This document shows positions 1 to 64,000 of a DNA stretch of 64,000 bases, one piece after another; within the stretch, counting starts at the first letter, position 1, and each line of letters begins with the position of its first letter. The position numbers and the translations under genes are program-made. The DNA lies in IMG/VR virus record IMGVR_UViG_3300011113_000805, positions 62,001 to 126,000 of that record; one strand, written 5' to 3'. Source of the DNA: a virus. The notes beneath the pieces are model-generated. The model was not told the origin of the DNA. It saw nothing but the letters and a program-made list of their open reading frames with translations, and did no database searches.

Positions 1-157
1 CACCGGCAATAGAGTCAAGCCTCTCGCCCTCATGTGTCACACGCTCCTGAACTGAGACAAGACCTGATGAAACGGCATCGTAAATAATGCCAGGTGACCT
101 GGAGGCTCCTCGTGCCTTGCCAAATTCATAGAGAGCCGAGTTGAAGTACCTTCTCAT
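1..157 (-). CDS. Partial baseplate protein, LysM/gp53-like (runs off left edge)
   Basis: An ATG at 157 opens a frame that stays open to the left edge (52 codons), starting MRRYFNSALYEFGKARG and reaching RVTHEGERLDSIAG. The last stretch resembles the start of the LysM-like segment found in small T4-type baseplate wedge proteins of the gp53 kind (a 'gERLDsIA' pattern followed by Y-G and L-W-W). That assignment is an inference from a fragment. The start lies 3 bases after the stop of the 1076-aa gene, with an AAAGG ribosome-binding site inside the end of that gene, so the two are translationally linked. The position after the tape measure and a large baseplate-type protein fits a baseplate role. 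Confidence 0.6.
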   Translation of the reverse strand, partial: MRRYFNSALYEFGKARGASRSPGIIYDAVSSGLVSVQERVTHEGERLDSIAG

Positions 158-160
158 AGT

Positions 161-3100
161 TTAGGACCTTTTGTTTATTGGTGATGGTGTCAATTGGCTT
201 GCAGCTTGCACATCTCGATCAAATGCATCAGGCATATGCCTCAAACGAGTAATTCCTCCAACTGGATATGCAACAGAACGAGATGTACCATCCGCTGCAA
301 GCCCCATTGGAATGTCGTGAATAGGCAGGAATGTGACAGACAGTGTTACCATATTTGGCGCGCGGCTTCCTCTTTCGACTGTCCATGGTGTATCTGTGCT
401 ACCATATTCAACACCGAGCTGACTGATAAATCCAGCAAGGCCTCGACCACCTGAGCCCTGCTCAAAGGACTTGACAATAGGGTTGTCGTTAGGATCTAGA
501 AATTTCTGCGTAGGAAATTCCGGAGTATTATTTGTCTCTGCAGGTGGAGCAATAACTTCATCAAGTGTATTGGCATAATTAATGCCAGGAAAGGCAATAA
601 TATCTTCACTTCCACAAATAATGTAAGGACGATCTTCTGATTCTCCTCTTCTTTGAACTTCAAGTGGGTGATCTAGTTTAACAACAAAGTAAGCTGTAGG
701 CTCCTGTGATATTCTTTCTCGAGTAGAGTAAGCAACAATTTTTCCTTCGAGTTCATTGTTAATTTTTTCACGATTGCCTCCCTCACGAGCAATTGCAGAG
801 GCAATATTTAAGTATGCTTTATACTTCCCAGGCTTTACCTTGCAATCTTGAGGCACTATTATCCTGGCAATATTTCCTACTATAACTGACAATAGGTCAT
901 TATCGACCTCAGAAGAGACAGGTGAGTTTAAGTTACCATCCTGTATCGATGCTATAGTTTCAAGTCCGGACCCTACAGAAACACTAGATGATCCTGTCTT
1001 TCCTGTAATGTCAGAAATATCAGTGTCAATACCTGGTTTCGGATTTTCAAGTGAGACACCTGCAAGTTTTGCGTCTTGCTGATCTAACCCAAAGAGCCTT
1101 CCTAGGGCAAATCGCGAGTAGTTGCTGTGAATGACATCACCGATTCTCACTCTGATGAGTGGTGAGGCCGCAACCGTTTGTGAAAAGGGCTGCGTGAACT
1201 TATTCTTGTCATCACTGACACTCTCGCCCTGGCTCCATTGTGGATAGAGCATATTCACCAACTTGTTAATGGAGTACCACATGTTGTCATGATCCTCAGG
1301 GCTTGTGGCAACAACAGTGAAACTGAAGCTGATAGATCTCGTCGTGTTCTTGTAAGTCTGAATGGGATCCATTCTACCAAATCCATCTGTCGCTGTATAG
1401 TTTGCAGTAAAGCTATCTGACAGCGCCGAGAGGAAGGCATGAAATGAAAGGATCTCATTAGTTCTGACATCATGAAAGTAGAAGGGCATATACTCAGCAT
1501 CTAGAAGGGTCTCGTGATATTCTCTAGTAGCAGGATCAATTCTGCCGGAATCGGCAAAGACTTTTCTTGCCCTAAGACGTCGAAGCGCAGTTGCACCTGA
1601 CTCCTTTCTATCATTGACATGATAATTTGCAAATGCTCTCAACGATTCTTTGGTGACCAACTCAGTCCTAGTATATCCTAAGGAGATGTGAGACCAAGAA
1701 AGTCTCCTGCTTCCCTCTACCTCACGTGAGCGTGAGACACGTGACTGTGCAACATCAAAATAATTGGTACCTAATCCTGCAGGTGCAGGTGTAGCGGCAC
1801 CAGGAACAGTAGTTGTCAATCTTTGATCAGGTTCAGTTGAGGCATCAGCTTCTCGTGCAACACCATTGATAATTCCAAGGCGGGCACAAGTGTCAATAAA
1901 CCTCACAAGTTTCATCTCTCTTATTGCATCAAATATTCCAAGTATGCTGGCTTCTATCTTTGATGAAAATCTCTCCGACATGTAGTAGAGATCACGGGCT
2001 ATCTCTCTAATCAAAACCAAGTAATAGCCAGGTGAAGTTCCAAAGTTGATTGCAACATTGACAGAAGATGCACCAAATGCACCAAGAAAACCGCCGACAC
2101 CACCGCCAACAAAGGCATCCGTGTTAATACCGATTATTGAAAGAGCACCCTCCAGTGCCGCAAGGAAGTATGATATAACTGGAAGTCCCTCATAAGGCTG
2201 CATAACACCTATGACTTTTGCAACAAGGTTTCCAACAACCGCATAGACATCAAGAAAACCACTGTCAGAGTCCGAATTAAAGAGAAACTTTCCAAAAGCT
2301 GGCCCCCTTTCGGATCCAAGCGGTAAAGATGAAGTTTGTGGATTAGGTCTAGGTAGCTTATTGACAATAATAGAAATAATCAGTGAGACCAGAGATACAC
2401 CTACAAAGAGGGCACCGTATGCTAGCAAAGCAAGCGGCACTGCATTAAGTGTTCCTTTACCTGAGAATTGTTGCAGGAAGCTATTTAACTGACCGAATGA
2501 CCGGTCATTATACTGCACAGACTGTGTCTCGGCAGTATCGCCAGGCTGATCTTGGCCAAACTTGCCATCGTAAATTGTGTCAGTGCTAGGATTGTCCAGT
2601 CCATCGAGGCCACCACCTGGGGCTATAAATTTCTCTCTGTCGGCGCCTACCCGAAGCGCCACAGCCCCGGCAACCTTTGCCTCACCCTCATCGATCCCAC
2701 GAAAGGGCAATAAGAGAGAAGAGGCCTTAAATCCTATCCTATCAGTCGTTGTTTTAAGATCTCCTGCGCTATTGAGGCCTTCGATAGAGCTACCTGGCCC
2801 TGCAGATCCTCCGGCCGCTCGTAGCATTGTCTCAATGGCTCGCTGACGCATCTCTTCAAAGACACTGCCATCATTGGGGCCAGGCGTTCTTCCTGTAGGA
2901 CTTCGGGGTGCAGCATTTCGATAGCTCCTTGAAGTGAATTTGTCACCTGATGTGAAACGATTCTGCGAGAGGACTGATGCCTGAACAATTTCACGAGTCG
3001 CAGGATCGATATTTACTTCATTGCCATTAGGTGCAGACGAATTCTCACGGGCTGAGGGTTGGATGGAGACAGCAGATCTCAGAGTTGGATTTCCCGATAG

Positions 3101-3391
3101 CCGTTCCAAGTCTTCACCACTTGCAAACTGTCCTGGCAGTCGGGTCTCGGCACCAGCCCCTGTCTCGCTGTATCCAGGCTCTATCGGATAGCTGTTAGGA
3201 CGAGGAGGCATATAGGTATAATCACCTGCACCCTGTAGTGGTGGTGTATATGTCTCGGAGCCACCCCGGGTTCGACGAGAGAGATAGTCTGAGAGCTTTC
3301 TCTTTGACGCGATACGAATATCTTTGCCAGGCTCATCGAGAATGAACTCAGGCGGACCTATGCCGCGCTTTCCCTCGTCATTACCAGACAT
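161..3391 (-). CDS. Large baseplate/hub-type structural protein (1076 aa), unrecognised family
   Basis: A 1076-aa protein of unknown family. The first 300 residues are polar, Gly/Pro/Ser-rich and probably disordered. A strongly hydrophobic segment follows at about residues 317-347, with further hydrophobic, Gly-rich stretches to about residue 470. The C-terminal half is mixed alpha/beta and rich in charged residues. It starts with a TAATG overlap on the 76-aa gene and is followed at once by the LysM/gp53-like gene. The place between tape measure and baseplate wedge genes is where T4-like phages keep baseplate hub and initiator proteins, so a hub or tube-initiator role is likely but inferred. 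The hydrophobic segment might interact with the tape measure or the host membrane. No enzyme motif was recognised. Confidence 0.8.
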   Translation of the reverse strand: MSGNDEGKRGIGPPEFILDEPGKDIRIASKRKLSDYLSRRTRGGSETYTPPLQGAGDYTYMPPRPNSYPIEPGYSETGAGAETRLPGQFASGEDLERLSGNPTLRSAVSIQPSARENSSAPNGNEVNIDPATREIVQASVLSQNRFTSGDKFTSRSYRNAAPRSPTGRTPGPNDGSVFEEMRQRAIETMLRAAGGSAGPGSSIEGLNSAGDLKTTTDRIGFKASSLLLPFRGIDEGEAKVAGAVALRVGADREKFIAPGGGLDGLDNPSTDTIYDGKFGQDQPGDTAETQSVQYNDRSFGQLNSFLQQFSGKGTLNAVPLALLAYGALFVGVSLVSLIISIIVNKLPRPNPQTSSLPLGSERGPAFGKFLFNSDSDSGFLDVYAVVGNLVAKVIGVMQPYEGLPVISYFLAALEGALSIIGINTDAFVGGGVGGFLGAFGASSVNVAINFGTSPGYYLVLIREIARDLYYMSERFSSKIEASILGIFDAIREMKLVRFIDTCARLGIINGVAREADASTEPDQRLTTTVPGAATPAPAGLGTNYFDVAQSRVSRSREVEGSRRLSWSHISLGYTRTELVTKESLRAFANYHVNDRKESGATALRRLRARKVFADSGRIDPATREYHETLLDAEYMPFYFHDVRTNEILSFHAFLSALSDSFTANYTATDGFGRMDPIQTYKNTTRSISFSFTVVATSPEDHDNMWYSINKLVNMLYPQWSQGESVSDDKNKFTQPFSQTVAASPLIRVRIGDVIHSNYSRFALGRLFGLDQQDAKLAGVSLENPKPGIDTDISDITGKTGSSSVSVGSGLETIASIQDGNLNSPVSSEVDNDLLSVIVGNIARIIVPQDCKVKPGKYKAYLNIASAIAREGGNREKINNELEGKIVAYSTRERISQEPTAYFVVKLDHPLEVQRRGESEDRPYIICGSEDIIAFPGINYANTLDEVIAPPAETNNTPEFPTQKFLDPNDNPIVKSFEQGSGGRGLAGFISQLGVEYGSTDTPWTVERGSRAPNMVTLSVTFLPIHDIPMGLAADGTSRSVAYPVGGITRLRHMPDAFDRDVQAASQLTPSPINKRS

Positions 3392-3621
3392 TATGCTCTC
3401 CTGCCTGTTCTGTCCTTGATGGCTGCCTCAATCTCCTCCAAGGTGATCTGACTCTCTGCTGTGTTAAGTGAGAAGCCATGAAGAGCCCGACCGGCGGCTC
3501 GAATAAACTCACCTATGACTGCCTCAGTCTCGGTCCTCTCCTCAGGCTTAAGCTTCTCAGACAACGCTCGCCAGACAGGATCATTCTGGAGTTCGGTTTT
3601 GATTCTCTTTTCGTAGTCCAT
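3391..3621 (-). CDS. Small helical protein (76 aa) between tape measure and baseplate gene
   Basis: A 76-aa charged, probably all-helical protein. It has a good ribosome-binding site (GGAG, 6 bases before ATG), its stop overlaps the next gene as TAATG, and it follows the tape measure gene by 12 bases. This tight packing on both sides argues it is real. The family is not recognised. Small proteins here are often tail or baseplate assembly factors, but nothing in the sequence shows this. Confidence 0.75.
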   Translation of the reverse strand: MDYEKRIKTELQNDPVWRALSEKLKPEERTETEAVIGEFIRAAGRALHGFSLNTAESQITLEEIEAAIKDRTGRRA

Positions 3622-3633
3622 TTTTTCTCCTGT

Positions 3634-6600
3634 TTATCTTGGCCGTTCTAAAGAATCTATTTCTTGGTTATTAGCCAATGCATTAACAAGACTACCTACT
3701 GACATGTTATTTTGATTCACTAGTTTTCCTGTGGTTGTCAGAACGGTTTTTGTAAATTCTTCAGCATCAATCGTCAGGTTCATTATCATGTGAATATTGA
3801 TAGGTTTGTTCTCGATTCCAACTTCCTTTGATGTTATCATTTTTTTCGCAAAATCCTCAACTACAACATCAATGGGTTTGAGATGTATATCATTAAGCAT
3901 CTCATTAAGTTCGTACATTGCATCAATTGCGCCACTTATTGAGTCTTTAATCGATTCAGTATATGCCGTGGAATAAGCCTCAGTCTTGCTTCCAATCATT
4001 CCCATTGCTACTGCAATGTCATCGGCCTTGCCCATGAATGCCAGCAAGTTATTTGCACCTTTAAGATTGACGCCTGAACCAAAATACTTATTAGTTACAT
4101 CTGCAAAGCCTAACATGTGTGGCACAATATTGCTGAGGTTTGACACAATAAGTGGGATCTGGACACTTGCGACTGTAATTTTCTCTCTCATCTCAGGCGT
4201 GCCTATTCCAATGATAGAGTTTGTTATTGAGTTTATTGTTTCAACGATACCCTTGAGTAAATCAAGGTTTCCTCTTGCATCCTTGCCAAGTTTTATTCCA
4301 CTGGCAAGGCTAATCATGCTGTCAATAAGCTTCTTAAGAACACCGTCTGGTTTTGCAAGGTCTACCATAAAGTCAGAATTAACTTTAAGCAGATCCTTGA
4401 ATGCTGCCATTCTTGCATGCATTTCTGTTGGATTTGCACCGCTTGTTGAAATAGTAGCTGCAGTCTGACTCAGGCTGCTCGCAAGAGAACTTACAAGAGA
4501 GCTTAGCGTTTCAATAATTCGGATCGCAGTATCAGCTTTTTTAAGCTGATCTTCAGGTATATCTTTCACAATTTCAATAATCGCATAAACAAATTTTGAG
4601 GCGGTGTCGGTTATATTAAGCATGAACATGTGCAAAGATGTAAGAACACCTGATAGGTTGGTACCAGTTGCGCCAGCCATTCTACTAAAAAATCCTGGGT
4701 CTTTGGTAAGCTCAACGGCTGCAGATAGTGGCTGCATCATTGAGGCTATAGCTTCAATAATTTTGACCGCTATCTCACCTTTAGACTTAAGTTCTTCAAT
4801 ATTAACACCTGACACTGCTGCAAGTATGCTTTTTATGAACTGAGGGATCTTGTCATTGATCATATCCATGAATTTCTGCATGACTTCTAATCCCTTTTCT
4901 ATCAGGGTGTTAGCAAAGGGACTCAATGACGTAAGACCAAGCATTAAGGAACCAGTAGCTATAGTTCCTACGGCAAGCATAATTCCTGCAAATGTTCCAA
5001 AGAAGAATGCCAGCTTTTCAGCATCAAACGGAATTTTGTTTATTGATTCAACTATTTCCGAAAGGTATGTGACTATTGTTGGTATTGCTTCGGATATGGC
5101 AGCAAGAATAAGATCCATGAGTTTCATTCCGACTATTGCTAAGACAAACCCTGAACCCATCATTGCTGTTGTCGCAATTGAAGCGGCAACAAACGCAGCA
5201 ACCGATGCCTGGATTGTTGCCAAAGCAGCCATTCCTACAGCAGCTAGCATCATAATTCCTGCAAATTTTGCGACAGACGTGAATGCGGTTGTCATTAAAT
5301 TGGTAAAGGCATCAACTTCAGGAGGTTTCATGCCTAAACCATTAACCAAACCCACCAAGGCAACAAACCCTACCATGAAAAGTCCTATAGCGACTAACAT
5401 AGCAGCTGCCGCGGCAAGGCCGACTTCCAATGCTCCGGTGGCGGCTCCACCGGCGGCGGCGGCACCTAATGCAATGGCAGATATTGTTGCGACCAATGTT
5501 GCAGCCATTGCAGCCGCAGCAACATTCATCATTGAATCTATCTCAGTCGGAGTAACTCCTGATTTTTTAATCAGATATGCAATTCCTACTAATCCTGCCA
5601 TGAAGCCCAACATGGCAACTAGTATACCGGCAGCAACAGCAAATAGTGTTCCGGCTGCTTTTGAAACTTTACTCATGTCCAGTTTATTGACTGCTTCAAC
5701 CAAGCCGCCAATGCCTTCCACGGCATCAGTTATTACACTAGTTGCAGGTGTTTCTGCGGTAGATCCGATTGCCTTGAGCATAATGTTCTCGAGTCCTTTG
5801 ACAAATAATCCCCAAGCTGCACTGGCGGCAAGCTTAATGATTGAAGTTGTCAATGCAAGACCAAGCTGTGTAGCAAGAATGACAGAGTATGCAGTAATAA
5901 GGTATGGACCAAACTTGACTGCAGCCGTCAATATGAGATCTCCAAGCGCCTTTAATACTCCTGGGAGAGCTTTTTTCATCGCCGCCAGAATAGGAGCAAA
6001 GATCTTGGAGGCAAACCCCCCAGCATTTGGCACATAGGTTGATGGATTGCTTAGGAAGCTTGCGATATCTTTAAGGCCTGTCTCTAACAATAATCCCATC
6101 TTTTCAATCAGGCCAGCAATGATTAAAGAGACAGTTTCAACAAACTCAACGAGACCATCCTTCATCATTGTGGCGCCGGCGCCACCCTTAAATGCCCCGG
6201 AAAGGTTATCGATAAGATCATTTACTGCTTTTCCTGGATTCGTTTTTAGATCAGCAAAGAATTGTTGAAAAGTTTTTCTGAGTTCCTTAACAATATTTCC
6301 TATGCCATCTTTTCCGGAAAGCACCTTGTGTAGGCCATCAAACATTTTTCCAACACCAGGAAATGCCTCGACAAATACCTTACCAACTTCTCTACCTAGC
6401 TGTCTCATGCCACGCAGGAGAGATGCAAGGTCATAAAGAACTGCTCTGCCTTTTTGAGAACGTGATAATCCCTCAGCAAAACCTGTAAAGAAGTTTGTTA
6501 TAAAGCCTCCACTATAGTTGAGTGCTTCAACCATTTGCTTGATGGCGTTTCCTAAATCCTCAAACATCTCCTGCTGTGATTTTTGCTTTTTTGCTGATAT

Positions 6601-7926
6601 TTCAGCATCTTTGGAAAGCTCCTGATATGACTTGCCAGCATTCTTGGCTGATAGGGCCTGCTCTACAATGGCCTCGTCAAGTCCGGCTGTCTGTGCCAGG
6701 AGCTGCTTCTCCTGACGGGTCATCATGTCTATAGATTTGCCGGTTGTAGCAAACGAAGTCCTCAGCATCTCAAGGCGCTTACCTGGGTCCTGTTCCTTCA
6801 TCATTTGCAATGCATCAACATTCATTCCAAATGCCTGCGCAAGCTTTGATGCATTGGTCGCAGCAGTCTCAAAGTCATCGAATGCTGCGACAAGACCTTC
6901 AATCTGTTTTACTTCGAGCCCCAATTTCTTTACATAGACTACGGTTGCTGCAACCTGTGCGGCTGAAAGTTTTCCATACTTTGCCGTGCTTTGAAGCATG
7001 TAAGCCATGTCACGGGCAATCACCTTGGAACTCATTCCAAATTTTGCCGACATGTCTTTTGCAATCTTTTCCAAGTCGCTTACTAGCGATGTTGCAGACT
7101 TCCCAGCCAATCTTGATGCAATGACGAGGCCTTTCATGTCTTCGCCGGTAAGGCCCAAGCCCATTTGTGCAATGACTAGTGTGCCGGCAAGATTTTTGTA
7201 GTCATCATCAAGCATATTGACAGCATCACCCAATGCCACCGCCATTTCACGTGATGCATCGATTGCGGCAGCGACACCTCCTGGTCCTACACCAAAGAAA
7301 CGTGAAAATGATTTTCCTGTTGCTGCTGCGGCTGTCTTAATTGAGCCTAAACCATCAACTACCTGTTTTCCAAATCCTTCACTGATATCACCAAACTGCT
7401 CTCTGACTCTTTCCATTGCGTCAAAGACTTCGGTATTTGCTGCAAGTTCTGCAGCCTTTTCTGTAAGAATATCGAATATTTTGAAAGGAATGCCTATTAT
7501 TGCAATTGCAAGATTAGAGACAAATTTTCCTGCTGCAATGAGACCTTCATTAAATGCCGCTATACCGGCCAGGCCCTTTGAAAAGATACCTTTTATCCCA
7601 CTTCCTAAAGACTTAAACGCCCTGTCTATGTCAATTGTAGCTTTTTTTGTTTTGTCAGCCTCTTTATTGGCATCTTTAAGACCGCCAAGCAAGGCATTAG
7701 TTGTTTCACCGGCAGTCTTGCCTACGGAGTCTAAAGACCTCCTCATCTCTTCAAGTCTTTCGACTGTTCTATCAACTTCCTCACACTTGAGGGCCTTACA
7801 AAGTTGTAAGGCCAACTCAACTTGGTCAGCGATCCTGGAGGCTTGTGTGTCCAACATCCTAGACCTTTCTACAAGGACTGTATTGATCTGTTGCTGTATT
7901 CTCAGGTTCTCAGCGTCAGTTGTCAT
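3634..7926 (-). CDS. Tail tape measure protein (1430 aa)
   Basis: A very long protein. The N-terminus is helical and coiled-coil-like (residues 1-100). A hydrophobic segment lies at about 118-150, followed by a long helical body with many Ala/Gly/Ile/Met-rich hydrophobic segments, densest at about residues 755-935, then further amphipathic helices to the end. Length, composition and position after the tube and chaperone-like genes are those of a tape measure protein, which sets tail length and lines the tube. Tape proteins span about 0.15 nm per residue, so 1430 residues suggest a tail of about 210 nm, twice that of T4. ATG start with a GAGGG ribosome-binding site. An exact TATAAATA lies 19 bases upstream on the coding strand. 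Confidence 0.9.
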   Translation of the reverse strand: MTTDAENLRIQQQINTVLVERSRMLDTQASRIADQVELALQLCKALKCEEVDRTVERLEEMRRSLDSVGKTAGETTNALLGGLKDANKEADKTKKATIDIDRAFKSLGSGIKGIFSKGLAGIAAFNEGLIAAGKFVSNLAIAIIGIPFKIFDILTEKAAELAANTEVFDAMERVREQFGDISEGFGKQVVDGLGSIKTAAAATGKSFSRFFGVGPGGVAAAIDASREMAVALGDAVNMLDDDYKNLAGTLVIAQMGLGLTGEDMKGLVIASRLAGKSATSLVSDLEKIAKDMSAKFGMSSKVIARDMAYMLQSTAKYGKLSAAQVAATVVYVKKLGLEVKQIEGLVAAFDDFETAATNASKLAQAFGMNVDALQMMKEQDPGKRLEMLRTSFATTGKSIDMMTRQEKQLLAQTAGLDEAIVEQALSAKNAGKSYQELSKDAEISAKKQKSQQEMFEDLGNAIKQMVEALNYSGGFITNFFTGFAEGLSRSQKGRAVLYDLASLLRGMRQLGREVGKVFVEAFPGVGKMFDGLHKVLSGKDGIGNIVKELRKTFQQFFADLKTNPGKAVNDLIDNLSGAFKGGAGATMMKDGLVEFVETVSLIIAGLIEKMGLLLETGLKDIASFLSNPSTYVPNAGGFASKIFAPILAAMKKALPGVLKALGDLILTAAVKFGPYLITAYSVILATQLGLALTTSIIKLAASAAWGLFVKGLENIMLKAIGSTAETPATSVITDAVEGIGGLVEAVNKLDMSKVSKAAGTLFAVAAGILVAMLGFMAGLVGIAYLIKKSGVTPTEIDSMMNVAAAAMAATLVATISAIALGAAAAGGAATGALEVGLAAAAAMLVAIGLFMVGFVALVGLVNGLGMKPPEVDAFTNLMTTAFTSVAKFAGIMMLAAVGMAALATIQASVAAFVAASIATTAMMGSGFVLAIVGMKLMDLILAAISEAIPTIVTYLSEIVESINKIPFDAEKLAFFFGTFAGIMLAVGTIATGSLMLGLTSLSPFANTLIEKGLEVMQKFMDMINDKIPQFIKSILAAVSGVNIEELKSKGEIAVKIIEAIASMMQPLSAAVELTKDPGFFSRMAGATGTNLSGVLTSLHMFMLNITDTASKFVYAIIEIVKDIPEDQLKKADTAIRIIETLSSLVSSLASSLSQTAATISTSGANPTEMHARMAAFKDLLKVNSDFMVDLAKPDGVLKKLIDSMISLASGIKLGKDARGNLDLLKGIVETINSITNSIIGIGTPEMREKITVASVQIPLIVSNLSNIVPHMLGFADVTNKYFGSGVNLKGANNLLAFMGKADDIAVAMGMIGSKTEAYSTAYTESIKDSISGAIDAMYELNEMLNDIHLKPIDVVVEDFAKKMITSKEVGIENKPINIHMIMNLTIDAEEFTKTVLTTTGKLVNQNNMSVGSLVNALANNQEIDSLERPR

Positions 7927-7944
7927 ACAAAACCCTCACAGGTC

Positions 7945-7952
7945 TATTTATA
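7945..7952 (-). promoter_or_regulatory. Late-promoter-like element before tape measure
   Basis: The minus strand reads TATAAATA, identical to the T4 late promoter core recognised by gp55-type sigma. It ends 19 bases before the tape measure ATG, leaving room for a short leader carrying only the GAGGG ribosome-binding site. Confidence 0.65.
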
Positions 7953-7967
7953 AAGTTGGGCAAGTAC

Positions 7968-8207
7968 TTAAATGTCCCAGTCTTCGCCTGTAAGGTCTTT
8001 CCACCTTTTTGCTGCCACCTGGCGTCTCTCCATCGCCTCCCTGACTCTCTCGGGTTTCGATGACTGACGAAGAGTGTGAAGAAGTGACCGACAAGACTCA
8101 ACGGCCTCCCAAAGCGTTGCAATGAGCCTGGGAGGGCCTGAGATCTCAAGGGTCTTTCTCTTACCGATAACATACTCGAGGATTGATTTTTTAAGTGTAG
8201 GTTCCAT
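7968..8207 (-). CDS. Small tail-module protein (79 aa), possibly leaderless
   Basis: A 79-aa charged helical protein (begins MEPTLKKSILEYVIGKRKTL; ends DLTGEDWDI) lying between the gp26-like/frameshift pair and the tape measure. The family is not recognised, but the position suggests a tail assembly factor. A longer overlapping frame (7916-8224) has the composition of random translation and would run into the tape measure, so this frame is preferred. No Shine-Dalgarno precedes the ATG. Instead a GTGAATAGATA promoter-like element ends 7 bases before it, so the message could start at or next to the ATG. Confidence 0.7.
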   Translation of the reverse strand: MEPTLKKSILEYVIGKRKTLEISGPPRLIATLWEAVESCRSLLHTLRQSSKPERVREAMERRQVAAKRWKDLTGEDWDI

Positions 8208-8213
8208 AGGAGA

Positions 8214-8224
8214 TATCTATTCAC
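8214..8224 (-). promoter_or_regulatory. Late-promoter-like element before 79-aa gene
   Basis: The minus strand reads GTGAATAGATA, the same 11-mer found before the tail tube gene. It ends 7 bases before the ATG at 8207, closer than at any other site in the window. Confidence 0.5.
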
Positions 8225-8232
8225 TAACTTGA

Positions 8233-8496
8233 CTAAGTGAAACGCCTCAGTCTAGAGGGAACTTGTTCTCTTCCCCTTCCCTGCATTGCCCTAACATCAG
8301 GCGTGTTATGATGAAGTGCCCTGGAGTTGGGGTCTCCTCTCTCATTGGTCTTCTTGATTTCCTCGTTGATTCTTCTGATAAACCAGATTCGATAACTCAC
8401 CGGGATATTGTAAGTCTCCCAGTAAGAGAAACCCATATAGTACATCAGAAGGAAAGACTGCTCAAGAAAGATCTCTTTATCGCCCGGCGTCAGGCC
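8233..8496 (-). CDS. Probable +1 frameshift extension of the gp26-like protein (tail assembly chaperone)
   Basis: The +1 frame relative to the gp26-like gene is open from about 8568 to the stop at 8233. Protein-like sequence begins upstream of the only ATG (8445): GLTPGDKEIFLEQSFLLMYY runs straight into that ATG and on to NIPVSYRIWFIRRINEEIKK. No ATG, GTG or TTG exists in this frame between the upstream stop and 8445, and no clear ribosome-binding site precedes 8445. The residues before the ATG look as constrained as those after it. The simplest reading is that ribosomes shift +1 at the end of the gp26-like gene, giving a fusion of about 363 aa, like the G/G-T chaperones located between tube and tape measure in many tailed phages. 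The alternative is a 70-aa protein from the ATG at 8445. Confidence 0.65.
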   Translation of the reverse strand, partial: GLTPGDKEIFLEQSFLLMYYMGFSYWETYNIPVSYRIWFIRRINEEIKKTNERGDPNSRALHHNTPDVRAMQGRGREQVPSRLRRFT

Positions 8497-9325
8497 AAAA
8501 GAATGTTGCTCCCAACGGGATGCGCACCTCCGACATCTCCGAGCAAGCGGGACAGTCCATATGCGACTTCATGTCAATTCCAGGTTCAGCCTGATCAATT
8601 GTTTGCCTGAGAAAGAGAGAGTCTCTAGCCGGAAGAGACCTGATAAATGACCCAATAAGGGCCTTGTCACTCTTTCCTTCAACCTCAACAATTGAGAACT
8701 GGAGGCGGGTTGTTACCAAGTTGTCAGCCATACCACCGGCTTTCTTCTTTCTTTCAGAGATGAGCATAATCTCCTCTTCATCGGCACCAGTGAGAAACTT
8801 AAACTTTACTCTCTTCTTGGTGATAGGTAGCGTCACCTCAAAGAGGTTGGCACCAAACTGCACAGGTTGCAACTCCAAAGGCTTGATTTCAAGCTCCGAT
8901 AGGTTGAAAGTCTGCTTCGACTTTGTGCTACATGCAGGACATTCAACCTCTACATTATAGTCGGCCCCGTAACCGGTAATACGAAGTGCGACCATCAATG
9001 CATTACGGTCACCTGACAACATCTTTGTAACATCAATTCTCTTATCTACCAGACAGCTCTTGATGAGTTCGGTGATGACAGTGCCCTTCTTGATGAGTGC
9101 CTTTGAGGTAAGAATGTCCTCCTCACGAGCAGTCATTGCCCTAACATCAACTGTCTCACAGCCGTGCAATGGAGAGTCCGATGGATATGTCAAGCCCCTC
9201 GATGGAAGTGGCACAGCTTCCACTGGAATTTCGAAACCAAAATCATCCTTCATCACATCTCGAACAGGAACACCTGGGCCGGCCCCACCCGTAAATACAC
9301 CGTTACGCTCATTTCTTTCAGACAA
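8477..9325 (-). CDS. gp26-family baseplate/tail chaperone protein with two zinc knuckles
   Basis: A 282-aa protein resembling the T4 gp26-type 'base plate protein' family. It has an N-terminal 'PLPSRGLTYP' patch (about residues 39-48) and two CPAC pairs, at C129/C132 and C258/C261, which probably bind one zinc. It ends in FFWPDAGR. The start is TTG at 9325 with a GGAGG ribosome-binding site 5 bases away. That site lies inside the 3' arm of a perfect 13-bp hairpin (9327-9363), so initiation is probably restrained. Its position between tube and tape measure, and a +1-frame extension overlapping its end, suggest it acts as a tail assembly chaperone rather than only as a hub component. Confidence 0.8.
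   Translation of the reverse strand: MSERNERNGVFTGGAGPGVPVRDVMKDDFGFEIPVEAVPLPSRGLTYPSDSPLHGCETVDVRAMTAREEDILTSKALIKKGTVITELIKSCLVDKRIDVTKMLSGDRNALMVALRITGYGADYNVEVECPACSTKSKQTFNLSELEIKPLELQPVQFGANLFEVTLPITKKRVKFKFLTGADEEEIMLISERKKKAGGMADNLVTTRLQFSIVEVEGKSDKALIGSFIRSLPARDSLFLRQTIDQAEPGIDMKSHMDCPACSEMSEVRIPLGATFFWPDAGR
8494..8502 (-). other. Candidate +1 slippery site (TTC TTT TGG)
   Basis: In the zero frame the minus strand reads ACA TTC TTT TGG CCT. A ribosome with TTT in the P site can slip one base forward onto another TTT and then read GGC CTG ACG, entering the extension frame. The zero frame ends about eight codons later. A -1 shift here meets TGA almost at once, so only +1 (or -2) gives a product. 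Confidence 0.45.
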
Positions 9326-9363
9326 GATTGCCTCCGATAGCTTTGTAGATTATCGGAGGCAAT
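9326..9363 (-). promoter_or_regulatory. Hairpin burying the ribosome-binding site of the gp26-like gene
   Basis: Positions 9327-9339 and 9351-9363 are perfect 13-base inverted repeats (ATTGCCTCCGATA and its complement) with an 11-base loop. On the coding strand the 3' arm is TATCGGAGGCAAT, followed by C and the TTG start, so the GGAGG ribosome-binding site is fully paired. There is no T-run after the stem, which argues against a terminator. It would lower translation of the chaperone-like gene relative to the tube gene just upstream, or let another factor control it. Confidence 0.7.
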
Positions 9364-9389
9364 CGATGAATGTTAAATGCTATCGTGAA

Positions 9390-9878
9390 TCAGTATTGGA
9401 GGACACAGTTGTCCATCTGTAAGGTAAGGTTGATTTCGGCAGGAGCCTCGTCTTCGTAGGAGACATCACCAAAGGTGGCATTGGTGATCTGTGCTCCTTT
9501 GATGTCCCAAAGTTCTACCACAGTGCCAATTGGATCAAGCATTTTTAGCTGGAGATCGCGCTTGTAGAAGTCGGCATAGCCTGCACGACCGGAGACAGTC
9601 TCCATATGTGTGCGAATCCACTCCATCACCTGCTGAGCACCTGAGGGTGCAATGGGATCATAGAGTGTGACCGCCATTGTGCTGAACTTGGCTTTACCAG
9701 CAACATAGCGAACTGTGTTAATCCAGTGAATTTCCTGTTGTCCTACTTCGATAGTAGGACGGGCTGCCGTCTTCACGAGGAATGCGTCGATTCCCTCAAT
9801 TGCCAGAACCCATCGAAACTTACGCTTGGGCTCAAAGCGATTAGGAAGCATATCGGTAACTGAAAGTGTCTCTGCCAT
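9390..9878 (-). CDS. Tail tube protein (gp19-like)
   Basis: A 162-aa protein of the T4 gp19 tail tube type, close to gp19 in size (163 aa). Visible features are NRFEPKRKFRWVLAIEGIDA near the start, the 'GQQEIHWINTVRYVAGKAKF' region, a central DPIAPSGAQQVMEWIR helix and a beta-rich C-terminus ending in LQMDNCVLQY. Six copies per ring form the inner tube through which DNA passes. It follows the second sheath gene with an AGGAG ribosome-binding site and has its own promoter-like element (GTGAATAGATA) 17 bases before the ATG, as expected for one of the most abundant virion proteins. Confidence 0.93.
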   Translation of the reverse strand: MAETLSVTDMLPNRFEPKRKFRWVLAIEGIDAFLVKTAARPTIEVGQQEIHWINTVRYVAGKAKFSTMAVTLYDPIAPSGAQQVMEWIRTHMETVSGRAGYADFYKRDLQLKMLDPIGTVVELWDIKGAQITNATFGDVSYEDEAPAEINLTLQMDNCVLQY

Positions 9879-9894
9879 TTTAACTCCTTGTCAT

Positions 9895-9905
9895 TATCTA
9901 TTCAC
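9895..9905 (-). promoter_or_regulatory. Late-promoter-like element before tail tube gene
   Basis: The minus strand reads GTGAATAGATA, identical to the element at 8214-8224. It ends 17 bases before the tube ATG, and an AGGAG ribosome-binding site lies between. Confidence 0.55.
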
Positions 9906-9914
9906 AAGCTGGGC

Positions 9915-12821
9915 TCAAATCTCAACATTGGGATTGGAAACCACAAAGTCGAGTGAGATGAACTCGACAGACCGTGTGGGCTGGATGAAGATCTTGCCAC
10001 GAATGGTGTTGTTCTCCACATCAGCTTGTGTCGTTGTGGTTGTGTCGATCTTCACACGGTACCGATCCACACCCTGCTGGGCCTGAATCTGCTTCAAGAT
10101 TGGATCGACAAGGGCTGAGAACCGAGCAAGGGTAGCGGCACGGTTAGGCTCAAAGAGGATAGAGTTGGCAATGTTTCTCACCTTCCTACGAAGGTCGATG
10201 AGAAGACGACGAACATTGACCCTGTCAAGAGCTGATGCTCGAGCCAAGAGTGTCTTCTGTCCATAGACAACCGGACCAACTGAACCTGGCAATGTTGTAA
10301 TAGGATTAATGTCATTGTCATATAGGACATCAAGGTTATCACGATTGAGCTTCGTCTGCACTTCCACGACTGTGGAGAGTGCTCCACGTGTAAATCCTGC
10401 AGGGGCAAACCAAGGATAAGCAAGTGCATCATTCATGGCGAAAGCACCCAGGACCGCAACCGAAGGTGGGCAGACAAGATTGGTTCTTGTTGCCGGATCA
10501 GTCATCACAACATCCGGAAAGTAGGCCGCGGCAAAGGAAGTGTCAAGTGTCCTGTTTCTTAGACCATTCGCAGTGAGTCCCACCGAGACGGTTTCAACGG
10601 AGGAGGTGATGACCGAATCACTGATATTTCTCTCCTCAATGTCCATGATGTAAATGGCATCGAAACGAGATGTAACGGCATCAATCGCATAGTCAGTAAC
10701 ACCTGGCTCACGAATACCTGGAATTGCAAGGATCTGGATGTCGGCGAAAGCCTTGTCGGCCAGAACATCAATTGCCTTCCTGTAGGCGGCAACTGTATTG
10801 CCTGCTGGACCACCCTGTGTTGCCGTGAAATCCATCTCACGAGCTGCGGCATTGTTGAGGAGATTTGCACGATCACCATTGAAGATGTTGGTGCCGTTGA
10901 AACCGCCTTGGACAAAGAAGGAGAACTTCAGGTACCTGCGAGTTGTGAAATCAGCAAAGTCTGAAACATTAATGAATCTTGCAGGTGCTGCAGCTCCTAA
11001 TGTACCATCTCTACGATAGGATGCTGATGCCCAAAGGTTGGGATTAGGATACCCAGTAAGTGATGAGGTGTCTGCCACTCTCACCTTTGTCAATGAGAAG
11101 AGGTTATTGTTATATGTGTCAGCACCGGCACTAGTCCATGGAACAGCTGAAACTGTAAAGTAGTTGCTAAAATACTTGGTCATCGAAGATACGGTATTGT
11201 CAGCATATGTGTTCTTGTTAGGTTCACTAACAGAGTCATTTACCTCAAACTGAACACCCCAATGGAAGTAAGGTGTTGTTGTTGCTGCTGTGCCGGTTCC
11301 AAGGGCAATTGTTCTACGCATAGGAACAGGAAGCATCTTCACATTATTGATACGAGTTAGCTGATTTGCACCTGCAATATTAAGGTAGTTAACACCTCTA
11401 AATCCAAGTGGTAGAGCATCAGCTGGGATTTCCTGGTTCTCGACTTCAGCAGGAATTTCGAGCCTAATATAGGAGGAGAGATTAGGATAGTTTCCTTCTA
11501 CAACAAGCTTCTGTGCCCCTGCTGCCCTATCAAAGTCATAGTAAGTCTTAGTATCACCAATGACTTTTCCAATATACCTCTCAGAAGCAGGATTCAATGT
11601 GAGACCAATAAAGCTCTCTAGCACCTGTGGTGTATCATCCGTGTCTTCAAACTCCCTCACAAAGAGTGAGAAAGAACCGTATTCTGATGTGGGATCGGTA
11701 GATGGTGTAATGTTACTGATAGAGATCTTAAACTTGGTGTTAGCATATGTGCCATCATCAAGTGAATGAACCCGGAAGAGATCGACAGGTGATCCACCAA
11801 AATCCTGTGAGATAACCATTGGTGAGAATGCAGCCTGGAAACGATCCTCAAATCCCTCGAAGTTAGGAACCGTAGTTGAGCCTGTGTTGAAGGCCTGTGA
11901 CCCGGTGAGAATGAAGGCAATCTCTTCAGAGACACCTGCAATGTTTCCACCGTCACCATTCGTGATATTTCCTGTACCTGTCACAACAGTATATGCACGA
12001 TATGCATCATATGATGTATAGAGATAGTGACCGGCCTGTTCGGTCTTTGTAGGATCTGTATTGAAGATCTCAGCAAAATAGTTTGGAGCTTGTGGATCGA
12101 AAGAAGCCGTTACAATATTGGGATATGTTGCAGTTGCCTTGTGTCCGCTAAGAAGCAGAACAAACTCTTGAATACCAGCTGCAGATAGTTTAACTGCTCC
12201 TGTCATAAATCCAAACACTGTGTTTGGAACAGCAGTTGCAGGAAGGTCATTACTAGTGACACCTGAAGATGAGAGGACAGGAAGAACACCTGATGGTGCA
12301 AAGATGACACCGCGAAGGACAGGAATTGAGTTTGCTGATGTCTGTGCGCCGGCCTCTGAGAAAATAGTGACCCCACTTGACTCTGACATATAGCAACCAA
12401 GGAAGAATGTACGGCCTGTGTAATTGCCAAGTGCGTATGGATTTGCACCAAGATCACCATTTGCCTGTACTTGTCTATCACCAACAACGAAGCCTGCGTT
12501 GGTCACCTTTCCTGCATTGTCACCAGCATTGGATGTTCTGATCTTTCCATCACCGGCGCCTAATATTCTAACATAAGTTCCTGCTCTGGCAGTTCTGAGC
12601 CACTCGTTCATTGCAAGTGGTCCAAACTTCTCACCATCTGTAGGGCCAAACTTGTTAACAAAGTCGGTAAAGTTTGCCACGGTGACCGGAACGAATGCTG
12701 GGCCCCTGAGTGAAGTTCCAATAACACCTGCAGGAACTCCCTGAGGTGCTGCGCTAGTAGGCCCTGAGAGATCGATCTCGCGGGTTCCAACGCCCGGGCT
12801 CTTGAATGTGAGTTCTGCCAT
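9915..12821 (-). CDS. Tail sheath protein, copy 2 (gp18-like, 968 aa)
   Basis: A 968-aa contractile sheath subunit. The N-terminus (TFKSPGVGTREIDL, then GVIGTSLRGPAFVPVTVANF) and the C-terminal core (YGQKTLLARASALDRVNVRR, then PTRSVEFISLDFVVS) are hallmarks of gp18 and related sheaths. It is about 300 residues longer than T4 gp18 (659 aa), the surplus being in the middle, where sheaths carry surface-exposed domains. It is a diverged tandem paralogue of the gene at 12847-15924, with which it shares both ends. The ATG has an AGGAG ribosome-binding site and a GTGATAAATA element 20 bases upstream. Confidence 0.93.
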   Translation of the reverse strand: MAELTFKSPGVGTREIDLSGPTSAAPQGVPAGVIGTSLRGPAFVPVTVANFTDFVNKFGPTDGEKFGPLAMNEWLRTARAGTYVRILGAGDGKIRTSNAGDNAGKVTNAGFVVGDRQVQANGDLGANPYALGNYTGRTFFLGCYMSESSGVTIFSEAGAQTSANSIPVLRGVIFAPSGVLPVLSSSGVTSNDLPATAVPNTVFGFMTGAVKLSAAGIQEFVLLLSGHKATATYPNIVTASFDPQAPNYFAEIFNTDPTKTEQAGHYLYTSYDAYRAYTVVTGTGNITNGDGGNIAGVSEEIAFILTGSQAFNTGSTTVPNFEGFEDRFQAAFSPMVISQDFGGSPVDLFRVHSLDDGTYANTKFKISISNITPSTDPTSEYGSFSLFVREFEDTDDTPQVLESFIGLTLNPASERYIGKVIGDTKTYYDFDRAAGAQKLVVEGNYPNLSSYIRLEIPAEVENQEIPADALPLGFRGVNYLNIAGANQLTRINNVKMLPVPMRRTIALGTGTAATTTPYFHWGVQFEVNDSVSEPNKNTYADNTVSSMTKYFSNYFTVSAVPWTSAGADTYNNNLFSLTKVRVADTSSLTGYPNPNLWASASYRRDGTLGAAAPARFINVSDFADFTTRRYLKFSFFVQGGFNGTNIFNGDRANLLNNAAAREMDFTATQGGPAGNTVAAYRKAIDVLADKAFADIQILAIPGIREPGVTDYAIDAVTSRFDAIYIMDIEERNISDSVITSSVETVSVGLTANGLRNRTLDTSFAAAYFPDVVMTDPATRTNLVCPPSVAVLGAFAMNDALAYPWFAPAGFTRGALSTVVEVQTKLNRDNLDVLYDNDINPITTLPGSVGPVVYGQKTLLARASALDRVNVRRLLIDLRRKVRNIANSILFEPNRAATLARFSALVDPILKQIQAQQGVDRYRVKIDTTTTTQADVENNTIRGKIFIQPTRSVEFISLDFVVSNPNVEI

Positions 12822-12840
12822 GGATGCTCCTAATCTTTCT

Positions 12841-12850
12841 TATTTATCAC
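12841..12850 (-). promoter_or_regulatory. Late-promoter-like element before second sheath gene
   Basis: The minus strand reads GTGATAAATA, overlapping the stop of the upstream sheath gene and ending 20 bases before the ATG at 12821. It differs from T4 TATAAATA by the first base only. Confidence 0.5.
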
Positions 12851-15800
12851 TCAAACGAGACGCCTGAAGGCGTAATTACGAAGTCGATGGCAATGAACTC
12901 CACCGTCTTGGTCGGAACTATAACAATCTTACCATTAAGTCTATTCTGTTCAGCATCTTGAGGTGTGTTATTGGTGTCATCCATAATGACCCTGAACTTC
13001 TCGATACCGGCCTGTGCCTGGATCAGTGAGAGCTGAGGATTGACGGATGCAATAAACCGCGAGCGGACAGCCGGTGTATTCTGCTCAAAGAGGATACCAC
13101 CGGCGGCCTGACTGACAACCCTCTTAACTTCCAACAAGAGTCTGCGAACATTAACCCTGTCAAGTGCTGATTTCTTCAATTGTAGTGTCTTCTGCCCAAA
13201 GATGACGAATCCACCAGATGGGAATGTTGCAATGGGATTGATCCTTGCATCGTACAAGGTGTCCCTGTCACCCTGGTTGAGTCGCACCTGGACGTTATTG
13301 ACGAAGTCAAGTGCAGCCCTGTTAAAACCTGCAGGGGCAAACCATGGGTAAGCAACCCGGTCATTGAAAGCAATTGCGCCCATTGCGGCAACTGATGCAG
13401 GAACCTTCACACGACGAGCCAGCGCATTATCAGTGATATAGACATCCGGAAAGTATGTAGTGGCATAGTTGTTATCAACATTCAAGGAGACGAATGTCTC
13501 TGATGTCTGCCTAACTGATGGGCGCCGACCGGTGGTATCATCGAATATCCGGACACCGTTATCATCATATGAGGGGATATCCCTAACAAACATCGCCAGT
13601 GAGTAATCACGAGCAGCGTCCTGCGCATAAGTTGTGACCAGGGCTTCCCTGATGCCTGGGATTGCAAGCAGATTAATGTTTGACGAGATCTCATCAGTCA
13701 TTATATCAGTTGCTGTCCTGTAGGCATTGACAATATTGTTAGAAACTCCGGCACCGGCTGCATTAGTAACTAGTCCATCCTCGACGGCTCCGGAAGCCTT
13801 ACCACCAGTCTCTGTCGATGAGGCCTTGTCATTCATTAGACGATTGTCCCTGTCCAGAATGTTGAGACCATCAAATCCGCCATAGAAGACTGTAGTGAAC
13901 TTGTTGAATGCAGCAAACCTGTTGAAGACAACTGATGAAGAGGCCACAAGGGTTGCCATTGTCACCCTATCGCCTGAGGCGTAATTGACTCTGTAGTCAA
14001 TAGGTGAAGGCTGACCATTTCTAACATAGGCGGCCTCACGCATATGCACCTCGGCAGTGCCGGTGACTGCTGAGATTGTAGTGTTTGCCAGTGCAACACG
14101 TGAGAGACTGAACTTGTTAGCGTTGAAGGCATCAGCTGCAGATCCAGTAACCAGAACATCTTGCTTAAAGATACCCTGGAATTTCGTGTAGCTCTTCACC
14201 AGGTTGTTTTCTAGTGTTCCTGCGTTATAGTTGAGGACAGCATTCTTCACGGAAGAAGTCGTTGGCATTGACTGCACGACAACACCCCAGTAGAGACGTG
14301 AGTCGGCGCGCTCATTAGGACCAGGAGCACCAATGTTACCATCAGTTTCACTCATCGTTCCCTTTGTCACCTTGAACCGGAAGGGCAAGGGTGGAAGAAC
14401 AGATGCAGTCAGCGGGAGAGCAGTTCCATCACCACCGAAGAGCCTGGGGCTACCAGTGAATGTTGTTCCACCAAATGTCAGTGAACCTGCGTAGTCAGTC
14501 AAAGAGTCAGTTGTCTTGAGAACGGGAATTCCTCTGAACCCGAAAGGTAGCGCGGCAGGTGGTACCTGCGCAGACTCAATAAGGGGATTCATCACAACCC
14601 TGAAATTGACGCTCCTGTTAGGGTACTTGCCTGAGATGATAAGGCGACGCTCGGACTGCTCATCGGCATCAAAGTTCCACTGGACTTTCTTGTCACCAAT
14701 TGCGCGTGCAATGTAGTTTTCGGCTCGAGGATTCAAGCTAAGAGCAGGATAGTACTCGAGTCCTTGTGGATTAAAGTCATCATCTCCAAATTGTCTTAGA
14801 ATAACATCGAAGGTACCATAAGGTTGATCAGGATCTGTGCTAGCCTGAATGTTCGCAATGGAGACCTTTAGTTTGTCATTGGCATACTCACCATCGGAGA
14901 TTGCCTCAAAGTGGAAGAGGTCATACTCATATGCACCGAAGGGCTGTGAGATGAAGGATGGTGTCTGGGGGGTTGTGAAACGAGTATCGTACCTGCCAAA
15001 AGCCGTCCTGTATGCTGAAGTACTTCCTGAGAGGATTGCAACCGTAGGATCTGTCACGGCAGTGCCTGTCATTACAGGTGCTAGCTCTTTCTCGACAGGA
15101 AAATCCAGGTAAAGCAGGTGTTTCTTAGAGGCAAAGAGATCAGGGTCGGTGTTGAGTACTCGTGAGACATATGCGGAGTCACTTGGATCAAGTGATGCGG
15201 TAAGGATCCTGACACCAGCAAAGCCATCATCACTATCAAAGCTTGACCCGGCTGCCGAGGAGATGATGAGCTTGAACCTTCTGGCAAGACCTGCTGTGTT
15301 GTTATCTGGGCCTAATGAAGCAGTTGTTGCCGCAGGTGAGAATGTCTTGTCAAAGGGGGCCACCTGAATACGAGTACCGGATGCAGGAAAGATCACCGCC
15401 CTGACAAGATTGACATTGTCTCCGCCGGTTCCGTCAACACTGAATGTAGGATTGTCAGTAAAGATCGGAAAGCCCTCTGCCTCCGTGGGGCCGGCAGTTG
15501 AGGCTGAAATATAGTGGCGTGCCACAAGAAACTGTACAGTGGAGTCGGAGTAGGGTGTACTTGCTGCTGTTGAAGCTGCAGGGGTGATCTTGAATCCTGC
15601 GCTCTTCACGGTACCATTAGTGATGGTGTCACTAATGTCAGAAGCATTGGAATTTGCACCACCACCAAGCACTCTGAGGAATGTTAGTGACTGTTTGTGC
15701 TTCAAGAACTCATTAACAGCATAGGGTGCAAATCGCTGTGGATCCAGGTCACCAAACCTGGCTGTAAAGTCTGTTATCGTCGCAAGGGTGACTGGCACGA

Positions 15801-15924
15801 ATGCGGGCCCCTTTTGTGATGTACCAATGACACCACCTGGAACGCCGACGGGCTGCTGAGCACCGGCAACGAGCTCGATCTCCTGCTCGTAAAAACCTGG
15901 GGATCTGAAAGTTTGCTCGGCCAT
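12847..15924 (-). CDS. Tail sheath protein, copy 1 (gp18-like, 1025 aa)
   Basis: A 1025-aa sheath subunit starting MAEQTFRSPGFYEQEIEL. I chose the ATG at 15924 because AGGAG lies 7 bases before it; the frame could extend 10 codons upstream without a ribosome-binding site. GVIGTSQKGPAFVPVTLATI near the start and FGQKTLQLKKSALDRVNVRR near the end match the sheath fold. It aligns with the next gene at both termini but the long middle parts differ, so the pair looks like an old duplication. Sheath subunits wrap the tube and drive contraction. Two full-length copies could form a mixed sheath or be used in different parts of the tail. Confidence 0.93.
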   Translation of the reverse strand: MAEQTFRSPGFYEQEIELVAGAQQPVGVPGGVIGTSQKGPAFVPVTLATITDFTARFGDLDPQRFAPYAVNEFLKHKQSLTFLRVLGGGANSNASDISDTITNGTVKSAGFKITPAASTAASTPYSDSTVQFLVARHYISASTAGPTEAEGFPIFTDNPTFSVDGTGGDNVNLVRAVIFPASGTRIQVAPFDKTFSPAATTASLGPDNNTAGLARRFKLIISSAAGSSFDSDDGFAGVRILTASLDPSDSAYVSRVLNTDPDLFASKKHLLYLDFPVEKELAPVMTGTAVTDPTVAILSGSTSAYRTAFGRYDTRFTTPQTPSFISQPFGAYEYDLFHFEAISDGEYANDKLKVSIANIQASTDPDQPYGTFDVILRQFGDDDFNPQGLEYYPALSLNPRAENYIARAIGDKKVQWNFDADEQSERRLIISGKYPNRSVNFRVVMNPLIESAQVPPAALPFGFRGIPVLKTTDSLTDYAGSLTFGGTTFTGSPRLFGGDGTALPLTASVLPPLPFRFKVTKGTMSETDGNIGAPGPNERADSRLYWGVVVQSMPTTSSVKNAVLNYNAGTLENNLVKSYTKFQGIFKQDVLVTGSAADAFNANKFSLSRVALANTTISAVTGTAEVHMREAAYVRNGQPSPIDYRVNYASGDRVTMATLVASSSVVFNRFAAFNKFTTVFYGGFDGLNILDRDNRLMNDKASSTETGGKASGAVEDGLVTNAAGAGVSNNIVNAYRTATDIMTDEISSNINLLAIPGIREALVTTYAQDAARDYSLAMFVRDIPSYDDNGVRIFDDTTGRRPSVRQTSETFVSLNVDNNYATTYFPDVYITDNALARRVKVPASVAAMGAIAFNDRVAYPWFAPAGFNRAALDFVNNVQVRLNQGDRDTLYDARINPIATFPSGGFVIFGQKTLQLKKSALDRVNVRRLLLEVKRVVSQAAGGILFEQNTPAVRSRFIASVNPQLSLIQAQAGIEKFRVIMDDTNNTPQDAEQNRLNGKIVIVPTKTVEFIAIDFVITPSGVSFE

Positions 15925-15958
15925 TATTGGTCTCCTAAGAGTTTCGTAACTCAATAGT

Positions 15959-15968
15959 TATGTATTAC
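15959..15968 (-). promoter_or_regulatory. Late-promoter-like element before first sheath gene
   Basis: The minus strand reads GTAATACATA, the same 10-mer found before the scaffold gene. It ends 35 bases before the sheath ATG. Confidence 0.5.
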
Positions 15969-15993
15969 TGTAGAGTGCTAACCAACACAAAAA

Positions 15994-17244
15994 TCACAAC
16001 TTTGCGAAGGTGTCAATCGAAATAGTTTGCTCACCCTTCTGTGGAGAGACATCAGTAACCTTAGCTGCGACCCTGCCAGGCTTTCCTGTCACTGGATCAC
16101 TCTCCCAGACGACCCTTCGTGTACGCGATGGAATTTTTCCGACATTCCCCACAGCAGAATCATCAGGTCTAAGATCTCCTGTGAGAAGTGAGACATCGTT
16201 CCTGTCGGCTCCTCCATAGGCTTCGGCAGCCGACTTGCCACCCTCGGCAACTGACGCAGAGGGCCTGACGTTATCATCTGTTGCAACTTCTGAGAGGATG
16301 AATGGTTCCACCTTCCCACTAATGAGGGGTGTCTCCTGTACCCTCTCAGAGTCACCGATGTATGTTCCGAATGACACAGTAGGGGCTGATATGTAAGACC
16401 TGATTCCGGACGGAATGCCTTCAATCTCAGGCAAGATAAGATATCCCGGGACCTCTGCGCTGATGGTGGCTTTGACTAAGCGCTCCTCATCATTGAAGTT
16501 GTCAAAATTGTTTCCGGAGCTGAAAGTCTGATCAAAGTAAGCGACAAACCAGTATCCCTTCTTGGTGGTGATCTTTATGCTGCGATGGCCATTAACATAA
16601 GCTCCCAGGAGGACAGTCATCATCTCATTGAGCTGCCCAACATACTGAGCCCAGAAAGTAATCTCGTACTTTACAGTAAAGTACTTTGGCATTGGAATGA
16701 CAATGGTCTCATAGAGGCCGCGCTGGAGATCAGGTTGCAGAAGCCGCCCGGTGGCCGTGTAGTAATTCTCATCAATGTTGGTGAGGATACCAGCTCCTGG
16801 ACCCGATCCATTTCGAAGTCCTTGAGTATTCTGTATCGTCTGCCAGAGAGGATCTTCGGCCGAAACCCTCTTTCTGATGACCATCTCATTAAAGTACTCC
16901 GAGACACCCATTCCCTTTGCGGCATTTTGGTCTATGGCTGTTCTTGCAATAGAGATGATTGGCAGAATAAGTGATCCTGCCTTATCTCGAAGAGGTGATT
17001 TTTTCGATGCTAAGGCAAATCTCTCACCGGTAGCAAAGACGACAGGTATATTCCTTCTCTCCTCGGAGTCCTTCGATGCACGATATGTGAGAGGAAGCCC
17101 ACTGTTAAAAAGCTCAAAGAAAGCCCTGTCAACGTCCTCAATTCCACAGGAAGGCAACGTAAAGTTGCGGGTGACATTGGATCCCTCATATCCGCTAGGA
17201 AGGATACCCGGAACCTCCCTTCTCTTGTCATACTTAGTCTGCAT
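15994..17244 (-). CDS. Tail terminator / sheath stabiliser (gp15-like)
   Basis: A 416-aa protein in the T4 gp15 position (after gp13 and gp14, before the sheath). The middle part, PMPKYFTVKYEITFWAQYVG followed by QLNEMMTVLLGAY, matches the gp15-type pattern of a beta strand with an aromatic 'FW' and a helix with 'Q.N.M'. gp15 forms the ring that caps tube and sheath and joins tail to neck. It is longer than T4 gp15 (272 aa), mainly in a polar C-terminal extension from about residue 290. It starts with a TAATG overlap on the gp14-like gene, so the neck genes are translated together. Confidence 0.75.
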   Translation of the reverse strand: MQTKYDKRREVPGILPSGYEGSNVTRNFTLPSCGIEDVDRAFFELFNSGLPLTYRASKDSEERRNIPVVFATGERFALASKKSPLRDKAGSLILPIISIARTAIDQNAAKGMGVSEYFNEMVIRKRVSAEDPLWQTIQNTQGLRNGSGPGAGILTNIDENYYTATGRLLQPDLQRGLYETIVIPMPKYFTVKYEITFWAQYVGQLNEMMTVLLGAYVNGHRSIKITTKKGYWFVAYFDQTFSSGNNFDNFNDEERLVKATISAEVPGYLILPEIEGIPSGIRSYISAPTVSFGTYIGDSERVQETPLISGKVEPFILSEVATDDNVRPSASVAEGGKSAAEAYGGADRNDVSLLTGDLRPDDSAVGNVGKIPSRTRRVVWESDPVTGKPGRVAAKVTDVSPQKGEQTISIDTFAKL

Positions 17245-17897
17245 TATTCATCACCATAGAATGATGATCCTGTCGAATCCTCGACAACCTGCTTCGGGCC
17301 TGTGATAGGTGCATCAAGTACCCCTTTCTCTTGCAGAGCCCTAATATCATTGGTAGGACCTTCAACATTTGTGCTAGCACCACGCTGCTGGGAGAATGTT
17401 TCCTGTACTGCATTAGGACCGGTGAATTCCTCTCCAAGAGGTCCTATTGGTGTCTTTCCAATCTGACCCTCTCGAGCTTGCTTACCTAAAATCTTGAAAC
17501 CTGTGACATGCTCAACCTGGCCAAAGATCTTACTAATGGGAATGAGAGAAGTCGCCTCATAGAATGCTGGTCCATAAGAGAAGTAATCTCCTTCTCTAAG
17601 GAGAATGTTTTTATCAAGCACGTCACGCTGGTGAATCATCACAGTGACAATGCCTCTTGTTTCAGATCCAAATTGTCCTGTATTAACTTCGGGTGAAGTC
17701 CATTCTACCAAGGCATCAAGTTCTACCGGTGGATCGAAGACTTTTTGCTGCGCCTCGGCATAGACATCATGTACCTGTGTTAGCTCCTCTCTCACCCGAT
17801 AGTAATAGATCTTTTGTCCAATGACATCCTTAATGACTTCCTTTGTGAGATCACTAATAAGGTCCAACTCACGCGAGGTAATGAAGAGCCTTGCCAT
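17244..17897 (-). CDS. Neck / head-completion protein (gp14-like)
   Basis: A 217-aa protein in the gp14 position. The N-terminus (RLFITSRELDLISDLTKEVI, then KDVIGQKIYYYRV) and a beta-rich middle with VMIHQRDVLDKN and LLREGDYFSYG resemble gp14-type neck proteins of T4-like phages. The last 50 residues are polar and probably flexible. In T4, gp13 and gp14 close the filled head and provide the tail docking site. It starts 1 base after the gp13-like stop and overlaps the gp15-like start. Assignment rests on order and overall pattern. Confidence 0.65.
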   Translation of the reverse strand: MARLFITSRELDLISDLTKEVIKDVIGQKIYYYRVREELTQVHDVYAEAQQKVFDPPVELDALVEWTSPEVNTGQFGSETRGIVTVMIHQRDVLDKNILLREGDYFSYGPAFYEATSLIPISKIFGQVEHVTGFKILGKQAREGQIGKTPIGPLGEEFTGPNAVQETFSQQRGASTNVEGPTNDIRALQEKGVLDAPITGPKQVVEDSTGSSFYGDE

Positions 17898-17898
17898 C

Positions 17899-19068
17899 TT
17901 AGCCTATCCTGATAGCTTTGCCCATTGGAATGGGAACTGCAAGGAGAGTTTTTCGAATATTATCAACTTGAGCTGCCTGAGTCTCGATGAGCTTGTCTAT
18001 CGTCATAGTGTCAAGCATCTCTTTTAGCTGTGTAATGAGCTTATCTTTCTCATCCCTGCCGTTAGAAACAAGATCACTTCCATTAAGCTGCAGCTCGCCA
18101 CCTGGGATTGGGACAGATCCAAACTTTGATCTCACCAACCCCAAGAGTTCCTTGCTGAGAGCTAGTGTGTACTGACGTGTCCACTGACGTCCAATAGAGT
18201 TGATGCGACTATAAACAAAGTTTCCAAAAGGTACGTTAGAAAGGTTGCTAATGCCGTAAAGAGAAGGATCATGAATGTCCGGATTAAATGGATCTTGAGG
18301 AAATCCAACATTTATCCAAAGTCTAGGTGGAATGTCGGAAACTGGTGTAGGGAATATCCGGATATTCTTGCCAACTATCTGATAACTATAGTTTGACCTT
18401 CTGACCTTGTTAGAGAGAGACATCTGTCCTCCACGGAGGATGTCCTCAAAGACCGGCAGAACATAGAAAACAGTCTCCGGCGTGAATGACTCGAAGGAGA
18501 ACTCATTGTTGAGGTAATTGATAGCCGAGGTTGTGTCAAAGAAACGATAGGCTGCCTGAGGGTTAAAGTGCATCACTTCAAATATGCGAAGCTTTCCTTG
18601 AGATGGATTGAGCGATGATGAAACTATCGGAACTCCTGAGCCATCAACAAGGTCTGTGTAGAGATTGTAGTCTTGTCTTCCTTGCTGCAACTGAATCGAT
18701 GCGGAGACAATGTTGTAAGAGCCACCAACACCCGCCGTAGACCCATATGGCTCTGCAAGTTTTAAAGCAAACTCTAATGTCTCACGAGGAAACTTTTGCT
18801 CCATCCCATCAAGTGTCCCAGTAGCGGCACCAAGCAAGTTATTGAGCTGTGATTTTGCCTGATACTGATTAACAATGGCACCATACTCGCAGAAAGCTTC
18901 CTCGAAACAGGCCCAAATTTGTTTCGAAGTGAGCTCCACTGAGAGAACATCATCACCAAGCTTTCTCTTGACAAATGTAACCATGGCATCGGCCTCTGCC
19001 TGAAACTGTGTATCAGAATCAAAGAAGCCAAATGGTGTCGGACTGAGGGTGTTTGCAAATGAGGCCAT
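17899..19068 (-). CDS. Neck protein (gp13-like)
   Basis: A 389-aa protein, first of the neck trio. It has a helical N-terminal part (AMVTFVKRKLGDDVLSVEL, then QIWACFEEAFCEYGAIVNQY) and a later 'NPQAAYRFFDTTSAINYLNN' stretch, both seen in gp13-type proteins of T4-like phages. T4 gp13 is 309 aa. The ring it forms sits between portal and tail. It lies just after the terminator at 19112-19144 and has a GGGAG ribosome-binding site, so it probably opens a separate transcription unit, but no NATANATA element was found in front of it. Confidence 0.7.
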   Translation of the reverse strand: MASFANTLSPTPFGFFDSDTQFQAEADAMVTFVKRKLGDDVLSVELTSKQIWACFEEAFCEYGAIVNQYQAKSQLNNLLGAATGTLDGMEQKFPRETLEFALKLAEPYGSTAGVGGSYNIVSASIQLQQGRQDYNLYTDLVDGSGVPIVSSSLNPSQGKLRIFEVMHFNPQAAYRFFDTTSAINYLNNEFSFESFTPETVFYVLPVFEDILRGGQMSLSNKVRRSNYSYQIVGKNIRIFPTPVSDIPPRLWINVGFPQDPFNPDIHDPSLYGISNLSNVPFGNFVYSRINSIGRQWTRQYTLALSKELLGLVRSKFGSVPIPGGELQLNGSDLVSNGRDEKDKLITQLKEMLDTMTIDKLIETQAAQVDNIRKTLLAVPIPMGKAIRIG

Positions 19069-19111
19069 CTTACACTCCCAATGTAAATAGGTATTGAAAG
19101 TGAAATTTGCA

Positions 19112-19144
19112 TAAAAAACGACAACAGGGACCGCAAAGTCCCTG
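19112..19144 (-). terminator. Rho-independent terminator after the 150-aa gene
   Basis: CAGGGAC (19125-19131) pairs with GTCCCTG (19138-19144) across a 6-base loop. On the coding strand the stem is followed by TTGTCGTTTTTT. It lies 18 bases after the stop of the 150-aa gene and before gp13. Confidence 0.75.
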
Positions 19145-19161
19145 CTGAAGACAATATGTGT

Positions 19162-19614
19162 TTAGGCGCTAATTACGGTAACCCATCCACGTGTTGCTCC
19201 GGTAAAGATAAAGACTGTTGTCTTTGAAGCAATTACAACAGTTGCATTACCCGATGTGTCAGGATCAGTTCCATTAATTTTGTCAGTTCCTGTAGTGTAA
19301 ACTTTAGCAGCGTTTGCACTCAAATTGCTGACAATTCGTACATCACCTGCCACACCGGCCGGAAGCTTCAGGCCATCATTAGCATTTCCAACTGTCGCAA
19401 TTGTAACAACATTTGTGATAGCAGTTGATCCAGCCTCGGTTTGTGTTGTACCTGCTGTCTTTGCACCAATATCTGTTAGGCCGAAAGTTGAAGCAAGTGA
19501 AACGGCTCCGGAGGCTGTCAGGCCTCCTGTAAGTGTCAAATCACTAGTGACTTCAAAACCTGAACCTGCTTCCTGAACGAGACCCTTTGCTGCTGTGTAT
19601 ACTACTTTTGGCAT
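19162..19614 (-). CDS. Small Ala/Thr/Gly-rich virion protein, possible head decoration (150 aa)
   Basis: A 150-aa protein starting MPKVVYTAAKGLVQEAG. This start has a perfect AGGAGG 6 bases away; the open frame continues 35 codons upstream without one. It is rich in Ala, Thr, Gly and Val. The C-terminal two-thirds read as short beta strands: LPAGVAGDVRIVSNLSANAA, 'DKINGTDPDTSGNATVVIAS', and a final TVFIFTGATRGW. That pattern is common in phage head-fibre, decoration and other small surface virion proteins. Its place directly behind the capsid gene and the separate terminator support a highly expressed head-surface protein. This is an inference, not a family match. Confidence 0.6.
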   Translation of the reverse strand: MPKVVYTAAKGLVQEAGSGFEVTSDLTLTGGLTASGAVSLASTFGLTDIGAKTAGTTQTEAGSTAITNVVTIATVGNANDGLKLPAGVAGDVRIVSNLSANAAKVYTTGTDKINGTDPDTSGNATVVIASKTTVFIFTGATRGWVTVISA

Positions 19615-19740
19615 GTGATCCTCCTTTTGGCCGAATGCTTCCGATCCCCTGTCGGTGTCAGGTTGATCACAATGGATCGGGCTTATCGGTAGGTATGCAA
19701 GCCGGTGAATACTTTTCACAAAAGGTGAAAAATGCCGTAA

Positions 19741-20538
19741 TCACACCGCGCCGTAGTTGATGACCTCGAAGGAGGCACCGTTATCGAGGCACCACTGGGC
19801 CGTCGCCTGCCACTTCTCGTGATCTACCGATGTCGTGTGACCCTTCACTTCGTAGAGTGTCTTACCATCAAGTGTGAGGAAGTCTGGGATGTAGGTGCGC
19901 TCGACTCCCTTCGGATCGATGTAGGAAATGCGAATGTCGTGCTGCTTCGTGATGGGTAAGCCGGCGCTGATGCAAGAGTCCAGGAATCGTGTCTCCCAGG
20001 AAGAGTGCATATACTCCTCCCTGCCCGTGAATGGGTTGAGCTTCCACTCGGCCCTGTAGGGAGCTTGAGGACCGATCTTTCCCTGTTCGAGGAGGTCAAT
20101 GGCTCGATCTGTCTGGCGCTTTCTCTTCTCTGCCGACTCGGGCTTTTGCCAGTTTTCAGAGTTTGTCTTGGCTGATCGCTTTCTGACTTCGGGTGTTATA
20201 TGTGATCGCATTAATGCAGCTTGTGCTATAGTTTTTTCTTTATTTTCATTGTAATAGCGCTCTAAATTTTGACGATTTTTAGCACCGATCTTGGCCTTAG
20301 ATTCGGCAGTCAAACGACCTTTGATCCTTGCTGAGTGTCCGTGAATGTATCGAAGAAACCTCATACCTTGAGATTTAGAGAAAGGTGCATCTTGACCACA
20401 CCCACACTCACATTTTGGAGGGACACCTCCGTAAAAATGTTTCAATAGATAGCTCTCGTAAGAGAGGCCATGGCATCTGGACACGTGTGAGGCTAAACGC
20501 TCAAATGACTTAAAACAAAGTTTGCATGTAGTTTCCAT
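19741..20538 (-). CDS. Free-standing homing endonuclease, PD-(D/E)XK type
   Basis: A 265-aa protein. The N-terminus has a C2H2-like finger (C5, C8, H18, H23) with the 'SYESYLLKHF' pattern usual in phage homing endonucleases, then a cysteine cluster (C43, C45, C47). A basic helical linker with a NUMOD-like 'KAKIGAKNRQNLERYY' follows. The C-terminal nuclease domain has E182 (SSWETRFLD), P218-D219 and E230-V-K232, the order of PD-(D/E)XK enzymes. It would cut DNA at a target site and spread by repair. It sits between the capsid gene with its terminator and the 150-aa gene. No ribosome-binding site is seen, which suits low expression. The capsid gene is uninterrupted, so this is not an intron ORF. 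Confidence 0.8.
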   Translation of the reverse strand: METTCKLCFKSFERLASHVSRCHGLSYESYLLKHFYGGVPPKCECGCGQDAPFSKSQGMRFLRYIHGHSARIKGRLTAESKAKIGAKNRQNLERYYNENKEKTIAQAALMRSHITPEVRKRSAKTNSENWQKPESAEKRKRQTDRAIDLLEQGKIGPQAPYRAEWKLNPFTGREEYMHSSWETRFLDSCISAGLPITKQHDIRISYIDPKGVERTYIPDFLTLDGKTLYEVKGHTTSVDHEKWQATAQWCLDNGASFEVINYGAV

Positions 20539-20591
20539 ATTTAGATAATATTCAACTCTATTCCGACATAAACCTCCGCGCTAAAATAGAA

Positions 20592-20618
20592 GCGGTGCCA
20601 CTACGAGAGTGGCACCGC
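20592..20618 (-). terminator. Strong hairpin terminator after the major capsid gene
   Basis: GCGGTGCCAC (20592-20601) and GTGGCACCGC (20609-20618) form a perfect 10-bp GC-rich stem with a 7-base loop. On the coding strand TTCTATTTTAG follows. It lies 45 bases after the capsid stop and before the homing endonuclease gene. Confidence 0.8.
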
Positions 20619-20663
20619 CAATATTAGTTGCAACCTAACCCTTTCGAGTTAGATTACATTCAA

Positions 20664-22589
20664 CTATATTATGTTCATGTCGAGGCAAGTGACCGTGCCA
20701 TAGAAGTCGCTGCGAACCATCTTCTTGCCATAACGAGTCATGACACCCTTACGAGGGGTGAAATCCTCAGGAGCAAAGATGGTGGGAGTGACAATGAGTG
20801 GAACGTAGGGAGCATAGACATATCCGGTCTCCAGGTAGCTGCCGCCCTTGAAGCCGACGAGGATCTTGTTACGGGGGAAGTAAGGATCCTTGTAGACGGT
20901 GAAGCGGTTGCTAAGGGTTCCGATCTTCTCGGCACCAATTGTCATGGGGGTACCAACCTGGCCGCTGCCGTCGATGGAGTAGACGGGCTTGTAGAGCACC
21001 GAAGCCTCCAGGATGGTGGCGACGTCAGGGGAGACCACAATGAAGTTGGCGGAGCCGCGGAGGGTCTTGCGATGGATCTCGTTGGCAACATCGATAATGG
21101 TCTCGGAGAGGGTCTCGTACCACTCACGAACGGTGCCGGTGAAGGCAGGGCCAGGAGTGAGTGTAGATGCACGAGCAACTTCAGCACCAGTCTGCTTGTT
21201 AACAAACTTACCAGGAGCACGAGACCAGAAGAAGTTGGCACCGGTTCCGGTTGTCAACAGGTCATTGAGGATCTCACGGTCCAGCTCTAGAGCAATCTGC
21301 TCGGAGAGGATCTGGGTGAGCTCAACTTCTGCGTCAAGTGAGTGGTAGGCATTGAGGTCCTGGGCAAGCTCAGGTGACCAGCGAGCGCGAAGCTTACGAG
21401 TTGTGGCAACAACCGAGATGGACTCGATCTTGATGTCAATCTCAGGGATCGCAGGTGAAGGCGAAGTGCTGTTGAAATTGGACTCAAAGACTGGAATTGT
21501 CAGTGTTGAACCATCGTTGCCAACATCAAGTGTTGAAGCAATAGGATAGCTAACAAAGAAGTCACCAGGTGCTGTGCCTGCAAGCTTCGTTCCTGAAACA
21601 ATCATTAGCACTGCGGCATTTGTTCCGCTAACAGGTGTAAATCCATTAGCTGTGAAGGTGTTGGTGCCAGAGTCCCAAGTACCAAGCTGGTTGAGGCGGC
21701 GAACGTTAAGAACACCGGTACCACCTTGCACGGCCTGACCTACAGGAGCAACATCGGTGTCAGCATTTGCAGCTCCTGTGAGGAAGAGACCAAACTCCTT
21801 CACCATGGTGGAATCAACATTGCTCTGGAATCCCTTACCGGTGCCGGCATTACCAGCAAACTTTAGAACAACAGCGGTAAACTTACCGGCAGACTGATCA
21901 ATGAGGCTGCTGATTTGTGGGTCGAATTGGAGAAGACGACCATCGGAACCAGATGTTGAAAGAGTTCCTTGAACAAGAGTGGTTCCTGAGCCGTAGGATC
22001 CTGATGCAAGGAATGCGTCAGCGAGAACTGTTGAAATTGCAGATCCACTGTGCACCTTGGAGTAAGCAGTGCCAACGAGGTCGTACTGACCACCGACACC
22101 AAGAGATCCTGACTGAATTCCCTTGCCAGCGGGGTTGTTATAGATGGACTGCCCAACTGAGTACGTACCACGAGCGCCAACAGTTTCGCTACCATCAACA
22201 CCGGTGTTAGCGCCACGGTTATTACCAAAAGTGTAATCCAGGTAGAAAAGGAGACCTGATGGGAGGCTCATAGGCTGAATGGAAACGAGATCGTTGGCAA
22301 CAAGACCACCGAAGACCCTACGAACGATAGGGAATGCGATGTTGGTGAAGCCGCGGATGTCGCCAGAAGAGGAAGAGGTGCCGGCACCATTACCGATGGA
22401 GTTAGCCTCCTTCAGGATCTGGGCAGTCTGGTTCTCCAGGAGGCGAGCCATATTCTCCTTGCGGACACCGTCGAGACCCCTCAGGAGTCCAGTGCGGTTC
22501 CACTTCTCGAGGAGCCTACGTCCCTCGGTGCCAAGATGCCTCTCGCGAATGCCCTCGGCTAGTTGATCTAGTGTAAATGACTTCGACAT
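20664..22589 (-). CDS. Major capsid protein (gp23-like, 641 aa)
   Basis: A 641-aa T4-type major head protein. FTNIAFPIVRRVFGGLVAND and LVSIQPMSLPSGLLFYLDYT (about residues 81-120) are typical of gp23. Near the C-terminus are a SFVVxSP-like 'ANFIVVSPDVATILEAS' and PLIVTPTIFAPEDFTPRKGV. The N-terminal 61 residues are charged and helical, and LKE61-A62 fits the gp21 protease rule (L-x-E before a small residue), so a delta peptide is probably removed during maturation. T4 gp23 is 521 aa; the extra length lies in a Ser/Gly/Thr-rich middle (about residues 120-370), possibly a surface insertion. GGAG ribosome-binding site; strong terminator behind it. Confidence 0.95.
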   Translation of the reverse strand: MSKSFTLDQLAEGIRERHLGTEGRRLLEKWNRTGLLRGLDGVRKENMARLLENQTAQILKEANSIGNGAGTSSSSGDIRGFTNIAFPIVRRVFGGLVANDLVSIQPMSLPSGLLFYLDYTFGNNRGANTGVDGSETVGARGTYSVGQSIYNNPAGKGIQSGSLGVGGQYDLVGTAYSKVHSGSAISTVLADAFLASGSYGSGTTLVQGTLSTSGSDGRLLQFDPQISSLIDQSAGKFTAVVLKFAGNAGTGKGFQSNVDSTMVKEFGLFLTGAANADTDVAPVGQAVQGGTGVLNVRRLNQLGTWDSGTNTFTANGFTPVSGTNAAVLMIVSGTKLAGTAPGDFFVSYPIASTLDVGNDGSTLTIPVFESNFNSTSPSPAIPEIDIKIESISVVATTRKLRARWSPELAQDLNAYHSLDAEVELTQILSEQIALELDREILNDLLTTGTGANFFWSRAPGKFVNKQTGAEVARASTLTPGPAFTGTVREWYETLSETIIDVANEIHRKTLRGSANFIVVSPDVATILEASVLYKPVYSIDGSGQVGTPMTIGAEKIGTLSNRFTVYKDPYFPRNKILVGFKGGSYLETGYVYAPYVPLIVTPTIFAPEDFTPRKGVMTRYGKKMVRSDFYGTVTCLDMNII

Positions 22590-22640
22590 ATTCTATATCT
22601 CCGTTGTTTGTTGAGTTGACTTCTGAATGTCCCGGCCCTA

Positions 22641-24476
22641 TCAGGCCTTTCCGTTCCCGATGCCGGCCAGAACAGCCCAGCGATCAGTCTCACCGACGGA
22701 TTCATTAATCATGCCACCTGGCCTCGTCGATCTTGAGGAGCTGCCCACTGTCCTGTTCGTCCCCTCTGAAAGATTACCTGATGCCTTGGAAAGGGATTCA
22801 TTCAGGCTCTTGTAGAGGAGGTTCGCCTCTCTAATAGTCTTTGCAGAGTCGAGAGCCTCGACAACAGCTTTCAGTTTGGACTGGGGTAGAGCTGTGTTCT
22901 GCATCAACTTGTTGACAAACAGAAGCTTGGCGTTGAACAGCTTCTGTTCTTTGAGCTCGCGGCTAAGCCCTTCTAATGCCGCAGTCGCCTCTTTAAGACG
23001 ACCCATGAGAGCTCGATTCTTGCGAGCCTCCTTTACTGCCTCATCCTTGGCCTCATCTGCCTTCTTCTCGGCGTCCTTGGCCTTTTTCTTGGCTTCTTTG
23101 AGTTTTTCGTTCTCAGAGACATTTGCATTGAGTTCGACATCATCGTAAGCCTTAAACTTCTTCTCGGGGGTACCACCAAATGCATGACCAGGTTCAATCT
23201 CCTCACGGAGACGACGTGAACGAAGACGATGAAGTTCACGACGAAGCATGTTTTCATTGATGGTGTAGACTGTTCCGGAACGACGACGACGGGACTCCAT
23301 GTGCATACCTTCATTATCCATCTCGTCCATATCGTCCATCTCGTCCATATCGTCCATCTCGTCCATCTCATCCATCTCGTCATAGAGACTGCCCTCTGGC
23401 ATATCATCCATCTCCATGGACATCTCTTCGTCCATCTCTAGCTTAATCTCGTCATCACCACCTTCATCATCAGCGGCCATTTCCTCATCATCACCTGCAG
23501 GTGCAACCTGCATTCCAACTGCTGCGGCAAGTGACTCAATAGCCGACTTCACGGCATTGACATCGACTTCGGCTTCACCGTCATCACCATCATCAGCAGC
23601 CTCATCGCCTTCATCATCACCACCTTCATCATCGGCAGCCTCATCATCGGCAGCCTCATCATCGGCAGCCTCACGAAGACGGTTGGCTCTCTTTGCTTTC
23701 TCTTCACGCTCAAGAAGTGTACGTAGTAGTGACCTAGTTGACATTTGCTTAATCTCCTTTAGTAGCAGGTTCATTTCTCTTGCCGATGCCTCTTGCAACT
23801 CACCTCGAGGAAGGGTGTTTAATTCACCCTGAAAACCTAAAGACTTGCGCAAGATGTTATTGAAGCTCTCGACAATTCGAAGTGCAGCTTTACCTGTGCT
23901 CCTGCCTTCATTAAGGGCGCCGAGGGCCCTTCCAATTAGTTTTAGCTCCATTCGTGTTTCACGAATACGGTCACGCAGACCGCCCTTGCCATCGATTATC
24001 CCCAGAAGGGTATTTATCGATTCATTTGTAAGGACAACACCCTCATCAGTGAGCATTTTGCCACCTAAGGAGTCTCCTTCGAACTCTATGTTAATTTTCT
24101 TAACACCGTCAGATGGAAGTGTGATTGTACCACCCTTCGAGAAAGATCCTAGACCGAAGTCGCCAGTATCCTTGTCGGTGCCATCAAAATCATCCTCTTC
24201 CTCTTCTTCAAATTGATCTTCGCCCATCTCATCATCGTCAAGATCATCCATGTCACCTTGCATGGGCTCTTCAATATCTAGGTCGTCAGGATTTTCGAGT
24301 GAATTGACAATTGAATCAATATCCTCATCATCATCAGCTTCCCTAACAAGTTTCTTCTCGACAAGTTTTCTGATTCTTGGGGCGACAGCCTCAATGAGCT
24401 TATTGGTGGCATTTTCCTCAGCCATCCTCACAAGCTCCTTGGCGTCAGCTATTGCTTCATCGTATAATGATGACAT
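22641..24476 (-). CDS. Prohead core scaffold protein (gp22-like), acidic
   Basis: An 611-aa, extremely acidic and helical protein directly before the capsid gene, the place of the main scaffold gene. I use the ATG at 24476, which has GGAG 7 bases away. It has Asp/Glu-rich blocks at about residues 48-105 and 270-400 with short repeats (EAADD units; DEM/DDM units), a charged coiled coil at about 455-520, and 'LFNAKLLFVNKLMQN' near residues 530-545, a motif I associate with prohead core proteins of T4-like phages. It should assemble inside the prohead and be degraded by the gp21-like protease. It is much longer than T4 gp22 (269 aa). Confidence 0.75.
   Translation of the reverse strand: MSSLYDEAIADAKELVRMAEENATNKLIEAVAPRIRKLVEKKLVREADDDEDIDSIVNSLENPDDLDIEEPMQGDMDDLDDDEMGEDQFEEEEEDDFDGTDKDTGDFGLGSFSKGGTITLPSDGVKKINIEFEGDSLGGKMLTDEGVVLTNESINTLLGIIDGKGGLRDRIRETRMELKLIGRALGALNEGRSTGKAALRIVESFNNILRKSLGFQGELNTLPRGELQEASAREMNLLLKEIKQMSTRSLLRTLLEREEKAKRANRLREAADDEAADDEAADDEGGDDEGDEAADDGDDGEAEVDVNAVKSAIESLAAAVGMQVAPAGDDEEMAADDEGGDDEIKLEMDEEMSMEMDDMPEGSLYDEMDEMDEMDDMDEMDDMDEMDNEGMHMESRRRRSGTVYTINENMLRRELHRLRSRRLREEIEPGHAFGGTPEKKFKAYDDVELNANVSENEKLKEAKKKAKDAEKKADEAKDEAVKEARKNRALMGRLKEATAALEGLSRELKEQKLFNAKLLFVNKLMQNTALPQSKLKAVVEALDSAKTIREANLLYKSLNESLSKASGNLSEGTNRTVGSSSRSTRPGGMINESVGETDRWAVLAGIGNGKA
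23317..23379. repeat. Seven tandem 9-bp repeats in the scaffold gene
   Basis: Seven head-to-tail 9-mers of the form TCCATCTCG or TCCATATCG (one ends in A). They code for an alternating Asp/Glu/Met tract in the acidic part of the scaffold. The unit keeps frame, so copy number could change without breaking the gene. Confidence 0.85.
23626..23670. repeat. Three perfect tandem 15-bp repeats in the scaffold gene
   Basis: TCATCATCGGCAGCC occurs three times in a row without mismatch. It encodes EAADD units in the acidic block and keeps frame. Confidence 0.9.
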
Positions 24477-24494
24477 CACCAATCTCCGTGTTTC

Positions 24495-24504
24495 TATGTA
24501 TTAC
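24495..24504 (-). promoter_or_regulatory. Late-promoter-like element before scaffold gene
   Basis: The minus strand reads GTAATACATA, identical to the element before the first sheath gene. It ends 19 bases before the ATG at 24476. Confidence 0.55.
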
Positions 24505-24520
24505 AGGCAATGTGATAAAA

Positions 24521-25078
24521 TCAAACATTTCTATCATTCTCTCTAAAAATGTTGGAAATTATCTTGCGAAGCCTTGTTATTTCAGGCGCCTCCTCCTGAT
24601 CCTCACTAGGATCCAGAATAACCGAGGCAAATTGGGTGCCTCGAGGAGTTGACTTAGTCCTGAGGATATTCTTCGTTACCTGCCAAGGATTCGAACCCAC
24701 CATGCCACTATCCCTACCCTTATAAAGGTCAGGGATAGGAACCATTCCACCACGCGTGTTATTTCTTACAACGGATTCAAATCTCGTTGCTGAACCAAAG
24801 AAGTAGAACGGGTCACTTTTCTTGGTGGCAAGTGGATCTGATGGAATGTATGCTGAAAGTTTTTTGCTCACATTGGACTCGTCTTCAGGATCCATTTCCA
24901 TATCATTTGCCTCTTCCTCATTGGGACTAACAGGTTCACGATATGGAAATGTACCTTGATACTGTCTTGGGGAATGATAGCCTGACTGGGTTCCATAACC
25001 TAGACCAGTTCTAGCATCATAATTGGGGAAGTTTGCAGGACCTCCACCAATAGCTTCCCAAAGAGTTTTACGATGCAT
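24521..25078 (-). CDS. Head-cluster protein of unknown function (185 aa)
   Basis: A 185-aa protein (from MHRKTLWEAIGGG) lying between a 173-aa low-complexity protein and the scaffold. The ATG at 25078 overlaps the preceding stop by 11 bases; an alternative TTG start 13 codons upstream is less likely. The N-terminal half is Gly/Tyr/Pro-rich, followed by an acidic stretch (EEEANDMEMDPEDESN) and a more ordered part with FYFFGSATRFESVVRNN. No family recognised. Its place in the gp20-gp23 interval suggests a prohead core or internal head protein. Confidence 0.7.
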   Translation of the reverse strand: MHRKTLWEAIGGGPANFPNYDARTGLGYGTQSGYHSPRQYQGTFPYREPVSPNEEEANDMEMDPEDESNVSKKLSAYIPSDPLATKKSDPFYFFGSATRFESVVRNNTRGGMVPIPDLYKGRDSGMVGSNPWQVTKNILRTKSTPRGTQFASVILDPSEDQEEAPEITRLRKIISNIFRENDRNV

Positions 25079-25589
25079 TCTGAGTTGCTGGTGACTTGCC
25101 AAGATCAGGAATGTCAACGGTTGTCGACATGTTAGCTGATGCTACCGATGGGTTCTTGTCAGGTGCAATGACTGTTGTCGATGCTCCGGAATGTGAACCA
25201 TTTGTAGGAACTGTGCCATATCCAGCAGGGGCCGCCGCCATGTCAGCGGGATTGACTGATCCAGCCCCGGGGCTCACGGGGTTTGGAACCCATGCGGAGG
25301 CAGGAAGTCCACCTGCACCAGTAGGAACATCAGCATAGTTTGGCGCACCATTTCCTGCAAAATCTCGGTTGTAGTTTCCAACCTGACCATTGTCAATAAT
25401 CTCACCATCCAGGAGAAGCTCTAGAGCCGCCTTCTTGTAAGAAGAGGCATTGGATGTTGGTAAGTCACCGTCAGCAAGTCCAGGTGTTTGTGGAAACATT
25501 GACTGAAGGGTAGCAGTGTCAGAACTGCCTGGGGATCTGGTCCTTGTTCCAACGGTTTTAATCGTTGGGTATGTATATGTTCTACTCAT
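25068..25589 (-). CDS. Low-complexity head-cluster protein (173 aa)
   Basis: A 173-aa protein rich in Pro, Gly, Ala, Ser and Thr with almost no predicted order, apart from a short helix around SSYKKAALELLLDGEIIDNG. It may be an internal head protein or a minor core component. The family is not recognised. It begins with an ATG and a weak GGAGGG-like site, and its end overlaps the start of the 185-aa gene. Confidence 0.65.
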   Translation of the reverse strand: MSRTYTYPTIKTVGTRTRSPGSSDTATLQSMFPQTPGLADGDLPTSNASSYKKAALELLLDGEIIDNGQVGNYNRDFAGNGAPNYADVPTGAGGLPASAWVPNPVSPGAGSVNPADMAAAPAGYGTVPTNGSHSGASTTVIAPDKNPSVASANMSTTVDIPDLGKSPATQNAS

Positions 25590-25612
25590 TTTTCCCTCCA
25601 GTCAAATTATTT

Positions 25613-25885
25613 TCAGCGACGTGCAAGGCGGCGACGAAGATTTCTCTTGCTCTCACGAATCTTCTCCAGCTGTGCGGCGAGGCGGCGCTCCTGCAGGGTA
25701 AGATTGCGATAAGCATGTGACTCATTCTTAGGTGAGAAATCCTTATGTGCAGCTAGAGTATCAGCGTAACCATCAGCATCAACCTCGTCAGGTGCAGGTG
25801 CATCTAGCTCCTGCTGAATTTTCTTCTTCTCCTCAAGGACGATACGACGAAGGAGAGCTGGTGTAAGAGTAACAGTTTTTGACAT
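25613..25885 (-). CDS. Small basic helical protein (90 aa), prohead-core-like
   Basis: A 90-aa, highly charged and mostly helical protein starting MSKTVTLTPALLRRIVLEE and ending in an Arg-rich helix. T4-like phages have small core proteins (gp67, gp68) between portal and capsid genes; this could be their counterpart, but similarity is only in size, charge and position. AGGAG ribosome-binding site, with a small GAGC/GCTC hairpin just before it and a GTGAATACATA element 33 bases upstream. Confidence 0.7.
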   Translation of the reverse strand: MSKTVTLTPALLRRIVLEEKKKIQQELDAPAPDEVDADGYADTLAAHKDFSPKNESHAYRNLTLQERRLAAQLEKIRESKRNLRRRLARR

Positions 25886-25917
25886 TTTTATCTCCTGGAG
25901 CTTTTTTGCTCGATTAC

Positions 25918-25928
25918 TATGTATTCAC
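25918..25928 (-). promoter_or_regulatory. Late-promoter-like element before 90-aa gene
   Basis: The minus strand reads GTGAATACATA. It overlaps the stop of the preceding gene and ends 33 bases before the ATG at 25885. Confidence 0.5.
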
Positions 25929-26377
25929 CTTCTTGGGCTAATTTTCGAATTCGAGAAGGCAATTGTTGCCCAATTATCTGCGCCTTCAAAAAGGGTAGGA
26001 TCCACACCGGTATCAATGTATGGATTTGTATTCTCATTATTGGCAGCTGAACCGATTCTTTCAACTAATCCGCTAGACGCAGTATCTGCAAATATTTCAG
26101 CCATTATAGCGTTTCCACCGGTAAGTTCTCGATAACTCTCGGCTTTAACCCTAGTGGTCACAGGCTGTTGTGTCTTTGGAACCGAAGCCTTTCGTGAGAC
26201 ACCATTAGGATGAATCAAGTCCAGTGCCGGTCGAGAAATAGTATGCTGAGCCTCTACTGGTGCTCGGCTTCCAGATTTTCTTTCTCTAACACTTTCAACG
26301 ACATTTTTTGGAGATCCCTCAATTATGATCTCAAGAAGACACTCTTTTACCAAGGATTTTAGATCATCTCTTGTCAC
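25925..26377 (-). CDS. Hypothetical head-cluster protein (150 aa, GTG start)
   Basis: A protein of unknown family directly after the prohead protease. I choose GTG at 26377 because GGAGG stands 4 bases before it and the overlap with the protease stop is short (14 bases); a TTG at 26416 would add 13 residues. The start VTRDDLKSLVKECLLEIIIEG is a clear amphipathic helix, followed by a polar, likely flexible body. Possibly a core or protease-associated protein; no direct evidence. Confidence 0.6.
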   Translation of the reverse strand: MTRDDLKSLVKECLLEIIIEGSPKNVVESVRERKSGSRAPVEAQHTISRPALDLIHPNGVSRKASVPKTQQPVTTRVKAESYRELTGGNAIMAEIFADTASSGLVERIGSAANNENTNPYIDTGVDPTLFEGADNWATIAFSNSKISPRR

Positions 26378-28055
26378 TCTTCCTCCACGAAAGTACTTCG
26401 TTGAATACTCTATCAATTCTATCGCTTCGTGTGAAGGTCTTTTTTAGATCATTTTCAGAAACCCTCTTTCCCTCGGCCATCATAAATGCACCTGGTGTCG
26501 ACGGCTCTGCGACAAAGTCCCAGCAGATCAGCTGAAAATCGTCCTGCACAACCTGTGAGTCTCCATCACGTTTTGTAGAACCAACTCCACGTGATGAGAT
26601 TCCAAGTGTGACGCCGGACTCAACAAGGCTCTGAAGAATCTTGCCCATTGGGGTGTCCAAGATTTCCACAGTACCATAACAAACATTTCCTTCCAACCAG
26701 GCTTCACGAATAATGTGACTCACTTTTTTCAGTTCAACAACAGACGAGTCTGGGTGGTCACAGTTTCCTGTCCATACGACTCTTTCATTTTGCCTCATAA
26801 GCCATGTTCCGTTCTTGACATTAACGCAATACACAGGACCATCATATTCAATTTCATCAATTTTCATAAACCTTAGATCAGATGAAACTGCATTTGATGT
26901 ATGCATATACACAATATGCATATCAGATTGGTTTTCAGCTAGAATCACTCGTCCAGGATCAGGTGAAATTCTTTCATAGGGCTTTCTAACTCTAATTGTT
27001 GAAGCATGCCCTAGTTTAAGCATGACCTCTTGAACATCATTTGCCAATCGTCTTGATGAGGTTGCATATTCAATTGCACCATTTTTCCTATGAAGACCAT
27101 CACCATACAGCATCCATTCTAACAATATTGATAAAAGCCTTGGAGACCAATTTTTTGCATAATCAGGAATGAACTTTTCTCGAGATCCGCCTAACTGAAC
27201 TAAATGTGAGTGAAGTTCTGAATTTCTAATACAGAAATCAAATCTCTTCTCTAAAGACTCCTTAGTTGTAAAATTCCATGGAAGCTGCTGCATAAGATTC
27301 ATAATCTTGTTTGCAGTTTCACCTGAATTTTGTGTGATTACAACATTATGATATGCCTGCCTATATGACTTATACACACCACTTGAATGACCTTCAGCCA
27401 AGTATATTCCTAAAAAGGCTGCCCAAAGTTGTGAATCGATTTCCTTACCATCAATCAAAAATGTTTCAGGATCTTCACCCTTCCAGTTTGTGAATGCTCG
27501 CTTAAATGCACTATGACTTATCCATGATCTTTTAGTTTTATTTGTGCCTCTGGCAATATCAAGCAGTTCAGTAGATGAAATTTTGTATGGAATATTTTTT
27601 CTGTCCCAAAGAACATGATTGTGACTTGGTGTTACAACCATGTTATAGGTCGAGTGATTGTGAATTTTGTGTAACTTTCCTGAAAATTGAATTTCAATTT
27701 TTTGATCAATTGCCTGATATTCAGTTTCACCGGTACTCAAATTACAAGTTGCAATAATCTCATTATCATCGATGTTTTCTATCTTTTTCCATCCTGAAAG
27801 AGTAAGAATCTCTGTGCCAGGCGGAACACACTCTCCTAAGGCCCTATTTTCTCTAATGAACTTTTGATAGTTTCTAACTTCTCTCTCAAGAATACTAAGT
27901 GGATAGACACGACCATTCTGATTGAGAGTCTCAGCCTTCTGGAGGATTCCTTTCATGATAACTTTTCCACCGTTTCTATCACGGCTTTCCTTAACCATTT
28001 CAGGTGTATATGAAAATGCCGTCCATTCGGTAAGAAGCTTTTTGTCACTTGACAT
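26364..28055 (-). CDS. Prohead protease (gp21-like) interrupted by an intein
   Basis: The frame encodes 563 aa from the ATG at 28055 (GGAGG 6 bases away). Residues 1-75 and the last 132 form a T4 gp21-type prohead serine protease: NQNGRVYPLSILEREV, then DHPDSSVVELKKVSHIIREA with the catalytic His, then LGISSRGVGS with the presumed catalytic Ser region. Between GE (residue 75) and CDHP lies a 356-aa intein. After splicing the protease would be 207 aa, very close to T4 gp21 (212 aa). It cleaves scaffold and capsid proteins inside the prohead, so the enzyme is inactive until the intein is removed. It overlaps its upstream neighbour by 11 bases. Confidence 0.92.
   Translation of the reverse strand: MSSDKKLLTEWTAFSYTPEMVKESRDRNGGKVIMKGILQKAETLNQNGRVYPLSILEREVRNYQKFIRENRALGECVPPGTEILTLSGWKKIENIDDNEIIATCNLSTGETEYQAIDQKIEIQFSGKLHKIHNHSTYNMVVTPSHNHVLWDRKNIPYKISSTELLDIARGTNKTKRSWISHSAFKRAFTNWKGEDPETFLIDGKEIDSQLWAAFLGIYLAEGHSSGVYKSYRQAYHNVVITQNSGETANKIMNLMQQLPWNFTTKESLEKRFDFCIRNSELHSHLVQLGGSREKFIPDYAKNWSPRLLSILLEWMLYGDGLHRKNGAIEYATSSRRLANDVQEVMLKLGHASTIRVRKPYERISPDPGRVILAENQSDMHIVYMHTSNAVSSDLRFMKIDEIEYDGPVYCVNVKNGTWLMRQNERVVWTGNCDHPDSSVVELKKVSHIIREAWLEGNVCYGTVEILDTPMGKILQSLVESGVTLGISSRGVGSTKRDGDSQVVQDDFQLICWDFVAEPSTPGAFMMAEGKRVSENDLKKTFTRSDRIDRVFNEVLSWRKSDKR
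26763..27830 (-). mobile_element. LAGLIDADG intein in the prohead protease gene
   Basis: 356 codons in frame. The first residue is Cys (CVPPGTEILTLSGWKKIENI, block A), block B is VVTPSHNHVLW with T-x-x-H, and the C-terminus has VYCVNVKNGTWLM (block F) and VVWTGN followed by Cys +1. The last residue is Asn, but the usual penultimate His is Gly. Two LAGLIDADG motifs are visible: FLGIYLAEG (intein residues about 139-147) and LLEWMLYGDG (about 236-245), both keeping the acidic residue, so the homing endonuclease may be active. The insertion point is two residues before the catalytic DHP. The DNA is visibly richer in A+T than the protease parts, suggesting separate origin. Confidence 0.93.
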
Positions 28056-28890
28056 CTTTTTCCTCCACTTCAGCAATAAGTTTAATCAATGTAAGGTAAC
28101 GGGAGAGGTCACCTTCTTGAATTTTTTCTTCTGGTAACTGTTCAATTTCACGCTTGACAGGATCAACCTTTTCAGTGATGACCTTGTCTCCTCTTTCACT
28201 TCGAAGAACCTGCATTGCCTTTACGGCCCGTTCCTTGATAGACTTGCATGACTCTACAAGCTGTCCTGTTTCACCTCGGGTAGCAGCCTTGACATATGTG
28301 TTTATCAATGAAATCTGTTCAGGATTCAGTGTGTTAGAATACTTTCTCTCAAGCTTCTCCTGCATTAGCTTCAATGAGAGCGAAGTGACCTCAGGTTTCT
28401 TGATAATAGGTGATGCCACTTCCTTGTGTGTCAAATACTCGACAACGCGGGACTCATGAAGGGCAGTCTCAGGTGTTGTGACACCTGTTGTTGATCTCCA
28501 TGTGTTTAGAAGTGTTTGTACGGTAGCAAGTTTCCTGTAGTTAGGAATTCTCATATCGAAAAAACCTGGAAAATCCAGCTTCTTATTGATGCTTTTGATT
28601 AGCAGGCTCTTCTCGTTATCAAGCCGCCTTGCATCATGTCCTATTGCCGCTGTTTTAGCCTCATCGAGGATTCTAATTGCAAGTGGCTCACTTCCTACAT
28701 GCGTCTGTACTAGTGCATTAAAGAGTCGAAACTCCTTATAAAGCTCTGTCCCAGGCTTGAAGTGATCATTCATGATTCCCATGGCGATCTCAGCCCTGTC
28801 CGATCTTCCCTCAAGAATACACTTAGAGGTATATCGGATAAGCTGCTCATAGATCAGACCGACATTCCTTTTCTTATTGTGACTACTCAT
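28045..28890 (-). CDS. Conserved T4-like head-cluster protein between portal and protease (281 aa)
   Basis: A helical protein of 281 aa from MSSHNKKRN; the ATG overlaps the portal stop as ATGAGTAG. The pattern VGLIYEQLIRYTSKCILEG followed by HFKPGTELYKEFRLFNALV is one I recognise from proteins next to the portal in large T4-like phages, where it is usually listed as hypothetical or as a prohead core component. The function is not known to me. Tight coupling to portal and protease suggests a role in prohead assembly. Confidence 0.75.
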   Translation of the reverse strand: MSSHNKKRNVGLIYEQLIRYTSKCILEGRSDRAEIAMGIMNDHFKPGTELYKEFRLFNALVQTHVGSEPLAIRILDEAKTAAIGHDARRLDNEKSLLIKSINKKLDFPGFFDMRIPNYRKLATVQTLLNTWRSTTGVTTPETALHESRVVEYLTHKEVASPIIKKPEVTSLSLKLMQEKLERKYSNTLNPEQISLINTYVKAATRGETGQLVESCKSIKERAVKAMQVLRSERGDKVITEKVDPVKREIEQLPEEKIQEGDLSRYLTLIKLIAEVEEKDVK

Positions 28891-30847
28891 CGTCGGACTC
28901 TCCATCAAGGTTTATATCGAGCTTCTCGCGAAGTATTGACTTTTCAGTCTTCACTGTATTTATGCTCTTGCTGAGAAGACTTAGGACAGATTTCATCTCA
29001 GGTGTATTTTTAGGTGTTGGTGACTCACCAAACATTGCTCTTGACAGAGAAAGATCATTTTCCCAGATCTCCCTGTTCATTCTTGACCTACCATATGGGT
29101 CATTAGAAGTCGATTGTTTATGACTGTCTGTTGTCATTACTAGAAAGTCAGGTACCTCTGCCTTCGCGTTTGAAGAACGTGATGGTTTCTTTCTCCTCTT
29201 GCCTCCAAAGACATTCTTTGACTCGGAAGAAGGCTTAATCGGGAAATCATCGACCTCACCAAGAATGGGGCCGGCCTTAAAGTCACCTGAGAAGAGATCT
29301 TCTTCACCGCCGGTATTGGATTCTCCTGCATCATCACCACCGGCCGGAGGTGTCGGCTCATCACCGGCGCCGCCGGCGCCTCCAAATAAGTCTTCACCGC
29401 CTCCTCCGCCTCCTCCAGCTCCGGCACCTCCGCCACCATCAGGTGATTCGGCGGTTGCAGCTGCCTCAACTTCAGCGTCCTCCTTCTTGTCTACCTTACG
29501 ACCTTCCTTTATGGACTCAATCTCTTCATCGGTAAGACCAAGAATGTTCTTTCGAATCCACTTTCTATCGACAGCACCCTCAGGTGCAGAACCTGCAATG
29601 TCGAACTTTGTCTTGATGAGCTCAAGTTTTTGCAACTGTGCCACAGAAGATGGATTGTTTAAGCTAAGGTGAAAGTTGAGAAGATCATCGTCAGTAAAAC
29701 CGTGCGAGTAAAGATGGATCATTGCCATCTTGTTAAGCTCTGAGATGATAACTTTCTGAATGCGGGTTATTGTTCTAGAGAACCTGATGTCCTCTTGTGC
29801 CAGAGTCGCCTTTGCCCCAATCTCCTCATCATATCCAAGATATGCTTTAGGAATCTTTAAGGCAGCAAAGAGCTTCTTTTGAATATACTGCACATCCTCT
29901 ACAGCTGCAGCATTCTGTCCACCGGCAAGTGTCTCAATTTTTGTTCCTGATTCACCACCACGAACAGGAATAAAATAGTCATCATCAACAGCAAGAGGAT
30001 TATACCTGAGATCGAGTCTCCCCGTATTCTGGTCAATGGCTTTGTTCCTCTTCAGGCTTGTCTGGGCTTGCTGCATGTAAGTTTCAATGTCCTCAGGCGG
30101 AACATTTCCAACATCGATATAGAAAATTCTACGCTCCGGTGCCCTAACGATACGATAGACAAGCATTGCATCTTCAATTAGGATAAGCTGACGCCAGATT
30201 CGCCTTGCTGACTCAAGAACAGAAGCACCGTATGGAAGGAATGCATCATTTCCAAGAAGTCGGAAATGAGTTACCTGCCAATTCTCAAGGACCGTGTTTC
30301 CTCTTGTGATCCAACGAAAGCGAACCGCCATTGGATCCTTAGGATCATATCCTTCTTCCCGCTCAATTTCTGCAATGGGAATAGGATAAGCATTTAGAAC
30401 GCCATACTTTGGATCCACATCATTAAAAAGAAAGAAATCACCATACTTGCAGAGATTTCGAACCCACATTGGTAAGTTAAAATTAACATTGAGAATATCA
30501 TCGAAGAGATTCGTCAATAGTTCCAAAATTGCTCTGTTCTCAGAATAGACATGCAAGACCCTTCCTGAGTCATCCTGTGATGCAGTTTCCTCAGCATAAA
30601 TGTCAAGTGCAGATGCAATTTCTGGTGTTGCCTCCATCTCCGAGAAGTCAGAGTACCTTGACATTCTGTCATATGCACCGTATGCCGAAACTGTGCTTGC
30701 ATAAACATCCGAGACATTTCTACGAAAAAGCTCATATGCAGAAGATGCAGTCGGTGTTGATTCGCCCTTTACTTTTCTCCTTACGACAGGACCACTCCTA
30801 AAGAGCTTCGTCAATCGTGAGAAAAGATTTCCCTGTGGTTTTGCCAA
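28883..30847 (-). CDS. Portal protein (gp20-like, 654 aa)
   Basis: A T4-type portal. N-terminal SDFSEMEATPEIASALDIYA, then LWVRNLCKYGDFFLFNDVDP-like sequence around residues 125-145, RAPERRIFYIDVGNVPPED (about 238-256) and KLFAALKIPKAYLGYDEE (about 328-345) are classic gp20 motifs. It forms the dodecameric ring for DNA entry and docks terminase. It is longer than T4 gp20 (524 aa) because of a C-terminal Gly/Ala/Asp-rich linker (about residues 465-525, with two EDLF motifs) and a charged tail. The start codon is TTG with AAGGAG 7 bases away. A CTAAATAGATA element lies 25 bases upstream. Confidence 0.95.
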   Translation of the reverse strand: MAKPQGNLFSRLTKLFRSGPVVRRKVKGESTPTASSAYELFRRNVSDVYASTVSAYGAYDRMSRYSDFSEMEATPEIASALDIYAEETASQDDSGRVLHVYSENRAILELLTNLFDDILNVNFNLPMWVRNLCKYGDFFLFNDVDPKYGVLNAYPIPIAEIEREEGYDPKDPMAVRFRWITRGNTVLENWQVTHFRLLGNDAFLPYGASVLESARRIWRQLILIEDAMLVYRIVRAPERRIFYIDVGNVPPEDIETYMQQAQTSLKRNKAIDQNTGRLDLRYNPLAVDDDYFIPVRGGESGTKIETLAGGQNAAAVEDVQYIQKKLFAALKIPKAYLGYDEEIGAKATLAQEDIRFSRTITRIQKVIISELNKMAMIHLYSHGFTDDDLLNFHLSLNNPSSVAQLQKLELIKTKFDIAGSAPEGAVDRKWIRKNILGLTDEEIESIKEGRKVDKKEDAEVEAAATAESPDGGGGAGAGGGGGGGEDLFGGAGGAGDEPTPPAGGDDAGESNTGGEEDLFSGDFKAGPILGEVDDFPIKPSSESKNVFGGKRRKKPSRSSNAKAEVPDFLVMTTDSHKQSTSNDPYGRSRMNREIWENDLSLSRAMFGESPTPKNTPEMKSVLSLLSKSINTVKTEKSILREKLDINLDGESDDE

Positions 30848-30871
30848 GCTTATTCTCCTTACAAAGATAAA

Positions 30872-30882
30872 TATCTATTTAG
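30872..30882 (-). promoter_or_regulatory. Late-promoter-like element before portal gene
   Basis: The minus strand reads CTAAATAGATA. It overlaps the gap after the terminase stop and ends 25 bases before the TTG start at 30847. Confidence 0.5.
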
Positions 30883-30886
30883 GGAG

Positions 30887-32470
30887 CTACTTGTAAAGCC
30901 AGGCAATATTTGCCGGTACCGGTGAAGAACCTATTGGACCTTCATCCATTGTTTGAGGATCATATGGACGAGGTGAAAAGGGATTTCCTACAATAAGAGG
31001 TGGAGGCCTCTGGGTTGTTGGTCGATTAATGCCAAAACCTGCTAGCATTGCCTTATAAACACCTGAATTATTCTTTTTGCTTTCACTAAGTGTTGGATCA
31101 TAGAGTGATGTTCCAATAGCCAGCGCAAGGACAAGGTCATCATTAAATCCCTTTTGTGCCCTAGGGCTATCACCAAACCAGACGAAAGTTTTAAGCTCAT
31201 CCAAGAGTCTCGATGAATAGACCTTAATTGCTCCGGTCCTCAAGTGCTCCTCAAGCCTTGTGAGAATAGCTGATCGACTTGGTCCTGATGTTGCAAATCC
31301 AAACTTAGAAGAAGGTATCTCTGTGGAGTACTGAAACCTCCTGTCATTCATGTAGATGTTAGGATAACCAATGTCTCTCAGCTTAATGATGGTTGCGATT
31401 CCGTATGTGTTGTTTTCAGGGCAAATCATGGCCTTGTTATATCGATAGCCGGCCTCACTAAGGAGGACACCGAATTGATCAGGCGGTAATTTTCCTCGAA
31501 ACTCACAGACTTGTTCAGAGTCATTAGTGTCTATAACATGGAATGTTGAGTAATCTTTTCCATCACCTCGTGAAACGTCACCAGATATGATGTATTTGTG
31601 ATCAGGTAATGGGTATTTCCAGACCCAAACACCCGACTCAGGTCCCCATCTTTCTATTGGTGAACGTGTTGCAACCCTAATTCTCTCAAAATCCTCAGCA
31701 TTGAGGAATGTATCACCTGAAGAGGCAAAGTCGCACATAAGCTCCTGTGCGACTTGCTTTCGAGTCATTTGCCTAGACTCTTTTTCGAACCAGGCCTGGT
31801 CCCTCTCTGGATGCACATCCCACATGAGTTTGATGGGATTAAAGTCAGAGATACCAGTCTCGGCATCAACCCAAAGTTTGTGGTACTGGTTTCCGACACC
31901 ATTTGGTGTGCTGAGAATGATGGCTCCACCACCGGTAGATAGGGTAGGATAGAGACCCTTCCAGAGCTCCTCAAAGTTTCGAATGAATGCAGCCTCATCA
32001 ATAATAAGAAGAGATAGTGCTTCAGATCGACCGGCATCCTCAGATGTTGGTACGGCCTTGATTATTGAGCCATTCGAAAATTCTATTGAAGTTCGAGTTT
32101 CAGATGTTACCTTTGGAATAAGCAGCCAAGGTGGCAAATTCGCTAGCATTGTTTTCACTTTGCGTACGAAGTTAGTTGCCGTTGCCATCTTGGTAGCAAT
32201 GATTAGAATGTTCTTTTCTTTGTAGAATATCGCACGCCAAAGTGCAAATGCAGCTGTGACCGTGGAAAGCCCTAGCTGCCTGCTCTTAAGAACAATATTA
32301 AAGCGATGTTTTACAAATTCTTTAACACAATCATTCTGGAATGGGTAAGTCTTAAAACTGATAAGGCCTCTATTAGGATGCGTAATTTTTGCCCATTTGT
32401 TGATAAAATGGACAGGATCTTTACCGCACTTTATAACCTCTTCCGTTTGACTATTTTTAGATACCGGCAT
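30887..32470 (-). CDS. Terminase large subunit (gp17-like, 527 aa)
   Basis: DNA-packaging motor with ATPase and nuclease domains. P-loop at residues 63-70 is SRQLGLST, a variant lacking the usual Lys seen in T4 (SRQLGKTT). Walker B is LLIIDE (155-160), coupling motif STPNG (188-192). The RNase H-like nuclease has D299 in SGDVSRGDGKDYS, an acidic residue in MICPENN and Asp in GFNDDLVLALAIG. It threads DNA into the prohead through the portal and cuts it at the end. Its ATG overlaps the stop of the preceding 119-aa gene as TGATG, and the portal follows after 39 bases. Confidence 0.95.
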   Translation of the reverse strand: MPVSKNSQTEEVIKCGKDPVHFINKWAKITHPNRGLISFKTYPFQNDCVKEFVKHRFNIVLKSRQLGLSTVTAAFALWRAIFYKEKNILIIATKMATATNFVRKVKTMLANLPPWLLIPKVTSETRTSIEFSNGSIIKAVPTSEDAGRSEALSLLIIDEAAFIRNFEELWKGLYPTLSTGGGAIILSTPNGVGNQYHKLWVDAETGISDFNPIKLMWDVHPERDQAWFEKESRQMTRKQVAQELMCDFASSGDTFLNAEDFERIRVATRSPIERWGPESGVWVWKYPLPDHKYIISGDVSRGDGKDYSTFHVIDTNDSEQVCEFRGKLPPDQFGVLLSEAGYRYNKAMICPENNTYGIATIIKLRDIGYPNIYMNDRRFQYSTEIPSSKFGFATSGPSRSAILTRLEEHLRTGAIKVYSSRLLDELKTFVWFGDSPRAQKGFNDDLVLALAIGTSLYDPTLSESKKNNSGVYKAMLAGFGINRPTTQRPPPLIVGNPFSPRPYDPQTMDEGPIGSSPVPANIAWLYK

Positions 32471-32829
32471 CAGGACACCGAAAGTAGGATCCTGTAACGA
32501 TAGTACGCAATTCGACGAGGATTATGAGCGGTTGCTTGAATAATCTCTATCTGGTCATTCTCATTCGTTACTTTAGTACTAAGCTCATCGCCAGAAAGAG
32601 ACTTGTATTCTTTTGCAATAGTTTTTGTTGCATCCCGTAACATTGCCTTAGCTCTTTCAGCTTCACGGGTTGTTTGTTGCCTAAATGATGCTTCGCTAGC
32701 ATAGTGAACAACACAGGTATAGCAAAGTTCTAGTCCATTAGTGCCAATTATCTTGGATGTGATTGATGTTGTGCCATCCTTTGAACCCTTACAGGTTTCC
32801 AAGGCTTGGCCTAGCGCATTATAGTTCAT
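32470..32829 (-). CDS. Small protein before terminase (119 aa), function unknown
   Basis: A 119-aa protein with an N-terminal beta-like part containing LELCYTCVVHYASE and a helical, charged middle. It overlaps the terminase start by one base, the place where T4 carries the small terminase gp16, but I see no helix-turn-helix or gp16-like pattern, so that role is only possible. It has a doubled AAGGAGAAGGAG ribosome-binding site and a GAGATACATA element 17 bases before the ATG. Confidence 0.7.
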   Translation of the reverse strand: MNYNALGQALETCKGSKDGTTSITSKIIGTNGLELCYTCVVHYASEASFRQQTTREAERAKAMLRDATKTIAKEYKSLSGDELSTKVTNENDQIEIIQATAHNPRRIAYYRYRILLSVS

Positions 32830-32844
32830 ATTATCTCCTTCTCC

Positions 32845-33111
32845 TTATGTATCTCTTACACCGATAAACTGTCTGGCAGCTGTAACAGTTTTCACGATGT
32901 CAGGTGAAGGCCTCCATCCTTCTGTGAGCCAAGCCTCTCGATTTGGATCAAAAAACTGTTGCTCACATTGACGACAACAGCCTGCTAGCTCAAATGCATC
33001 GACATCATAAGAGCCTACAAGCACACCATCACAGATGGGACAGAATGTAGGAACTTTAGGTGATGTGCAATTAACTGTTTGGAAGTGAATCGGTGGCGCT
33101 AACGTGCGCAT
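32845..33111 (-). CDS. Small zinc-ribbon protein (88 aa)
   Basis: An 88-aa protein from ATG 33111 (AAGGGGG just before it), overlapping the end of the SbcDC gene by about 40 bases. Two Cys pairs (FCPICDGVL and CCRQCEQQF) about 20 residues apart form a likely zinc ribbon. The N-terminus is Pro-rich, and the C-terminal part with REAWLTEGWRPSPDIVKTV is more helical. Could be a transcription or nucleic-acid-binding factor, but function is unknown. Confidence 0.65.
   Translation of the reverse strand: MRTLAPPIHFQTVNCTSPKVPTFCPICDGVLVGSYDVDAFELAGCCRQCEQQFFDPNREAWLTEGWRPSPDIVKTVTAARQFIGVRDT
32846..32855 (-). promoter_or_regulatory. Late-promoter-like element before the 119-aa/terminase pair
   Basis: The minus strand reads GAGATACATA. 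It ends 17 bases before the ATG at 32829 and separates the DNA-metabolism genes from the head genes. Confidence 0.45.
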
Positions 33112-36100
33112 CGGGCCCCCTTGTTGTGACTTCAATAAATCCATCGACTGCATCCTTTACTGCGTCGACATGTGAAATTACCAACACGGTCTTGAAGAAT
33201 CTCTTAAGAGAGTGAAGGAGTTTATTACAAGACTCAACATTCTGTTCATCAAGAGCACCAAATCCTTCATCGATGATGAGGATATCAGACTTTGGCAAGC
33301 TTGAAATGTTGATCAAAGCCACCCTAATGGCAAGTGAAGATAGCATCTTTTCCATGCCAGACCCAAGCTCGATTGGACGTCGAGAATCACCGTAGTCAAG
33401 ATAGATATCAAGATCAGAGCCTGACTCATCAGTCTCCAAGGATACTGTGAAACCGGTAACCCCCTGCAGAATTTTAGAGATCTCCTCATTGATTCTGGGG
33501 AGTTCGTCACGAACTATCAGCATTGGAATTCCATCTTTACCATATGCCGAAAGTAGCTTGTCATAGAAGTCACGCTTTGCAGTCACTTCATTGAACCTCT
33601 CTTCTTCCTCCTGCAGATTTCTAATCTTTTCTTGATACACAGCCTTTTGACTGGTAGCCTCAGTAATTGCCGCTCTCAATAGTCGTAGCTCTTTCTCGGC
33701 CTCAGCCAATCGACGACGATTTCCGGAAATTGCCTGAGCTTCTGGTGTATCTGACATATTTTGCTTTGCATTTTCAAGCTGCTGTCGAAGCTCGATTTCT
33801 TGCCTTAGCAATTTTTCAATGTTACTTACCGAAAGCTTCATTCCAGCATCAAATGCTTGTTTCTCTGATACAAGTGACTTCTCTCTATTTAGTGCATCAT
33901 TGTACTTTTTTACCTTATCAATTGCATCGTCAATGTCATTTGCCCTAAGAGTTGATGTGATTTCCCTTAAAGACTCCTTCAATGAATCAAGCTTCCTGCG
34001 CTGATCATCAATAAGGCGCTTGTCCTTGATAGAGTCCTTGATAAACTTACAAGTAGGAAAGCTCTCTCCGCAAGGAACTTCACTTAGCTTTGCAACAGAC
34101 TTTTCCTGACCACTTAAAATAAGCTTCTCACGATCTACCTGATGCTTGGTATCAAGCTCTTGCTTTTCAAGACGTGTATGCTCAGCAATCTTTGCATTCA
34201 TTGCATCAATTGGAAATACAGCCTTGATTCTCTCGATGGCAGATAGCTTCTTAATTGTCTCTGCAATTTTCTCAGCATAAGAAGCTTGTGACTTTTTCTC
34301 CTGATCAATAGCGTTGCTCACTTGTGTAAGCTTTCTATTCATTTCTTGAATATCACTTTCTGTGTATCCAATCTTTTCAGGTGCACTTTGAAGCAATCGA
34401 TTAATTTGACCGATCTCACTCTCAAGTTGCTTCAACTTGATATCACTCTCCTGCAGAATGGCATCAGTGGAGCTCAATGTTGTTAGATACTCTTGTCGAA
34501 GATTACGAAAGTTTCTCTGAGGCATTGACTTGAGAATACCCTTAAGAGTAACTGTCTCTTCCTTTACCTTACTATGAATGGCATCTAGTACCTGCAGATC
34601 AAGAAACCGAGAGAGCAAATTCTTTCGAAAAGTCGCCTTTTCACGAATAAAGTTGTTCATTTCACCTTGAGCAGCAAAGGAAGTGATAAGAAAGTCCTCA
34701 GGACCTCCAACTAATCTCCTCAAGATCTTTTCTGAATCCTTTCGTTGTTCACCTGACATATCAGTGCTTGAATCACCTTGTTCGTCAAGTTTTAGCAAGT
34801 TGAGATGTGTCGTAGAGAAGACATATCCCTTCTTGTTAGTATGCCTGACTGTCTGCCTCTCAGCTCGATAGGGAACTCCATTGACGCTAAAATTAACCGA
34901 TGCAAGGCAATGACCTTTTCGTGTATTCACAATATGCTGTGCCTTGAGACTTCCTCTATCGGTCGTGTTGAAGAGGGAGTACATTAGTGTGCCTGGGATT
35001 GAAGACTTTCCAATCCTGTTCTTTCCAAAGAGTCCCACAACACCGGTAAGACTGCTAAAATCGATGACGTTATCCTTGCCATAGGAAAAGGTATTTTCCC
35101 ACTCCATTTTCTCTAGAGACCACTTCTGATTACGAACAACATCATCCTCAGCATCAATCTTGCCAAGAACATTCTCAATGACATCACCACACTTCTCTAC
35201 ATCTGGATCATCCTTCAGGAATGATCGAAGCAAAGATCGATGTGTCTCGGGTTCACGAAGGCTCTTTCGTGTTGTCTCTAGCTTCTCAGTAAATCGCTTA
35301 CTATCTGACTCGGTGTCCCATTTCCAAACAATTTCGTGGGCATCATACTTCTCTTTCAAGTATGATGATAGTTGTTTAATCTCTTCCTGTAGAAGGGTCT
35401 TGCTGGATGAGATCCTAAAACGCGATCCATTTTTAATGCCGCTAATTGAGTCGATGGTCTCATCTAAATCTCCCATCCAGGGAATTGTGACAAAAGGATG
35501 AGGTGATTGCAGAAGACGACGCTCAACTGTAAATTTTTCAGGACTGGAAATGCTCCAGAGAAGGTAACCCTTGTCTTGGGTCTCACCAAAGTTTTGCTGA
35601 ATGGTGGATCCCGGGTAAGCAAATCTCTTTTGTTGATCTAGAAACTGGAACTTGTGAATATCACCAAACATTCCAAAATGGCAGCCTGTGAAGAGAGATA
35701 AATCATCTTCACCATCGGTAGGAAAATCAGAGTCTGTGAGTGATCCTCGAATCGCACCGTGATACAATGCAATAACAATATCACCCTCACGGCCAACGCT
35801 TTCCCATCCTTCTTCATCAAAGCAGGAGAAATTTGCGAAATTGATTCCTGGCATATGGGTAGGATAGTTTCCTGACTTCTTCATCAGGATAATCCTGTCA
35901 TCCCTCATTGCATCGATGAGGGGACTAATAGCATCCTGCCTATCTGGATTGTGAATTAGCCCATCGTGATTTCCAAGACAGATGTAAGTTGGCGCAATCT
36001 TAGAGAATGACTTTAGCCACCAAGTGAGGCACTCAATAATTTCTGGTGAGATACCTTGTGTTTTGGTATGGACAATGTCACCAGCAATGACAATTGCATC

Positions 36101-36217
36101 AACCTTCTCCTTTCGAAGCTGCTTGAATGCATCCTGAAATACAGTTCGATATTCCTGGTGACGAGTTAGACCACGCCAGTGAATGTCGGCAAAGTGTGCA
36201 ATTTTATATGTCTTCAA
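33071..36217 (-). CDS. Fused SbcD-SbcC (gp47-gp46) recombination nuclease
   Basis: One 1048-aa chain carries both halves of the Mre11-Rad50-type complex. Residues 1-300 are a metallophosphatase: D11-x-H13, GD47, GN83-H84-D85, H153 and GDIH (185-188). From about 370 an SMC-type ATPase begins: Walker A GLFGKNRIGKSS (395-406), two coiled-coil arms, a hook with C716 and C723 (PCGESFPTC), signature LGSGMEKMLSS (951-961), Walker B DILIIDE (978-984) and D-loop GALD. In T4 these are separate proteins (gp47, gp46) that process ends for recombination-dependent replication and host DNA breakdown. The start appears to be TTG, overlapping the primase stop. All key residues are present. Confidence 0.92.
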   Translation of the reverse strand: MKTYKIAHFADIHWRGLTRHQEYRTVFQDAFKQLRKEKVDAIVIAGDIVHTKTQGISPEIIECLTWWLKSFSKIAPTYICLGNHDGLIHNPDRQDAISPLIDAMRDDRIILMKKSGNYPTHMPGINFANFSCFDEEGWESVGREGDIVIALYHGAIRGSLTDSDFPTDGEDDLSLFTGCHFGMFGDIHKFQFLDQQKRFAYPGSTIQQNFGETQDKGYLLWSISSPEKFTVERRLLQSPHPFVTIPWMGDLDETIDSISGIKNGSRFRISSSKTLLQEEIKQLSSYLKEKYDAHEIVWKWDTESDSKRFTEKLETTRKSLREPETHRSLLRSFLKDDPDVEKCGDVIENVLGKIDAEDDVVRNQKWSLEKMEWENTFSYGKDNVIDFSSLTGVVGLFGKNRIGKSSIPGTLMYSLFNTTDRGSLKAQHIVNTRKGHCLASVNFSVNGVPYRAERQTVRHTNKKGYVFSTTHLNLLKLDEQGDSSTDMSGEQRKDSEKILRRLVGGPEDFLITSFAAQGEMNNFIREKATFRKNLLSRFLDLQVLDAIHSKVKEETVTLKGILKSMPQRNFRNLRQEYLTTLSSTDAILQESDIKLKQLESEIGQINRLLQSAPEKIGYTESDIQEMNRKLTQVSNAIDQEKKSQASYAEKIAETIKKLSAIERIKAVFPIDAMNAKIAEHTRLEKQELDTKHQVDREKLILSGQEKSVAKLSEVPCGESFPTCKFIKDSIKDKRLIDDQRRKLDSLKESLREITSTLRANDIDDAIDKVKKYNDALNREKSLVSEKQAFDAGMKLSVSNIEKLLRQEIELRQQLENAKQNMSDTPEAQAISGNRRRLAEAEKELRLLRAAITEATSQKAVYQEKIRNLQEEEERFNEVTAKRDFYDKLLSAYGKDGIPMLIVRDELPRINEEISKILQGVTGFTVSLETDESGSDLDIYLDYGDSRRPIELGSGMEKMLSSLAIRVALINISSLPKSDILIIDEGFGALDEQNVESCNKLLHSLKRFFKTVLVISHVDAVKDAVDGFIEVTTRGPDAHVSATDSLPNS

Positions 36218-37170
36218 AGCATAGACCCCGAGCTAATGTTTCTGATGAGATGAAAAAGTCTGTCATTGGGCTTCCAGTTAGGAGCCAGTTCTATTGCGTT
36301 CTGTAACACCTCAGGTGACATTTCTCCAACATCTTTTTTGTCACCTGTTTCAAGCATTCTAACACTCACACCATGAGAGAATAGGAGTTTTGCAATATCG
36401 TGCGCCTTTTTTCGAACATCCTTATCTAGCGCCAAGAGAACAGGTGTCTCATTTTCAACAATTCTGTGAAAGAGAGCATGGCCTGATGTTAGCGTGGAAC
36501 CTAAGAGGCAAGTTGAATTTCCTCCTACAGATATCAGGTCAAATGGGCCTTCAACCAGGGTCAGTTCCTTAGACCAGTCAATGTCAAGTTCATTGAAAAT
36601 AACATCACGCCTTTCGACCTTTGGATTGAGGTACCTCACCTGTGCATCACTATCAATTGCACGACCTGTCCAGTAATTGAGAACACCTTCATGATCATAT
36701 GATGTGATTATGGCTCGGCGTCGACAGCTTCCTTTGGTTGCCGTGCCAATTCGATACCGCCAGATCTCCTGATCACCAATACCTCTGCTTGCGAGGTACT
36801 TTCTTGTAGAATTGAAATCCGGATCAATACTTGTACCTACTAGAGGAACAAATCCAACAGGTAGCTCGAGTTTCTTTTCCTCCTCGACATGCTCATCAAG
36901 AAATTTCTTCTGCTGAGCTGTGCCAAATCTCTGGATCCAACCCGGTCGATGTGACCTAGCGAACTTACCAAGAAGTGCAGCGATAGACCTACCTTTCGAT
37001 CCGCATACCCAGCAGTGCCACCTTTCATCATCAAGCCTCACAATGAGTTTCAGCTTTTCCTTGTGCTGACACTTTGGGCACTTGAAGCTAGCATTGACAC
37101 CATCCTTACCTAGAATACCAGGACCAATGGCGCTAGAAAGGTATTTTAATCTTTCAATAGTGTCAATCAT
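36214..37170 (-). CDS. DNA primase, DnaG/gp61-like
   Basis: A 318-aa primase. N-terminal zinc finger: C31-x-x-C34 and H52-C53-x-x-C56. Toprim domain: LVEGPFDLIS with E207 and LLALDKDV with D249 and D251. It would make RNA primers for lagging-strand synthesis with the replicative helicase. Size is close to T4 gp61 (342 aa). It lacks a clear helicase-binding C-terminal domain of bacterial length. It follows the RuvC-like gene by 13 bases with a weak ribosome-binding site, and its stop overlaps the SbcDC start. Confidence 0.85.
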   Translation of the reverse strand: MIDTIERLKYLSSAIGPGILGKDGVNASFKCPKCQHKEKLKLIVRLDDERWHCWVCGSKGRSIAALLGKFARSHRPGWIQRFGTAQQKKFLDEHVEEEKKLELPVGFVPLVGTSIDPDFNSTRKYLASRGIGDQEIWRYRIGTATKGSCRRRAIITSYDHEGVLNYWTGRAIDSDAQVRYLNPKVERRDVIFNELDIDWSKELTLVEGPFDLISVGGNSTCLLGSTLTSGHALFHRIVENETPVLLALDKDVRKKAHDIAKLLFSHGVSVRMLETGDKKDVGEMSPEVLQNAIELAPNWKPNDRLFHLIRNISSGSML

Positions 37171-37183
37171 AAAGTACTATAAG

Positions 37184-37726
37184 CTATTGGCGTATTGTTT
37201 TCAACCCTGCTGTCGCCAAGAGAAAAGCATCAGCTGCATCAACACTGCCATGAACCAGCACTTCTTCGCCCTTTCGCTTTCCTGACTTCATTTTCCTTGT
37301 TTGCCAAAGTTCCAAAGGCGACCTCTCCATTGCCCACTTGACGACATGTTCCTTTGCATTTTGCCCCTTAGGAACTTTAAGACCTACTAGTGATCTTGCA
37401 CGAATCGCTGGTATTGAAACAGGAGCTATATTCCAAACTTTCCAACACGTATGCGAGACAACTGCATTGAACTTTGCCAATGTAACAATTGTATGCGCCG
37501 TTGAACTTCCAGTCCTAAACCCTAGAACGTTCTCCTCAACAAAGATGTGCGTCGGTGTAGGAAGTCCTCTGAGCCCAGACTCAATAAAGTCTGCCTTCTC
37601 ATGAGGACCATTAAGGCCAGCAATGTTAAACCATCCAATATCTAATAGCTTGCCATCGGTATCTACCAATGCCCAGCCTGTACAAGATGTTGAAATATCG
37701 AGACCTAGAATAACATTAGAAGTCAA
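37184..37726 (-). CDS. RuvC-like Holliday junction resolvase
   Basis: A 180-aa RNase H-fold nuclease: ILGLDISTSCTGWALVD with D10, FVEENVLG with E64/E65 and GSVDAADAFLLA with D163 and D166 give the acidic set of the RuvC family. It would resolve recombination junctions so that replicated DNA can be packaged, a job done in T4 by the unrelated gp49. I take the TTG at 37726 as start: it begins the conserved domain and overlaps the upstream stop by 11 bases. The frame is open further upstream, but that part lies inside the 765-aa gene and reads as shadow sequence. Confidence 0.8.
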   Translation of the reverse strand: MTSNVILGLDISTSCTGWALVDTDGKLLDIGWFNIAGLNGPHEKADFIESGLRGLPTPTHIFVEENVLGFRTGSSTAHTIVTLAKFNAVVSHTCWKVWNIAPVSIPAIRARSLVGLKVPKGQNAKEHVVKWAMERSPLELWQTRKMKSGKRKGEEVLVHGSVDAADAFLLATAGLKTIRQ

Positions 37727-40013
37727 ACTTGACTTTGATAAGGAACTTATCTGAGAGTCGCTTTGCAACAGGTTGGGCAAGCTCTGCCCTACCGACGACG
37801 TTGAGGTCAGCATCATGGAAGTTAACTCTGGTGATATAGACAATTGGGTCTCCGCTTTCATTGGCATAGTCAGATGCTGTAAGAGGAAGGTATGAAGGTG
37901 ATGAACTCGAGTTAATTTTCCAGGCAGGAACTTGAACATTTGCTGTTAGCAATGGAACAGGTTGTTCACCACGAAATGACACTTCATAACCATCCTTGCC
38001 AAAAAGGTCACCCAAATAGGGTGATGTGATGCATGCTATTCCTTCTTCATAGAGCAGCGTTCCTACTGTATTCCACTTTGCATGAGGCGTTGTACAGTCT
38101 GCCCTATAAAGTCCTCCCATTCCATTGTCATGTAACTTGAAAGACAGAAGACCTTGACTTCCTGTAAAAGATGGATCTGTTATGCTAAATGAGCCTGGAT
38201 GAATCTTACTGCCGTAAAGAAGGTTTGAAATATTGAAGATAGAGACAAGATTTGAGGAATCGTCTGTGTTGGTGATATCTTCACCTGGCTCACGAACTGA
38301 ACCTGTTGGGAATAAGATGCAGGGGCTCACTGAGCCGCTGGACCAATTTGGAATAACTCCCTCACGTAATGCAAGCCTATAAAAGCTGCTTGAAACACCT
38401 GAACTTATAAGACCTTCAAGACTTACTGTTCCAGGTGATTCAGCAAAGAAAGGTGTGAATGATGAAGTTTGCAAAAGTGTGAAGTTAGGTGTAAATTTAC
38501 CATTATCACAGGGGAGTATTAGCAGATTTTTTCTTATGGCAGATTCAGTAACGAATAGGTAGCCATTGGTACCGGTAACATTTGGAAACACCGCAGGGAT
38601 GCTATTGAAAGTTTGTGATGCCGTGAGATTAAGCAGTCTTGGAAAATACCCAGAGACATGATCACGCAGGTGGTTCTCGGCATTGATGAGATGACCGCCT
38701 AGACTAAATGCCATCTCAGCATCAAAGGGAGCATTGGTTGCTGTCACAAATGAAGCATATGGTGCAATTAAGACGCTTCTTTGCAGTGATTCGTGACCAA
38801 AGAATGGGCCTAAATAAAACTTAAGGGTCTCATCGGGCGATGAGATACCTCCAAATGATCCGGATCTAATGGATTCAAGGCTCCTAAAGTTTTGCCATAT
38901 CCTGATCTCGTGAAGCTCCCCAGCTAGTTGATGATTCATTGGCCTTGATGGAAAGGTTCCTGTTGCACCATACGGATCGGTAAATCCTTCCTCGGTTCCC
39001 GTGACAAAGAGTTCCTTAATTCCGTTTCCGGAAACGTTTTGTCCCTCGTAAAAATTACCTATGAATAGGGCTCTAGAGTCCTCAGGGTATGAAGTTCGAG
39101 TGACAGACTCTGATGGAATGTAGAATGTTCCTGCCTGATTTCCATCTATAAAGAATGAGCCAGAGCCAAAGTCAGTACCTGAGCCTCCCCATCTGATTGC
39201 AATATGATGCCACCCATTGAATGTGATGGAGTCCTCACTGAGAAAGCACAGATCATCAGGAAATGTCCTAGCATTATTGGCTGTGGCAAGGCTCACTTGT
39301 GAGGGTGGCTTATCGGCACTATGTGACAATTGGAGAAGTACTCTGAACGAGTCAGGTTTCCCGTCAAAGCTAATTGCACTGCCACTTACGAGTGAGATTG
39401 CAAATGATGAGGAGACGTGAAGTACAGTGCCGGCATGATAAGTTCCTGACACCCTAGTTGTGGGCTTTACATAGAACTCAAATGTGAACGCTCCACTTGG
39501 TGTAAGCTTAGGCTGTCCGGCAGTTGTAGGATTTGCATACATCAAGGCTGATCCAGTACTGAATCCGGATCCGGAGACAAAATTGAGAGATAGGTAGTTC
39601 CTGTAACCCCAGTAACTTGAGGGATACGCAGTTTTATAGTAGGGGTATAGGTTGGATCTAATAATCCCCTTTCCCATAGATTCACTGGTGAAACCAGCGG
39701 ATGGCTCTAGCCTATTAATGCCAACCATCCTTGATGCCAATGCAGGGGAAGGTCTTGTATTGACTACATCTAAGTAAGTCTCTGCAGATTCAATTGTAGT
39801 CGACTCAACAAGATTGCTTAAAGCATTGCTTATGTCACTGTCGTCATAAATGCCGTCTTCATCAATGTCTAGGCTTTTTCCAATAGAAGAAGCCTGTGGT
39901 AGTACTTTTACCGAACCAGTAATTCCCTGCGATGAAGAGACAAAGTCTCTTGTGGGACGAGCAATGAATGTGAAGTTCTCGAAAAAGCCTGGTGTCGTCC
40001 GAATGAGGGACAT
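37716..40013 (-). CDS. Tail/baseplate structural protein with LamG-like domain (765 aa)
   Basis: A 765-aa virion protein. Around residues 170-330 it has a LamG/concanavalin-like beta sandwich: AFTFEFYVKPTTRVSGTYHA, FNGWHHIAIRWGGSG and SFFIDGNQAGTFYI. Such domains in tail proteins usually bind carbohydrates. The last 30 residues (RAELAQPVAKRLSDKFLIKV and FDF at the very end) resemble the end of the next gene product, suggesting a shared docking segment. It follows the 423-aa gene by 9 bases. The exact part of the virion is unknown; a fibre or baseplate appendage is likely. Confidence 0.75.
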   Translation of the reverse strand: MSLIRTTPGFFENFTFIARPTRDFVSSSQGITGSVKVLPQASSIGKSLDIDEDGIYDDSDISNALSNLVESTTIESAETYLDVVNTRPSPALASRMVGINRLEPSAGFTSESMGKGIIRSNLYPYYKTAYPSSYWGYRNYLSLNFVSGSGFSTGSALMYANPTTAGQPKLTPSGAFTFEFYVKPTTRVSGTYHAGTVLHVSSSFAISLVSGSAISFDGKPDSFRVLLQLSHSADKPPSQVSLATANNARTFPDDLCFLSEDSITFNGWHHIAIRWGGSGTDFGSGSFFIDGNQAGTFYIPSESVTRTSYPEDSRALFIGNFYEGQNVSGNGIKELFVTGTEEGFTDPYGATGTFPSRPMNHQLAGELHEIRIWQNFRSLESIRSGSFGGISSPDETLKFYLGPFFGHESLQRSVLIAPYASFVTATNAPFDAEMAFSLGGHLINAENHLRDHVSGYFPRLLNLTASQTFNSIPAVFPNVTGTNGYLFVTESAIRKNLLILPCDNGKFTPNFTLLQTSSFTPFFAESPGTVSLEGLISSGVSSSFYRLALREGVIPNWSSGSVSPCILFPTGSVREPGEDITNTDDSSNLVSIFNISNLLYGSKIHPGSFSITDPSFTGSQGLLSFKLHDNGMGGLYRADCTTPHAKWNTVGTLLYEEGIACITSPYLGDLFGKDGYEVSFRGEQPVPLLTANVQVPAWKINSSSSPSYLPLTASDYANESGDPIVYITRVNFHDADLNVVGRAELAQPVAKRLSDKFLIKVKFDF

Positions 40014-40022
40014 CTTCCCTCC

Positions 40023-41294
40023 TTAGAAGTCTAGCCTGACCCTAACTGTCAAGTCCTTCTCGTCATTCTTCTCAATGGGTCTTGAGAACTTGGCAACAGC
40101 AAGAAGGCGATTCTGCTCATCATAGAGACCCACAGTTGTCGGGAACGCAAAGGGCTTAGGGTCCGTACTTCCCTCCTGGGCATTCATTACGACAAGCTCA
40201 CCAACGTCATTGAAGTATGTTGGATTGTTAGAGTAGTTAAACTCATCTGCCGTCGCCCTACAGAAGAAGAGCGTTGAATTGACATTAGTAACATTCTGGA
40301 ATGTTATTCCAGTGAGAGATCCTGATGACATTCGAGTTGAGGTGAAGTAATTCACAAGATCGTCAATCGAAGACGAAACAAGAAGATCGGGAATCAATGT
40401 TGCATTTGGATTTGATGCTGGAAATGATGTTCTTCCAACAATTGTCTGATTCAACAGTGGAGGACTCACGGCTCCTGTGACTGCGCTAATAGTTCCGGAA
40501 ACGTGTTGACCTCCGGAGCAGATCTTCTTAAGATCAAACACAGCAACCCCGGCATCATACCATAGGAGCCCTACAGTGCTGGAAGTATTTGCCGCGTTGA
40601 CAATTGACCCAACTCGGCCACCGAAGAGGTTGGCAAGGTTTGATGCCTGTGTTGAGTCCGTGAACACAGCACTACCTGATGGTGAGGTAATGTTAAGGTT
40701 AGAGCCTGTGTAGCCATTGGCTATGCCAGTATCAAATCCGGCAGCTCCATCAAGAACACCGGTTGTGTAAAATCTCATTGCAAACGTGTTACGCTTGATA
40801 GCATCACGTGCAAAGAGGCGCTTGAAAGAGATGAAAAGGGCTTCATCAATTCTGTCATTAGCTGCCGTGGATGTTGTTGGAGCAAAGAATGCGCCTTCAG
40901 TATCACCTAGTAGCTTTCCAGCGAAAAGACCATAGACATCTGTCTTCTCACGCATCATAAGCGATGAAGAGGGATAGAGCCGCTTTCCTCTTGAATCAAC
41001 ACCTGATGAGGCACTGAGGTTTGTTGAACCGCTCCAGTAGAGTCCCACAGTCGTGTCAAACATTGCATTTGACACCTGCAAGGAGAAGTCTTGATCATAG
41101 ACAGTCTGAAAGAGTGAGGATGTCACGGCATAAGTTTGCGATCCATCCGATGATGCGGTAACGAAGATCGCATACTGCTTGCGAGTTGCAGATCCTGAAA
41201 TATCCTGCTGAACAATGTCAACAAGCTGTGAGAGTTGTGACTTTACTGTCTTGACATCACTTGCAATGTCAAGATCCTTGTATGTAGTTGCCAT
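40023..41294 (-). CDS. Virion structural protein (423 aa), tail-appendage cluster
   Basis: A 423-aa Ser/Thr/Ala/Gly-rich protein. A helical start (SDVKTVKSQLSQLVDIVQQD) is followed by beta-rich sequence. The C-terminus, LLAVAKFSRPIEKNDEKDLT ending in VRVRLDF, matches the ending of the 765-aa protein, so the two probably share a way of assembling. The family is not recognised. It has a GGAAG ribosome-binding site and sits between two other structural genes. Confidence 0.7.
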   Translation of the reverse strand: MATTYKDLDIASDVKTVKSQLSQLVDIVQQDISGSATRKQYAIFVTASSDGSQTYAVTSSLFQTVYDQDFSLQVSNAMFDTTVGLYWSGSTNLSASSGVDSRGKRLYPSSSLMMREKTDVYGLFAGKLLGDTEGAFFAPTTSTAANDRIDEALFISFKRLFARDAIKRNTFAMRFYTTGVLDGAAGFDTGIANGYTGSNLNITSPSGSAVFTDSTQASNLANLFGGRVGSIVNAANTSSTVGLLWYDAGVAVFDLKKICSGGQHVSGTISAVTGAVSPPLLNQTIVGRTSFPASNPNATLIPDLLVSSSIDDLVNYFTSTRMSSGSLTGITFQNVTNVNSTLFFCRATADEFNYSNNPTYFNDVGELVVMNAQEGSTDPKPFAFPTTVGLYDEQNRLLAVAKFSRPIEKNDEKDLTVRVRLDF

Positions 41295-41305
41295 TTATTC
41301 TTCCA

Positions 41306-42007
41306 TCAGGTCTTAGTGATTCGAACTATGAGTTCGGTGGTGATACCGGATCTTGCACCGATTATTCTGACAGGTGTAGTGATAGTAGATCCATCACCGT
41401 ATGTTGTGAAATCTGTGCTGGTGTTTGCAAGAACGGTTCTCAGTGAGAAGGATGCAGTTGGTGTTGCACCCAGTGCCGTTACAACTTCATAGACATCAAC
41501 ACCGTTAGGCTGCGATGTCGTCACAACAGAACTCACGGCAAGGAATCGACGATTGACCTTTACAAAGAAGAGATCCTCTGCTAGCTCGGCAGTAACAGAT
41601 GCCTGTCCACTTGCAGGACGCTGTGTGACTAGAACTTGTGTTGATGCATTTGCAACGCTGGAGGCGATGAGATTGACAGTATTTCCGGAGACAGTGGCTC
41701 CGCCAGTAGATCCAAGTGTCAAAGTTGGGTAAGCTGTAAGGGCTGTTGCACTAATACTGACACAATTGTACTTTAAGGCAAGATCAGTATTTGTTTGAGC
41801 CTCAAAGATAGGTGTGTTCTTCTCAATTTTTTCCTTTCCTACGACAAGGCCAAATCTCGTGACGACGCCATAGTCGACTTCATCATCCGCAAGTGAGAAC
41901 CTTCGAATGGAAAAACTGCCATCATTTGCCGCAAGGAGCTGGCGACCAAGATCGGTCAGCACCGCATCGACAATAATGTTTGCTGTCGAGTTATCAAGAA
42001 AGCCCAT
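41306..42007 (-). CDS. Virion structural protein (233 aa), shares N-terminal motif with 308-aa protein
   Basis: A 233-aa protein beginning GFLDNSTANIIVDAVLTDLG. The same pattern (small-hydrophobic-L-D, then I-I-D-A-x-L-T-x-x-G-R) opens the 308-aa protein at 49572-50498. This N-terminal box recurs in structural proteins of large T4-like phages. The rest is beta-rich (Thr/Val/Ser). A probable baseplate or fibre-attachment protein; function not established. AGGAG stands 6 bases before ATG. Confidence 0.7.
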   Translation of the reverse strand: MGFLDNSTANIIVDAVLTDLGRQLLAANDGSFSIRRFSLADDEVDYGVVTRFGLVVGKEKIEKNTPIFEAQTNTDLALKYNCVSISATALTAYPTLTLGSTGGATVSGNTVNLIASSVANASTQVLVTQRPASGQASVTAELAEDLFFVKVNRRFLAVSSVVTTSQPNGVDVYEVVTALGATPTASFSLRTVLANTSTDFTTYGDGSTITTPVRIIGARSGITTELIVRITKT

Positions 42008-42049
42008 GTTGCTCCTACTACTCCCTATTTTTTACATTTTTTGTGAGAG

Positions 42050-43717
42050 TTAAATTGAACCGCTAATAATACTGATTGGTACCGATACCTGCTCAGCCCT
42101 GTCAGTATCTATGACATTCACAAAGTACTTTGCGTCGTTCTCTATGAATTTTAGAAGCTCAAGATTAAAACCACTAGCGGTGACATCGTGGTACTCAGGA
42201 TCGAAAACAATCCTCATTCTTGTCGGTCCTCTTCCTGAGATACTATCCAGTGTCAGTGAGTCAGGATTATTGAGATACAGGTTTGGGTAAGATCTAGGTG
42301 CGCCCGATGATGATATCGATTTCACGATGATGGTGTTAAGCCGTCGATTGAATGTCACCCTAAATTGTGTAGAGTAGTTCGAGACAAGACCATGAGCATC
42401 AACAGAGCATAGGGCATAGATGTAGTCAGAGCTTCGGCCAAAGTCGTGATCAATAAACCTCCGAACAGGAAAGTTTGACTTTATGACATTGATTGGAAGT
42501 GGAGCATCTGACCTGATGACAGGTGATGATGACTGGTCAAAATCAAACTCCTTTAGCAAGACAAATGATTCTGCTATGGATCTTCTCCTGAAGAGCTGGA
42601 AACGGGTGACATCCTGCTGTGGATTAACAGGAAATTCCCACCTAATAACAAACTCACCGCGGGTGTGATCAAAGCTGAATGAGATATCTGTGGGTGGAGG
42701 AGGAGGAACTAACTCCTCTGCAACAACCGAAACAATATTTGACGGAGTCGATGATACGAGCACTGTGCTTACGATTGGATCTGCTTTGCCAGCAATAATC
42801 TGGGGCAGTGTTGCTTCGAAGACTGTCCTTACCGTGTAGGAGTACCTAGCGCCATATTTGATTTCATAATCGACAAAGGAAAGATTTGTTTGCGAAGACC
42901 TTCCTATGGTCCTTATTTCCCTTTTGCCACTTGAAAATTCTTCAACCCTGTCAATGAGATATCCTATGAGTTTGTACCCAAAGTCTGCTGATGCCAACCC
43001 CTCAGTTGCAATAGGCTCAAGAAACGATGTAAAATCACCTGCACTAATGTTTGGTGAGATGTTTCTCTCCTCTCGCTGCCTGTCTAACAGGTACTTTGCA
43101 ATAAGACCAAGTTCTACAGGAGTTCTGTAAGGTGATTGCATCTCCGCATTCTGGCAGATATCACCAATGAACTTGTCATAAAAATTTCCCCTTGCCGGAA
43201 CTCCTGTCACGTCATCATACTTAGAGATATCACTGACAACACTGCCATTTGTGAACTGTGTCAAACCTGATCGATCGGTATTTACAGCCAAGTCTTGTAA
43301 AATTTCTCTATTGACAGCAGGCAATAGTGTTCTTCCTAACTTTTCGGCCCTATCCGTGGAGTTTCCTGTGATCCCTCTCATTCTGCAGGAGCGCTGTATT
43401 GCATCGCTTGTTCTATTAAAGATGCCTGTGTTCTGTGAGGTTATGTAGGTGCATCTCATATTGACAATATCTTCGATAGTATGCACTTTAGTTATATCAA
43501 TGTCGGCGATTTTGATATTTGATGCATCATAGCTTTCGCCTTGTGTGAAATTAACTTTCACATATCTTGCACTAACACCAGACACATTTTTTGTCTGTTC
43601 ATTGACTGTTTCATCAGGTGTATAGAGCCTATATGTGAATTCCGCCGATACATCAACGGGTGGCCTAAGACCGCTATATGACAGGGTATTAGTAAGAAGA
43701 GATTTAACCATTGCCAT
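42050..43717 (-). CDS. Structural protein with fibronectin-III-like segments (555 aa)
   Basis: A 555-aa protein. The N-terminal half is mixed. From about residue 335, after a PPPPPTDISFSF linker, the sequence looks like FN3-type beta sandwiches (FVIRWEFPVNPQQDVTRFQL, then SDYIYALCSVDAHGLVSNYS). FN3-like modules are common in tail proteins and may give weak surface binding. It begins with a TAATG overlap on the 1163-aa gene. A tail or baseplate appendage role is inferred from context. Confidence 0.7.
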   Translation of the reverse strand: MAMVKSLLTNTLSYSGLRPPVDVSAEFTYRLYTPDETVNEQTKNVSGVSARYVKVNFTQGESYDASNIKIADIDITKVHTIEDIVNMRCTYITSQNTGIFNRTSDAIQRSCRMRGITGNSTDRAEKLGRTLLPAVNREILQDLAVNTDRSGLTQFTNGSVVSDISKYDDVTGVPARGNFYDKFIGDICQNAEMQSPYRTPVELGLIAKYLLDRQREERNISPNISAGDFTSFLEPIATEGLASADFGYKLIGYLIDRVEEFSSGKREIRTIGRSSQTNLSFVDYEIKYGARYSYTVRTVFEATLPQIIAGKADPIVSTVLVSSTPSNIVSVVAEELVPPPPPTDISFSFDHTRGEFVIRWEFPVNPQQDVTRFQLFRRRSIAESFVLLKEFDFDQSSSPVIRSDAPLPINVIKSNFPVRRFIDHDFGRSSDYIYALCSVDAHGLVSNYSTQFRVTFNRRLNTIIVKSISSSGAPRSYPNLYLNNPDSLTLDSISGRGPTRMRIVFDPEYHDVTASGFNLELLKFIENDAKYFVNVIDTDRAEQVSVPISIISGSI

Positions 43718-46700
43718 TAGTACATAGCCCCTATGTCAAATGCAACCAATGTTCCATCTTGAACATCTGCACTCTCCCGGGCGGTGGCACCTTGAAATGT
43801 GAATTCATCAAAGTCTAGCGGTATGCAATACAATCTTTCAAGGCCACCGACGGCAAATAAGCTTTCTGATATCGTTGAGTTAGTAAAAGCACCTGACTTT
43901 AAGAAATCAATCAGCAAAGAATGATCGGCAGGCGTTGTCAAGGAAGATGCCTGATCACTTAATCTTGAGAATGGAATAGGTTCAAAGTTTCCGCCTGAAT
44001 TTAGATTCAAGAACTGACTTGCCTGTAAGCCCCTGCTTGGGATTAGACCCGATCTTGTGGATTGCAATAAGGATAAAAGCTGCGCTGCTCTGCCTGATGA
44101 AATTTGAAGTCCAGTGTCGTTTTGTGAAAGACTTTTCAAGTCAATTCCCGTTATTGTACGAATGGCAGACTTACAAAGAGCATCAAGGTAATGAAACAAC
44201 AAAATATTTTTCCTGTCATTTTCTCCGGAAATTCCTAAAGTTGCGAGGGCAACTAACAATTGTCTGTAACTCAAATTTTCCCAAGTCCCTTCATTTGTGT
44301 TAAAGAATGAGAAAACTACAGAATTTGATGCCATTCCTGATGTCGGTATTTCACCTACGATGTTGCAATCAATGTAAGGATGAAATAAAAATGTGGGTCC
44401 ACTTACATCATTTAGATAAGGGTTAGTAAGTTTTCTTGCGTATGAATTGACTACGTAATACTTAGGAACCCTTGTTAGTCCTAAGTTTGTGGCATCAGCT
44501 TGTCTTAAATTTTGCATGAACCCTGTGGGTATGCCAACAATTGCAATAGCAGAATTGTCAATTAGGTTATCAAAACTTCCATTGCTGAATATGTCTTTTA
44601 GTTTTCTTGTTGCGCTAATATCAAAGATATTCTGCTGAGCCGAGCTTGTGAAATTTCCTAGCGAGACTAGCCTGTCATACAACAAAGATTTTTGACTTGC
44701 AATTTCTGGTGTCAATGACGAGAAAAGTACTTGTCGCTGCGATGGACTGATAATCGCGGATGTCGCCAATGCTCTTTCAAGCATCGCAATTAGACCTGAT
44801 GATTCATTGTCGACTAGCTTTCCAATTGCATTCAGTGCTGACACTCTAGAGATTTTTAACCGTGTGTCTCTGTATGCATTTGTCAATGCACCACTTTCCG
44901 GAAGTGGCATTTCGAATGGCCTCTTAGTTTTATCCTCATTTGATCTTGCAATTGCATCCTTAATTGCGCCTGGCGTAGTTGCCATGGAAATCTTATCAGC
45001 CAATCTCAATCCCTTTTCAAATGATTTGCGAACTGACAATCTATAGAATTTGTATTGGACTGCTGATCCTGTGCCGGCATTAAGGCTTGCAAGCTCGTTG
45101 TTAATTTCATTTAGTCTAGTTCTAAGAGCTGGTAAAGCGGCCTCTGCTTCTTCACTGGCTCTTTTTAACGTAGTGCTGGTACCTCCTCCTCGAAGAACAT
45201 TATTGTATCGATCAATTGCGTCCTGATATTCTTTAATTTGCCTCTTTACTTCAGCTTTTTCATCCTCAAGCTCAGCTATCCGTTCGGATGAAGCTTCACT
45301 TAAAGGCGTCGAAACTTCAGGCGAAGTGTATCCAGGCCCTACAAATAGGCTAACTAAATTTGCAATGCACTCAAAGATAATGCTATAGACCATTCTTTTT
45401 GACGCAGTTTCACCATTGGAGAATATAAGCCTACCAGAGACATCAAACCTTGATCCTAGCGTTTCGAAAATTCTTTCGGTTGATCTAGCCACCGTAATTG
45501 ATTGGTTTCTTGCAAAGCTATCGATTGCACCGCATATGCGTGTGCCAATTAATGCCTGATTACCCGAAGAGCCTCTAGCAGATATTGCATCATAACCTCC
45601 AGGAATTTTATCTAGAAAACCGCTGGCTCTTAATTCTGCGTCTGAGATTATGTCTGATGTGTCTTGCGGTGCATTGTTATAATACACATCGGGTTTCAAA
45701 GATGGGTCAATGTATTCAGCAAACTCTCCTCGTGTAATGGTACGAACCTTTTCACGTGAAATATTGGGGTAATTTTTCAACCTTTCTTCAGTTAGGAACT
45801 CACTGCTAAACATTGCCCACTCAAGGAGAGCACCAATGGCAGCACCCTTAAAGGCATTATTGAGTTGTAGCTCATTGATTGTTTTGTCTAAAATCATTGT
45901 TAGCAATGTTCCTCTTATTAGGCCACACCAAACGGGATCATTGGTCGGTGACTTAAGAGACATTTGAATAACAGTAGCATCACCAATCTCTTTTGAAACT
46001 ACAATTCCTGGATTTAGTTGTGGTTGAGATAGCGCAGGAAAGGAGCTCACTAGTTCCTTTAACACAGCTTGCAATACATCTACTGCATATCTGCCTCCAC
46101 CTATCACAACACTAGATTTTCTGGTAATAGATGATACAGAATTTGTAAAACCGGTCACAAATTCTGTCTTGAATTTCTGCAATGGCGCGATACTGACTGT
46201 TGAAAGTGCCGGCCTAACTATGGAGTCATAGTTAGATGGAAGCCCTCCTACTTTTTTTGACTCAAAAACACGATTTCCACCAAATGTAAGTGGAAGTGAT
46301 GTATATCTCACATCACCTGTCGAAGATGCACCATAGATCCTTGATAGAATTGTGCAGCATATGCTCGCCTTTCCCATTCTCGATAATGTTGAATAACCTT
46401 CAATCGTACCATCATCAAAGAAAAGACCTTCATTCCTTATACGTGATTCAAGCAAAGTAATAATGCTGTCCTGTGAGTCATTAACTATGCTTCTTTCCAG
46501 TCCTTCAATAAATGAAGTCGAAAGGCGTGCCGATGAATCTAATTCACTAAGACCTGTAATTGCAGGACTGTAGTCAAATCCATTTGCTATGTAGCCTTGA
46601 TAGAATGACTCAATGTCATTTTTTAGTGTGTCCCAGTGTGAAATAACATCAAGTTGAGTTGAAAAATTTTCCGCAATAGATGCAAGCTTTGAAATGTTGG

Positions 46701-47208
46701 CAAGAGGTTCCTGAACTGATACAACATCACTGCTGGCCTGTGACTCTATTGCGGAAACAATAGGAGCTGTTGCACTTCCTGTTCTAAGTTCATTTACTAA
46801 GTATTTGTAGTCTTCTAGTGACAAATTAGCTTCAAACTCAGAAAATCTCATTGATTCATTAAATGAACTGCCTCCTGTAGGGGCTGTCAATGACGAACCA
46901 AAAATATCATATACACCAATAAGCGTAGGCCTCTCAGGACTAAGTCCGGCCTGCCGTGCTGATGGAGCGCTACCTGTCAATAGTTCATTGGTAGGATCTA
47001 CGGTACTAATTTCAAAATTTCTTGTTTCAAATTTTGCTGAGCCGATCGAGTCCTGCGATAAAAAACTATTGCCCTGCGATACCACTTCAGGCGGAGAAAT
47101 GTATGTTTGACGGGAAGTTGGAAGAGATCCTGGTGCTACCGCAGCAATGTCAGGGGTGACAGGCTGCGCTGCAATATTCGAATTCCATCTTGAAAACCTA
47201 ACCGACAT
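43717..47208 (-). CDS. Very large virion protein of unknown family (1163 aa)
   Basis: A 1163-aa protein without a recognised domain. The first 130 residues are polar and probably flexible. The body is mainly helical. A coiled coil of about 80 residues (about 640-720: SERIAELEDEKAEVKRQIKE, then LRTRLNEINNELASL) interrupts it. The C-terminal third contains aromatic-rich blocks such as PTFLFHPYIDCNIVG. It starts 3 bases after the 787-aa gene's stop and overlaps the next start, so it is co-translated with tail appendage genes. Probably a large baseplate or fibre component. Confidence 0.7.
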   Translation of the reverse strand: MSVRFSRWNSNIAAQPVTPDIAAVAPGSLPTSRQTYISPPEVVSQGNSFLSQDSIGSAKFETRNFEISTVDPTNELLTGSAPSARQAGLSPERPTLIGVYDIFGSSLTAPTGGSSFNESMRFSEFEANLSLEDYKYLVNELRTGSATAPIVSAIESQASSDVVSVQEPLANISKLASIAENFSTQLDVISHWDTLKNDIESFYQGYIANGFDYSPAITGLSELDSSARLSTSFIEGLERSIVNDSQDSIITLLESRIRNEGLFFDDGTIEGYSTLSRMGKASICCTILSRIYGASSTGDVRYTSLPLTFGGNRVFESKKVGGLPSNYDSIVRPALSTVSIAPLQKFKTEFVTGFTNSVSSITRKSSVVIGGGRYAVDVLQAVLKELVSSFPALSQPQLNPGIVVSKEIGDATVIQMSLKSPTNDPVWCGLIRGTLLTMILDKTINELQLNNAFKGAAIGALLEWAMFSSEFLTEERLKNYPNISREKVRTITRGEFAEYIDPSLKPDVYYNNAPQDTSDIISDAELRASGFLDKIPGGYDAISARGSSGNQALIGTRICGAIDSFARNQSITVARSTERIFETLGSRFDVSGRLIFSNGETASKRMVYSIIFECIANLVSLFVGPGYTSPEVSTPLSEASSERIAELEDEKAEVKRQIKEYQDAIDRYNNVLRGGGTSTTLKRASEEAEAALPALRTRLNEINNELASLNAGTGSAVQYKFYRLSVRKSFEKGLRLADKISMATTPGAIKDAIARSNEDKTKRPFEMPLPESGALTNAYRDTRLKISRVSALNAIGKLVDNESSGLIAMLERALATSAIISPSQRQVLFSSLTPEIASQKSLLYDRLVSLGNFTSSAQQNIFDISATRKLKDIFSNGSFDNLIDNSAIAIVGIPTGFMQNLRQADATNLGLTRVPKYYVVNSYARKLTNPYLNDVSGPTFLFHPYIDCNIVGEIPTSGMASNSVVFSFFNTNEGTWENLSYRQLLVALATLGISGENDRKNILLFHYLDALCKSAIRTITGIDLKSLSQNDTGLQISSGRAAQLLSLLQSTRSGLIPSRGLQASQFLNLNSGGNFEPIPFSRLSDQASSLTTPADHSLLIDFLKSGAFTNSTISESLFAVGGLERLYCIPLDFDEFTFQGATARESADVQDGTLVAFDIGAMY

Positions 47209-47211
47209 TAA

Positions 47212-49575
47212 CTATATCCCCCGAGTGTTCTTATCAGTTGTTTGATTGGCAATTTCAACTTCACGTGCAATTGAATCTGCCAATCTAGATGTTAATTTTC
47301 TTGTTGAAATAGTTTTACCATAGGATTCTTCTCTTGAAATCGGTGGTGCTTTAATGATAGATGAATCAATTGGCAATGAGACACCAGCAGGTGCAGGCCT
47401 TTTTGATAATGTAATCTTGGAACCTGATGTAACTCTTGATGGAGCAGCTGCTGTGGATGATGCTGTGGCTGCATCTGTTGTGACTCCTGTTGTCTCTGAA
47501 GTCGATTTTGGAGATGTCCTAGTTGTCGTAGGTGTGGCCACTAGCGCAGTGGTCGATGCTGCAGGTGCATCAGAAACTCCTGATGAAGTTACTGCGCTTG
47601 TGGCTGCTGTATTAGCTATGACAAATGTCGAAACACCAAGCATAGATTGATTATTTTCAAAGTTAGGCATAAGCTCAGGAGGAATTGTTGTGCTATTCAC
47701 AACAATTGGATCCGTTATAGCTGATTTTCCAATTGTAAAATCATTGTAAATCGGAACAACTCTATAAACTACAGGTCCAGGTAACTTAAAAAGATCGCTC
47801 TTGTCGATAAAATGCATTTTCTTGAATGAAGTGCCCAAGAGCTTCTCAATGCCTAAATAAGTTCCATAAATCTGATAGTGATCAACAGTTGCAGGATTTC
47901 CAAGTATGCTCCACTGTACAATGTTTGATCTGCCAGGCAATGTACTAATTCTAAGTGAAGTTATTGTTGCCAAGCTGATTTGTGAAATGTTTCCTTCGAT
48001 AGCAATGTCAGCAATTGCAACGGGAGTTCTGGTAGAACCTGTAACTCTATTTAGAAAGAACTTATAGTGCCTACCATAAATTTCATCAGTAGGAACATCC
48101 CAAAATGAATCAGGTTGCCACTCAACAGAAATAGTAGAATTGCCCGAGCCTGATATTATGGATGTGGCAGAAACCTGCTCAGATGTTGAAAGTGAAATTG
48201 ATTCGACATCAATTTCTATAACATCAGTAGGATTTTTCCCATTAAAATCTATCTGGAACTTGGGGACAGTACCCTTTGAAAGCTGTAAAATTTCAACATC
48301 AACTTTTGATGTTAACTGTGTAGGCCTAATATACTTCCAGACAATATAGTTTGATGAAACGAATTTTGCTCCATACAAAAATTCAAACTCTAGAGACACA
48401 TTGTAAGTACTCCCATACATCAATAATCCTCTAGCATTTCTTGAAATTTCAATTCGAATGTCATTATCGCCTGATAATATACTTACTCTTTCTCCTGTTT
48501 GACTTCCTACGCCTGATATTAAGGCGAATTTAGCAACAACGCTCTTGGCATTATGTGGAATTGAATTCGACGGTACAATAATGACATTGTTGGCATCTAT
48601 GTAGAAGGGAGCAATTAGCCCAGAAATAACAGTACCATTATTGAAAAAACCTATCTCATTAGTAATGTCACCTTCCTGTGATAAGCCAACTGTTCTTAAA
48701 AAGAAAGATGTTCCTGCTGACGATGGAAGCAAATCATTGATTGATCTTGGACTAGGCGTTGTAGGATCGATAGTGAATGAATTTTCAGGATATTGCAAAA
48801 ATGAGTAATCATTGAAGCTCTTTCTGTATCTTGCATAGCTTGCTGATTTGCCATCAGAAAGGTTTAGCCCTGATAGCAAATTTTCAATTTTGTCTGCTAT
48901 GTCAATTTCAAGAAATTCTATTCCATCTTTACTTTGATATTGAAGCTCATAAACTTCGCCAATCTCAAAGTTAGATCTGCTTATATCTACAGTGATTTCA
49001 ATGATTCGATAGTCGGTTTCAATCTCAACAGTTTCAATTTCATATGATTCACCTGTACTAACATAGTGAATGCTATTTCTGTCTTGAGGAACACCATAAT
49101 TCACGTCTATGAATGAAGCTTCACCAATTCCTAAACTTGCAGGATCTTTTTTAAGATAAAAAACCAAGTTTCTCATAAGTTCAGCTGTTATCTCAGTTCC
49201 ACTTTTTGCACCATCATTAGCTGGATTTCTTATGATACTTTTTCCTATCACCTTTGCTTGACTATTCAGCGTAGATGATGAGATTGTTATTGGAACTACT
49301 ATGCTTAATTTCTGTGAAACTAGAGCTCTCTCGGCGCCTGTTAAGGATTGAAACGTTATATCTGATATTGCAATTGGCAATTGTGAAATTGGAGGCCTAA
49401 TTTGCAGGGTTACCTTTCCTCCCTCTTCAAGGTATCTTTTGCTATTGATGGCAAACCTGACAGTTACCTTAATATTCCCCGATGCCAGCATTTCCAATTT
49501 AGAAATAGGTGAGTTTGCAGCCCTGAACATTCCTCCATCGGCATTGGACTCGACAACATTAACTCTTGCTCTCAT
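47212..49575 (-). CDS. Structural protein with FN3-like domains and Thr/Ala-rich tail (787 aa)
   Basis: A 787-aa protein. Residues 1-560 are beta-rich with several Ig/FN3-like stretches; about 565-640 (ITSLRISTLPGRSNIVQWSI, then IYNDFTIGKSAITDP) is a fairly clear FN3 module. Residues about 650-740 are almost only Thr, Ser, Ala and Val, like a mucin-type spacer. The end is basic and polar. It may be a fibre shaft or an extended linker. It overlaps the 308-aa gene by ATGA and is followed after 3 bases by the 1163-aa gene. Confidence 0.7.
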   Translation of the reverse strand: MRARVNVVESNADGGMFRAANSPISKLEMLASGNIKVTVRFAINSKRYLEEGGKVTLQIRPPISQLPIAISDITFQSLTGAERALVSQKLSIVVPITISSSTLNSQAKVIGKSIIRNPANDGAKSGTEITAELMRNLVFYLKKDPASLGIGEASFIDVNYGVPQDRNSIHYVSTGESYEIETVEIETDYRIIEITVDISRSNFEIGEVYELQYQSKDGIEFLEIDIADKIENLLSGLNLSDGKSASYARYRKSFNDYSFLQYPENSFTIDPTTPSPRSINDLLPSSAGTSFFLRTVGLSQEGDITNEIGFFNNGTVISGLIAPFYIDANNVIIVPSNSIPHNAKSVVAKFALISGVGSQTGERVSILSGDNDIRIEISRNARGLLMYGSTYNVSLEFEFLYGAKFVSSNYIVWKYIRPTQLTSKVDVEILQLSKGTVPKFQIDFNGKNPTDVIEIDVESISLSTSEQVSATSIISGSGNSTISVEWQPDSFWDVPTDEIYGRHYKFFLNRVTGSTRTPVAIADIAIEGNISQISLATITSLRISTLPGRSNIVQWSILGNPATVDHYQIYGTYLGIEKLLGTSFKKMHFIDKSDLFKLPGPVVYRVVPIYNDFTIGKSAITDPIVVNSTTIPPELMPNFENNQSMLGVSTFVIANTAATSAVTSSGVSDAPAASTTALVATPTTTRTSPKSTSETTGVTTDAATASSTAAAPSRVTSGSKITLSKRPAPAGVSLPIDSSIIKAPPISREESYGKTISTRKLTSRLADSIAREVEIANQTTDKNTRGI

Positions 49576-50498
49576 TCCATCACCAAGTCAAAAATATTAA
49601 CAAACCTCGGATTGCCGGCCAAGTCCTCAAAGACCTTGCCCACGAAGTAGATATGTCGCTGCTTCCCACCTACATTTGAAGGTGGCAATGTCCCGTACCT
49701 GACAATGTCAAGCTTTGCAAGGCCTCCTGATGAGCTCTCAATCACTTGAATTCCAACTTCATGATCACCTGTGTATTTAGAGAAAGTCACTATTGCTGAT
49801 TGCAAGTTGCCTTCGATGGTGGCAAGTATCTCATCATCCGTGAGTGGATCCTCCCCCAGGACTTCATATGTACCTAGTGGTATCTCATTTCCAATGGTTG
49901 TGATTGTTCTCTGAAGTGGTGGAAGATATTGGAAGTTGGGGTTTTTGCTAAATCTCCTGTCGGCAAAGAAAGCCTCAACATTATCGATATCGGAGACAAG
50001 AGGTGGGTCACCAACACCTGGTGGTGATTCAGGTTCTCTCAGTACAAACTCTACAGATGATGGACTAAATGACAAGCCAGGATCATCAAATATGAAACCT
50101 GTCGTAGAAATAATTCGCTGATTATCAAATGCTTCGATAGATCCAGAGTAAATGATATTCAAAACTGGTGGAAGGCTTCCGGAAATGGTACTACCGGTGA
50201 CAACTGAACCGTCAGGTCTCAGGTAAGTGGATCCGCTAATGCTTCCTGCATAGAAACCCTGTAGACTACCAAAAGCATCTGTCGTTAAAGTTATCTCGTC
50301 GTTTGGTGTTCCAAAGGATTCCATGCCAATGGCCAATGGAACGATAGCAACTCCATCACCATCATTCTCGTACTTTGCACCAATATCAGAAAACGAGACA
50401 TACCTGATTTCAAGCCCGCCATTGACAATGGAAGACCTCCCGCGTGATGTCAATTGGGCATCGATAATTCTTGATTTGCTGTCTAATAATCCTGCCAT
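49572..50498 (-). CDS. Virion structural protein (308 aa), N-terminal motif as in 233-aa protein
   Basis: A 308-aa protein starting AGLLDSKSRIIDAQLTSRGR, the same N-terminal box as the 233-aa protein. After it come SFSDIGAKYENDGDGVAIVP and a beta-rich body, ending in a hydrophobic KVFEDLAGNPRFVNIFDLVM. Its AGGAGG lies about 14 bases before the ATG, farther than usual. A paralogous structural pair with the 233-aa protein is likely; both may anchor neighbouring large proteins. Confidence 0.7.
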   Translation of the reverse strand: MAGLLDSKSRIIDAQLTSRGRSSIVNGGLEIRYVSFSDIGAKYENDGDGVAIVPLAIGMESFGTPNDEITLTTDAFGSLQGFYAGSISGSTYLRPDGSVVTGSTISGSLPPVLNIIYSGSIEAFDNQRIISTTGFIFDDPGLSFSPSSVEFVLREPESPPGVGDPPLVSDIDNVEAFFADRRFSKNPNFQYLPPLQRTITTIGNEIPLGTYEVLGEDPLTDDEILATIEGNLQSAIVTFSKYTGDHEVGIQVIESSSGGLAKLDIVRYGTLPPSNVGGKQRHIYFVGKVFEDLAGNPRFVNIFDLVME

Positions 50499-50554
50499 TC
50501 TGCTAAGTAGGCCCCTCCTAATGTAAGTTGCCAGTTAGTAAATGTGAATAGCCA

Positions 50555-51019
50555 TTAGCTCAGAGGAGTGAAAGTTCCGTCAAAAAGGCTCTCATCATTC
50601 GCATCACTATCAAGAAACCTGCTAAATATTCGACTATGAATATCACGATTAATGCTGAGTTCGTAAGAAGACCCCGATGCTAGTGGCGTGTATATGGGTG
50701 GTGTTGATTTCCCATTGTCAGACCACAAGTATCTCTCAGGCGGTGTGCCAATGACATCACCAAAGAAACCGTGATGCACCGGTGAAAGAACTGTTTTGTC
50801 TTTAAGTACAATGCCAGCAGCAGTTATAGTTCCTGAAGTAGGGGACCATGTTACATTCGAACTCCATGTTCCTGTTGCAGGAGGCGCACTTTCAGGATAA
50901 TTTAGAACTGTTTGATAAGCTCCGGATCCTGTCATTGTGTTTGGGCCAAAAACAAACTCATCATACCCAAATCTTTCAGAAAATGCTGTAAAGAAGAAGT
51001 TGCTAAAGTTTGAAGCCAT
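50555..51019 (-). CDS. Small virion-cluster protein (154 aa)
   Basis: A 154-aa protein rich in Ser, Thr, Phe and Pro, with YESAPPATGTW-like turns and a charged end (IHSRIFSRFLDSDANDESLF). It begins 2 bases after the 1255-aa gene's stop. Not recognised. Location among tail appendage genes suggests a minor virion protein. Confidence 0.65.
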   Translation of the reverse strand: MASNFSNFFFTAFSERFGYDEFVFGPNTMTGSGAYQTVLNYPESAPPATGTWSSNVTWSPTSGTITAAGIVLKDKTVLSPVHHGFFGDVIGTPPERYLWSDNGKSTPPIYTPLASGSSYELSINRDIHSRIFSRFLDSDANDESLFDGTFTPLS

Positions 51020-51021
51020 CT

Positions 51022-54000
51022 TTATCTCCTCGCTCCGCCGTCTCTAACAAACTTACGTGTGCCGGCAATAACACCTTCTTGACCCTCTGATCCTGAGAAG
51101 ATTCGCGTAAAAAGCGATCCTGAAAGAAGTTCAGCGTTGAACCCAAAAAGTCTGTCTACAATGGGCTCATCACCATAGACTGAAGAGATGTCACCACCAA
51201 GCTGAGTTCCTCTTGTTGGAGAAACTGGAACACCATCCTGCAGGAAGTCACCAATTAGTGTCAGCTCGGCCTCACCTGACATAATCTGCAGGTAAGAATC
51301 TGTCATGACAATCCTATAGTCGTGTTTTAAGAATGTGTCCTTGAATATTCTCTTGCCTGCCACTGTCGAAAGGGATCCATCAGGTATGGATCCTGAAAGA
51401 GGACCTAATGGATTATTGTCGCCAGGCAAGTCATCGACATCAACATCCGGAGGACCAAATGTTCCGGCATCCAATCCTAGAATGAGTTCATCCTCAGGAT
51501 ACAAGAGTGTCGGATTGTAAGTTTGTGTTGCCGTGAATTGTGATGGAACCTGGAATGATGATATAAACCTCCACCCATAATACTGCATATAGTTCTGGGC
51601 TTCGATTGTTAAGGTTCCGGAACCTGCCGGGGCTGCATTTGTGACTCTTCCGGCAAATGTTATTCCTTCTCCTGAACTTGCAGGAATAGGAGCATTGACA
51701 GATGCAGGATCTATAGGTTGCTGGAAAGTGAGCATAGACTCATTAAACTGTGGAACTGTTCCATCAATAGCTGCTAGCTCAGTGGGAAACAGACTTATTC
51801 CATGGTTTTGTAGGCATCCCGGGTTAGGAATGTATGTGAGTGAGCTTAATGCTCCGGATACTGACTGACTTGACTGGAGTACCACACGATTGACAAATGT
51901 TGGGCCATAGAGCGCCTGTACATCAACCATTCCTGGTGAAAACCCAATGTCAGCGGCTCCCTTTGGCCTGATAGTATTATATGGATCAGACTCTTGTGAT
52001 GCTGCTATTTGGGGTGGCCTTGTTCCTCCTGTCCAGCGATTTGATATCAATGTGAGCCCAGGTGCAATAACATCCATGACAGGACTTGACCTAGAACCTG
52101 AGTTGATGTATGCCATAACCTTGTTGTTAGTGTTGTCATATTCTCTGAACGCATATTGCACCTTAGCACTTGCAGTCATTGGTATCAAGCTTGGTGCGAC
52201 TTGAACAGGCGGAACTGACATTGGTAGCATTGTTAAATTGAGAAATGCCACATGTGTCTGTTCGTTTGAGTTAGGATTATCCTCGTTATTTGCAAAAAAT
52301 CTTGTCTGGTTCCAGTCATAAGAGTATTCAGGTGTATGCAGTATTGCATTTGAACCTGATATCAGGGTTAGTTTCTCACCCCAATGATCATATGACATCG
52401 ATGTATATGCCAATGATGCTGAAAGCGAACCAGAAAAGTATTGGCCTGTTCCACCTGGACTATTTTGCCACTTTGATGATGCTGAGGTAAAGAATCCGTC
52501 TTGCCAGGCGGAGCCAAATGAACCTGAGTTGTAAAAACATACGGAAGCACTTGCAATGAGATATCTCTTTGATGTAGCAAAATCCTCGGCCGTGTCTTTG
52601 TTCCTGGATACTCTGCGCTGTCGATAAAGGAAAAAGACATAGTTGTCCAAGTCCTTTTTGTTTGTTACTTGCTTGTTGTGTGTCTTGTTTAGAGCTTGGG
52701 CAGAAGCAGGAGAAGTTGGACCGGCTGCTCCATAAAGTGTTCCACCACTTACACCATAAGGATTCGAACTTGAATAGAAATAAGGATTAGTGCCAAATCT
52801 TCTGCGACCCTTCACAGGAATTTTTAGCTCAATTCTCTTTAGGAGAAATGGCCTATCAATAAAATCAGAGAGCTTTATTGTCTCGTGATCACATGCGTGA
52901 TATTTTGGAGCATTAGGTGCTCCAAACATTGCTGTAGGCCAACCAATCCTACTGTATCCTGCCTGCTGAAGATGCTCAACGTGATTTACGAAATAACCAA
53001 ACTGCGGTGACCAAGCAAACTGTGACATTATCCTATTCACATCTGCTGGATAGTCGTCTGTCTTGGCATTCGCTAGTATTCCACTTCCAAAGCTACAAGA
53101 GATGAAATTTGACATCGATGCAACTGATGCTGCGGATGTTATCCTTCCTAGATTATTTGAGAATGATGAGATTCCAATTGGTGACTTTTCAATCCACTTT
53201 TTCAACTTAGGGCTATAGTAAAGAAACCCGGTTCCAACACATTCTGATGTTGGCGGAAGGCCGGTGATTGCTTTAAATGACAAAGATGCACTTTCATCAC
53301 CGACGTGAAATCGACCGGCGGCAACTCCGGAATCATTATTTGTGACAGGTATTCTGACCAGTGCGGAACCATCAGGTATCACAAACTCATCATCGACAAT
53401 GGGCTGTGTTGGATCCTCTGTGTCACGAAAAGATGAAACTTGTGACCGATCAGGCTTTCTTGCACCATCAGTGAAAACTATCCCACTATAAATGCCGTCT
53501 GTGAGAATTTCATTATCCTGATAGATACCGGTTGATACATTCTCAGTCAAGGCTTCTCTGTCAGAAAATGCAACGGTAGATGGATACGAGGAAAAGTCAG
53601 AGAAACCTGCATTGTCTGGTGGTGCATCTGGCCTTGTGTCGATTCCAATAAGCCTCTTTGGAGCACCTGACCTGGAGGTGATGGACTCCACGAAGACACC
53701 GTTTCGACTGCCATCGTATATTGCCTTGATCTCATCAGGAGCCAGGGACCTTTGCCAAAGAGACATCTGGGCATATGCATCGGCTCCTGATGTCCCGGAA
53801 AGGTAAGTTGTAGCAGATGCGTGACGAATGACTCTATTTCCAACATTGTTGGAGCCCTGATAACGTGAAGCCGTGCTGCCGTTGAGACCGGCAAGTCCAT
53901 CCTCATAGAAGTAGGGAGCAAATCCTTGTGGCCACTGTCTGTAAGCTGGTGACTCGTACCTGAGCTCTCCGTCTATCCACAGTTGGCAAAGTCCCTCTTC

Positions 54001-54789
54001 ACCTGTTGCTGAGGATCCCGCAAGGGCAGAATCGGTGATTCCAAATGTTGGGATAAAACTTCCTGAGATGGGGTTTCTTGCCGCCCTTTGCACATAAGCA
54101 AGGTGATGCCACCCAGTATCTAGGCCAATGGGATCTTCTGATAGGCTGGAACTGAGGTAGTTTCTCACCTCATTGACTCTGCCCTCATACAGTGTGCCGG
54201 CACCTCCGGATGATCCACTGGTTCCTGCCTGCGATGCAAGGAGTCCAGCTGTCCTGTCAGATGTTGCAACAACATTCTTTAGGCCGGCTGTCGAGACAGT
54301 CTCGAGTATGAGCCTAAAATTCTTGTCGGAAGGTATCTGCCAGTATCTTCCCATCAAGAACTGGTAGCCGTATGTGCCTGTTGTTGCCAGCATAAAAGAA
54401 GATGTCAGTGACTGGACCGAGTATGATACCTTGTTGGATGCATTTGATCCTGAGAACCACATCGCCAGTGTCATCTCCGGAAATGCAAAGCTCAATGTGT
54501 CTGAGACACCTGGTACTTGAGCGATGCCAGTTGGCTGTCCAACACCAGCAACAGTAGTACTAAATGACAGCGCATTCATACTTGATGAGTAGGGACCTAT
54601 TGCAAGCAGTGATGAGGTGAAATTCCCTTTCACATCAGTAAAATCACCTGCATTGCTGGAAGATGGATTAGTTAGTGATTGCTGAAAGACAAGACTGGCA
54701 CTGAGGTTAAAAACTTTGCCACCTTCCTCCAGTGAGAAAGGTGTCCAAAGGTCAATAAGACCCTGCTTGGTTCCTCCGAGTTTTGCCAT
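51022..54789 (-). CDS. Large tail-appendage protein with LamG-like domain (1255 aa)
   Basis: A 1255-aa Ser/Gly/Thr-rich beta protein. A LamG/concanavalin-like sandwich occupies about residues 40-370: FPEMTLAMWFSGSNASN, DTGWHHLAYVQRAARNP, GLCQLWIDGELRYESP and AYAQMSLWQRSLAPDEIKAI show the expected strand order, including the 'A.LWqRaLs.dEI..i' end. The remaining 850 residues are beta-rich and unrecognised. Sugar binding at the tail tip is a reasonable inference. It lies 2 bases after the 287-aa gene. Confidence 0.78.
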   Translation of the reverse strand: MAKLGGTKQGLIDLWTPFSLEEGGKVFNLSASLVFQQSLTNPSSSNAGDFTDVKGNFTSSLLAIGPYSSSMNALSFSTTVAGVGQPTGIAQVPGVSDTLSFAFPEMTLAMWFSGSNASNKVSYSVQSLTSSFMLATTGTYGYQFLMGRYWQIPSDKNFRLILETVSTAGLKNVVATSDRTAGLLASQAGTSGSSGGAGTLYEGRVNEVRNYLSSSLSEDPIGLDTGWHHLAYVQRAARNPISGSFIPTFGITDSALAGSSATGEEGLCQLWIDGELRYESPAYRQWPQGFAPYFYEDGLAGLNGSTASRYQGSNNVGNRVIRHASATTYLSGTSGADAYAQMSLWQRSLAPDEIKAIYDGSRNGVFVESITSRSGAPKRLIGIDTRPDAPPDNAGFSDFSSYPSTVAFSDREALTENVSTGIYQDNEILTDGIYSGIVFTDGARKPDRSQVSSFRDTEDPTQPIVDDEFVIPDGSALVRIPVTNNDSGVAAGRFHVGDESASLSFKAITGLPPTSECVGTGFLYYSPKLKKWIEKSPIGISSFSNNLGRITSAASVASMSNFISCSFGSGILANAKTDDYPADVNRIMSQFAWSPQFGYFVNHVEHLQQAGYSRIGWPTAMFGAPNAPKYHACDHETIKLSDFIDRPFLLKRIELKIPVKGRRRFGTNPYFYSSSNPYGVSGGTLYGAAGPTSPASAQALNKTHNKQVTNKKDLDNYVFFLYRQRRVSRNKDTAEDFATSKRYLIASASVCFYNSGSFGSAWQDGFFTSASSKWQNSPGGTGQYFSGSLSASLAYTSMSYDHWGEKLTLISGSNAILHTPEYSYDWNQTRFFANNEDNPNSNEQTHVAFLNLTMLPMSVPPVQVAPSLIPMTASAKVQYAFREYDNTNNKVMAYINSGSRSSPVMDVIAPGLTLISNRWTGGTRPPQIAASQESDPYNTIRPKGAADIGFSPGMVDVQALYGPTFVNRVVLQSSQSVSGALSSLTYIPNPGCLQNHGISLFPTELAAIDGTVPQFNESMLTFQQPIDPASVNAPIPASSGEGITFAGRVTNAAPAGSGTLTIEAQNYMQYYGWRFISSFQVPSQFTATQTYNPTLLYPEDELILGLDAGTFGPPDVDVDDLPGDNNPLGPLSGSIPDGSLSTVAGKRIFKDTFLKHDYRIVMTDSYLQIMSGEAELTLIGDFLQDGVPVSPTRGTQLGGDISSVYGDEPIVDRLFGFNAELLSGSLFTRIFSGSEGQEGVIAGTRKFVRDGGARR

Positions 54790-54791
54790 TC

Positions 54792-55655
54792 CTACATCCT
54801 ATCGCTATAGACTATTGAATCAGTTCCATTGATAACGTTTACAAATGTCCAGCCTGCACCAGCTGATATTTCATTCCTGTCAATTAAGTATGCACCTGCT
54901 AATCCACTAGCCAGGATGGAAGATATCTCAGGATCAGCTGTGACAGCCTGCTGATTTGGTGTGTCCTCGGTACCCCAGGTTGATGCATCCTTGGTGTCAC
55001 TGCTGTCTATAAATGGATGAACTTCTTCAGGAATCTGGTCTGTATATGACGGGAGGAGATCAATAAGGTCATCTGTGCTGACTTCAATGAAGGATGAGTA
55101 AGAGGGACAATAGCTTCCATTTCTAGGTTTTGCCTGCTGAATGAGATAGCTCCTATGGTCTGCAGCCTCGGCTGCAAAGCAGGCTGATCCCTTAATTCCT
55201 CTCTTGGCAAATGCCGGCAACCAAATGAGTCCAGCAGCCTCGGGCCTAGTCTCAAATGTTCCAATAGCACCGTCACTAACTGATGGATCAGCATATCCTG
55301 CGGCTGTGAGAATAACTGGGTACATTGCAAGACCGGCATCTAGCAGGTATGCAACAGCATCAAAATCTCCAATATCATCAAAGACGGGACGACCACTTGA
55401 GCCTAATCCAAGACTTCGCTGCTCGGCATAGGGACTTGGCGCACTGGTAATTGCACCAGAGACATCAGGATCCAAGAGATTATCATCAAAGAAATTGTCG
55501 CTGACTTCCTTGCCATTAAAGATAAGAATATCGCTGGAGTTAGGACGCAACCTAAAAATTCGAGGACTTATCTGCTGCTCTTTGGTTTGTAGGTTAATTC
55601 CTTCCCTTGTCGTAGCAGGAGATCCGCCTCCAATTGTGACTTCAAACTGGCTCAT
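54792..55655 (-). CDS. Virion-cluster protein (287 aa), unrecognised
   Basis: A 287-aa protein, from the ATG at 55655 (GAGG 6 bases away); a GTG four codons upstream overlaps the preceding stop. It includes IGDFDAVAYLLDAGLAMYPV and LASGLAGAYLIDRNEISAGA segments, and an acidic 'FIDSSDTKDASTWGTEDTPN' stretch. No family recognised. It is sandwiched between two large LamG-type genes and is probably their assembly partner or a baseplate subunit. Confidence 0.7.
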   Translation of the reverse strand: MSQFEVTIGGGSPATTREGINLQTKEQQISPRIFRLRPNSSDILIFNGKEVSDNFFDDNLLDPDVSGAITSAPSPYAEQRSLGLGSSGRPVFDDIGDFDAVAYLLDAGLAMYPVILTAAGYADPSVSDGAIGTFETRPEAAGLIWLPAFAKRGIKGSACFAAEAADHRSYLIQQAKPRNGSYCPSYSSFIEVSTDDLIDLLPSYTDQIPEEVHPFIDSSDTKDASTWGTEDTPNQQAVTADPEISSILASGLAGAYLIDRNEISAGAGWTFVNVINGTDSIVYSDRM

Positions 55656-55663
55656 TTGTATCC

Positions 55664-58600
55664 TCACTCACCGGCTGATTGCTTGTAATCAGGCCTATCC
55701 CAGTTTCTTGCCCACCCATATCTAAGTTTATTTCTCTCAAGAATGTGACTCTCAATCACAAGATTGACACCTTGGAAATCGGTATTGTATGGCAAGAACT
55801 GTGCAACAAGCCTCTCAATATTAGACTCAAACCACTTGGCAAACAGAAAGACTTCCTTGAAAGATATGGGTGACTGTAATCGATTGAAATAAACATCCCT
55901 AAGATGCCTTTCACCGGAATATTCTACAGCAAAGACATCAGTTGGATTGCCATAAACATTATCCAGTGGCTCGTGACCACCAAACATCAGGACAATGTCC
56001 TCATTCAGGGCACGGGCAACCGATATCTCAATACCAAACCGGTTGTCATCGGTGATAATTTCGGCAGGGTCGACCTGATACACAGGCTGTGTATTACCTC
56101 CATACTTTGAGGCATTCTCCTCCAGCACCCATGATCTTACCCTCACCTTTGAGTCAGTAGAAGACTCATCAAAGTGAGGATCAATTGCATCAAATATCAT
56201 CTCCTGGCCAAAGATAACATTAGCACTAGCCGGAAATCCACTTCCGGATAGGTTTAGACCATTTTGTGTGAAGTCCAAGATGCTTATATTGCCTGATGGA
56301 TTTGAAGCAGTAATAGGCTGATCAAATCCGGCATCGATCCTGAGCCTACCAAATGATCCGCTTTCATTTGTGACAAAGTTAAAATTGATGGAAGGATCTA
56401 GAACACCAACACTGAGCGGGTTTCTAACATGCTCCTGCCACTCACTTCCGCTAAGAAACTTCGACCAGAATCTCAACTGTGATACAGCACCAGTCTGTGA
56501 TGAAATCCTTGAAATAGCAGGCAAAGCAGAATCATTGAGGAATAGCTGACTTGACCCATTTGTGATTGTTGATGTTCCTACCTGAAAGAATGATCCACTT
56601 GCATTGTAAGTTGGGCTTACAACCGAGAAAATATCATCACCTTCAGGAACAACAACTCTAAAATTACTTTCGGTGACAAAAAGATTTTGCCCAATACTCT
56701 TGCCAAATCTCAGATACCAGTTACTGGTGTCTGCCGATTCCTTATTTCTTCCAACAGAGAGATAAAATGGCTTACCATCATATACAGGAAGATTAATCAG
56801 TGACAAACTAAAGCGTTGTGGATTTGACACATTGGAGGAGTAAGATCCACTAAGTGTGATAGACCCCATTGAGCCACCGTATGTTCCTGATGCTTGCATA
56901 ATCACATTAAGTGAAAGTGCAGGACCATAAGATCCTGTGCTCAATAGTCTCAGTAGAGATGCATCATTATTCTTTTGGCTTTCTAGAAACTTATAGTGAC
57001 CCTCAATGAAAAAACTGCTGGTCGTAAAGAGGCCGTCGCTAACCCCTCCAGTTACTAGTGGATATCCTGGCTCAGTTCGAGTTCCACTAAGAAATGGTGA
57101 GGTAAGAAGGAAACTGCCTGTACTAGTAAATTTGACATCCCTTTTTGTCGAACTTCTGCCTGTAATGTAGCCAGATCTTGTTCCACCATACTCCTTAAAT
57201 CTCAGTGTGATGTCAGGATCAATACCCATTGACCTGATGATGTTCTTTAAGGAAAATACTGTTCCCTTTGACTTTAGAATAACTGGCAAATCGGCCAACA
57301 TCCTTCGCCATATCTCAGACTCAATTTTATAGAGTGGATTTGTTCCGATCTCATTGTCAGATGTGAGATTATCACCGTGAATATACTGCAGATATGTTGG
57401 ATCGCTAAAGAGTCGTGGCAGTTCTATTCCGTACTCTTTAGCAAGGAATGGCAAGAATGTATCGGCAATTCCACCATTTGATGTGTAATCAGCCCTGTTA
57501 AGCCTTGAAAGTTGGGCGATATGCATCTTTAGTTCATCAAACTGCTTTGCCCAAATAAGCAGAAGCATTGTGATTATTTGCACGGATCCTAGGGATGTTT
57601 TTCTCGGTAGATTTCCTCCATCAGAAAATTCTTGCCCAATATTTCCATCGACTGACTCTAGTCCTAGAAAAGCCTGCTCCTGTTCCAGGTAGTGAGGAGG
57701 TATTAGCTTCACAATATAGTTAGGATTATTTGCATCATAGTCAGAAGCGCTTGTCAGAAGTGTTGTGTTTATTGTCACAAGTTCAGGAAAGTCTGGGAAT
57801 AGTACAGGTGAGTGTGAGGCGCGCTCTTCAAAGCTAGCAGGACCACCGGTATTTAGCGATGAGTCTCTAAGGCTTTCAATAAATCCCGTGATGGTAGAGT
57901 GAAGACCATTTCCTGATGAATCGATTACAATTGAATTTCTTGCATATGAACCTGATGGCTCATTGAACTTGTACATTAGCCTGAGATTTGGGTTAGGCTC
58001 GATTGGATTTTTCGATGCATACTGGATCTCGGTTAGCGTCCTATTGCCAACGAATATCTTCAAGTCATCAAGTGAAGCACTCAAATTCTGTGCCGGTAAG
58101 AAAGTAAATGGACCTGAACTGTGAAGACTTCCTGTTCCAATATAAAGCGGTGATGAAAGTACTGTATTGACACTAAATTCACTAACATTGCTTGATGATG
58201 CAGCAAGAGTGCCTGTGACATATAGTTGAAGCCGATTAATACCAGGCCTTCTATTGAACATTGCTGTAACATCAACCCACTCACCCTTGTTGATGGACAC
58301 ACTAGAGCTTAGGCAGGATGATCCGGATGAGTATGCAAAGAGAATATTTGCAACAGAAGTTGATAGAGACTCTGAAACTGCCAGGGTGTAGCCTGAATTT
58401 CCGCTAAGTCTCTGCAAGATCACTTGGTTGTCACTTTGCTCAGGTGGAACAAAGATCTTCATCTGAAACGAGATGCTACTTGCACCAGGATCCAAGACAG
58501 ATGCACCTGTCTTATTTCTAGATAGTTCAGGAAACTTTGATCCGGCCGCATCAATTACCTCAATCCAAGACCCTCCATCGAATGTGAGACTATTGATAGA

Positions 58601-58960
58601 CTTTGGAAATTGATTAAAGACATAAGCTTCGAAGCCTGTAAGACTATCAAAGAAGTCCTCTATCTCCCTAAAAGTGCCGTCGAATGGAAAATTATTGATG
58701 ATTGTATCAAAAGCAACATTGACATTAGCAGTAGCTGAACTGAAGAATGTGTGATTTGCAAAATTTGACCAATCAACAGGAAGTTGCTGTGTTGACTTGA
58801 GAGGACTTCCTTGGGCAAGATACCTGAATGAACTTGATGATGGTGCCTGTGGATCTTGAAAATCTACCTGTGATGATCCGCCTGCACTGATGCTCTGCCT
58901 TTGCAGGCCAATAAGAGTGTCAATGCTGGTATAGTCGGTTATTCCTAATCTTCGAGGCAT
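55664..58960 (-). CDS. Large tail-appendage protein with LamG-like domains (1098 aa)
   Basis: A 1098-aa protein. A LamG-like sandwich spans about residues 120-330 (SLTFDGGSWIEVIDAAGSKF, ISFQMKIFVPPEQSDN, NKGEWVDVTAMFNRR, SASLDDLKIFVGNRTLTEIQ), and a second beta-rich region follows at about 640-880. Between them is a helical block (QIITMLLLIWAKQFDELKMH and KIESEIWRRMLADLPVILKS, about residues 465-565) followed by a 'TVFSLKNIIRSMGIDPDITL' stretch, resembling the tail-tip domain that links baseplate to fibre in some contractile phages. It starts with a TAATG overlap on the 502-aa gene. Confidence 0.78.
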   Translation of the reverse strand: MPRRLGITDYTSIDTLIGLQRQSISAGGSSQVDFQDPQAPSSSSFRYLAQGSPLKSTQQLPVDWSNFANHTFFSSATANVNVAFDTIINNFPFDGTFREIEDFFDSLTGFEAYVFNQFPKSINSLTFDGGSWIEVIDAAGSKFPELSRNKTGASVLDPGASSISFQMKIFVPPEQSDNQVILQRLSGNSGYTLAVSESLSTSVANILFAYSSGSSCLSSSVSINKGEWVDVTAMFNRRPGINRLQLYVTGTLAASSSNVSEFSVNTVLSSPLYIGTGSLHSSGPFTFLPAQNLSASLDDLKIFVGNRTLTEIQYASKNPIEPNPNLRLMYKFNEPSGSYARNSIVIDSSGNGLHSTITGFIESLRDSSLNTGGPASFEERASHSPVLFPDFPELVTINTTLLTSASDYDANNPNYIVKLIPPHYLEQEQAFLGLESVDGNIGQEFSDGGNLPRKTSLGSVQIITMLLLIWAKQFDELKMHIAQLSRLNRADYTSNGGIADTFLPFLAKEYGIELPRLFSDPTYLQYIHGDNLTSDNEIGTNPLYKIESEIWRRMLADLPVILKSKGTVFSLKNIIRSMGIDPDITLRFKEYGGTRSGYITGRSSTKRDVKFTSTGSFLLTSPFLSGTRTEPGYPLVTGGVSDGLFTTSSFFIEGHYKFLESQKNNDASLLRLLSTGSYGPALSLNVIMQASGTYGGSMGSITLSGSYSSNVSNPQRFSLSLINLPVYDGKPFYLSVGRNKESADTSNWYLRFGKSIGQNLFVTESNFRVVVPEGDDIFSVVSPTYNASGSFFQVGTSTITNGSSQLFLNDSALPAISRISSQTGAVSQLRFWSKFLSGSEWQEHVRNPLSVGVLDPSINFNFVTNESGSFGRLRIDAGFDQPITASNPSGNISILDFTQNGLNLSGSGFPASANVIFGQEMIFDAIDPHFDESSTDSKVRVRSWVLEENASKYGGNTQPVYQVDPAEIITDDNRFGIEISVARALNEDIVLMFGGHEPLDNVYGNPTDVFAVEYSGERHLRDVYFNRLQSPISFKEVFLFAKWFESNIERLVAQFLPYNTDFQGVNLVIESHILERNKLRYGWARNWDRPDYKQSAGE

Positions 58961-60468
58961 TATTCACTCACAATCGTGACAAAGTTCTTGGATGTTAATT
59001 CAGTGTCTGTTCCATCGATCTTTATCCTGAACTCAAACTGCAAAGGTATTCCAATAGGCAATGCATCTGTGTAAAGCATCGCATATGGTGAAAGTGTGTC
59101 AATTGACATTCTTGATCCAGGAACATCAAAGTCAAAAAGAAGCTTACCTGACGACGTGTCACGAATTCTATATCTGCAGTCGGTCACCTGTAGCGGTACT
59201 GGATCATAGGAGAATCTAGCTGATTTGTTCTGTTCCCAATCATCATAGACGGCAAGCCTAAATTTAGCCGATGATCCCCTCTGCAGCTGACTTGGAAGTG
59301 AAGGCATTGCAATTCGAATCTTTCTATTTTCACTTGAGACAGTACCGGCTTGCAAAGATGACATTGCAAGGGTGCCTGAGAAGAACGTCACTGTCCTGTC
59401 TAGAGACTGCCAGGTCTCGTTGAAAGTTATGGATCCACTTGCCTGAAGCGCTCTTGCAATTGTTAATGATCCTGATATGACACTAGTGTCAGAGGATGCT
59501 ATTGCAAGTGATGCTGTGTAGAGACCTGTGATTCCTCCTCCTTGCATTACTTGTGAGCCTGTAATCCACTTTGTGTAAGAGCCTGTGCTTATATTCACAA
59601 GAAGACAGTTATGACCGGTTACTTCGGTAAGAGATGATCCTGACACAAGATTTCTATAAGCACCTCTCACTATGTTGCGAAGTGACAGTGTTCCTGTTGT
59701 GTCAAAGTAAGATGAACTGTGATTATCTATGATGCTATCATCACTTGAAATGATTAGCGAAGGACGAAGTGATTGTTCCCTCACATGTCTCGAGGCGAAC
59801 CTCTTTACAAATCGAGTTACTTGATCACCTTCCTCGGAATCAATAAATGAGATACGGAAACCATTGTCAGGAAGTATTCCGGCAATGGTTGCCGAAACAA
59901 CTCGTGTGACATCAACAATTAAGTCCTCAGTACCAATTTCAAAGTATTGTGTTGATCCTAGATTGACAGTTCCATTTCCATCCTGAAGATTTCCGCTGGC
60001 AAAGTAGTCAATGTTGGAATCACCCAGTGTGCCAGACTTGTAAGCACCTGTGACATTCCAAAGTGCACCGACTGACCTACTAAGAAAATTGGTTGCATCA
60101 ACATCAGCAAATGAGATAACATCTCTTCCAAACCCTTCACTAAATTCAGCGGCAAGAGGAAAAACTTGCACCGTGAAATTATTTGGAACCGGTTGGCCGG
60201 CAGAGATATTTTGCAACTTCAAAGTTGCCCTGAATGTTGAATCTCCAATGTCCAGTGAACTGGAAGCTAGGGTCAATGCTTTTGACAAGTCAAATTTTAT
60301 CAGAAGTCGTGATAGCTCTAGTGTACCTGTAACTTCTAGATTTTCATCATAGAGCTTAAAGAGATCAAGTGTTCCTGCTCTGCCTACATTTCCAGAGACG
60401 GCAGGAAGTGCATCAATAATCTTGTTAGTGATGTATGTGTCAGCAGATGCACTAGCAATAACTATCAT
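58960..60468 (-). CDS. Tail-appendage protein with DNRLRE-like N-terminus (502 aa)
   Basis: A 502-aa beta-rich protein. The first 240 residues fit a DNRLRE-type fold: ASADTYITNKIIDALPAVSG, TLDLFKLYDENLEVTG, LSRLLIKFDLSKALTL and a later 'GFRISFIDSEEGDQVTRFVK' strand pair. These domains occur in cell-surface and tail proteins. The rest is strand-rich with Ser/Thr/Gly. It begins 12 bases after the gp6 stop, so it may attach to the baseplate wedge; that role is inferred. Confidence 0.72.
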   Translation of the reverse strand: MIVIASASADTYITNKIIDALPAVSGNVGRAGTLDLFKLYDENLEVTGTLELSRLLIKFDLSKALTLASSSLDIGDSTFRATLKLQNISAGQPVPNNFTVQVFPLAAEFSEGFGRDVISFADVDATNFLSRSVGALWNVTGAYKSGTLGDSNIDYFASGNLQDGNGTVNLGSTQYFEIGTEDLIVDVTRVVSATIAGILPDNGFRISFIDSEEGDQVTRFVKRFASRHVREQSLRPSLIISSDDSIIDNHSSSYFDTTGTLSLRNIVRGAYRNLVSGSSLTEVTGHNCLLVNISTGSYTKWITGSQVMQGGGITGLYTASLAIASSDTSVISGSLTIARALQASGSITFNETWQSLDRTVTFFSGTLAMSSLQAGTVSSENRKIRIAMPSLPSQLQRGSSAKFRLAVYDDWEQNKSARFSYDPVPLQVTDCRYRIRDTSSGKLLFDFDVPGSRMSIDTLSPYAMLYTDALPIGIPLQFEFRIKIDGTDTELTSKNFVTIVSE

Positions 60469-60480
60469 TTGACCACCGCC

Positions 60481-62313
60481 TTAAACTGATACTACCACGA
60501 CATCCTGCGTGGGATAAAGAATTTCGAATATTCCTCCAGGAGGAGGAACAATAATCCCCCTGGATGTTGCCAATGACATGTCATATGCAAAGCTCGAATA
60601 TGATGTATCATCAACTGTGCCTGATCGACCAATAAATTCCAGCGAGACAAGTGAAAGAACACCAGGCGTGTTAATGATTGCACTAGTGACGTCAGCAATC
60701 ACAATAGGCTGATCAGGCTGGAACGTGGAAATATCAAGCTCATTCCTGATTGCCTGCGCTGTGTTTTGTAAAACCTCCAGCGATATAAAATTAGGAGCAA
60801 CAATAACAGAAGCCCTGACGGCATAATTGACAATTGGAGAATCCACAATATCAATTGCATCAGATATTAGCCTTAAGTCATTGAGATAGTTTCTTAAGTT
60901 AATCTTAAGAGTGTCGGATGCCCTGGCAAGGTTTCCGCTAGCATTATATCCTAGAATGTAAAGCTGCTTTGCAAGAGGATTTGCAGGATTTGATCGACAT
61001 CCGGCTTTTGCAACTTTCCCAAATTTCGTTGGAAGTGAGTACACCCGAGCAATAAGGTCTTCCTTAGTGACAACCCTTAGCTGTGAATTTTTTGCTGCTG
61101 GAATTTGTAGTCTGAGATCCTGAATTGTTGGTTGATTTGTACCACCACTTGAACTCTCCCTGTTAATAACATCGGTTGATGCCCTAACGGATGCTGCAAC
61201 GCCATTTGATGGAAGCCCAGGAAATATCATTGACAATGATGTGATGCTTCGGATGGAGTTAGCTGCGACATTATGATTAAGACCACCACCGTACTCATAG
61301 ATGACTGTGAGTGTGGTATTCGAAGGTGCAACTCCAAGTGTTTTCGACCTTAGCAAGGCATTAGGATCCAGTGAAAATCTTGGAATAGCACCCTTGCCAT
61401 AAAGTGGCAGGGCTAACCTGGAAGGATCCACAACAGTTCTCTCATCGATGGCATTCTCACCACCACCAAATGTCAGTGTCATTGTCCTGGATGTTAGATC
61501 GGTTGACGTGGTAAATCTTCGTGGAGCAGGAATAACTTCCATACTGTCAGTAACAGTGCCATTATCATATGAGATGTTTGAGACTGGTAGGAAGACCGTG
61601 TCCTGTGTCAGTGAATCCACCTCGTAGTACTGGTTTCCCTCTGTATCAACAATGCTGACAATTCTGGAGACATTGGTATTGGCAAGTGTTATGGCGTAGA
61701 AAGGATTAAAGCCATTTGGAACACTGAAAGTTTCTGAGACACGGGCAGATGATGTTGCTGTCACATTTCTAGTAAGAATGAAAGTTAGAGGATTACCGTC
61801 ATCATCGGTCTCACCCACGGTGACAGTGGCCCTAAGAAAACCATCCCTATCTCTCTCGTTAAAGTTAATGTCCTCAACGGTGGTGAAAGTTATTCTACCG
61901 GCCGAAGCTGTCGTGGTGCCAGCAAGAATTGTCGGAATTGAGTTTTCTTGTGGGACATAGCCATTCGATGTCAGTGATGCCGGCACCTCAATCAGGAATG
62001 TGAGAGAAACGGTGGCAGGGGATGCCCCTGTAATTTTAACACCTGCATTCCTTAGATGTCGCTGGATATTGTCAAGTTCTACCGAGTCTGACCAGGAGAG
62101 CTCATTAAACTGATGATCAAGATAGTATGTCATCGTATCACCGACTGATGCGGCGAGGTCAATTAGCATACCGCCTAAACCAGCCTCACTGAAGTCCTTG
62201 ATCTTGTCTGGGAAGAATGTCTGTGCATACCTAACAAGATCAGACCTGAGGTCGATAAAGTCCTTTGATAGGTAATTTCTTTGAAGTTGCGCTGCCGTAG
62301 GATTTCCTGCCAT
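60481..62313 (-). CDS. Baseplate wedge protein (gp6 / gpJ-like)
   Basis: A 610-aa protein of the gp6/gpJ baseplate family. N-terminal YLSKDFIDLRSDLVRYAQTF and GLGGMLIDLAASVGDTMTYY are the standard motif of T4 gp6-type wedges (660 aa in T4). The C-terminal part (IPAAKNSQLRVVTKEDLIAR, then NPLAKQLYILGYNASGNLAR and PIVIADVTSAIINTPGVLSL) matches the gpJ-like core. It forms the ring that dimerises around the hub and drives baseplate opening. It overlaps the gp25 stop as TAATG, the usual gp25-gp6 pairing. Confidence 0.92.
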   Translation of the reverse strand: MAGNPTAAQLQRNYLSKDFIDLRSDLVRYAQTFFPDKIKDFSEAGLGGMLIDLAASVGDTMTYYLDHQFNELSWSDSVELDNIQRHLRNAGVKITGASPATVSLTFLIEVPASLTSNGYVPQENSIPTILAGTTTASAGRITFTTVEDINFNERDRDGFLRATVTVGETDDDGNPLTFILTRNVTATSSARVSETFSVPNGFNPFYAITLANTNVSRIVSIVDTEGNQYYEVDSLTQDTVFLPVSNISYDNGTVTDSMEVIPAPRRFTTSTDLTSRTMTLTFGGGENAIDERTVVDPSRLALPLYGKGAIPRFSLDPNALLRSKTLGVAPSNTTLTVIYEYGGGLNHNVAANSIRSITSLSMIFPGLPSNGVAASVRASTDVINRESSSGGTNQPTIQDLRLQIPAAKNSQLRVVTKEDLIARVYSLPTKFGKVAKAGCRSNPANPLAKQLYILGYNASGNLARASDTLKINLRNYLNDLRLISDAIDIVDSPIVNYAVRASVIVAPNFISLEVLQNTAQAIRNELDISTFQPDQPIVIADVTSAIINTPGVLSLVSLEFIGRSGTVDDTSYSSFAYDMSLATSRGIIVPPPGGIFEILYPTQDVVVVSV

Positions 62314-62804
62314 TAGCTCACCGTTGAAAGTACGACTTCTATGAGTCTTGTCTTGTTGTTAAGTCCTGGCACCGTGTAAGTTACCTTGACAATCACACGA
62401 GAAGGATCGGTATAGGTCTGTGGAGTCTGTGCTGTTTCGAATGTCTGCAAATTCACAAAAGGTAGGTATTTCCTAACGGCAGTTCTAATCCTGTTAATAG
62501 CCTCGAGGTCACCATTCTCGGTGCCAAGTTCGAATACAAGCTCTCGAAGATTTGCACCATAATCATATCGAAAAAGTCTTTCACCGTAATTTGTTAGCAA
62601 AAGATTTCTCAAATTGTCGCTAATTGTGTCCTCAATGTTATGATGCATCCTGAGAAGTCCGTCTCTTTCTAGTCCCGTCTCCAGAGGCGTCTTGATGCCA
62701 ATTGGATCGGCACGAACTTCCGATGCAGCAGTCGTAACTCTTCTCTGATATGATGTCGCAGACTCACCTACTGAGCTGAAATCATACTTTTTACTAGTCG
62801 ACAT
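62313..62804 (-). CDS. Baseplate wedge protein (gp25-like)
   Basis: A 163-aa protein of the gp25 family. The EPR-like core (a Gly-x-x-x-P-L motif near LETGLERDGLLRMHHN), IEDTISDNLRNLLLTNYGER and LFRYDYGANLRELVFE match gp25-type wedge proteins and their type VI relatives (TssE). It nucleates sheath assembly on the baseplate. I start it at the ATG at 62804, with GGAGG 4 bases away. It overlaps gp6 and is preceded by a TTGAATACATA element. Confidence 0.93.
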   Translation of the reverse strand: MSTSKKYDFSSVGESATSYQRRVTTAASEVRADPIGIKTPLETGLERDGLLRMHHNIEDTISDNLRNLLLTNYGERLFRYDYGANLRELVFELGTENGDLEAINRIRTAVRKYLPFVNLQTFETAQTPQTYTDPSRVIVKVTYTVPGLNNKTRLIEVVLSTVS

Positions 62805-62819
62805 CAATCCTCCAGTGGA

Positions 62820-62830
62820 TATGTATTCAA
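62820..62830 (-). promoter_or_regulatory. Late-promoter-like element before gp25
   Basis: The minus strand reads GTTGAATACATA at its core (TTGAATACATA at these positions). It ends 16 bases before the ATG at 62804, with only the GGAGG site between. Confidence 0.55.
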
Positions 62831-62840
62831 CAAGTCAAGC

Positions 62841-63089
62841 TCATGATGAACCTTCTCCTGTTGTTGATCCAGCACCTGTTACAGGATCAGTCGTCACAAC
62901 TATTCCAGGAAGAATTTTAACGGTCACTGTCGAAACATATGCCTCCACAGCAGCTGCAATGTCACTTGACAACTGTGAGATAACAGCATTTGAATCAGCA
63001 CCGTCTGCTGATCCATCTTGTCTTGACCTCTCGAAAGCACTAGAGATTGCGCTTTGTAATGCCGCCGTGTCACCTGCTATTATTGGCAT
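62841..63089 (-). CDS. Small baseplate-cluster protein (82 aa)
   Basis: An 82-aa Ala/Ser/Thr-rich protein, MPIIAGDTAALQSAISSAFE at the start, helical in the middle (ISQLSSDIAAAVEAYVSTVT) and Gly-rich at the end. GGAG lies 8 bases before ATG, and it starts 3 bases after the preceding stop. Small proteins at this place next to gp25 occur in many large T4-like phages. The function is unknown. Confidence 0.7.
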   Translation of the reverse strand: MPIIAGDTAALQSAISSAFERSRQDGSADGADSNAVISQLSSDIAAAVEAYVSTVTVKILPGIVVTTDPVTGAGSTTGEGSS

Positions 63090-63092
63090 AAA

Positions 63093-64000
63093 TCACTCTC
63101 CAAAAATTCTCTTTGACCTGATACTAGGTATCTGAGCTTCCCTGGCATCCATTGCAGCCTTTAGTGCATTTGCCGCAGCATTAAGTTGTGGTGATGGGGC
63201 CCCATAGCCAGGTGTTGTGTGAGTTAGCACCGTGTCACAGAATGTTCTAATATCAGCCATGGTTGTCCTAAGAAGTGATTCTAGTTGTGCATATAGAATG
63301 TAAGGCTGGGTTGATCCTGGGGCTTCTGGGTCGCCATCACCGGCACCACCATCTAAAGAGTGACGACCAATATGAACTTGCCTTCCCGATATCTGAATGG
63401 TACCATCAGGAAGGATGATGATTGCTGCGAGGTCGTCACTTTTATTTCCTTCCTTGATAATTCGAATGGTTCCATTGATTCCGTGGATCTCATCTTTTCT
63501 TGCAATGAGCCGAAGCTGATCAGCCTTGACTCCTACAGCTGCACCTGAAGTATCAGTTAGAACTTGTCCCTCGAATGTTGTTGGGGTAAAATTACTTGTG
63601 CCAAAGTTGAAGTCTATTCCAGTCCGCTGTGAGACATAGATTCTAGCAGCATCATCGAGAAAGTCTGCATCACCCTCGACAGGAAGTGTGCCATCAAAGT
63701 CCTCAATTCTCTTTGAAACCTCAACAAACCTTCTGCGATTTGCCCTGAGAGGTGGAACTGTTCTATTCTCTATTTCGCCATTCTGTATCCACCGAGACCT
63801 GCCGGCAACTATATCAACTGTTCCTGAGAATTCGCCTGGTATCCTTGAGGAGACTGATGTCACACTTTCTTCAGGTTTGTCAGTGGGTGCCCATCCCCTA
63901 TCGGTTGTTAATGCAATGGCAGCATTGTTTGAACCGTGAATTACGAAATCACCAGGCCTCTTTATGTACCTTGGAACAGGTTCAAATCGTGTTAGCGGAA
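63093..64000 (-). CDS. Partial baseplate spike/hub-type protein (5' end beyond right edge)
   Basis: The frame is open from the right edge to the stop at 63093 (about 302 codons visible). The GTG at 63863 is not the start: sequence before it is clearly coding, for example LTRFEPVPRYIKRPGDFVIH and GSNNAAIALTTDRGWAPTDK. That segment resembles the spike or hub proteins that precede gp25 in T4-like phages, some of gp5 type. The C-terminal part has LRLIARKDEIHGINGTIRII, 'DGTIQISGRQVHIGRHS' and a helical end. No lysozyme domain is visible in this part; it could lie outside the window. Confidence 0.65.
   Translation of the reverse strand, partial: PLTRFEPVPRYIKRPGDFVIHGSNNAAIALTTDRGWAPTDKPEESVTSVSSRIPGEFSGTVDIVAGRSRWIQNGEIENRTVPPLRANRRRFVEVSKRIEDFDGTLPVEGDADFLDDAARIYVSQRTGIDFNFGTSNFTPTTFEGQVLTDTSGAAVGVKADQLRLIARKDEIHGINGTIRIIKEGNKSDDLAAIIILPDGTIQISGRQVHIGRHSLDGGAGDGDPEAPGSTQPYILYAQLESLLRTTMADIRTFCDTVLTHTTPGYGAPSPQLNAAANALKAAMDAREAQIPSIRSKRIFGE

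Follow-up and report, generated by a model that had tools for sequence, protein, structure and literature searches.

Between the tail tube gene and the gp26-like baseplate hub gene of a large tailed phage, we found a perfect hairpin that hides the ribosome-binding site of the downstream gene and contains a predicted sigma70-type promoter. We consider it probable (roughly 0.7) that this junction is a read-through insulator, in which the Shine-Dalgarno (SD) sequence would be hidden on RNA running in from upstream and the built-in promoter would provide a translatable RNA. The window, i.e. the whole stretch of DNA analysed here, is 64 kb lying inside a virus record of 257,178 bases. The evidence, all of it read from DNA, comprises the hairpin and its geometry, a conserved promoter motif, compensatory changes and the fact that strong hairpins come without a separate terminator.

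In the mechanism that we propose, a polymerase arriving from the sheath-tube operon would make an RNA with both arms of the hairpin, on which the 14-bp stem would form, hide the GGAGG and leave the gp26-like gene untranslated. The sigma70-type promoter, with its −10 atop the 5' arm, would initiate a separate RNA in the loop, and this RNA, having the 3' arm alone, would expose the GGAGG and allow gp26 to be translated at a level set by the promoter. The run-in RNA, the firing of the promoter, the translational block and its release are presumed here, and the likely purpose would be to keep the dose of hub protein apart from that of the tube.

The gp26-like protein scored 62 bits against PF12322, above the Pfam gathering score of 24.5, and both T4 gp26 and T4 gp51 belong to this same family; T4 gene 26 is a homologue of the window gene (PF12322, PHROG 150). 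The stop of the tube gene (9390) lies 25 nt ahead of the hairpin. An earlier note made from the sequence had described a perfect 13-bp hairpin with an 11-base loop, a GGAGG entirely buried in the stem and no T-run. The loop and the burial were both borne out, and the pairing is indeed perfect, only the length needing correction, to 14 nt in each arm (100% complementary). A strong T-run is absent 3' of the stem, where TTGTCTG stands, so that the hairpin does not qualify as an intrinsic terminator. The folding energy of the 39-nt hairpin RNA is −22.2 kcal/mol, which none of 200 dinucleotide shuffles equalled (z −7.6), and the 111-nt junction gives a z of −4.9. It is the sole perfect non-palindromic inverted repeat in the window that exceeds 11 nt and has its arms no more than 40 nt apart; across the 257-kb record, six perfect stems reach 14 bp or more (loop up to 20), this one among them. 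A chance origin was ruled out by the z value of the hairpin together with the compensatory changes described below. Rfam covariance models at gathering score gave no match in the window to a riboswitch, thermometer or leader.

Features of the tube-gp26 junction and the gp26-like gene (positions are those of the window).
Feature	Position	Strand	Basis and remarks
Tail tube gene	9390..9878	minus	PHROG 4542, E 2e-29; upstream neighbour of the hairpin
Putative −35 element, TTAACA (TTTAAC if read from 9377)	9371..9376	minus	Matrix (PWM) from relatives
5' arm of the 14-bp stem, GATTGCCTCCGATA	9351..9364	minus	Inverted-repeat search and folding
Putative −10 element, GATAAT	9349..9354	minus	Relatives and PWM; GATA is the top of the hairpin 5' arm
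Loop, 11 nt	9340..9350	minus	Inverted-repeat search; predicted transcription start inside (about 9341-9343)
3' arm of the stem, TATCGGAGGCAATC	9326..9339	minus	Inverted-repeat search and folding
Shine-Dalgarno sequence, GGAGG	9331..9335	minus	Wholly within the 3' arm; 5 nt ahead of the TTG
gp26-like baseplate hub gene	8477..9325	minus	TTG start at 9325, 282 aa; PF12322 E 9e-17, PHROG 150 E 2e-21
Candidate frameshift motif, TTYTTTTGGCCTGA	8490-8503	minus	Lies where the gp26-like ORF ends; position shared by nearly all the relatives examined

The promoter had been overlooked in the earlier note and came to light through the relatives, which were fetched via their gp26 and tube proteins and whose junction sequences were then read. 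The motif TTTAC was present 35–90 nt ahead of the gp26-like start in 75 of the 89 junctions of relatives (18 ± 4 in shuffles), and anchoring the junctions on it revealed a second peak of information 22–28 nt downstream, the position of a −10. Refined among the relatives, this −10 reads TATAAT or GATAAT at a spacing of 16–17 nt. Counting TTTAC in the intergenic DNA of the phage itself told us nothing useful, the genome being densely coding. With a matrix built from the relatives, the window being left out, the site TTAACA-N16-GATAAT (9376-9349) scored 12.8, ranking 14th in 257 kb over both strands. Its −35 (TTAACA/TTTAAC) differs from TTTACA, a point against the insulator reading. We placed the transcription start at the predicted position about 7 nt after the −10; since GATA forms the end of the 5' arm, an RNA begun there would start in the loop and could not form the stem. 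The promoter thus appears positioned so that its RNA would lack the 5' arm. The earlier suggestion of a translational brake or switch is therefore retained as far as the burial of the SD goes and set aside as a general brake on the gene: with the predicted promoter inside the hairpin, braking should be confined to RNA that reads through from the tube gene.

Modelled energies follow this geometry. Opening the SD of the window gene would cost 18.0 kcal/mol in the run-in RNA versus 4.5 in the promoter-started RNA, and the corresponding pairs for the three relatives with a related hairpin are 19.5 and 2.7 (L089), 16.9 and 3.4 (L084) and 15.0 and 2.5 (L085), with z from 6.5 to 8.7 against shuffled leaders for these four loci. 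For a second set of hairpin loci, designated clade B (L048, L055 and L057), the values were 12.3–13.5 for run-in versus 1.7–2.5 for promoter-started RNA. The SD of the long transcript is thus predicted to lie in a stable stem, and the folding energies would imply poor translation of the long RNA and good translation of the short one. One alternative is a plain brake, with gp26 expressed from polycistronic RNA only, the hairpin reducing its output compared with that of the tube, and the promoter-like sequence going unused. The stem and the buried SD are real and such hairpins can damp translation, e.g. in Bacillus subtilis sigG (PMC5942855), but an opening cost of 18 kcal/mol exceeds the needs of a mild brake, and a promoter of this type precedes the gene in most relatives, hairpin or not. 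Moreover, a terminator cuts the tube RNA ahead of the gene in most relatives, where the gene must consequently have its own start. We regard this alternative as unlikely.

The earlier note had proposed a search of related genomes for compensatory changes in the stem, and such changes were found. Across the four hairpin loci of the window clade (the window, L089, L084 and L085), 98% of cells pair and four pairs are altered on both sides, versus 0 or 1 double-sided changes in a control in which the partner was slid along. Most of this compensation falls in the outer stem, a region free of the SD and the −10. In clade B, with 58–60% gp26 identity, the stem sequence is unlike that of the window; its core is invariant, and the lower stem varies in all three loci and still pairs. 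Because the MAFFT alignment had misplaced the lower stem, we traced the pairs of this clade by starting at the shared core and moving outwards. L055 and L057 have a −10-like sequence in either the loop or the 5' arm, and L048 is without a good −35, which counts against the insulator reading. The tree places the two hairpin clades apart and an AU test rejects a single clade; to judge from these sequences, a hairpin of similar layout evolved independently in clade B. Within the window's clade of 21 loci the strong hairpin is found in only four, and L082 and L002 are nested inside this clade without it, which likewise counts against the insulator reading; the tree gives four gains or losses overall. 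Scans of viral contigs with exact and near-exact hairpin patterns returned nothing beyond L089, L084 and L085.

These relatives support selection on the pairing, and they bear directly on the possibility that the inverted repeat is a DNA operator, bound by a regulator over the promoter. The dyad symmetry does cover the −10 and the predicted start, yet the half-sites vary between relatives while the pairing is kept, G-U pairs included, whereas an operator would keep its sequence; the clade B repeat at the same place is also unrelated in sequence. An operator is accordingly very improbable.

Most relatives carry an intrinsic terminator at this junction. It was identified between the tube gene and gp26 in 57 of the 59 other direct junctions and was absent from five of the six junctions with a hairpin, the match in the sixth (L085) being the occluding hairpin itself, which has a T-rich tail. 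At the window junction both a looser and a stricter terminator scan were negative. The contrast between terminator and hairpin gives a Fisher p of 1.5e-5 with kinship ignored, and comes down to three independent pairs, a number that cannot sustain a sign test. It is from these counts that we take the hairpin to replace the terminator, most likely standing in for it as an insulator against read-through, an exchange resting on few origins. The lack of a separate terminator would also be indirect support for upstream transcripts running through the gene. Individual loci vary: L082, a near relative, has a terminator in place of the hairpin; L002, in which an endonuclease-like gene is inserted, shows by eye no clear terminator and weak pairing only; and L005 has a terminator and a moderate hairpin together, again a point against the insulator reading. 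Endonuclease-like zinc-finger ORFs inserted between tube and gp26 were seen in three relatives (L002 1312-2937, L008 1539-2381, L063 1969-2862), and a Pfam search of these three gave no match.

Given that the hairpin occupies the place of the terminators of relatives, it might itself be a transcription terminator or an RNase III cutting site, the hiding of the SD being incidental. Around the start codon the sequence is somewhat U-rich (TTGTCTG), and TAGTTTT follows the stem in L085; against this, the window, L089 and clade B all lack a real T-run (in clade B, ATGTCT comes next), terminator scans were negative at the hairpin in all of these, and the SD always sits in the 3' arm, which a terminator would not need. 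We think this improbable, slightly more so than a plain brake.

As an insulator, the hairpin would have two counterparts among the relatives. In most of them, a terminator between the tube gene and the promoter would do the equivalent job, and in others a terminator with the −10 in its loop would do so. Terminator hairpins upstream of gp26 were seen in L115, L119, L125, L126, L127, L129, L130 and L132, most of which have a −10 (TATACT, TATAAT or TATTAT) in the terminator loop, 17 nt after a −35 that reads TTTACA, TAAACA or TTAACA. A terminator of the L125-L132 type would stop run-in RNA and spare the RNA from the loop promoter. It is conceivable, though we would put it somewhat short of an even chance, that three exchangeable insulators evolved at this single junction within a large family of phages, each leaving a complete hairpin only on upstream-derived RNA: a terminator followed by a promoter; a −10 in the terminator loop (the L125-L132 group); and an SD-hiding hairpin with the −10 in its arm or loop (the window clade and, separately, L048/L055/L057). 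Swaps among them would keep the dose of the baseplate gene apart from that of the tube, and the device may also serve other genes of this phage.

Arrangements of this kind are already known, as T4 genes e and 26 share the architecture. Hairpins that form on long upstream transcripts only, together with late promoters, have been described for T4 e, soc, 49, I-TevI and segB and for Aeh1 mobE (PMC2988022, PMC3014915); a promoter in or beside the 5' arm gives the translatable RNA, and the effect for gene e is about 100-fold (PMC3014915, PMC2988022). Our scan for SD-covering stems recovered the gene e hairpin in T4, with opening costs of 13.3 versus 0.8 kcal/mol by the measure used above. In T4 gene 26 (10.3 versus 2.5), the DNA shows GCTCCTTTTATT...AATAAAGGAGC hiding the SD and a late promoter, TATAAATA, in the loop; a review lists T4 25 and 26 among genes with a sequestered ribosome-binding site, citing Gruidl 1991 (PMC2988022). 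T4 differs from the window in having this late promoter, another gene order and an imperfect stem. Since intermediate relatives use terminators, the window hairpin probably has an origin independent of that of T4 gene 26. Whereas the e-type device of T4 delays late genes lying in early or middle units, both window genes are structural and the device would set dose and not timing. The promoter class also differs, being sigma70-like (TTAACA-N16-GATAAT); the T4 late promoter is missing at the window junction, and the mechanism does not need it. By analogy, the window device would work like that of T4 without being a T4 late-promoter element. For B. subtilis sigG, it has been proposed that a long hairpin prevents translation of transcripts reading through from the preceding operon, whereas RNA started at the sigG promoter itself is unable to form it (PMC5942855); sigG is a chromosomal sporulation gene and has no shared ancestry with the window.

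The window adds to this known kind an example with an ordinary sigma70-type promoter, set in a structural operon. This suggests that the T4 trick of a promoter within a hairpin over the ribosome-binding site extends far beyond the T-even phages, to a junction between two structural genes, and that it can stand in for a transcription terminator. The junction also offers a natural comparative series (terminator, promoter-in-terminator and promoter-in-hairpin) in which to ask how phages separate neighbouring genes of very different dose. There is also a practical caution: low expression should not be read off a buried ribosome-binding site unless one knows where the transcript begins.

The earlier note had further counted a TTG start and a frameshift, with the buried site, as three layers of dosage control on one locus, which our comparison does not bear out, both of them being independent of the hairpin. 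Its premise that only small amounts of the gene product are needed is an assumption. The TTG is retained in close relatives without the hairpin, and so is not part of the device; more distant relatives have GTG or ATG. The frameshift signal itself looks real, and it is the tie to the hairpin that fails, the signal being present with or without one. The conserved position of TTYTTTTGGCCTGA is suggestive of a programmed frameshift there. The +1 (or −2) frame runs on for about 80 aa, to about 8233, with a conserved FGLTP...FLLMYYMGFSY, an extension that is a candidate gp51-like segment to judge from its position and apparent resemblance; a PHROG scan of a stretch of this frame gave no match.

Genome-wide, seven SD-hiding hairpins were counted versus none in Markov controls. 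We do not claim a genome-wide system, as the excess becomes modest when SD-like motifs from the rest of this genome serve as the control (p 0.03) and is absent in three of five relative genomes. Outside the window, SD-hiding stems in the same record (G000 130271-130315, 131130-131164, 48574-48615 and 13627-13664) stand right before the starts of ORFs that are glycosyltransferase-like, nuclease-like or other; the stem at 13627 has TATAAT in its loop, and the relatives of that gene also pair. Inside the window, a 10-bp stem (19073-19102, minus strand) covers the GGAG of a neck-like gene (17899-19068) and follows a terminator, and in L243 the homologue of this gene carries a stem there too, 12 bp long and different in sequence. 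A TnsA-like ORF lies at 19741-20538 of the window. In T4, a 10-bp stem covers the SD of denV (L283 364-406), preceded by TTTACA and holding a TGATACT-like −10 in its loop; this may be an early-type version of the device. Finally, two tandem perfect hairpins of 17 and 13 bp (G000 198094-198197) are located between two minus-strand ORFs, away from a start codon.

Follow-up and report, generated by a model that had tools for sequence, protein, structure and literature searches.

In the 64,000-nucleotide stretch of viral DNA analyzed here (the window), the gene for a gp21-like (peptidase S77) prohead protease is interrupted in frame by an insert at its catalytic center. The question raised by this locus is whether the insert is a working intein and whether it serves the phage as a timer of head maturation or is kept as a selfish homing element. 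Relatives of the insert were found at three spots around the catalytic histidine in many environmental phages, and for this reason the insertion is judged genuine and resembles a case of selfish homing more than a timer built into the phage.

The precursor of 563 aa is encoded at 26364..28055 on the minus strand, with the ATG at 28055, the stop codon at 26364-26366, and a GGAGG ribosome-binding site (28062..28066, minus strand) 6 nt upstream of the ATG. The gene lies between those for a gp20-like portal protein (28883..30847, minus strand) and a gp23-like major capsid protein (20664..22589, minus strand), which is the normal T4-like order. The nearest sequenced phages are distant, and the terminase is ~40% identical to those of Flavobacterium, Microcystis, and huge phages. 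The reading frame is open across both flanks of the intein. These flanks match Pfam PF03420 (S77) with an E-value of 5e-21 and PHROG 207 (gp21) with an E-value of 4e-47, in two stretches. The N-extein (27831..28055, minus strand; residues 1-75) ends in ENRALGE, and the C-extein (26367..26762, minus strand; residues 432-563) begins with C-D-H-P. When the flanks are joined, an intact gp21 of 207 aa is obtained.

The catalytic residues were located by alignment with T4 gp21, in which His85 is found in GELNHPP and Ser140 in GVSSRG. The sequence of structure 5JBL reads GELNAPP and GVASRG at these places. Since both residues are alanine in the crystallized protein, His85 and Ser140 are regarded as the catalytic pair from a comparison of the two sequences. 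They align with His434 (26754..26756, minus strand) and Ser487 (26595..26597, minus strand) of the precursor, and an intein-free relative of the window gp21 matches structure 5JBL. On these alignments the catalytic assignment holds, and the DHP and SSRG motifs, the PF03420 match, and the nearby gp20 and gp23 genes place the protein within S77.

An earlier sequence-only reading of the window had proposed a 356-aa LAGLIDADG intein directly before C-DHP, two residues from the catalytic histidine. The coordinates of this intein (26763..27830, minus strand; Cys76-Asn431, between Glu75 and Cys432) proved to be exact, and only Cys432 (26760..26762, minus strand) and Asp433 lie between the junction and His434. 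The host gene, the motifs, and the position at the catalytic site had also been assigned correctly. Of the masses given in that reading, the 23 kDa of the spliced protease agrees with a computed value of 23.5 kDa, and the 62 kDa of the precursor is to be replaced by 64.5 kDa. The mass computed for the intein is 41 kDa.

Class 1 inteins carry Cys or Ser as residue 1, a TxxH motif in block B, a terminal Asn, and Cys, Ser, or Thr at the +1 position. A penultimate His in block G is usual and is not required. The window intein has Cys76 as residue 1 and predicted splicing nucleophile (27828..27830, minus strand), T-P-S-H in block B, a terminal Asn431, and Cys432 at +1. Cys1 is present in 54 of 54 distinct relatives. 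Block G reads WTGN, with Gly430 in the penultimate position before Asn431 (26763..26768, minus strand), so that the Gly-Asn end had been read correctly. There is no His in block F or block G. The insert matches LAGLIDADG_3 (PF14528) with an E-value of 3e-9. The homing endonuclease domain extends approximately over 26976..27443 (minus strand), and two LAGLIDADG helices with acidic residues, GIYLAEG and WMLYGDG, contain the catalytic acids Glu221 (LAEG; 27393-27395, minus strand) and Asp319 (YGDG; 27099-27101, minus strand). The window intein scores below the cut-offs of Pfam Intein_splicing and NCBIfam intein_Nterm; the relatives L069 and L075 at the same site pass the NCBIfam intein_Nterm cut-off, from residue 1. 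The insert is confirmed as a class 1-type LAGLIDADG intein in gp21.

Class 3 inteins are marked by Trp-Cys-Thr at B:12, F:4, and G:5 and have no nucleophile at position 1. Assignment to this class was considered, with Cys at F:4 and Thr at G:5 present, and was rejected because Cys1 is present and B:12 is His rather than Trp. Most of the gp21 inteins combine the class 1 Cys1 with two class 3 markers out of three, namely Cys at F:4 and Thr or Ser at G:5.

The AF2 model of the intein, made from a 30-sequence alignment, has the HINT fold with a pLDDT of 94 and a pTM of 0.91. The best PDB matches identified with Foldseek were TliVMA (3e-16), PI-SceI (1e-15), and PI-PfuI (7e-13), and the middle (endonuclease) part of the model matches I-DmoI. 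Both TliVMA (7QSU) and PI-SceI (1VDE) likewise combine a HINT domain with a nested LAGLIDADG endonuclease, but they are 10-14% identical to the window intein and their hosts are V-ATPases. The alignment for the precursor model left out one row from the phage collection. In the fold search with this model the matches were inteins, with none to the protease part among the matches listed.

Empty sites were identified in approximately 40 IMG/VR relatives that cover query residues 1-563 in ~620 bp and are hence intein-free. Their junction reads mostly NRALGE-CDHPD and in some cases GELDHPD, and the exteins of the nearest ones are 89-92% identical to those of the window. Alignment with intein-free gp21 places the empty site, GE-CDHPD, at the exact junction foreseen from the sequence alone. 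Because the empty alleles already carry the cysteine, the +1 Cys need not have arrived with the intein. The empty-site pattern GECDHP[D/E] occurs in at least 75 gp21 contigs (75 of the 80 loci listed were recognized as gp21).

No relatives were detected when viral contigs were scanned with just the intein of the window. Relatives were reached using a profile of five gp21 inteins, which detected them in 203 IMG/VR stretches, with 80 loci listed. When these loci and four further sequences are taken together, 66 of the 84 intein ORFs are gp21-type proteases. The profile search and a pattern scan for the window's site yielded at least 69 distinct gp21 inteins, almost all from metagenomic assemblies. 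Three insertion points are used, all within five codons of the catalytic histidine. With a slash for the point of insertion, these are site A (GE/C-D-H-P, the site of the window intein), site B (D-H-P-x/S), and site C (G-H-P/C).

The pattern GGNAAYTGYGAYCAYCCNGAYTC recovered a single contig because the serine and the penultimate codons vary. The pattern T-x-N-CDHP recovered 29 occupied site A contigs, 5 of them without an endonuclease. Site A is found in three states: vacant, filled by an intein with an endonuclease, or filled by an endonuclease-less mini-intein. The five mini-inteins (L061, L149, L155, L159, and L178) are 145-171 aa in length and fall near different full-length inteins; the endonuclease was lost at least three times at this site, probably five.

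Of the 1136 records of sequenced phages that match gp21, just three have a single place with query coverage of 80% or more. All three, two of which are the same phage, hold site B inteins and belong to LR756508 and a Nitratidesulfovibrio/Desulfovibrio phage. The inteins of the Nitratidesulfovibrio phage SRB7757 and the huge phage LR756508 share the S77 host and the Gly-Asn end with the window intein. They differ from it in their insertion after HPx, are 27-30% identical to it, and lie in records without annotation. The earlier statement that few inteins are known in prohead proteases thus stands for the literature and for sequenced isolates (3 of 1136) and fails for environmental phages, which hold dozens. 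The gp21 intein is a hotspot and not a singleton.

The history of the intein differs from that of its host gene. The nearest intein found, that of L069 among the matches listed, is 49% identical to the window intein, although an empty allele exists that shares 92% identity with the host gene. The GC content of the intein is 0.36 versus 0.447 for the window, and less than 1% of stretches of the same size are as low. The intein and extein trees disagree. The site A label requires only 4 changes on the intein tree. The hosts are spread over the extein (protease) tree, where the label requires 9 changes, which is not below the chance level given by shuffled labels. At site B, the inteins of L115 and L118 are 95% identical and their exteins 58%, which makes a strong case, on sequence comparison, for recent transfer. 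Horizontal spread of this kind is consistent with cleavage of empty alleles by the endonuclease. The dN/dS values, where estimable, are ~0.05-0.3 in the splicing and endonuclease parts and indicate that both are under purifying selection. A model of the homing cycle (PMC8966425) predicts that empty, invading, and endonuclease-less states coexist, and their occurrence at the one codon of site A fits this prediction.

The insert is very probably a LAGLIDADG homing intein of gp21, placed immediately ahead of the codon for a cysteine that the host protein already had, and maintained mainly as a selfish element. It is a real homing intein and probably active. The precursor would be translated whole, and the intein would excise itself through attack by Cys76, transfer to Cys432, and cyclization of Asn431. 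The exteins would be rejoined to the 207-aa protease, which would then act in head maturation. The endonuclease would cut intein-free gp21 at the highly conserved DNA of the catalytic site, and the intein would be copied in. Such a selfish element may be tolerated by an essential gene because splicing restores the active site.

Co-option of the intein as a timer, by which slow or conditional splicing would keep the protease inactive during prohead assembly, is improbable, although the insertion adjoins the catalytic histidine. Both halves of the catalytic loop (residues 69-74 and 434-443) have pLDDT values below 50 in the model of the precursor. The protease would probably need splicing to be active; this is a sound inference, to which the predicted disorder at the junction lends a little weight. 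A timer would also be compatible with the persistence of endonuclease-less mini-inteins at the same site. The nearest idea in the literature consulted is regulated head morphogenesis, which others have suggested for the intein in the F (head assembly; Mu gp30) gene of a Methylococcus Mu-like prophage (PMC517821). That intein shares with the window intein a host gene of phage head morphogenesis but has no endonuclease, and its host is not a protease. The presence of gp21 inteins is, however, sporadic, with close relatives being intein-free, and this distribution speaks against a timer that the phage needs. The conservation of the endonuclease residues, together with horizontal spread, accounts for the presence of the intein without any benefit to the phage.

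The timing idea had been drawn from the Gly-Asn end, which, it was proposed, can slow splicing and might delay the protease, and it is not borne out. A penultimate Gly is the norm of the family, being found in 52 of 69 gp21 inteins among the matches listed, without exception in the 44 that occupy sites B and C. The penultimate residues at site A are His (12), Gly (8), Lys (2), Leu (2), and Ser (1). The RDF intein of mycobacteriophage Bethlehem resembles the window intein in its Gly-Asn end and its endonuclease domain, though its host protein is a different one. Complete splicing was demonstrated for this intein with its native penultimate Gly, and the Gly-to-His variant required >5 h to reach ~50% (PMC5050341). 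Since the native Gly-Asn end splices fully in this one tested phage intein and the change to His slows it, slow splicing cannot be read from a Gly-Asn end.

A dead or partly dead intein, which would leave the precursor unspliced or only cleaved and the phage defective, is very unlikely. The atypical blocks F and G, which lack His, and the weak scores to general intein models would agree with such a state. The frame and the catalytic residues of both parts are nevertheless intact, the family is under strong purifying selection with the splicing parts included, and the 257-kb record contains no gp21 match other than this ORF. An assembly chimera, with an unrelated intein gene misjoined into gp21, is scarcely credible despite the metagenomic origin of the contig and a GC content unlike the surroundings, because the identical codon is occupied in 29 contigs; the insert is also in frame at exact splice junctions and the gene order is normal.

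The selfish homing intein is the preferred reading, and the intein tree bears on how its insertion point is chosen. The site B inteins L073 and L077 are nested in the site A clade, and L077 groups with the window intein and L069 with a support of 99/92. Two site B inteins within the site A clade suggest that the insertion point shifted by five codons. Forcing the site A inteins (without L092) into one clade was rejected with a p value of 0.017, which amounts to moderate evidence because the group was partly named after the tree had been seen. The splicing domain alone is short and leaves these branches unsettled. L092 is a separate site A intein within a site B clade. The residue two before the catalytic histidine is Cys or Ser in every site A host. 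In the site B hosts that were scored, this position is always Leu, Ala, Ile, or Asn, and HPx is followed by Ser or Cys. The Cys/Ser pattern is partly forced by splicing chemistry, but the absence of Cys or Ser at position A in site B hosts is not. On balance, we favor the view that in environmental T4-like phages the catalytic-His motif of S77 prohead proteases serves generally as an intein hotspot and that one lineage moved between points five codons apart, inserting before C-DHP in hosts with Cys or Ser at that place and after DHPx otherwise. If this is correct, the insertion point would be set by the endonuclease target region and the available nucleophile, rather than being fixed as it is usually treated.

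The LAGLIDADG inteins of mycobacteriophage TerL resemble the window intein in that an endonuclease-bearing intein occupies a conserved site in a phage packaging gene, and intein-free TerL alleles are cut by the endonuclease (PMC5050341). The host of these inteins is a terminase and not an S77 protease, and splicing and cleavage have been tested in TerL, whereas the window intein is known from its sequence. No report of an intein in an S77 protease was found in the open literature consulted. Against that literature, the gp21/S77 protease is a new intein host gene and a rich hotspot, with an element that is itself of known kind. An essential head-maturation protease joins the intein host genes, and the empty, invading, and endonuclease-less states share one codon in it. 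The penultimate residue varies naturally among His, Gly, Lys, Leu, and Ser. Direct tests of the homing cycle, of how an insertion point shifts, and of whether inteins ever act as switches thus become feasible in a single small protein whose activity is easily read out. For annotators, intein-bearing gp21 genes resemble 550-650-aa proteins of unclear function.

Other inteins of the same virus were found by the family search. Outside the window, a ribonucleotide reductase gene (L062, G000:C1:45500-51500) contains one intact mini-intein. The same gene has a second intein whose halves are parted by a free-standing endonuclease ORF, as in the "fractured gene" arrangement of split inteins. A DNA polymerase III alpha gene (L063, G000:C1:27000-32500), also outside the window, is split, with an N-terminal intein half ending a 979-aa ORF, followed by an endonuclease ORF and by a C-terminal half that opens the rest of the gene; this is a candidate split intein. 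EBPR siphovirus 2 has a related Gly-Asn intein in a methylase (L047, 2309-4669), and Synechococcus phage B23 has one in a gene resembling T4 gp55 (L050, 2291-3805), both in records without intein annotation. Within the window, a 265-aa endonuclease ORF (19741-20538, minus strand; TnsA-like N domain, PHROG endonucleases) lies directly downstream of the capsid gene and is likely a free-standing homing endonuclease. A similar endonuclease ORF is found in the same place in L061.
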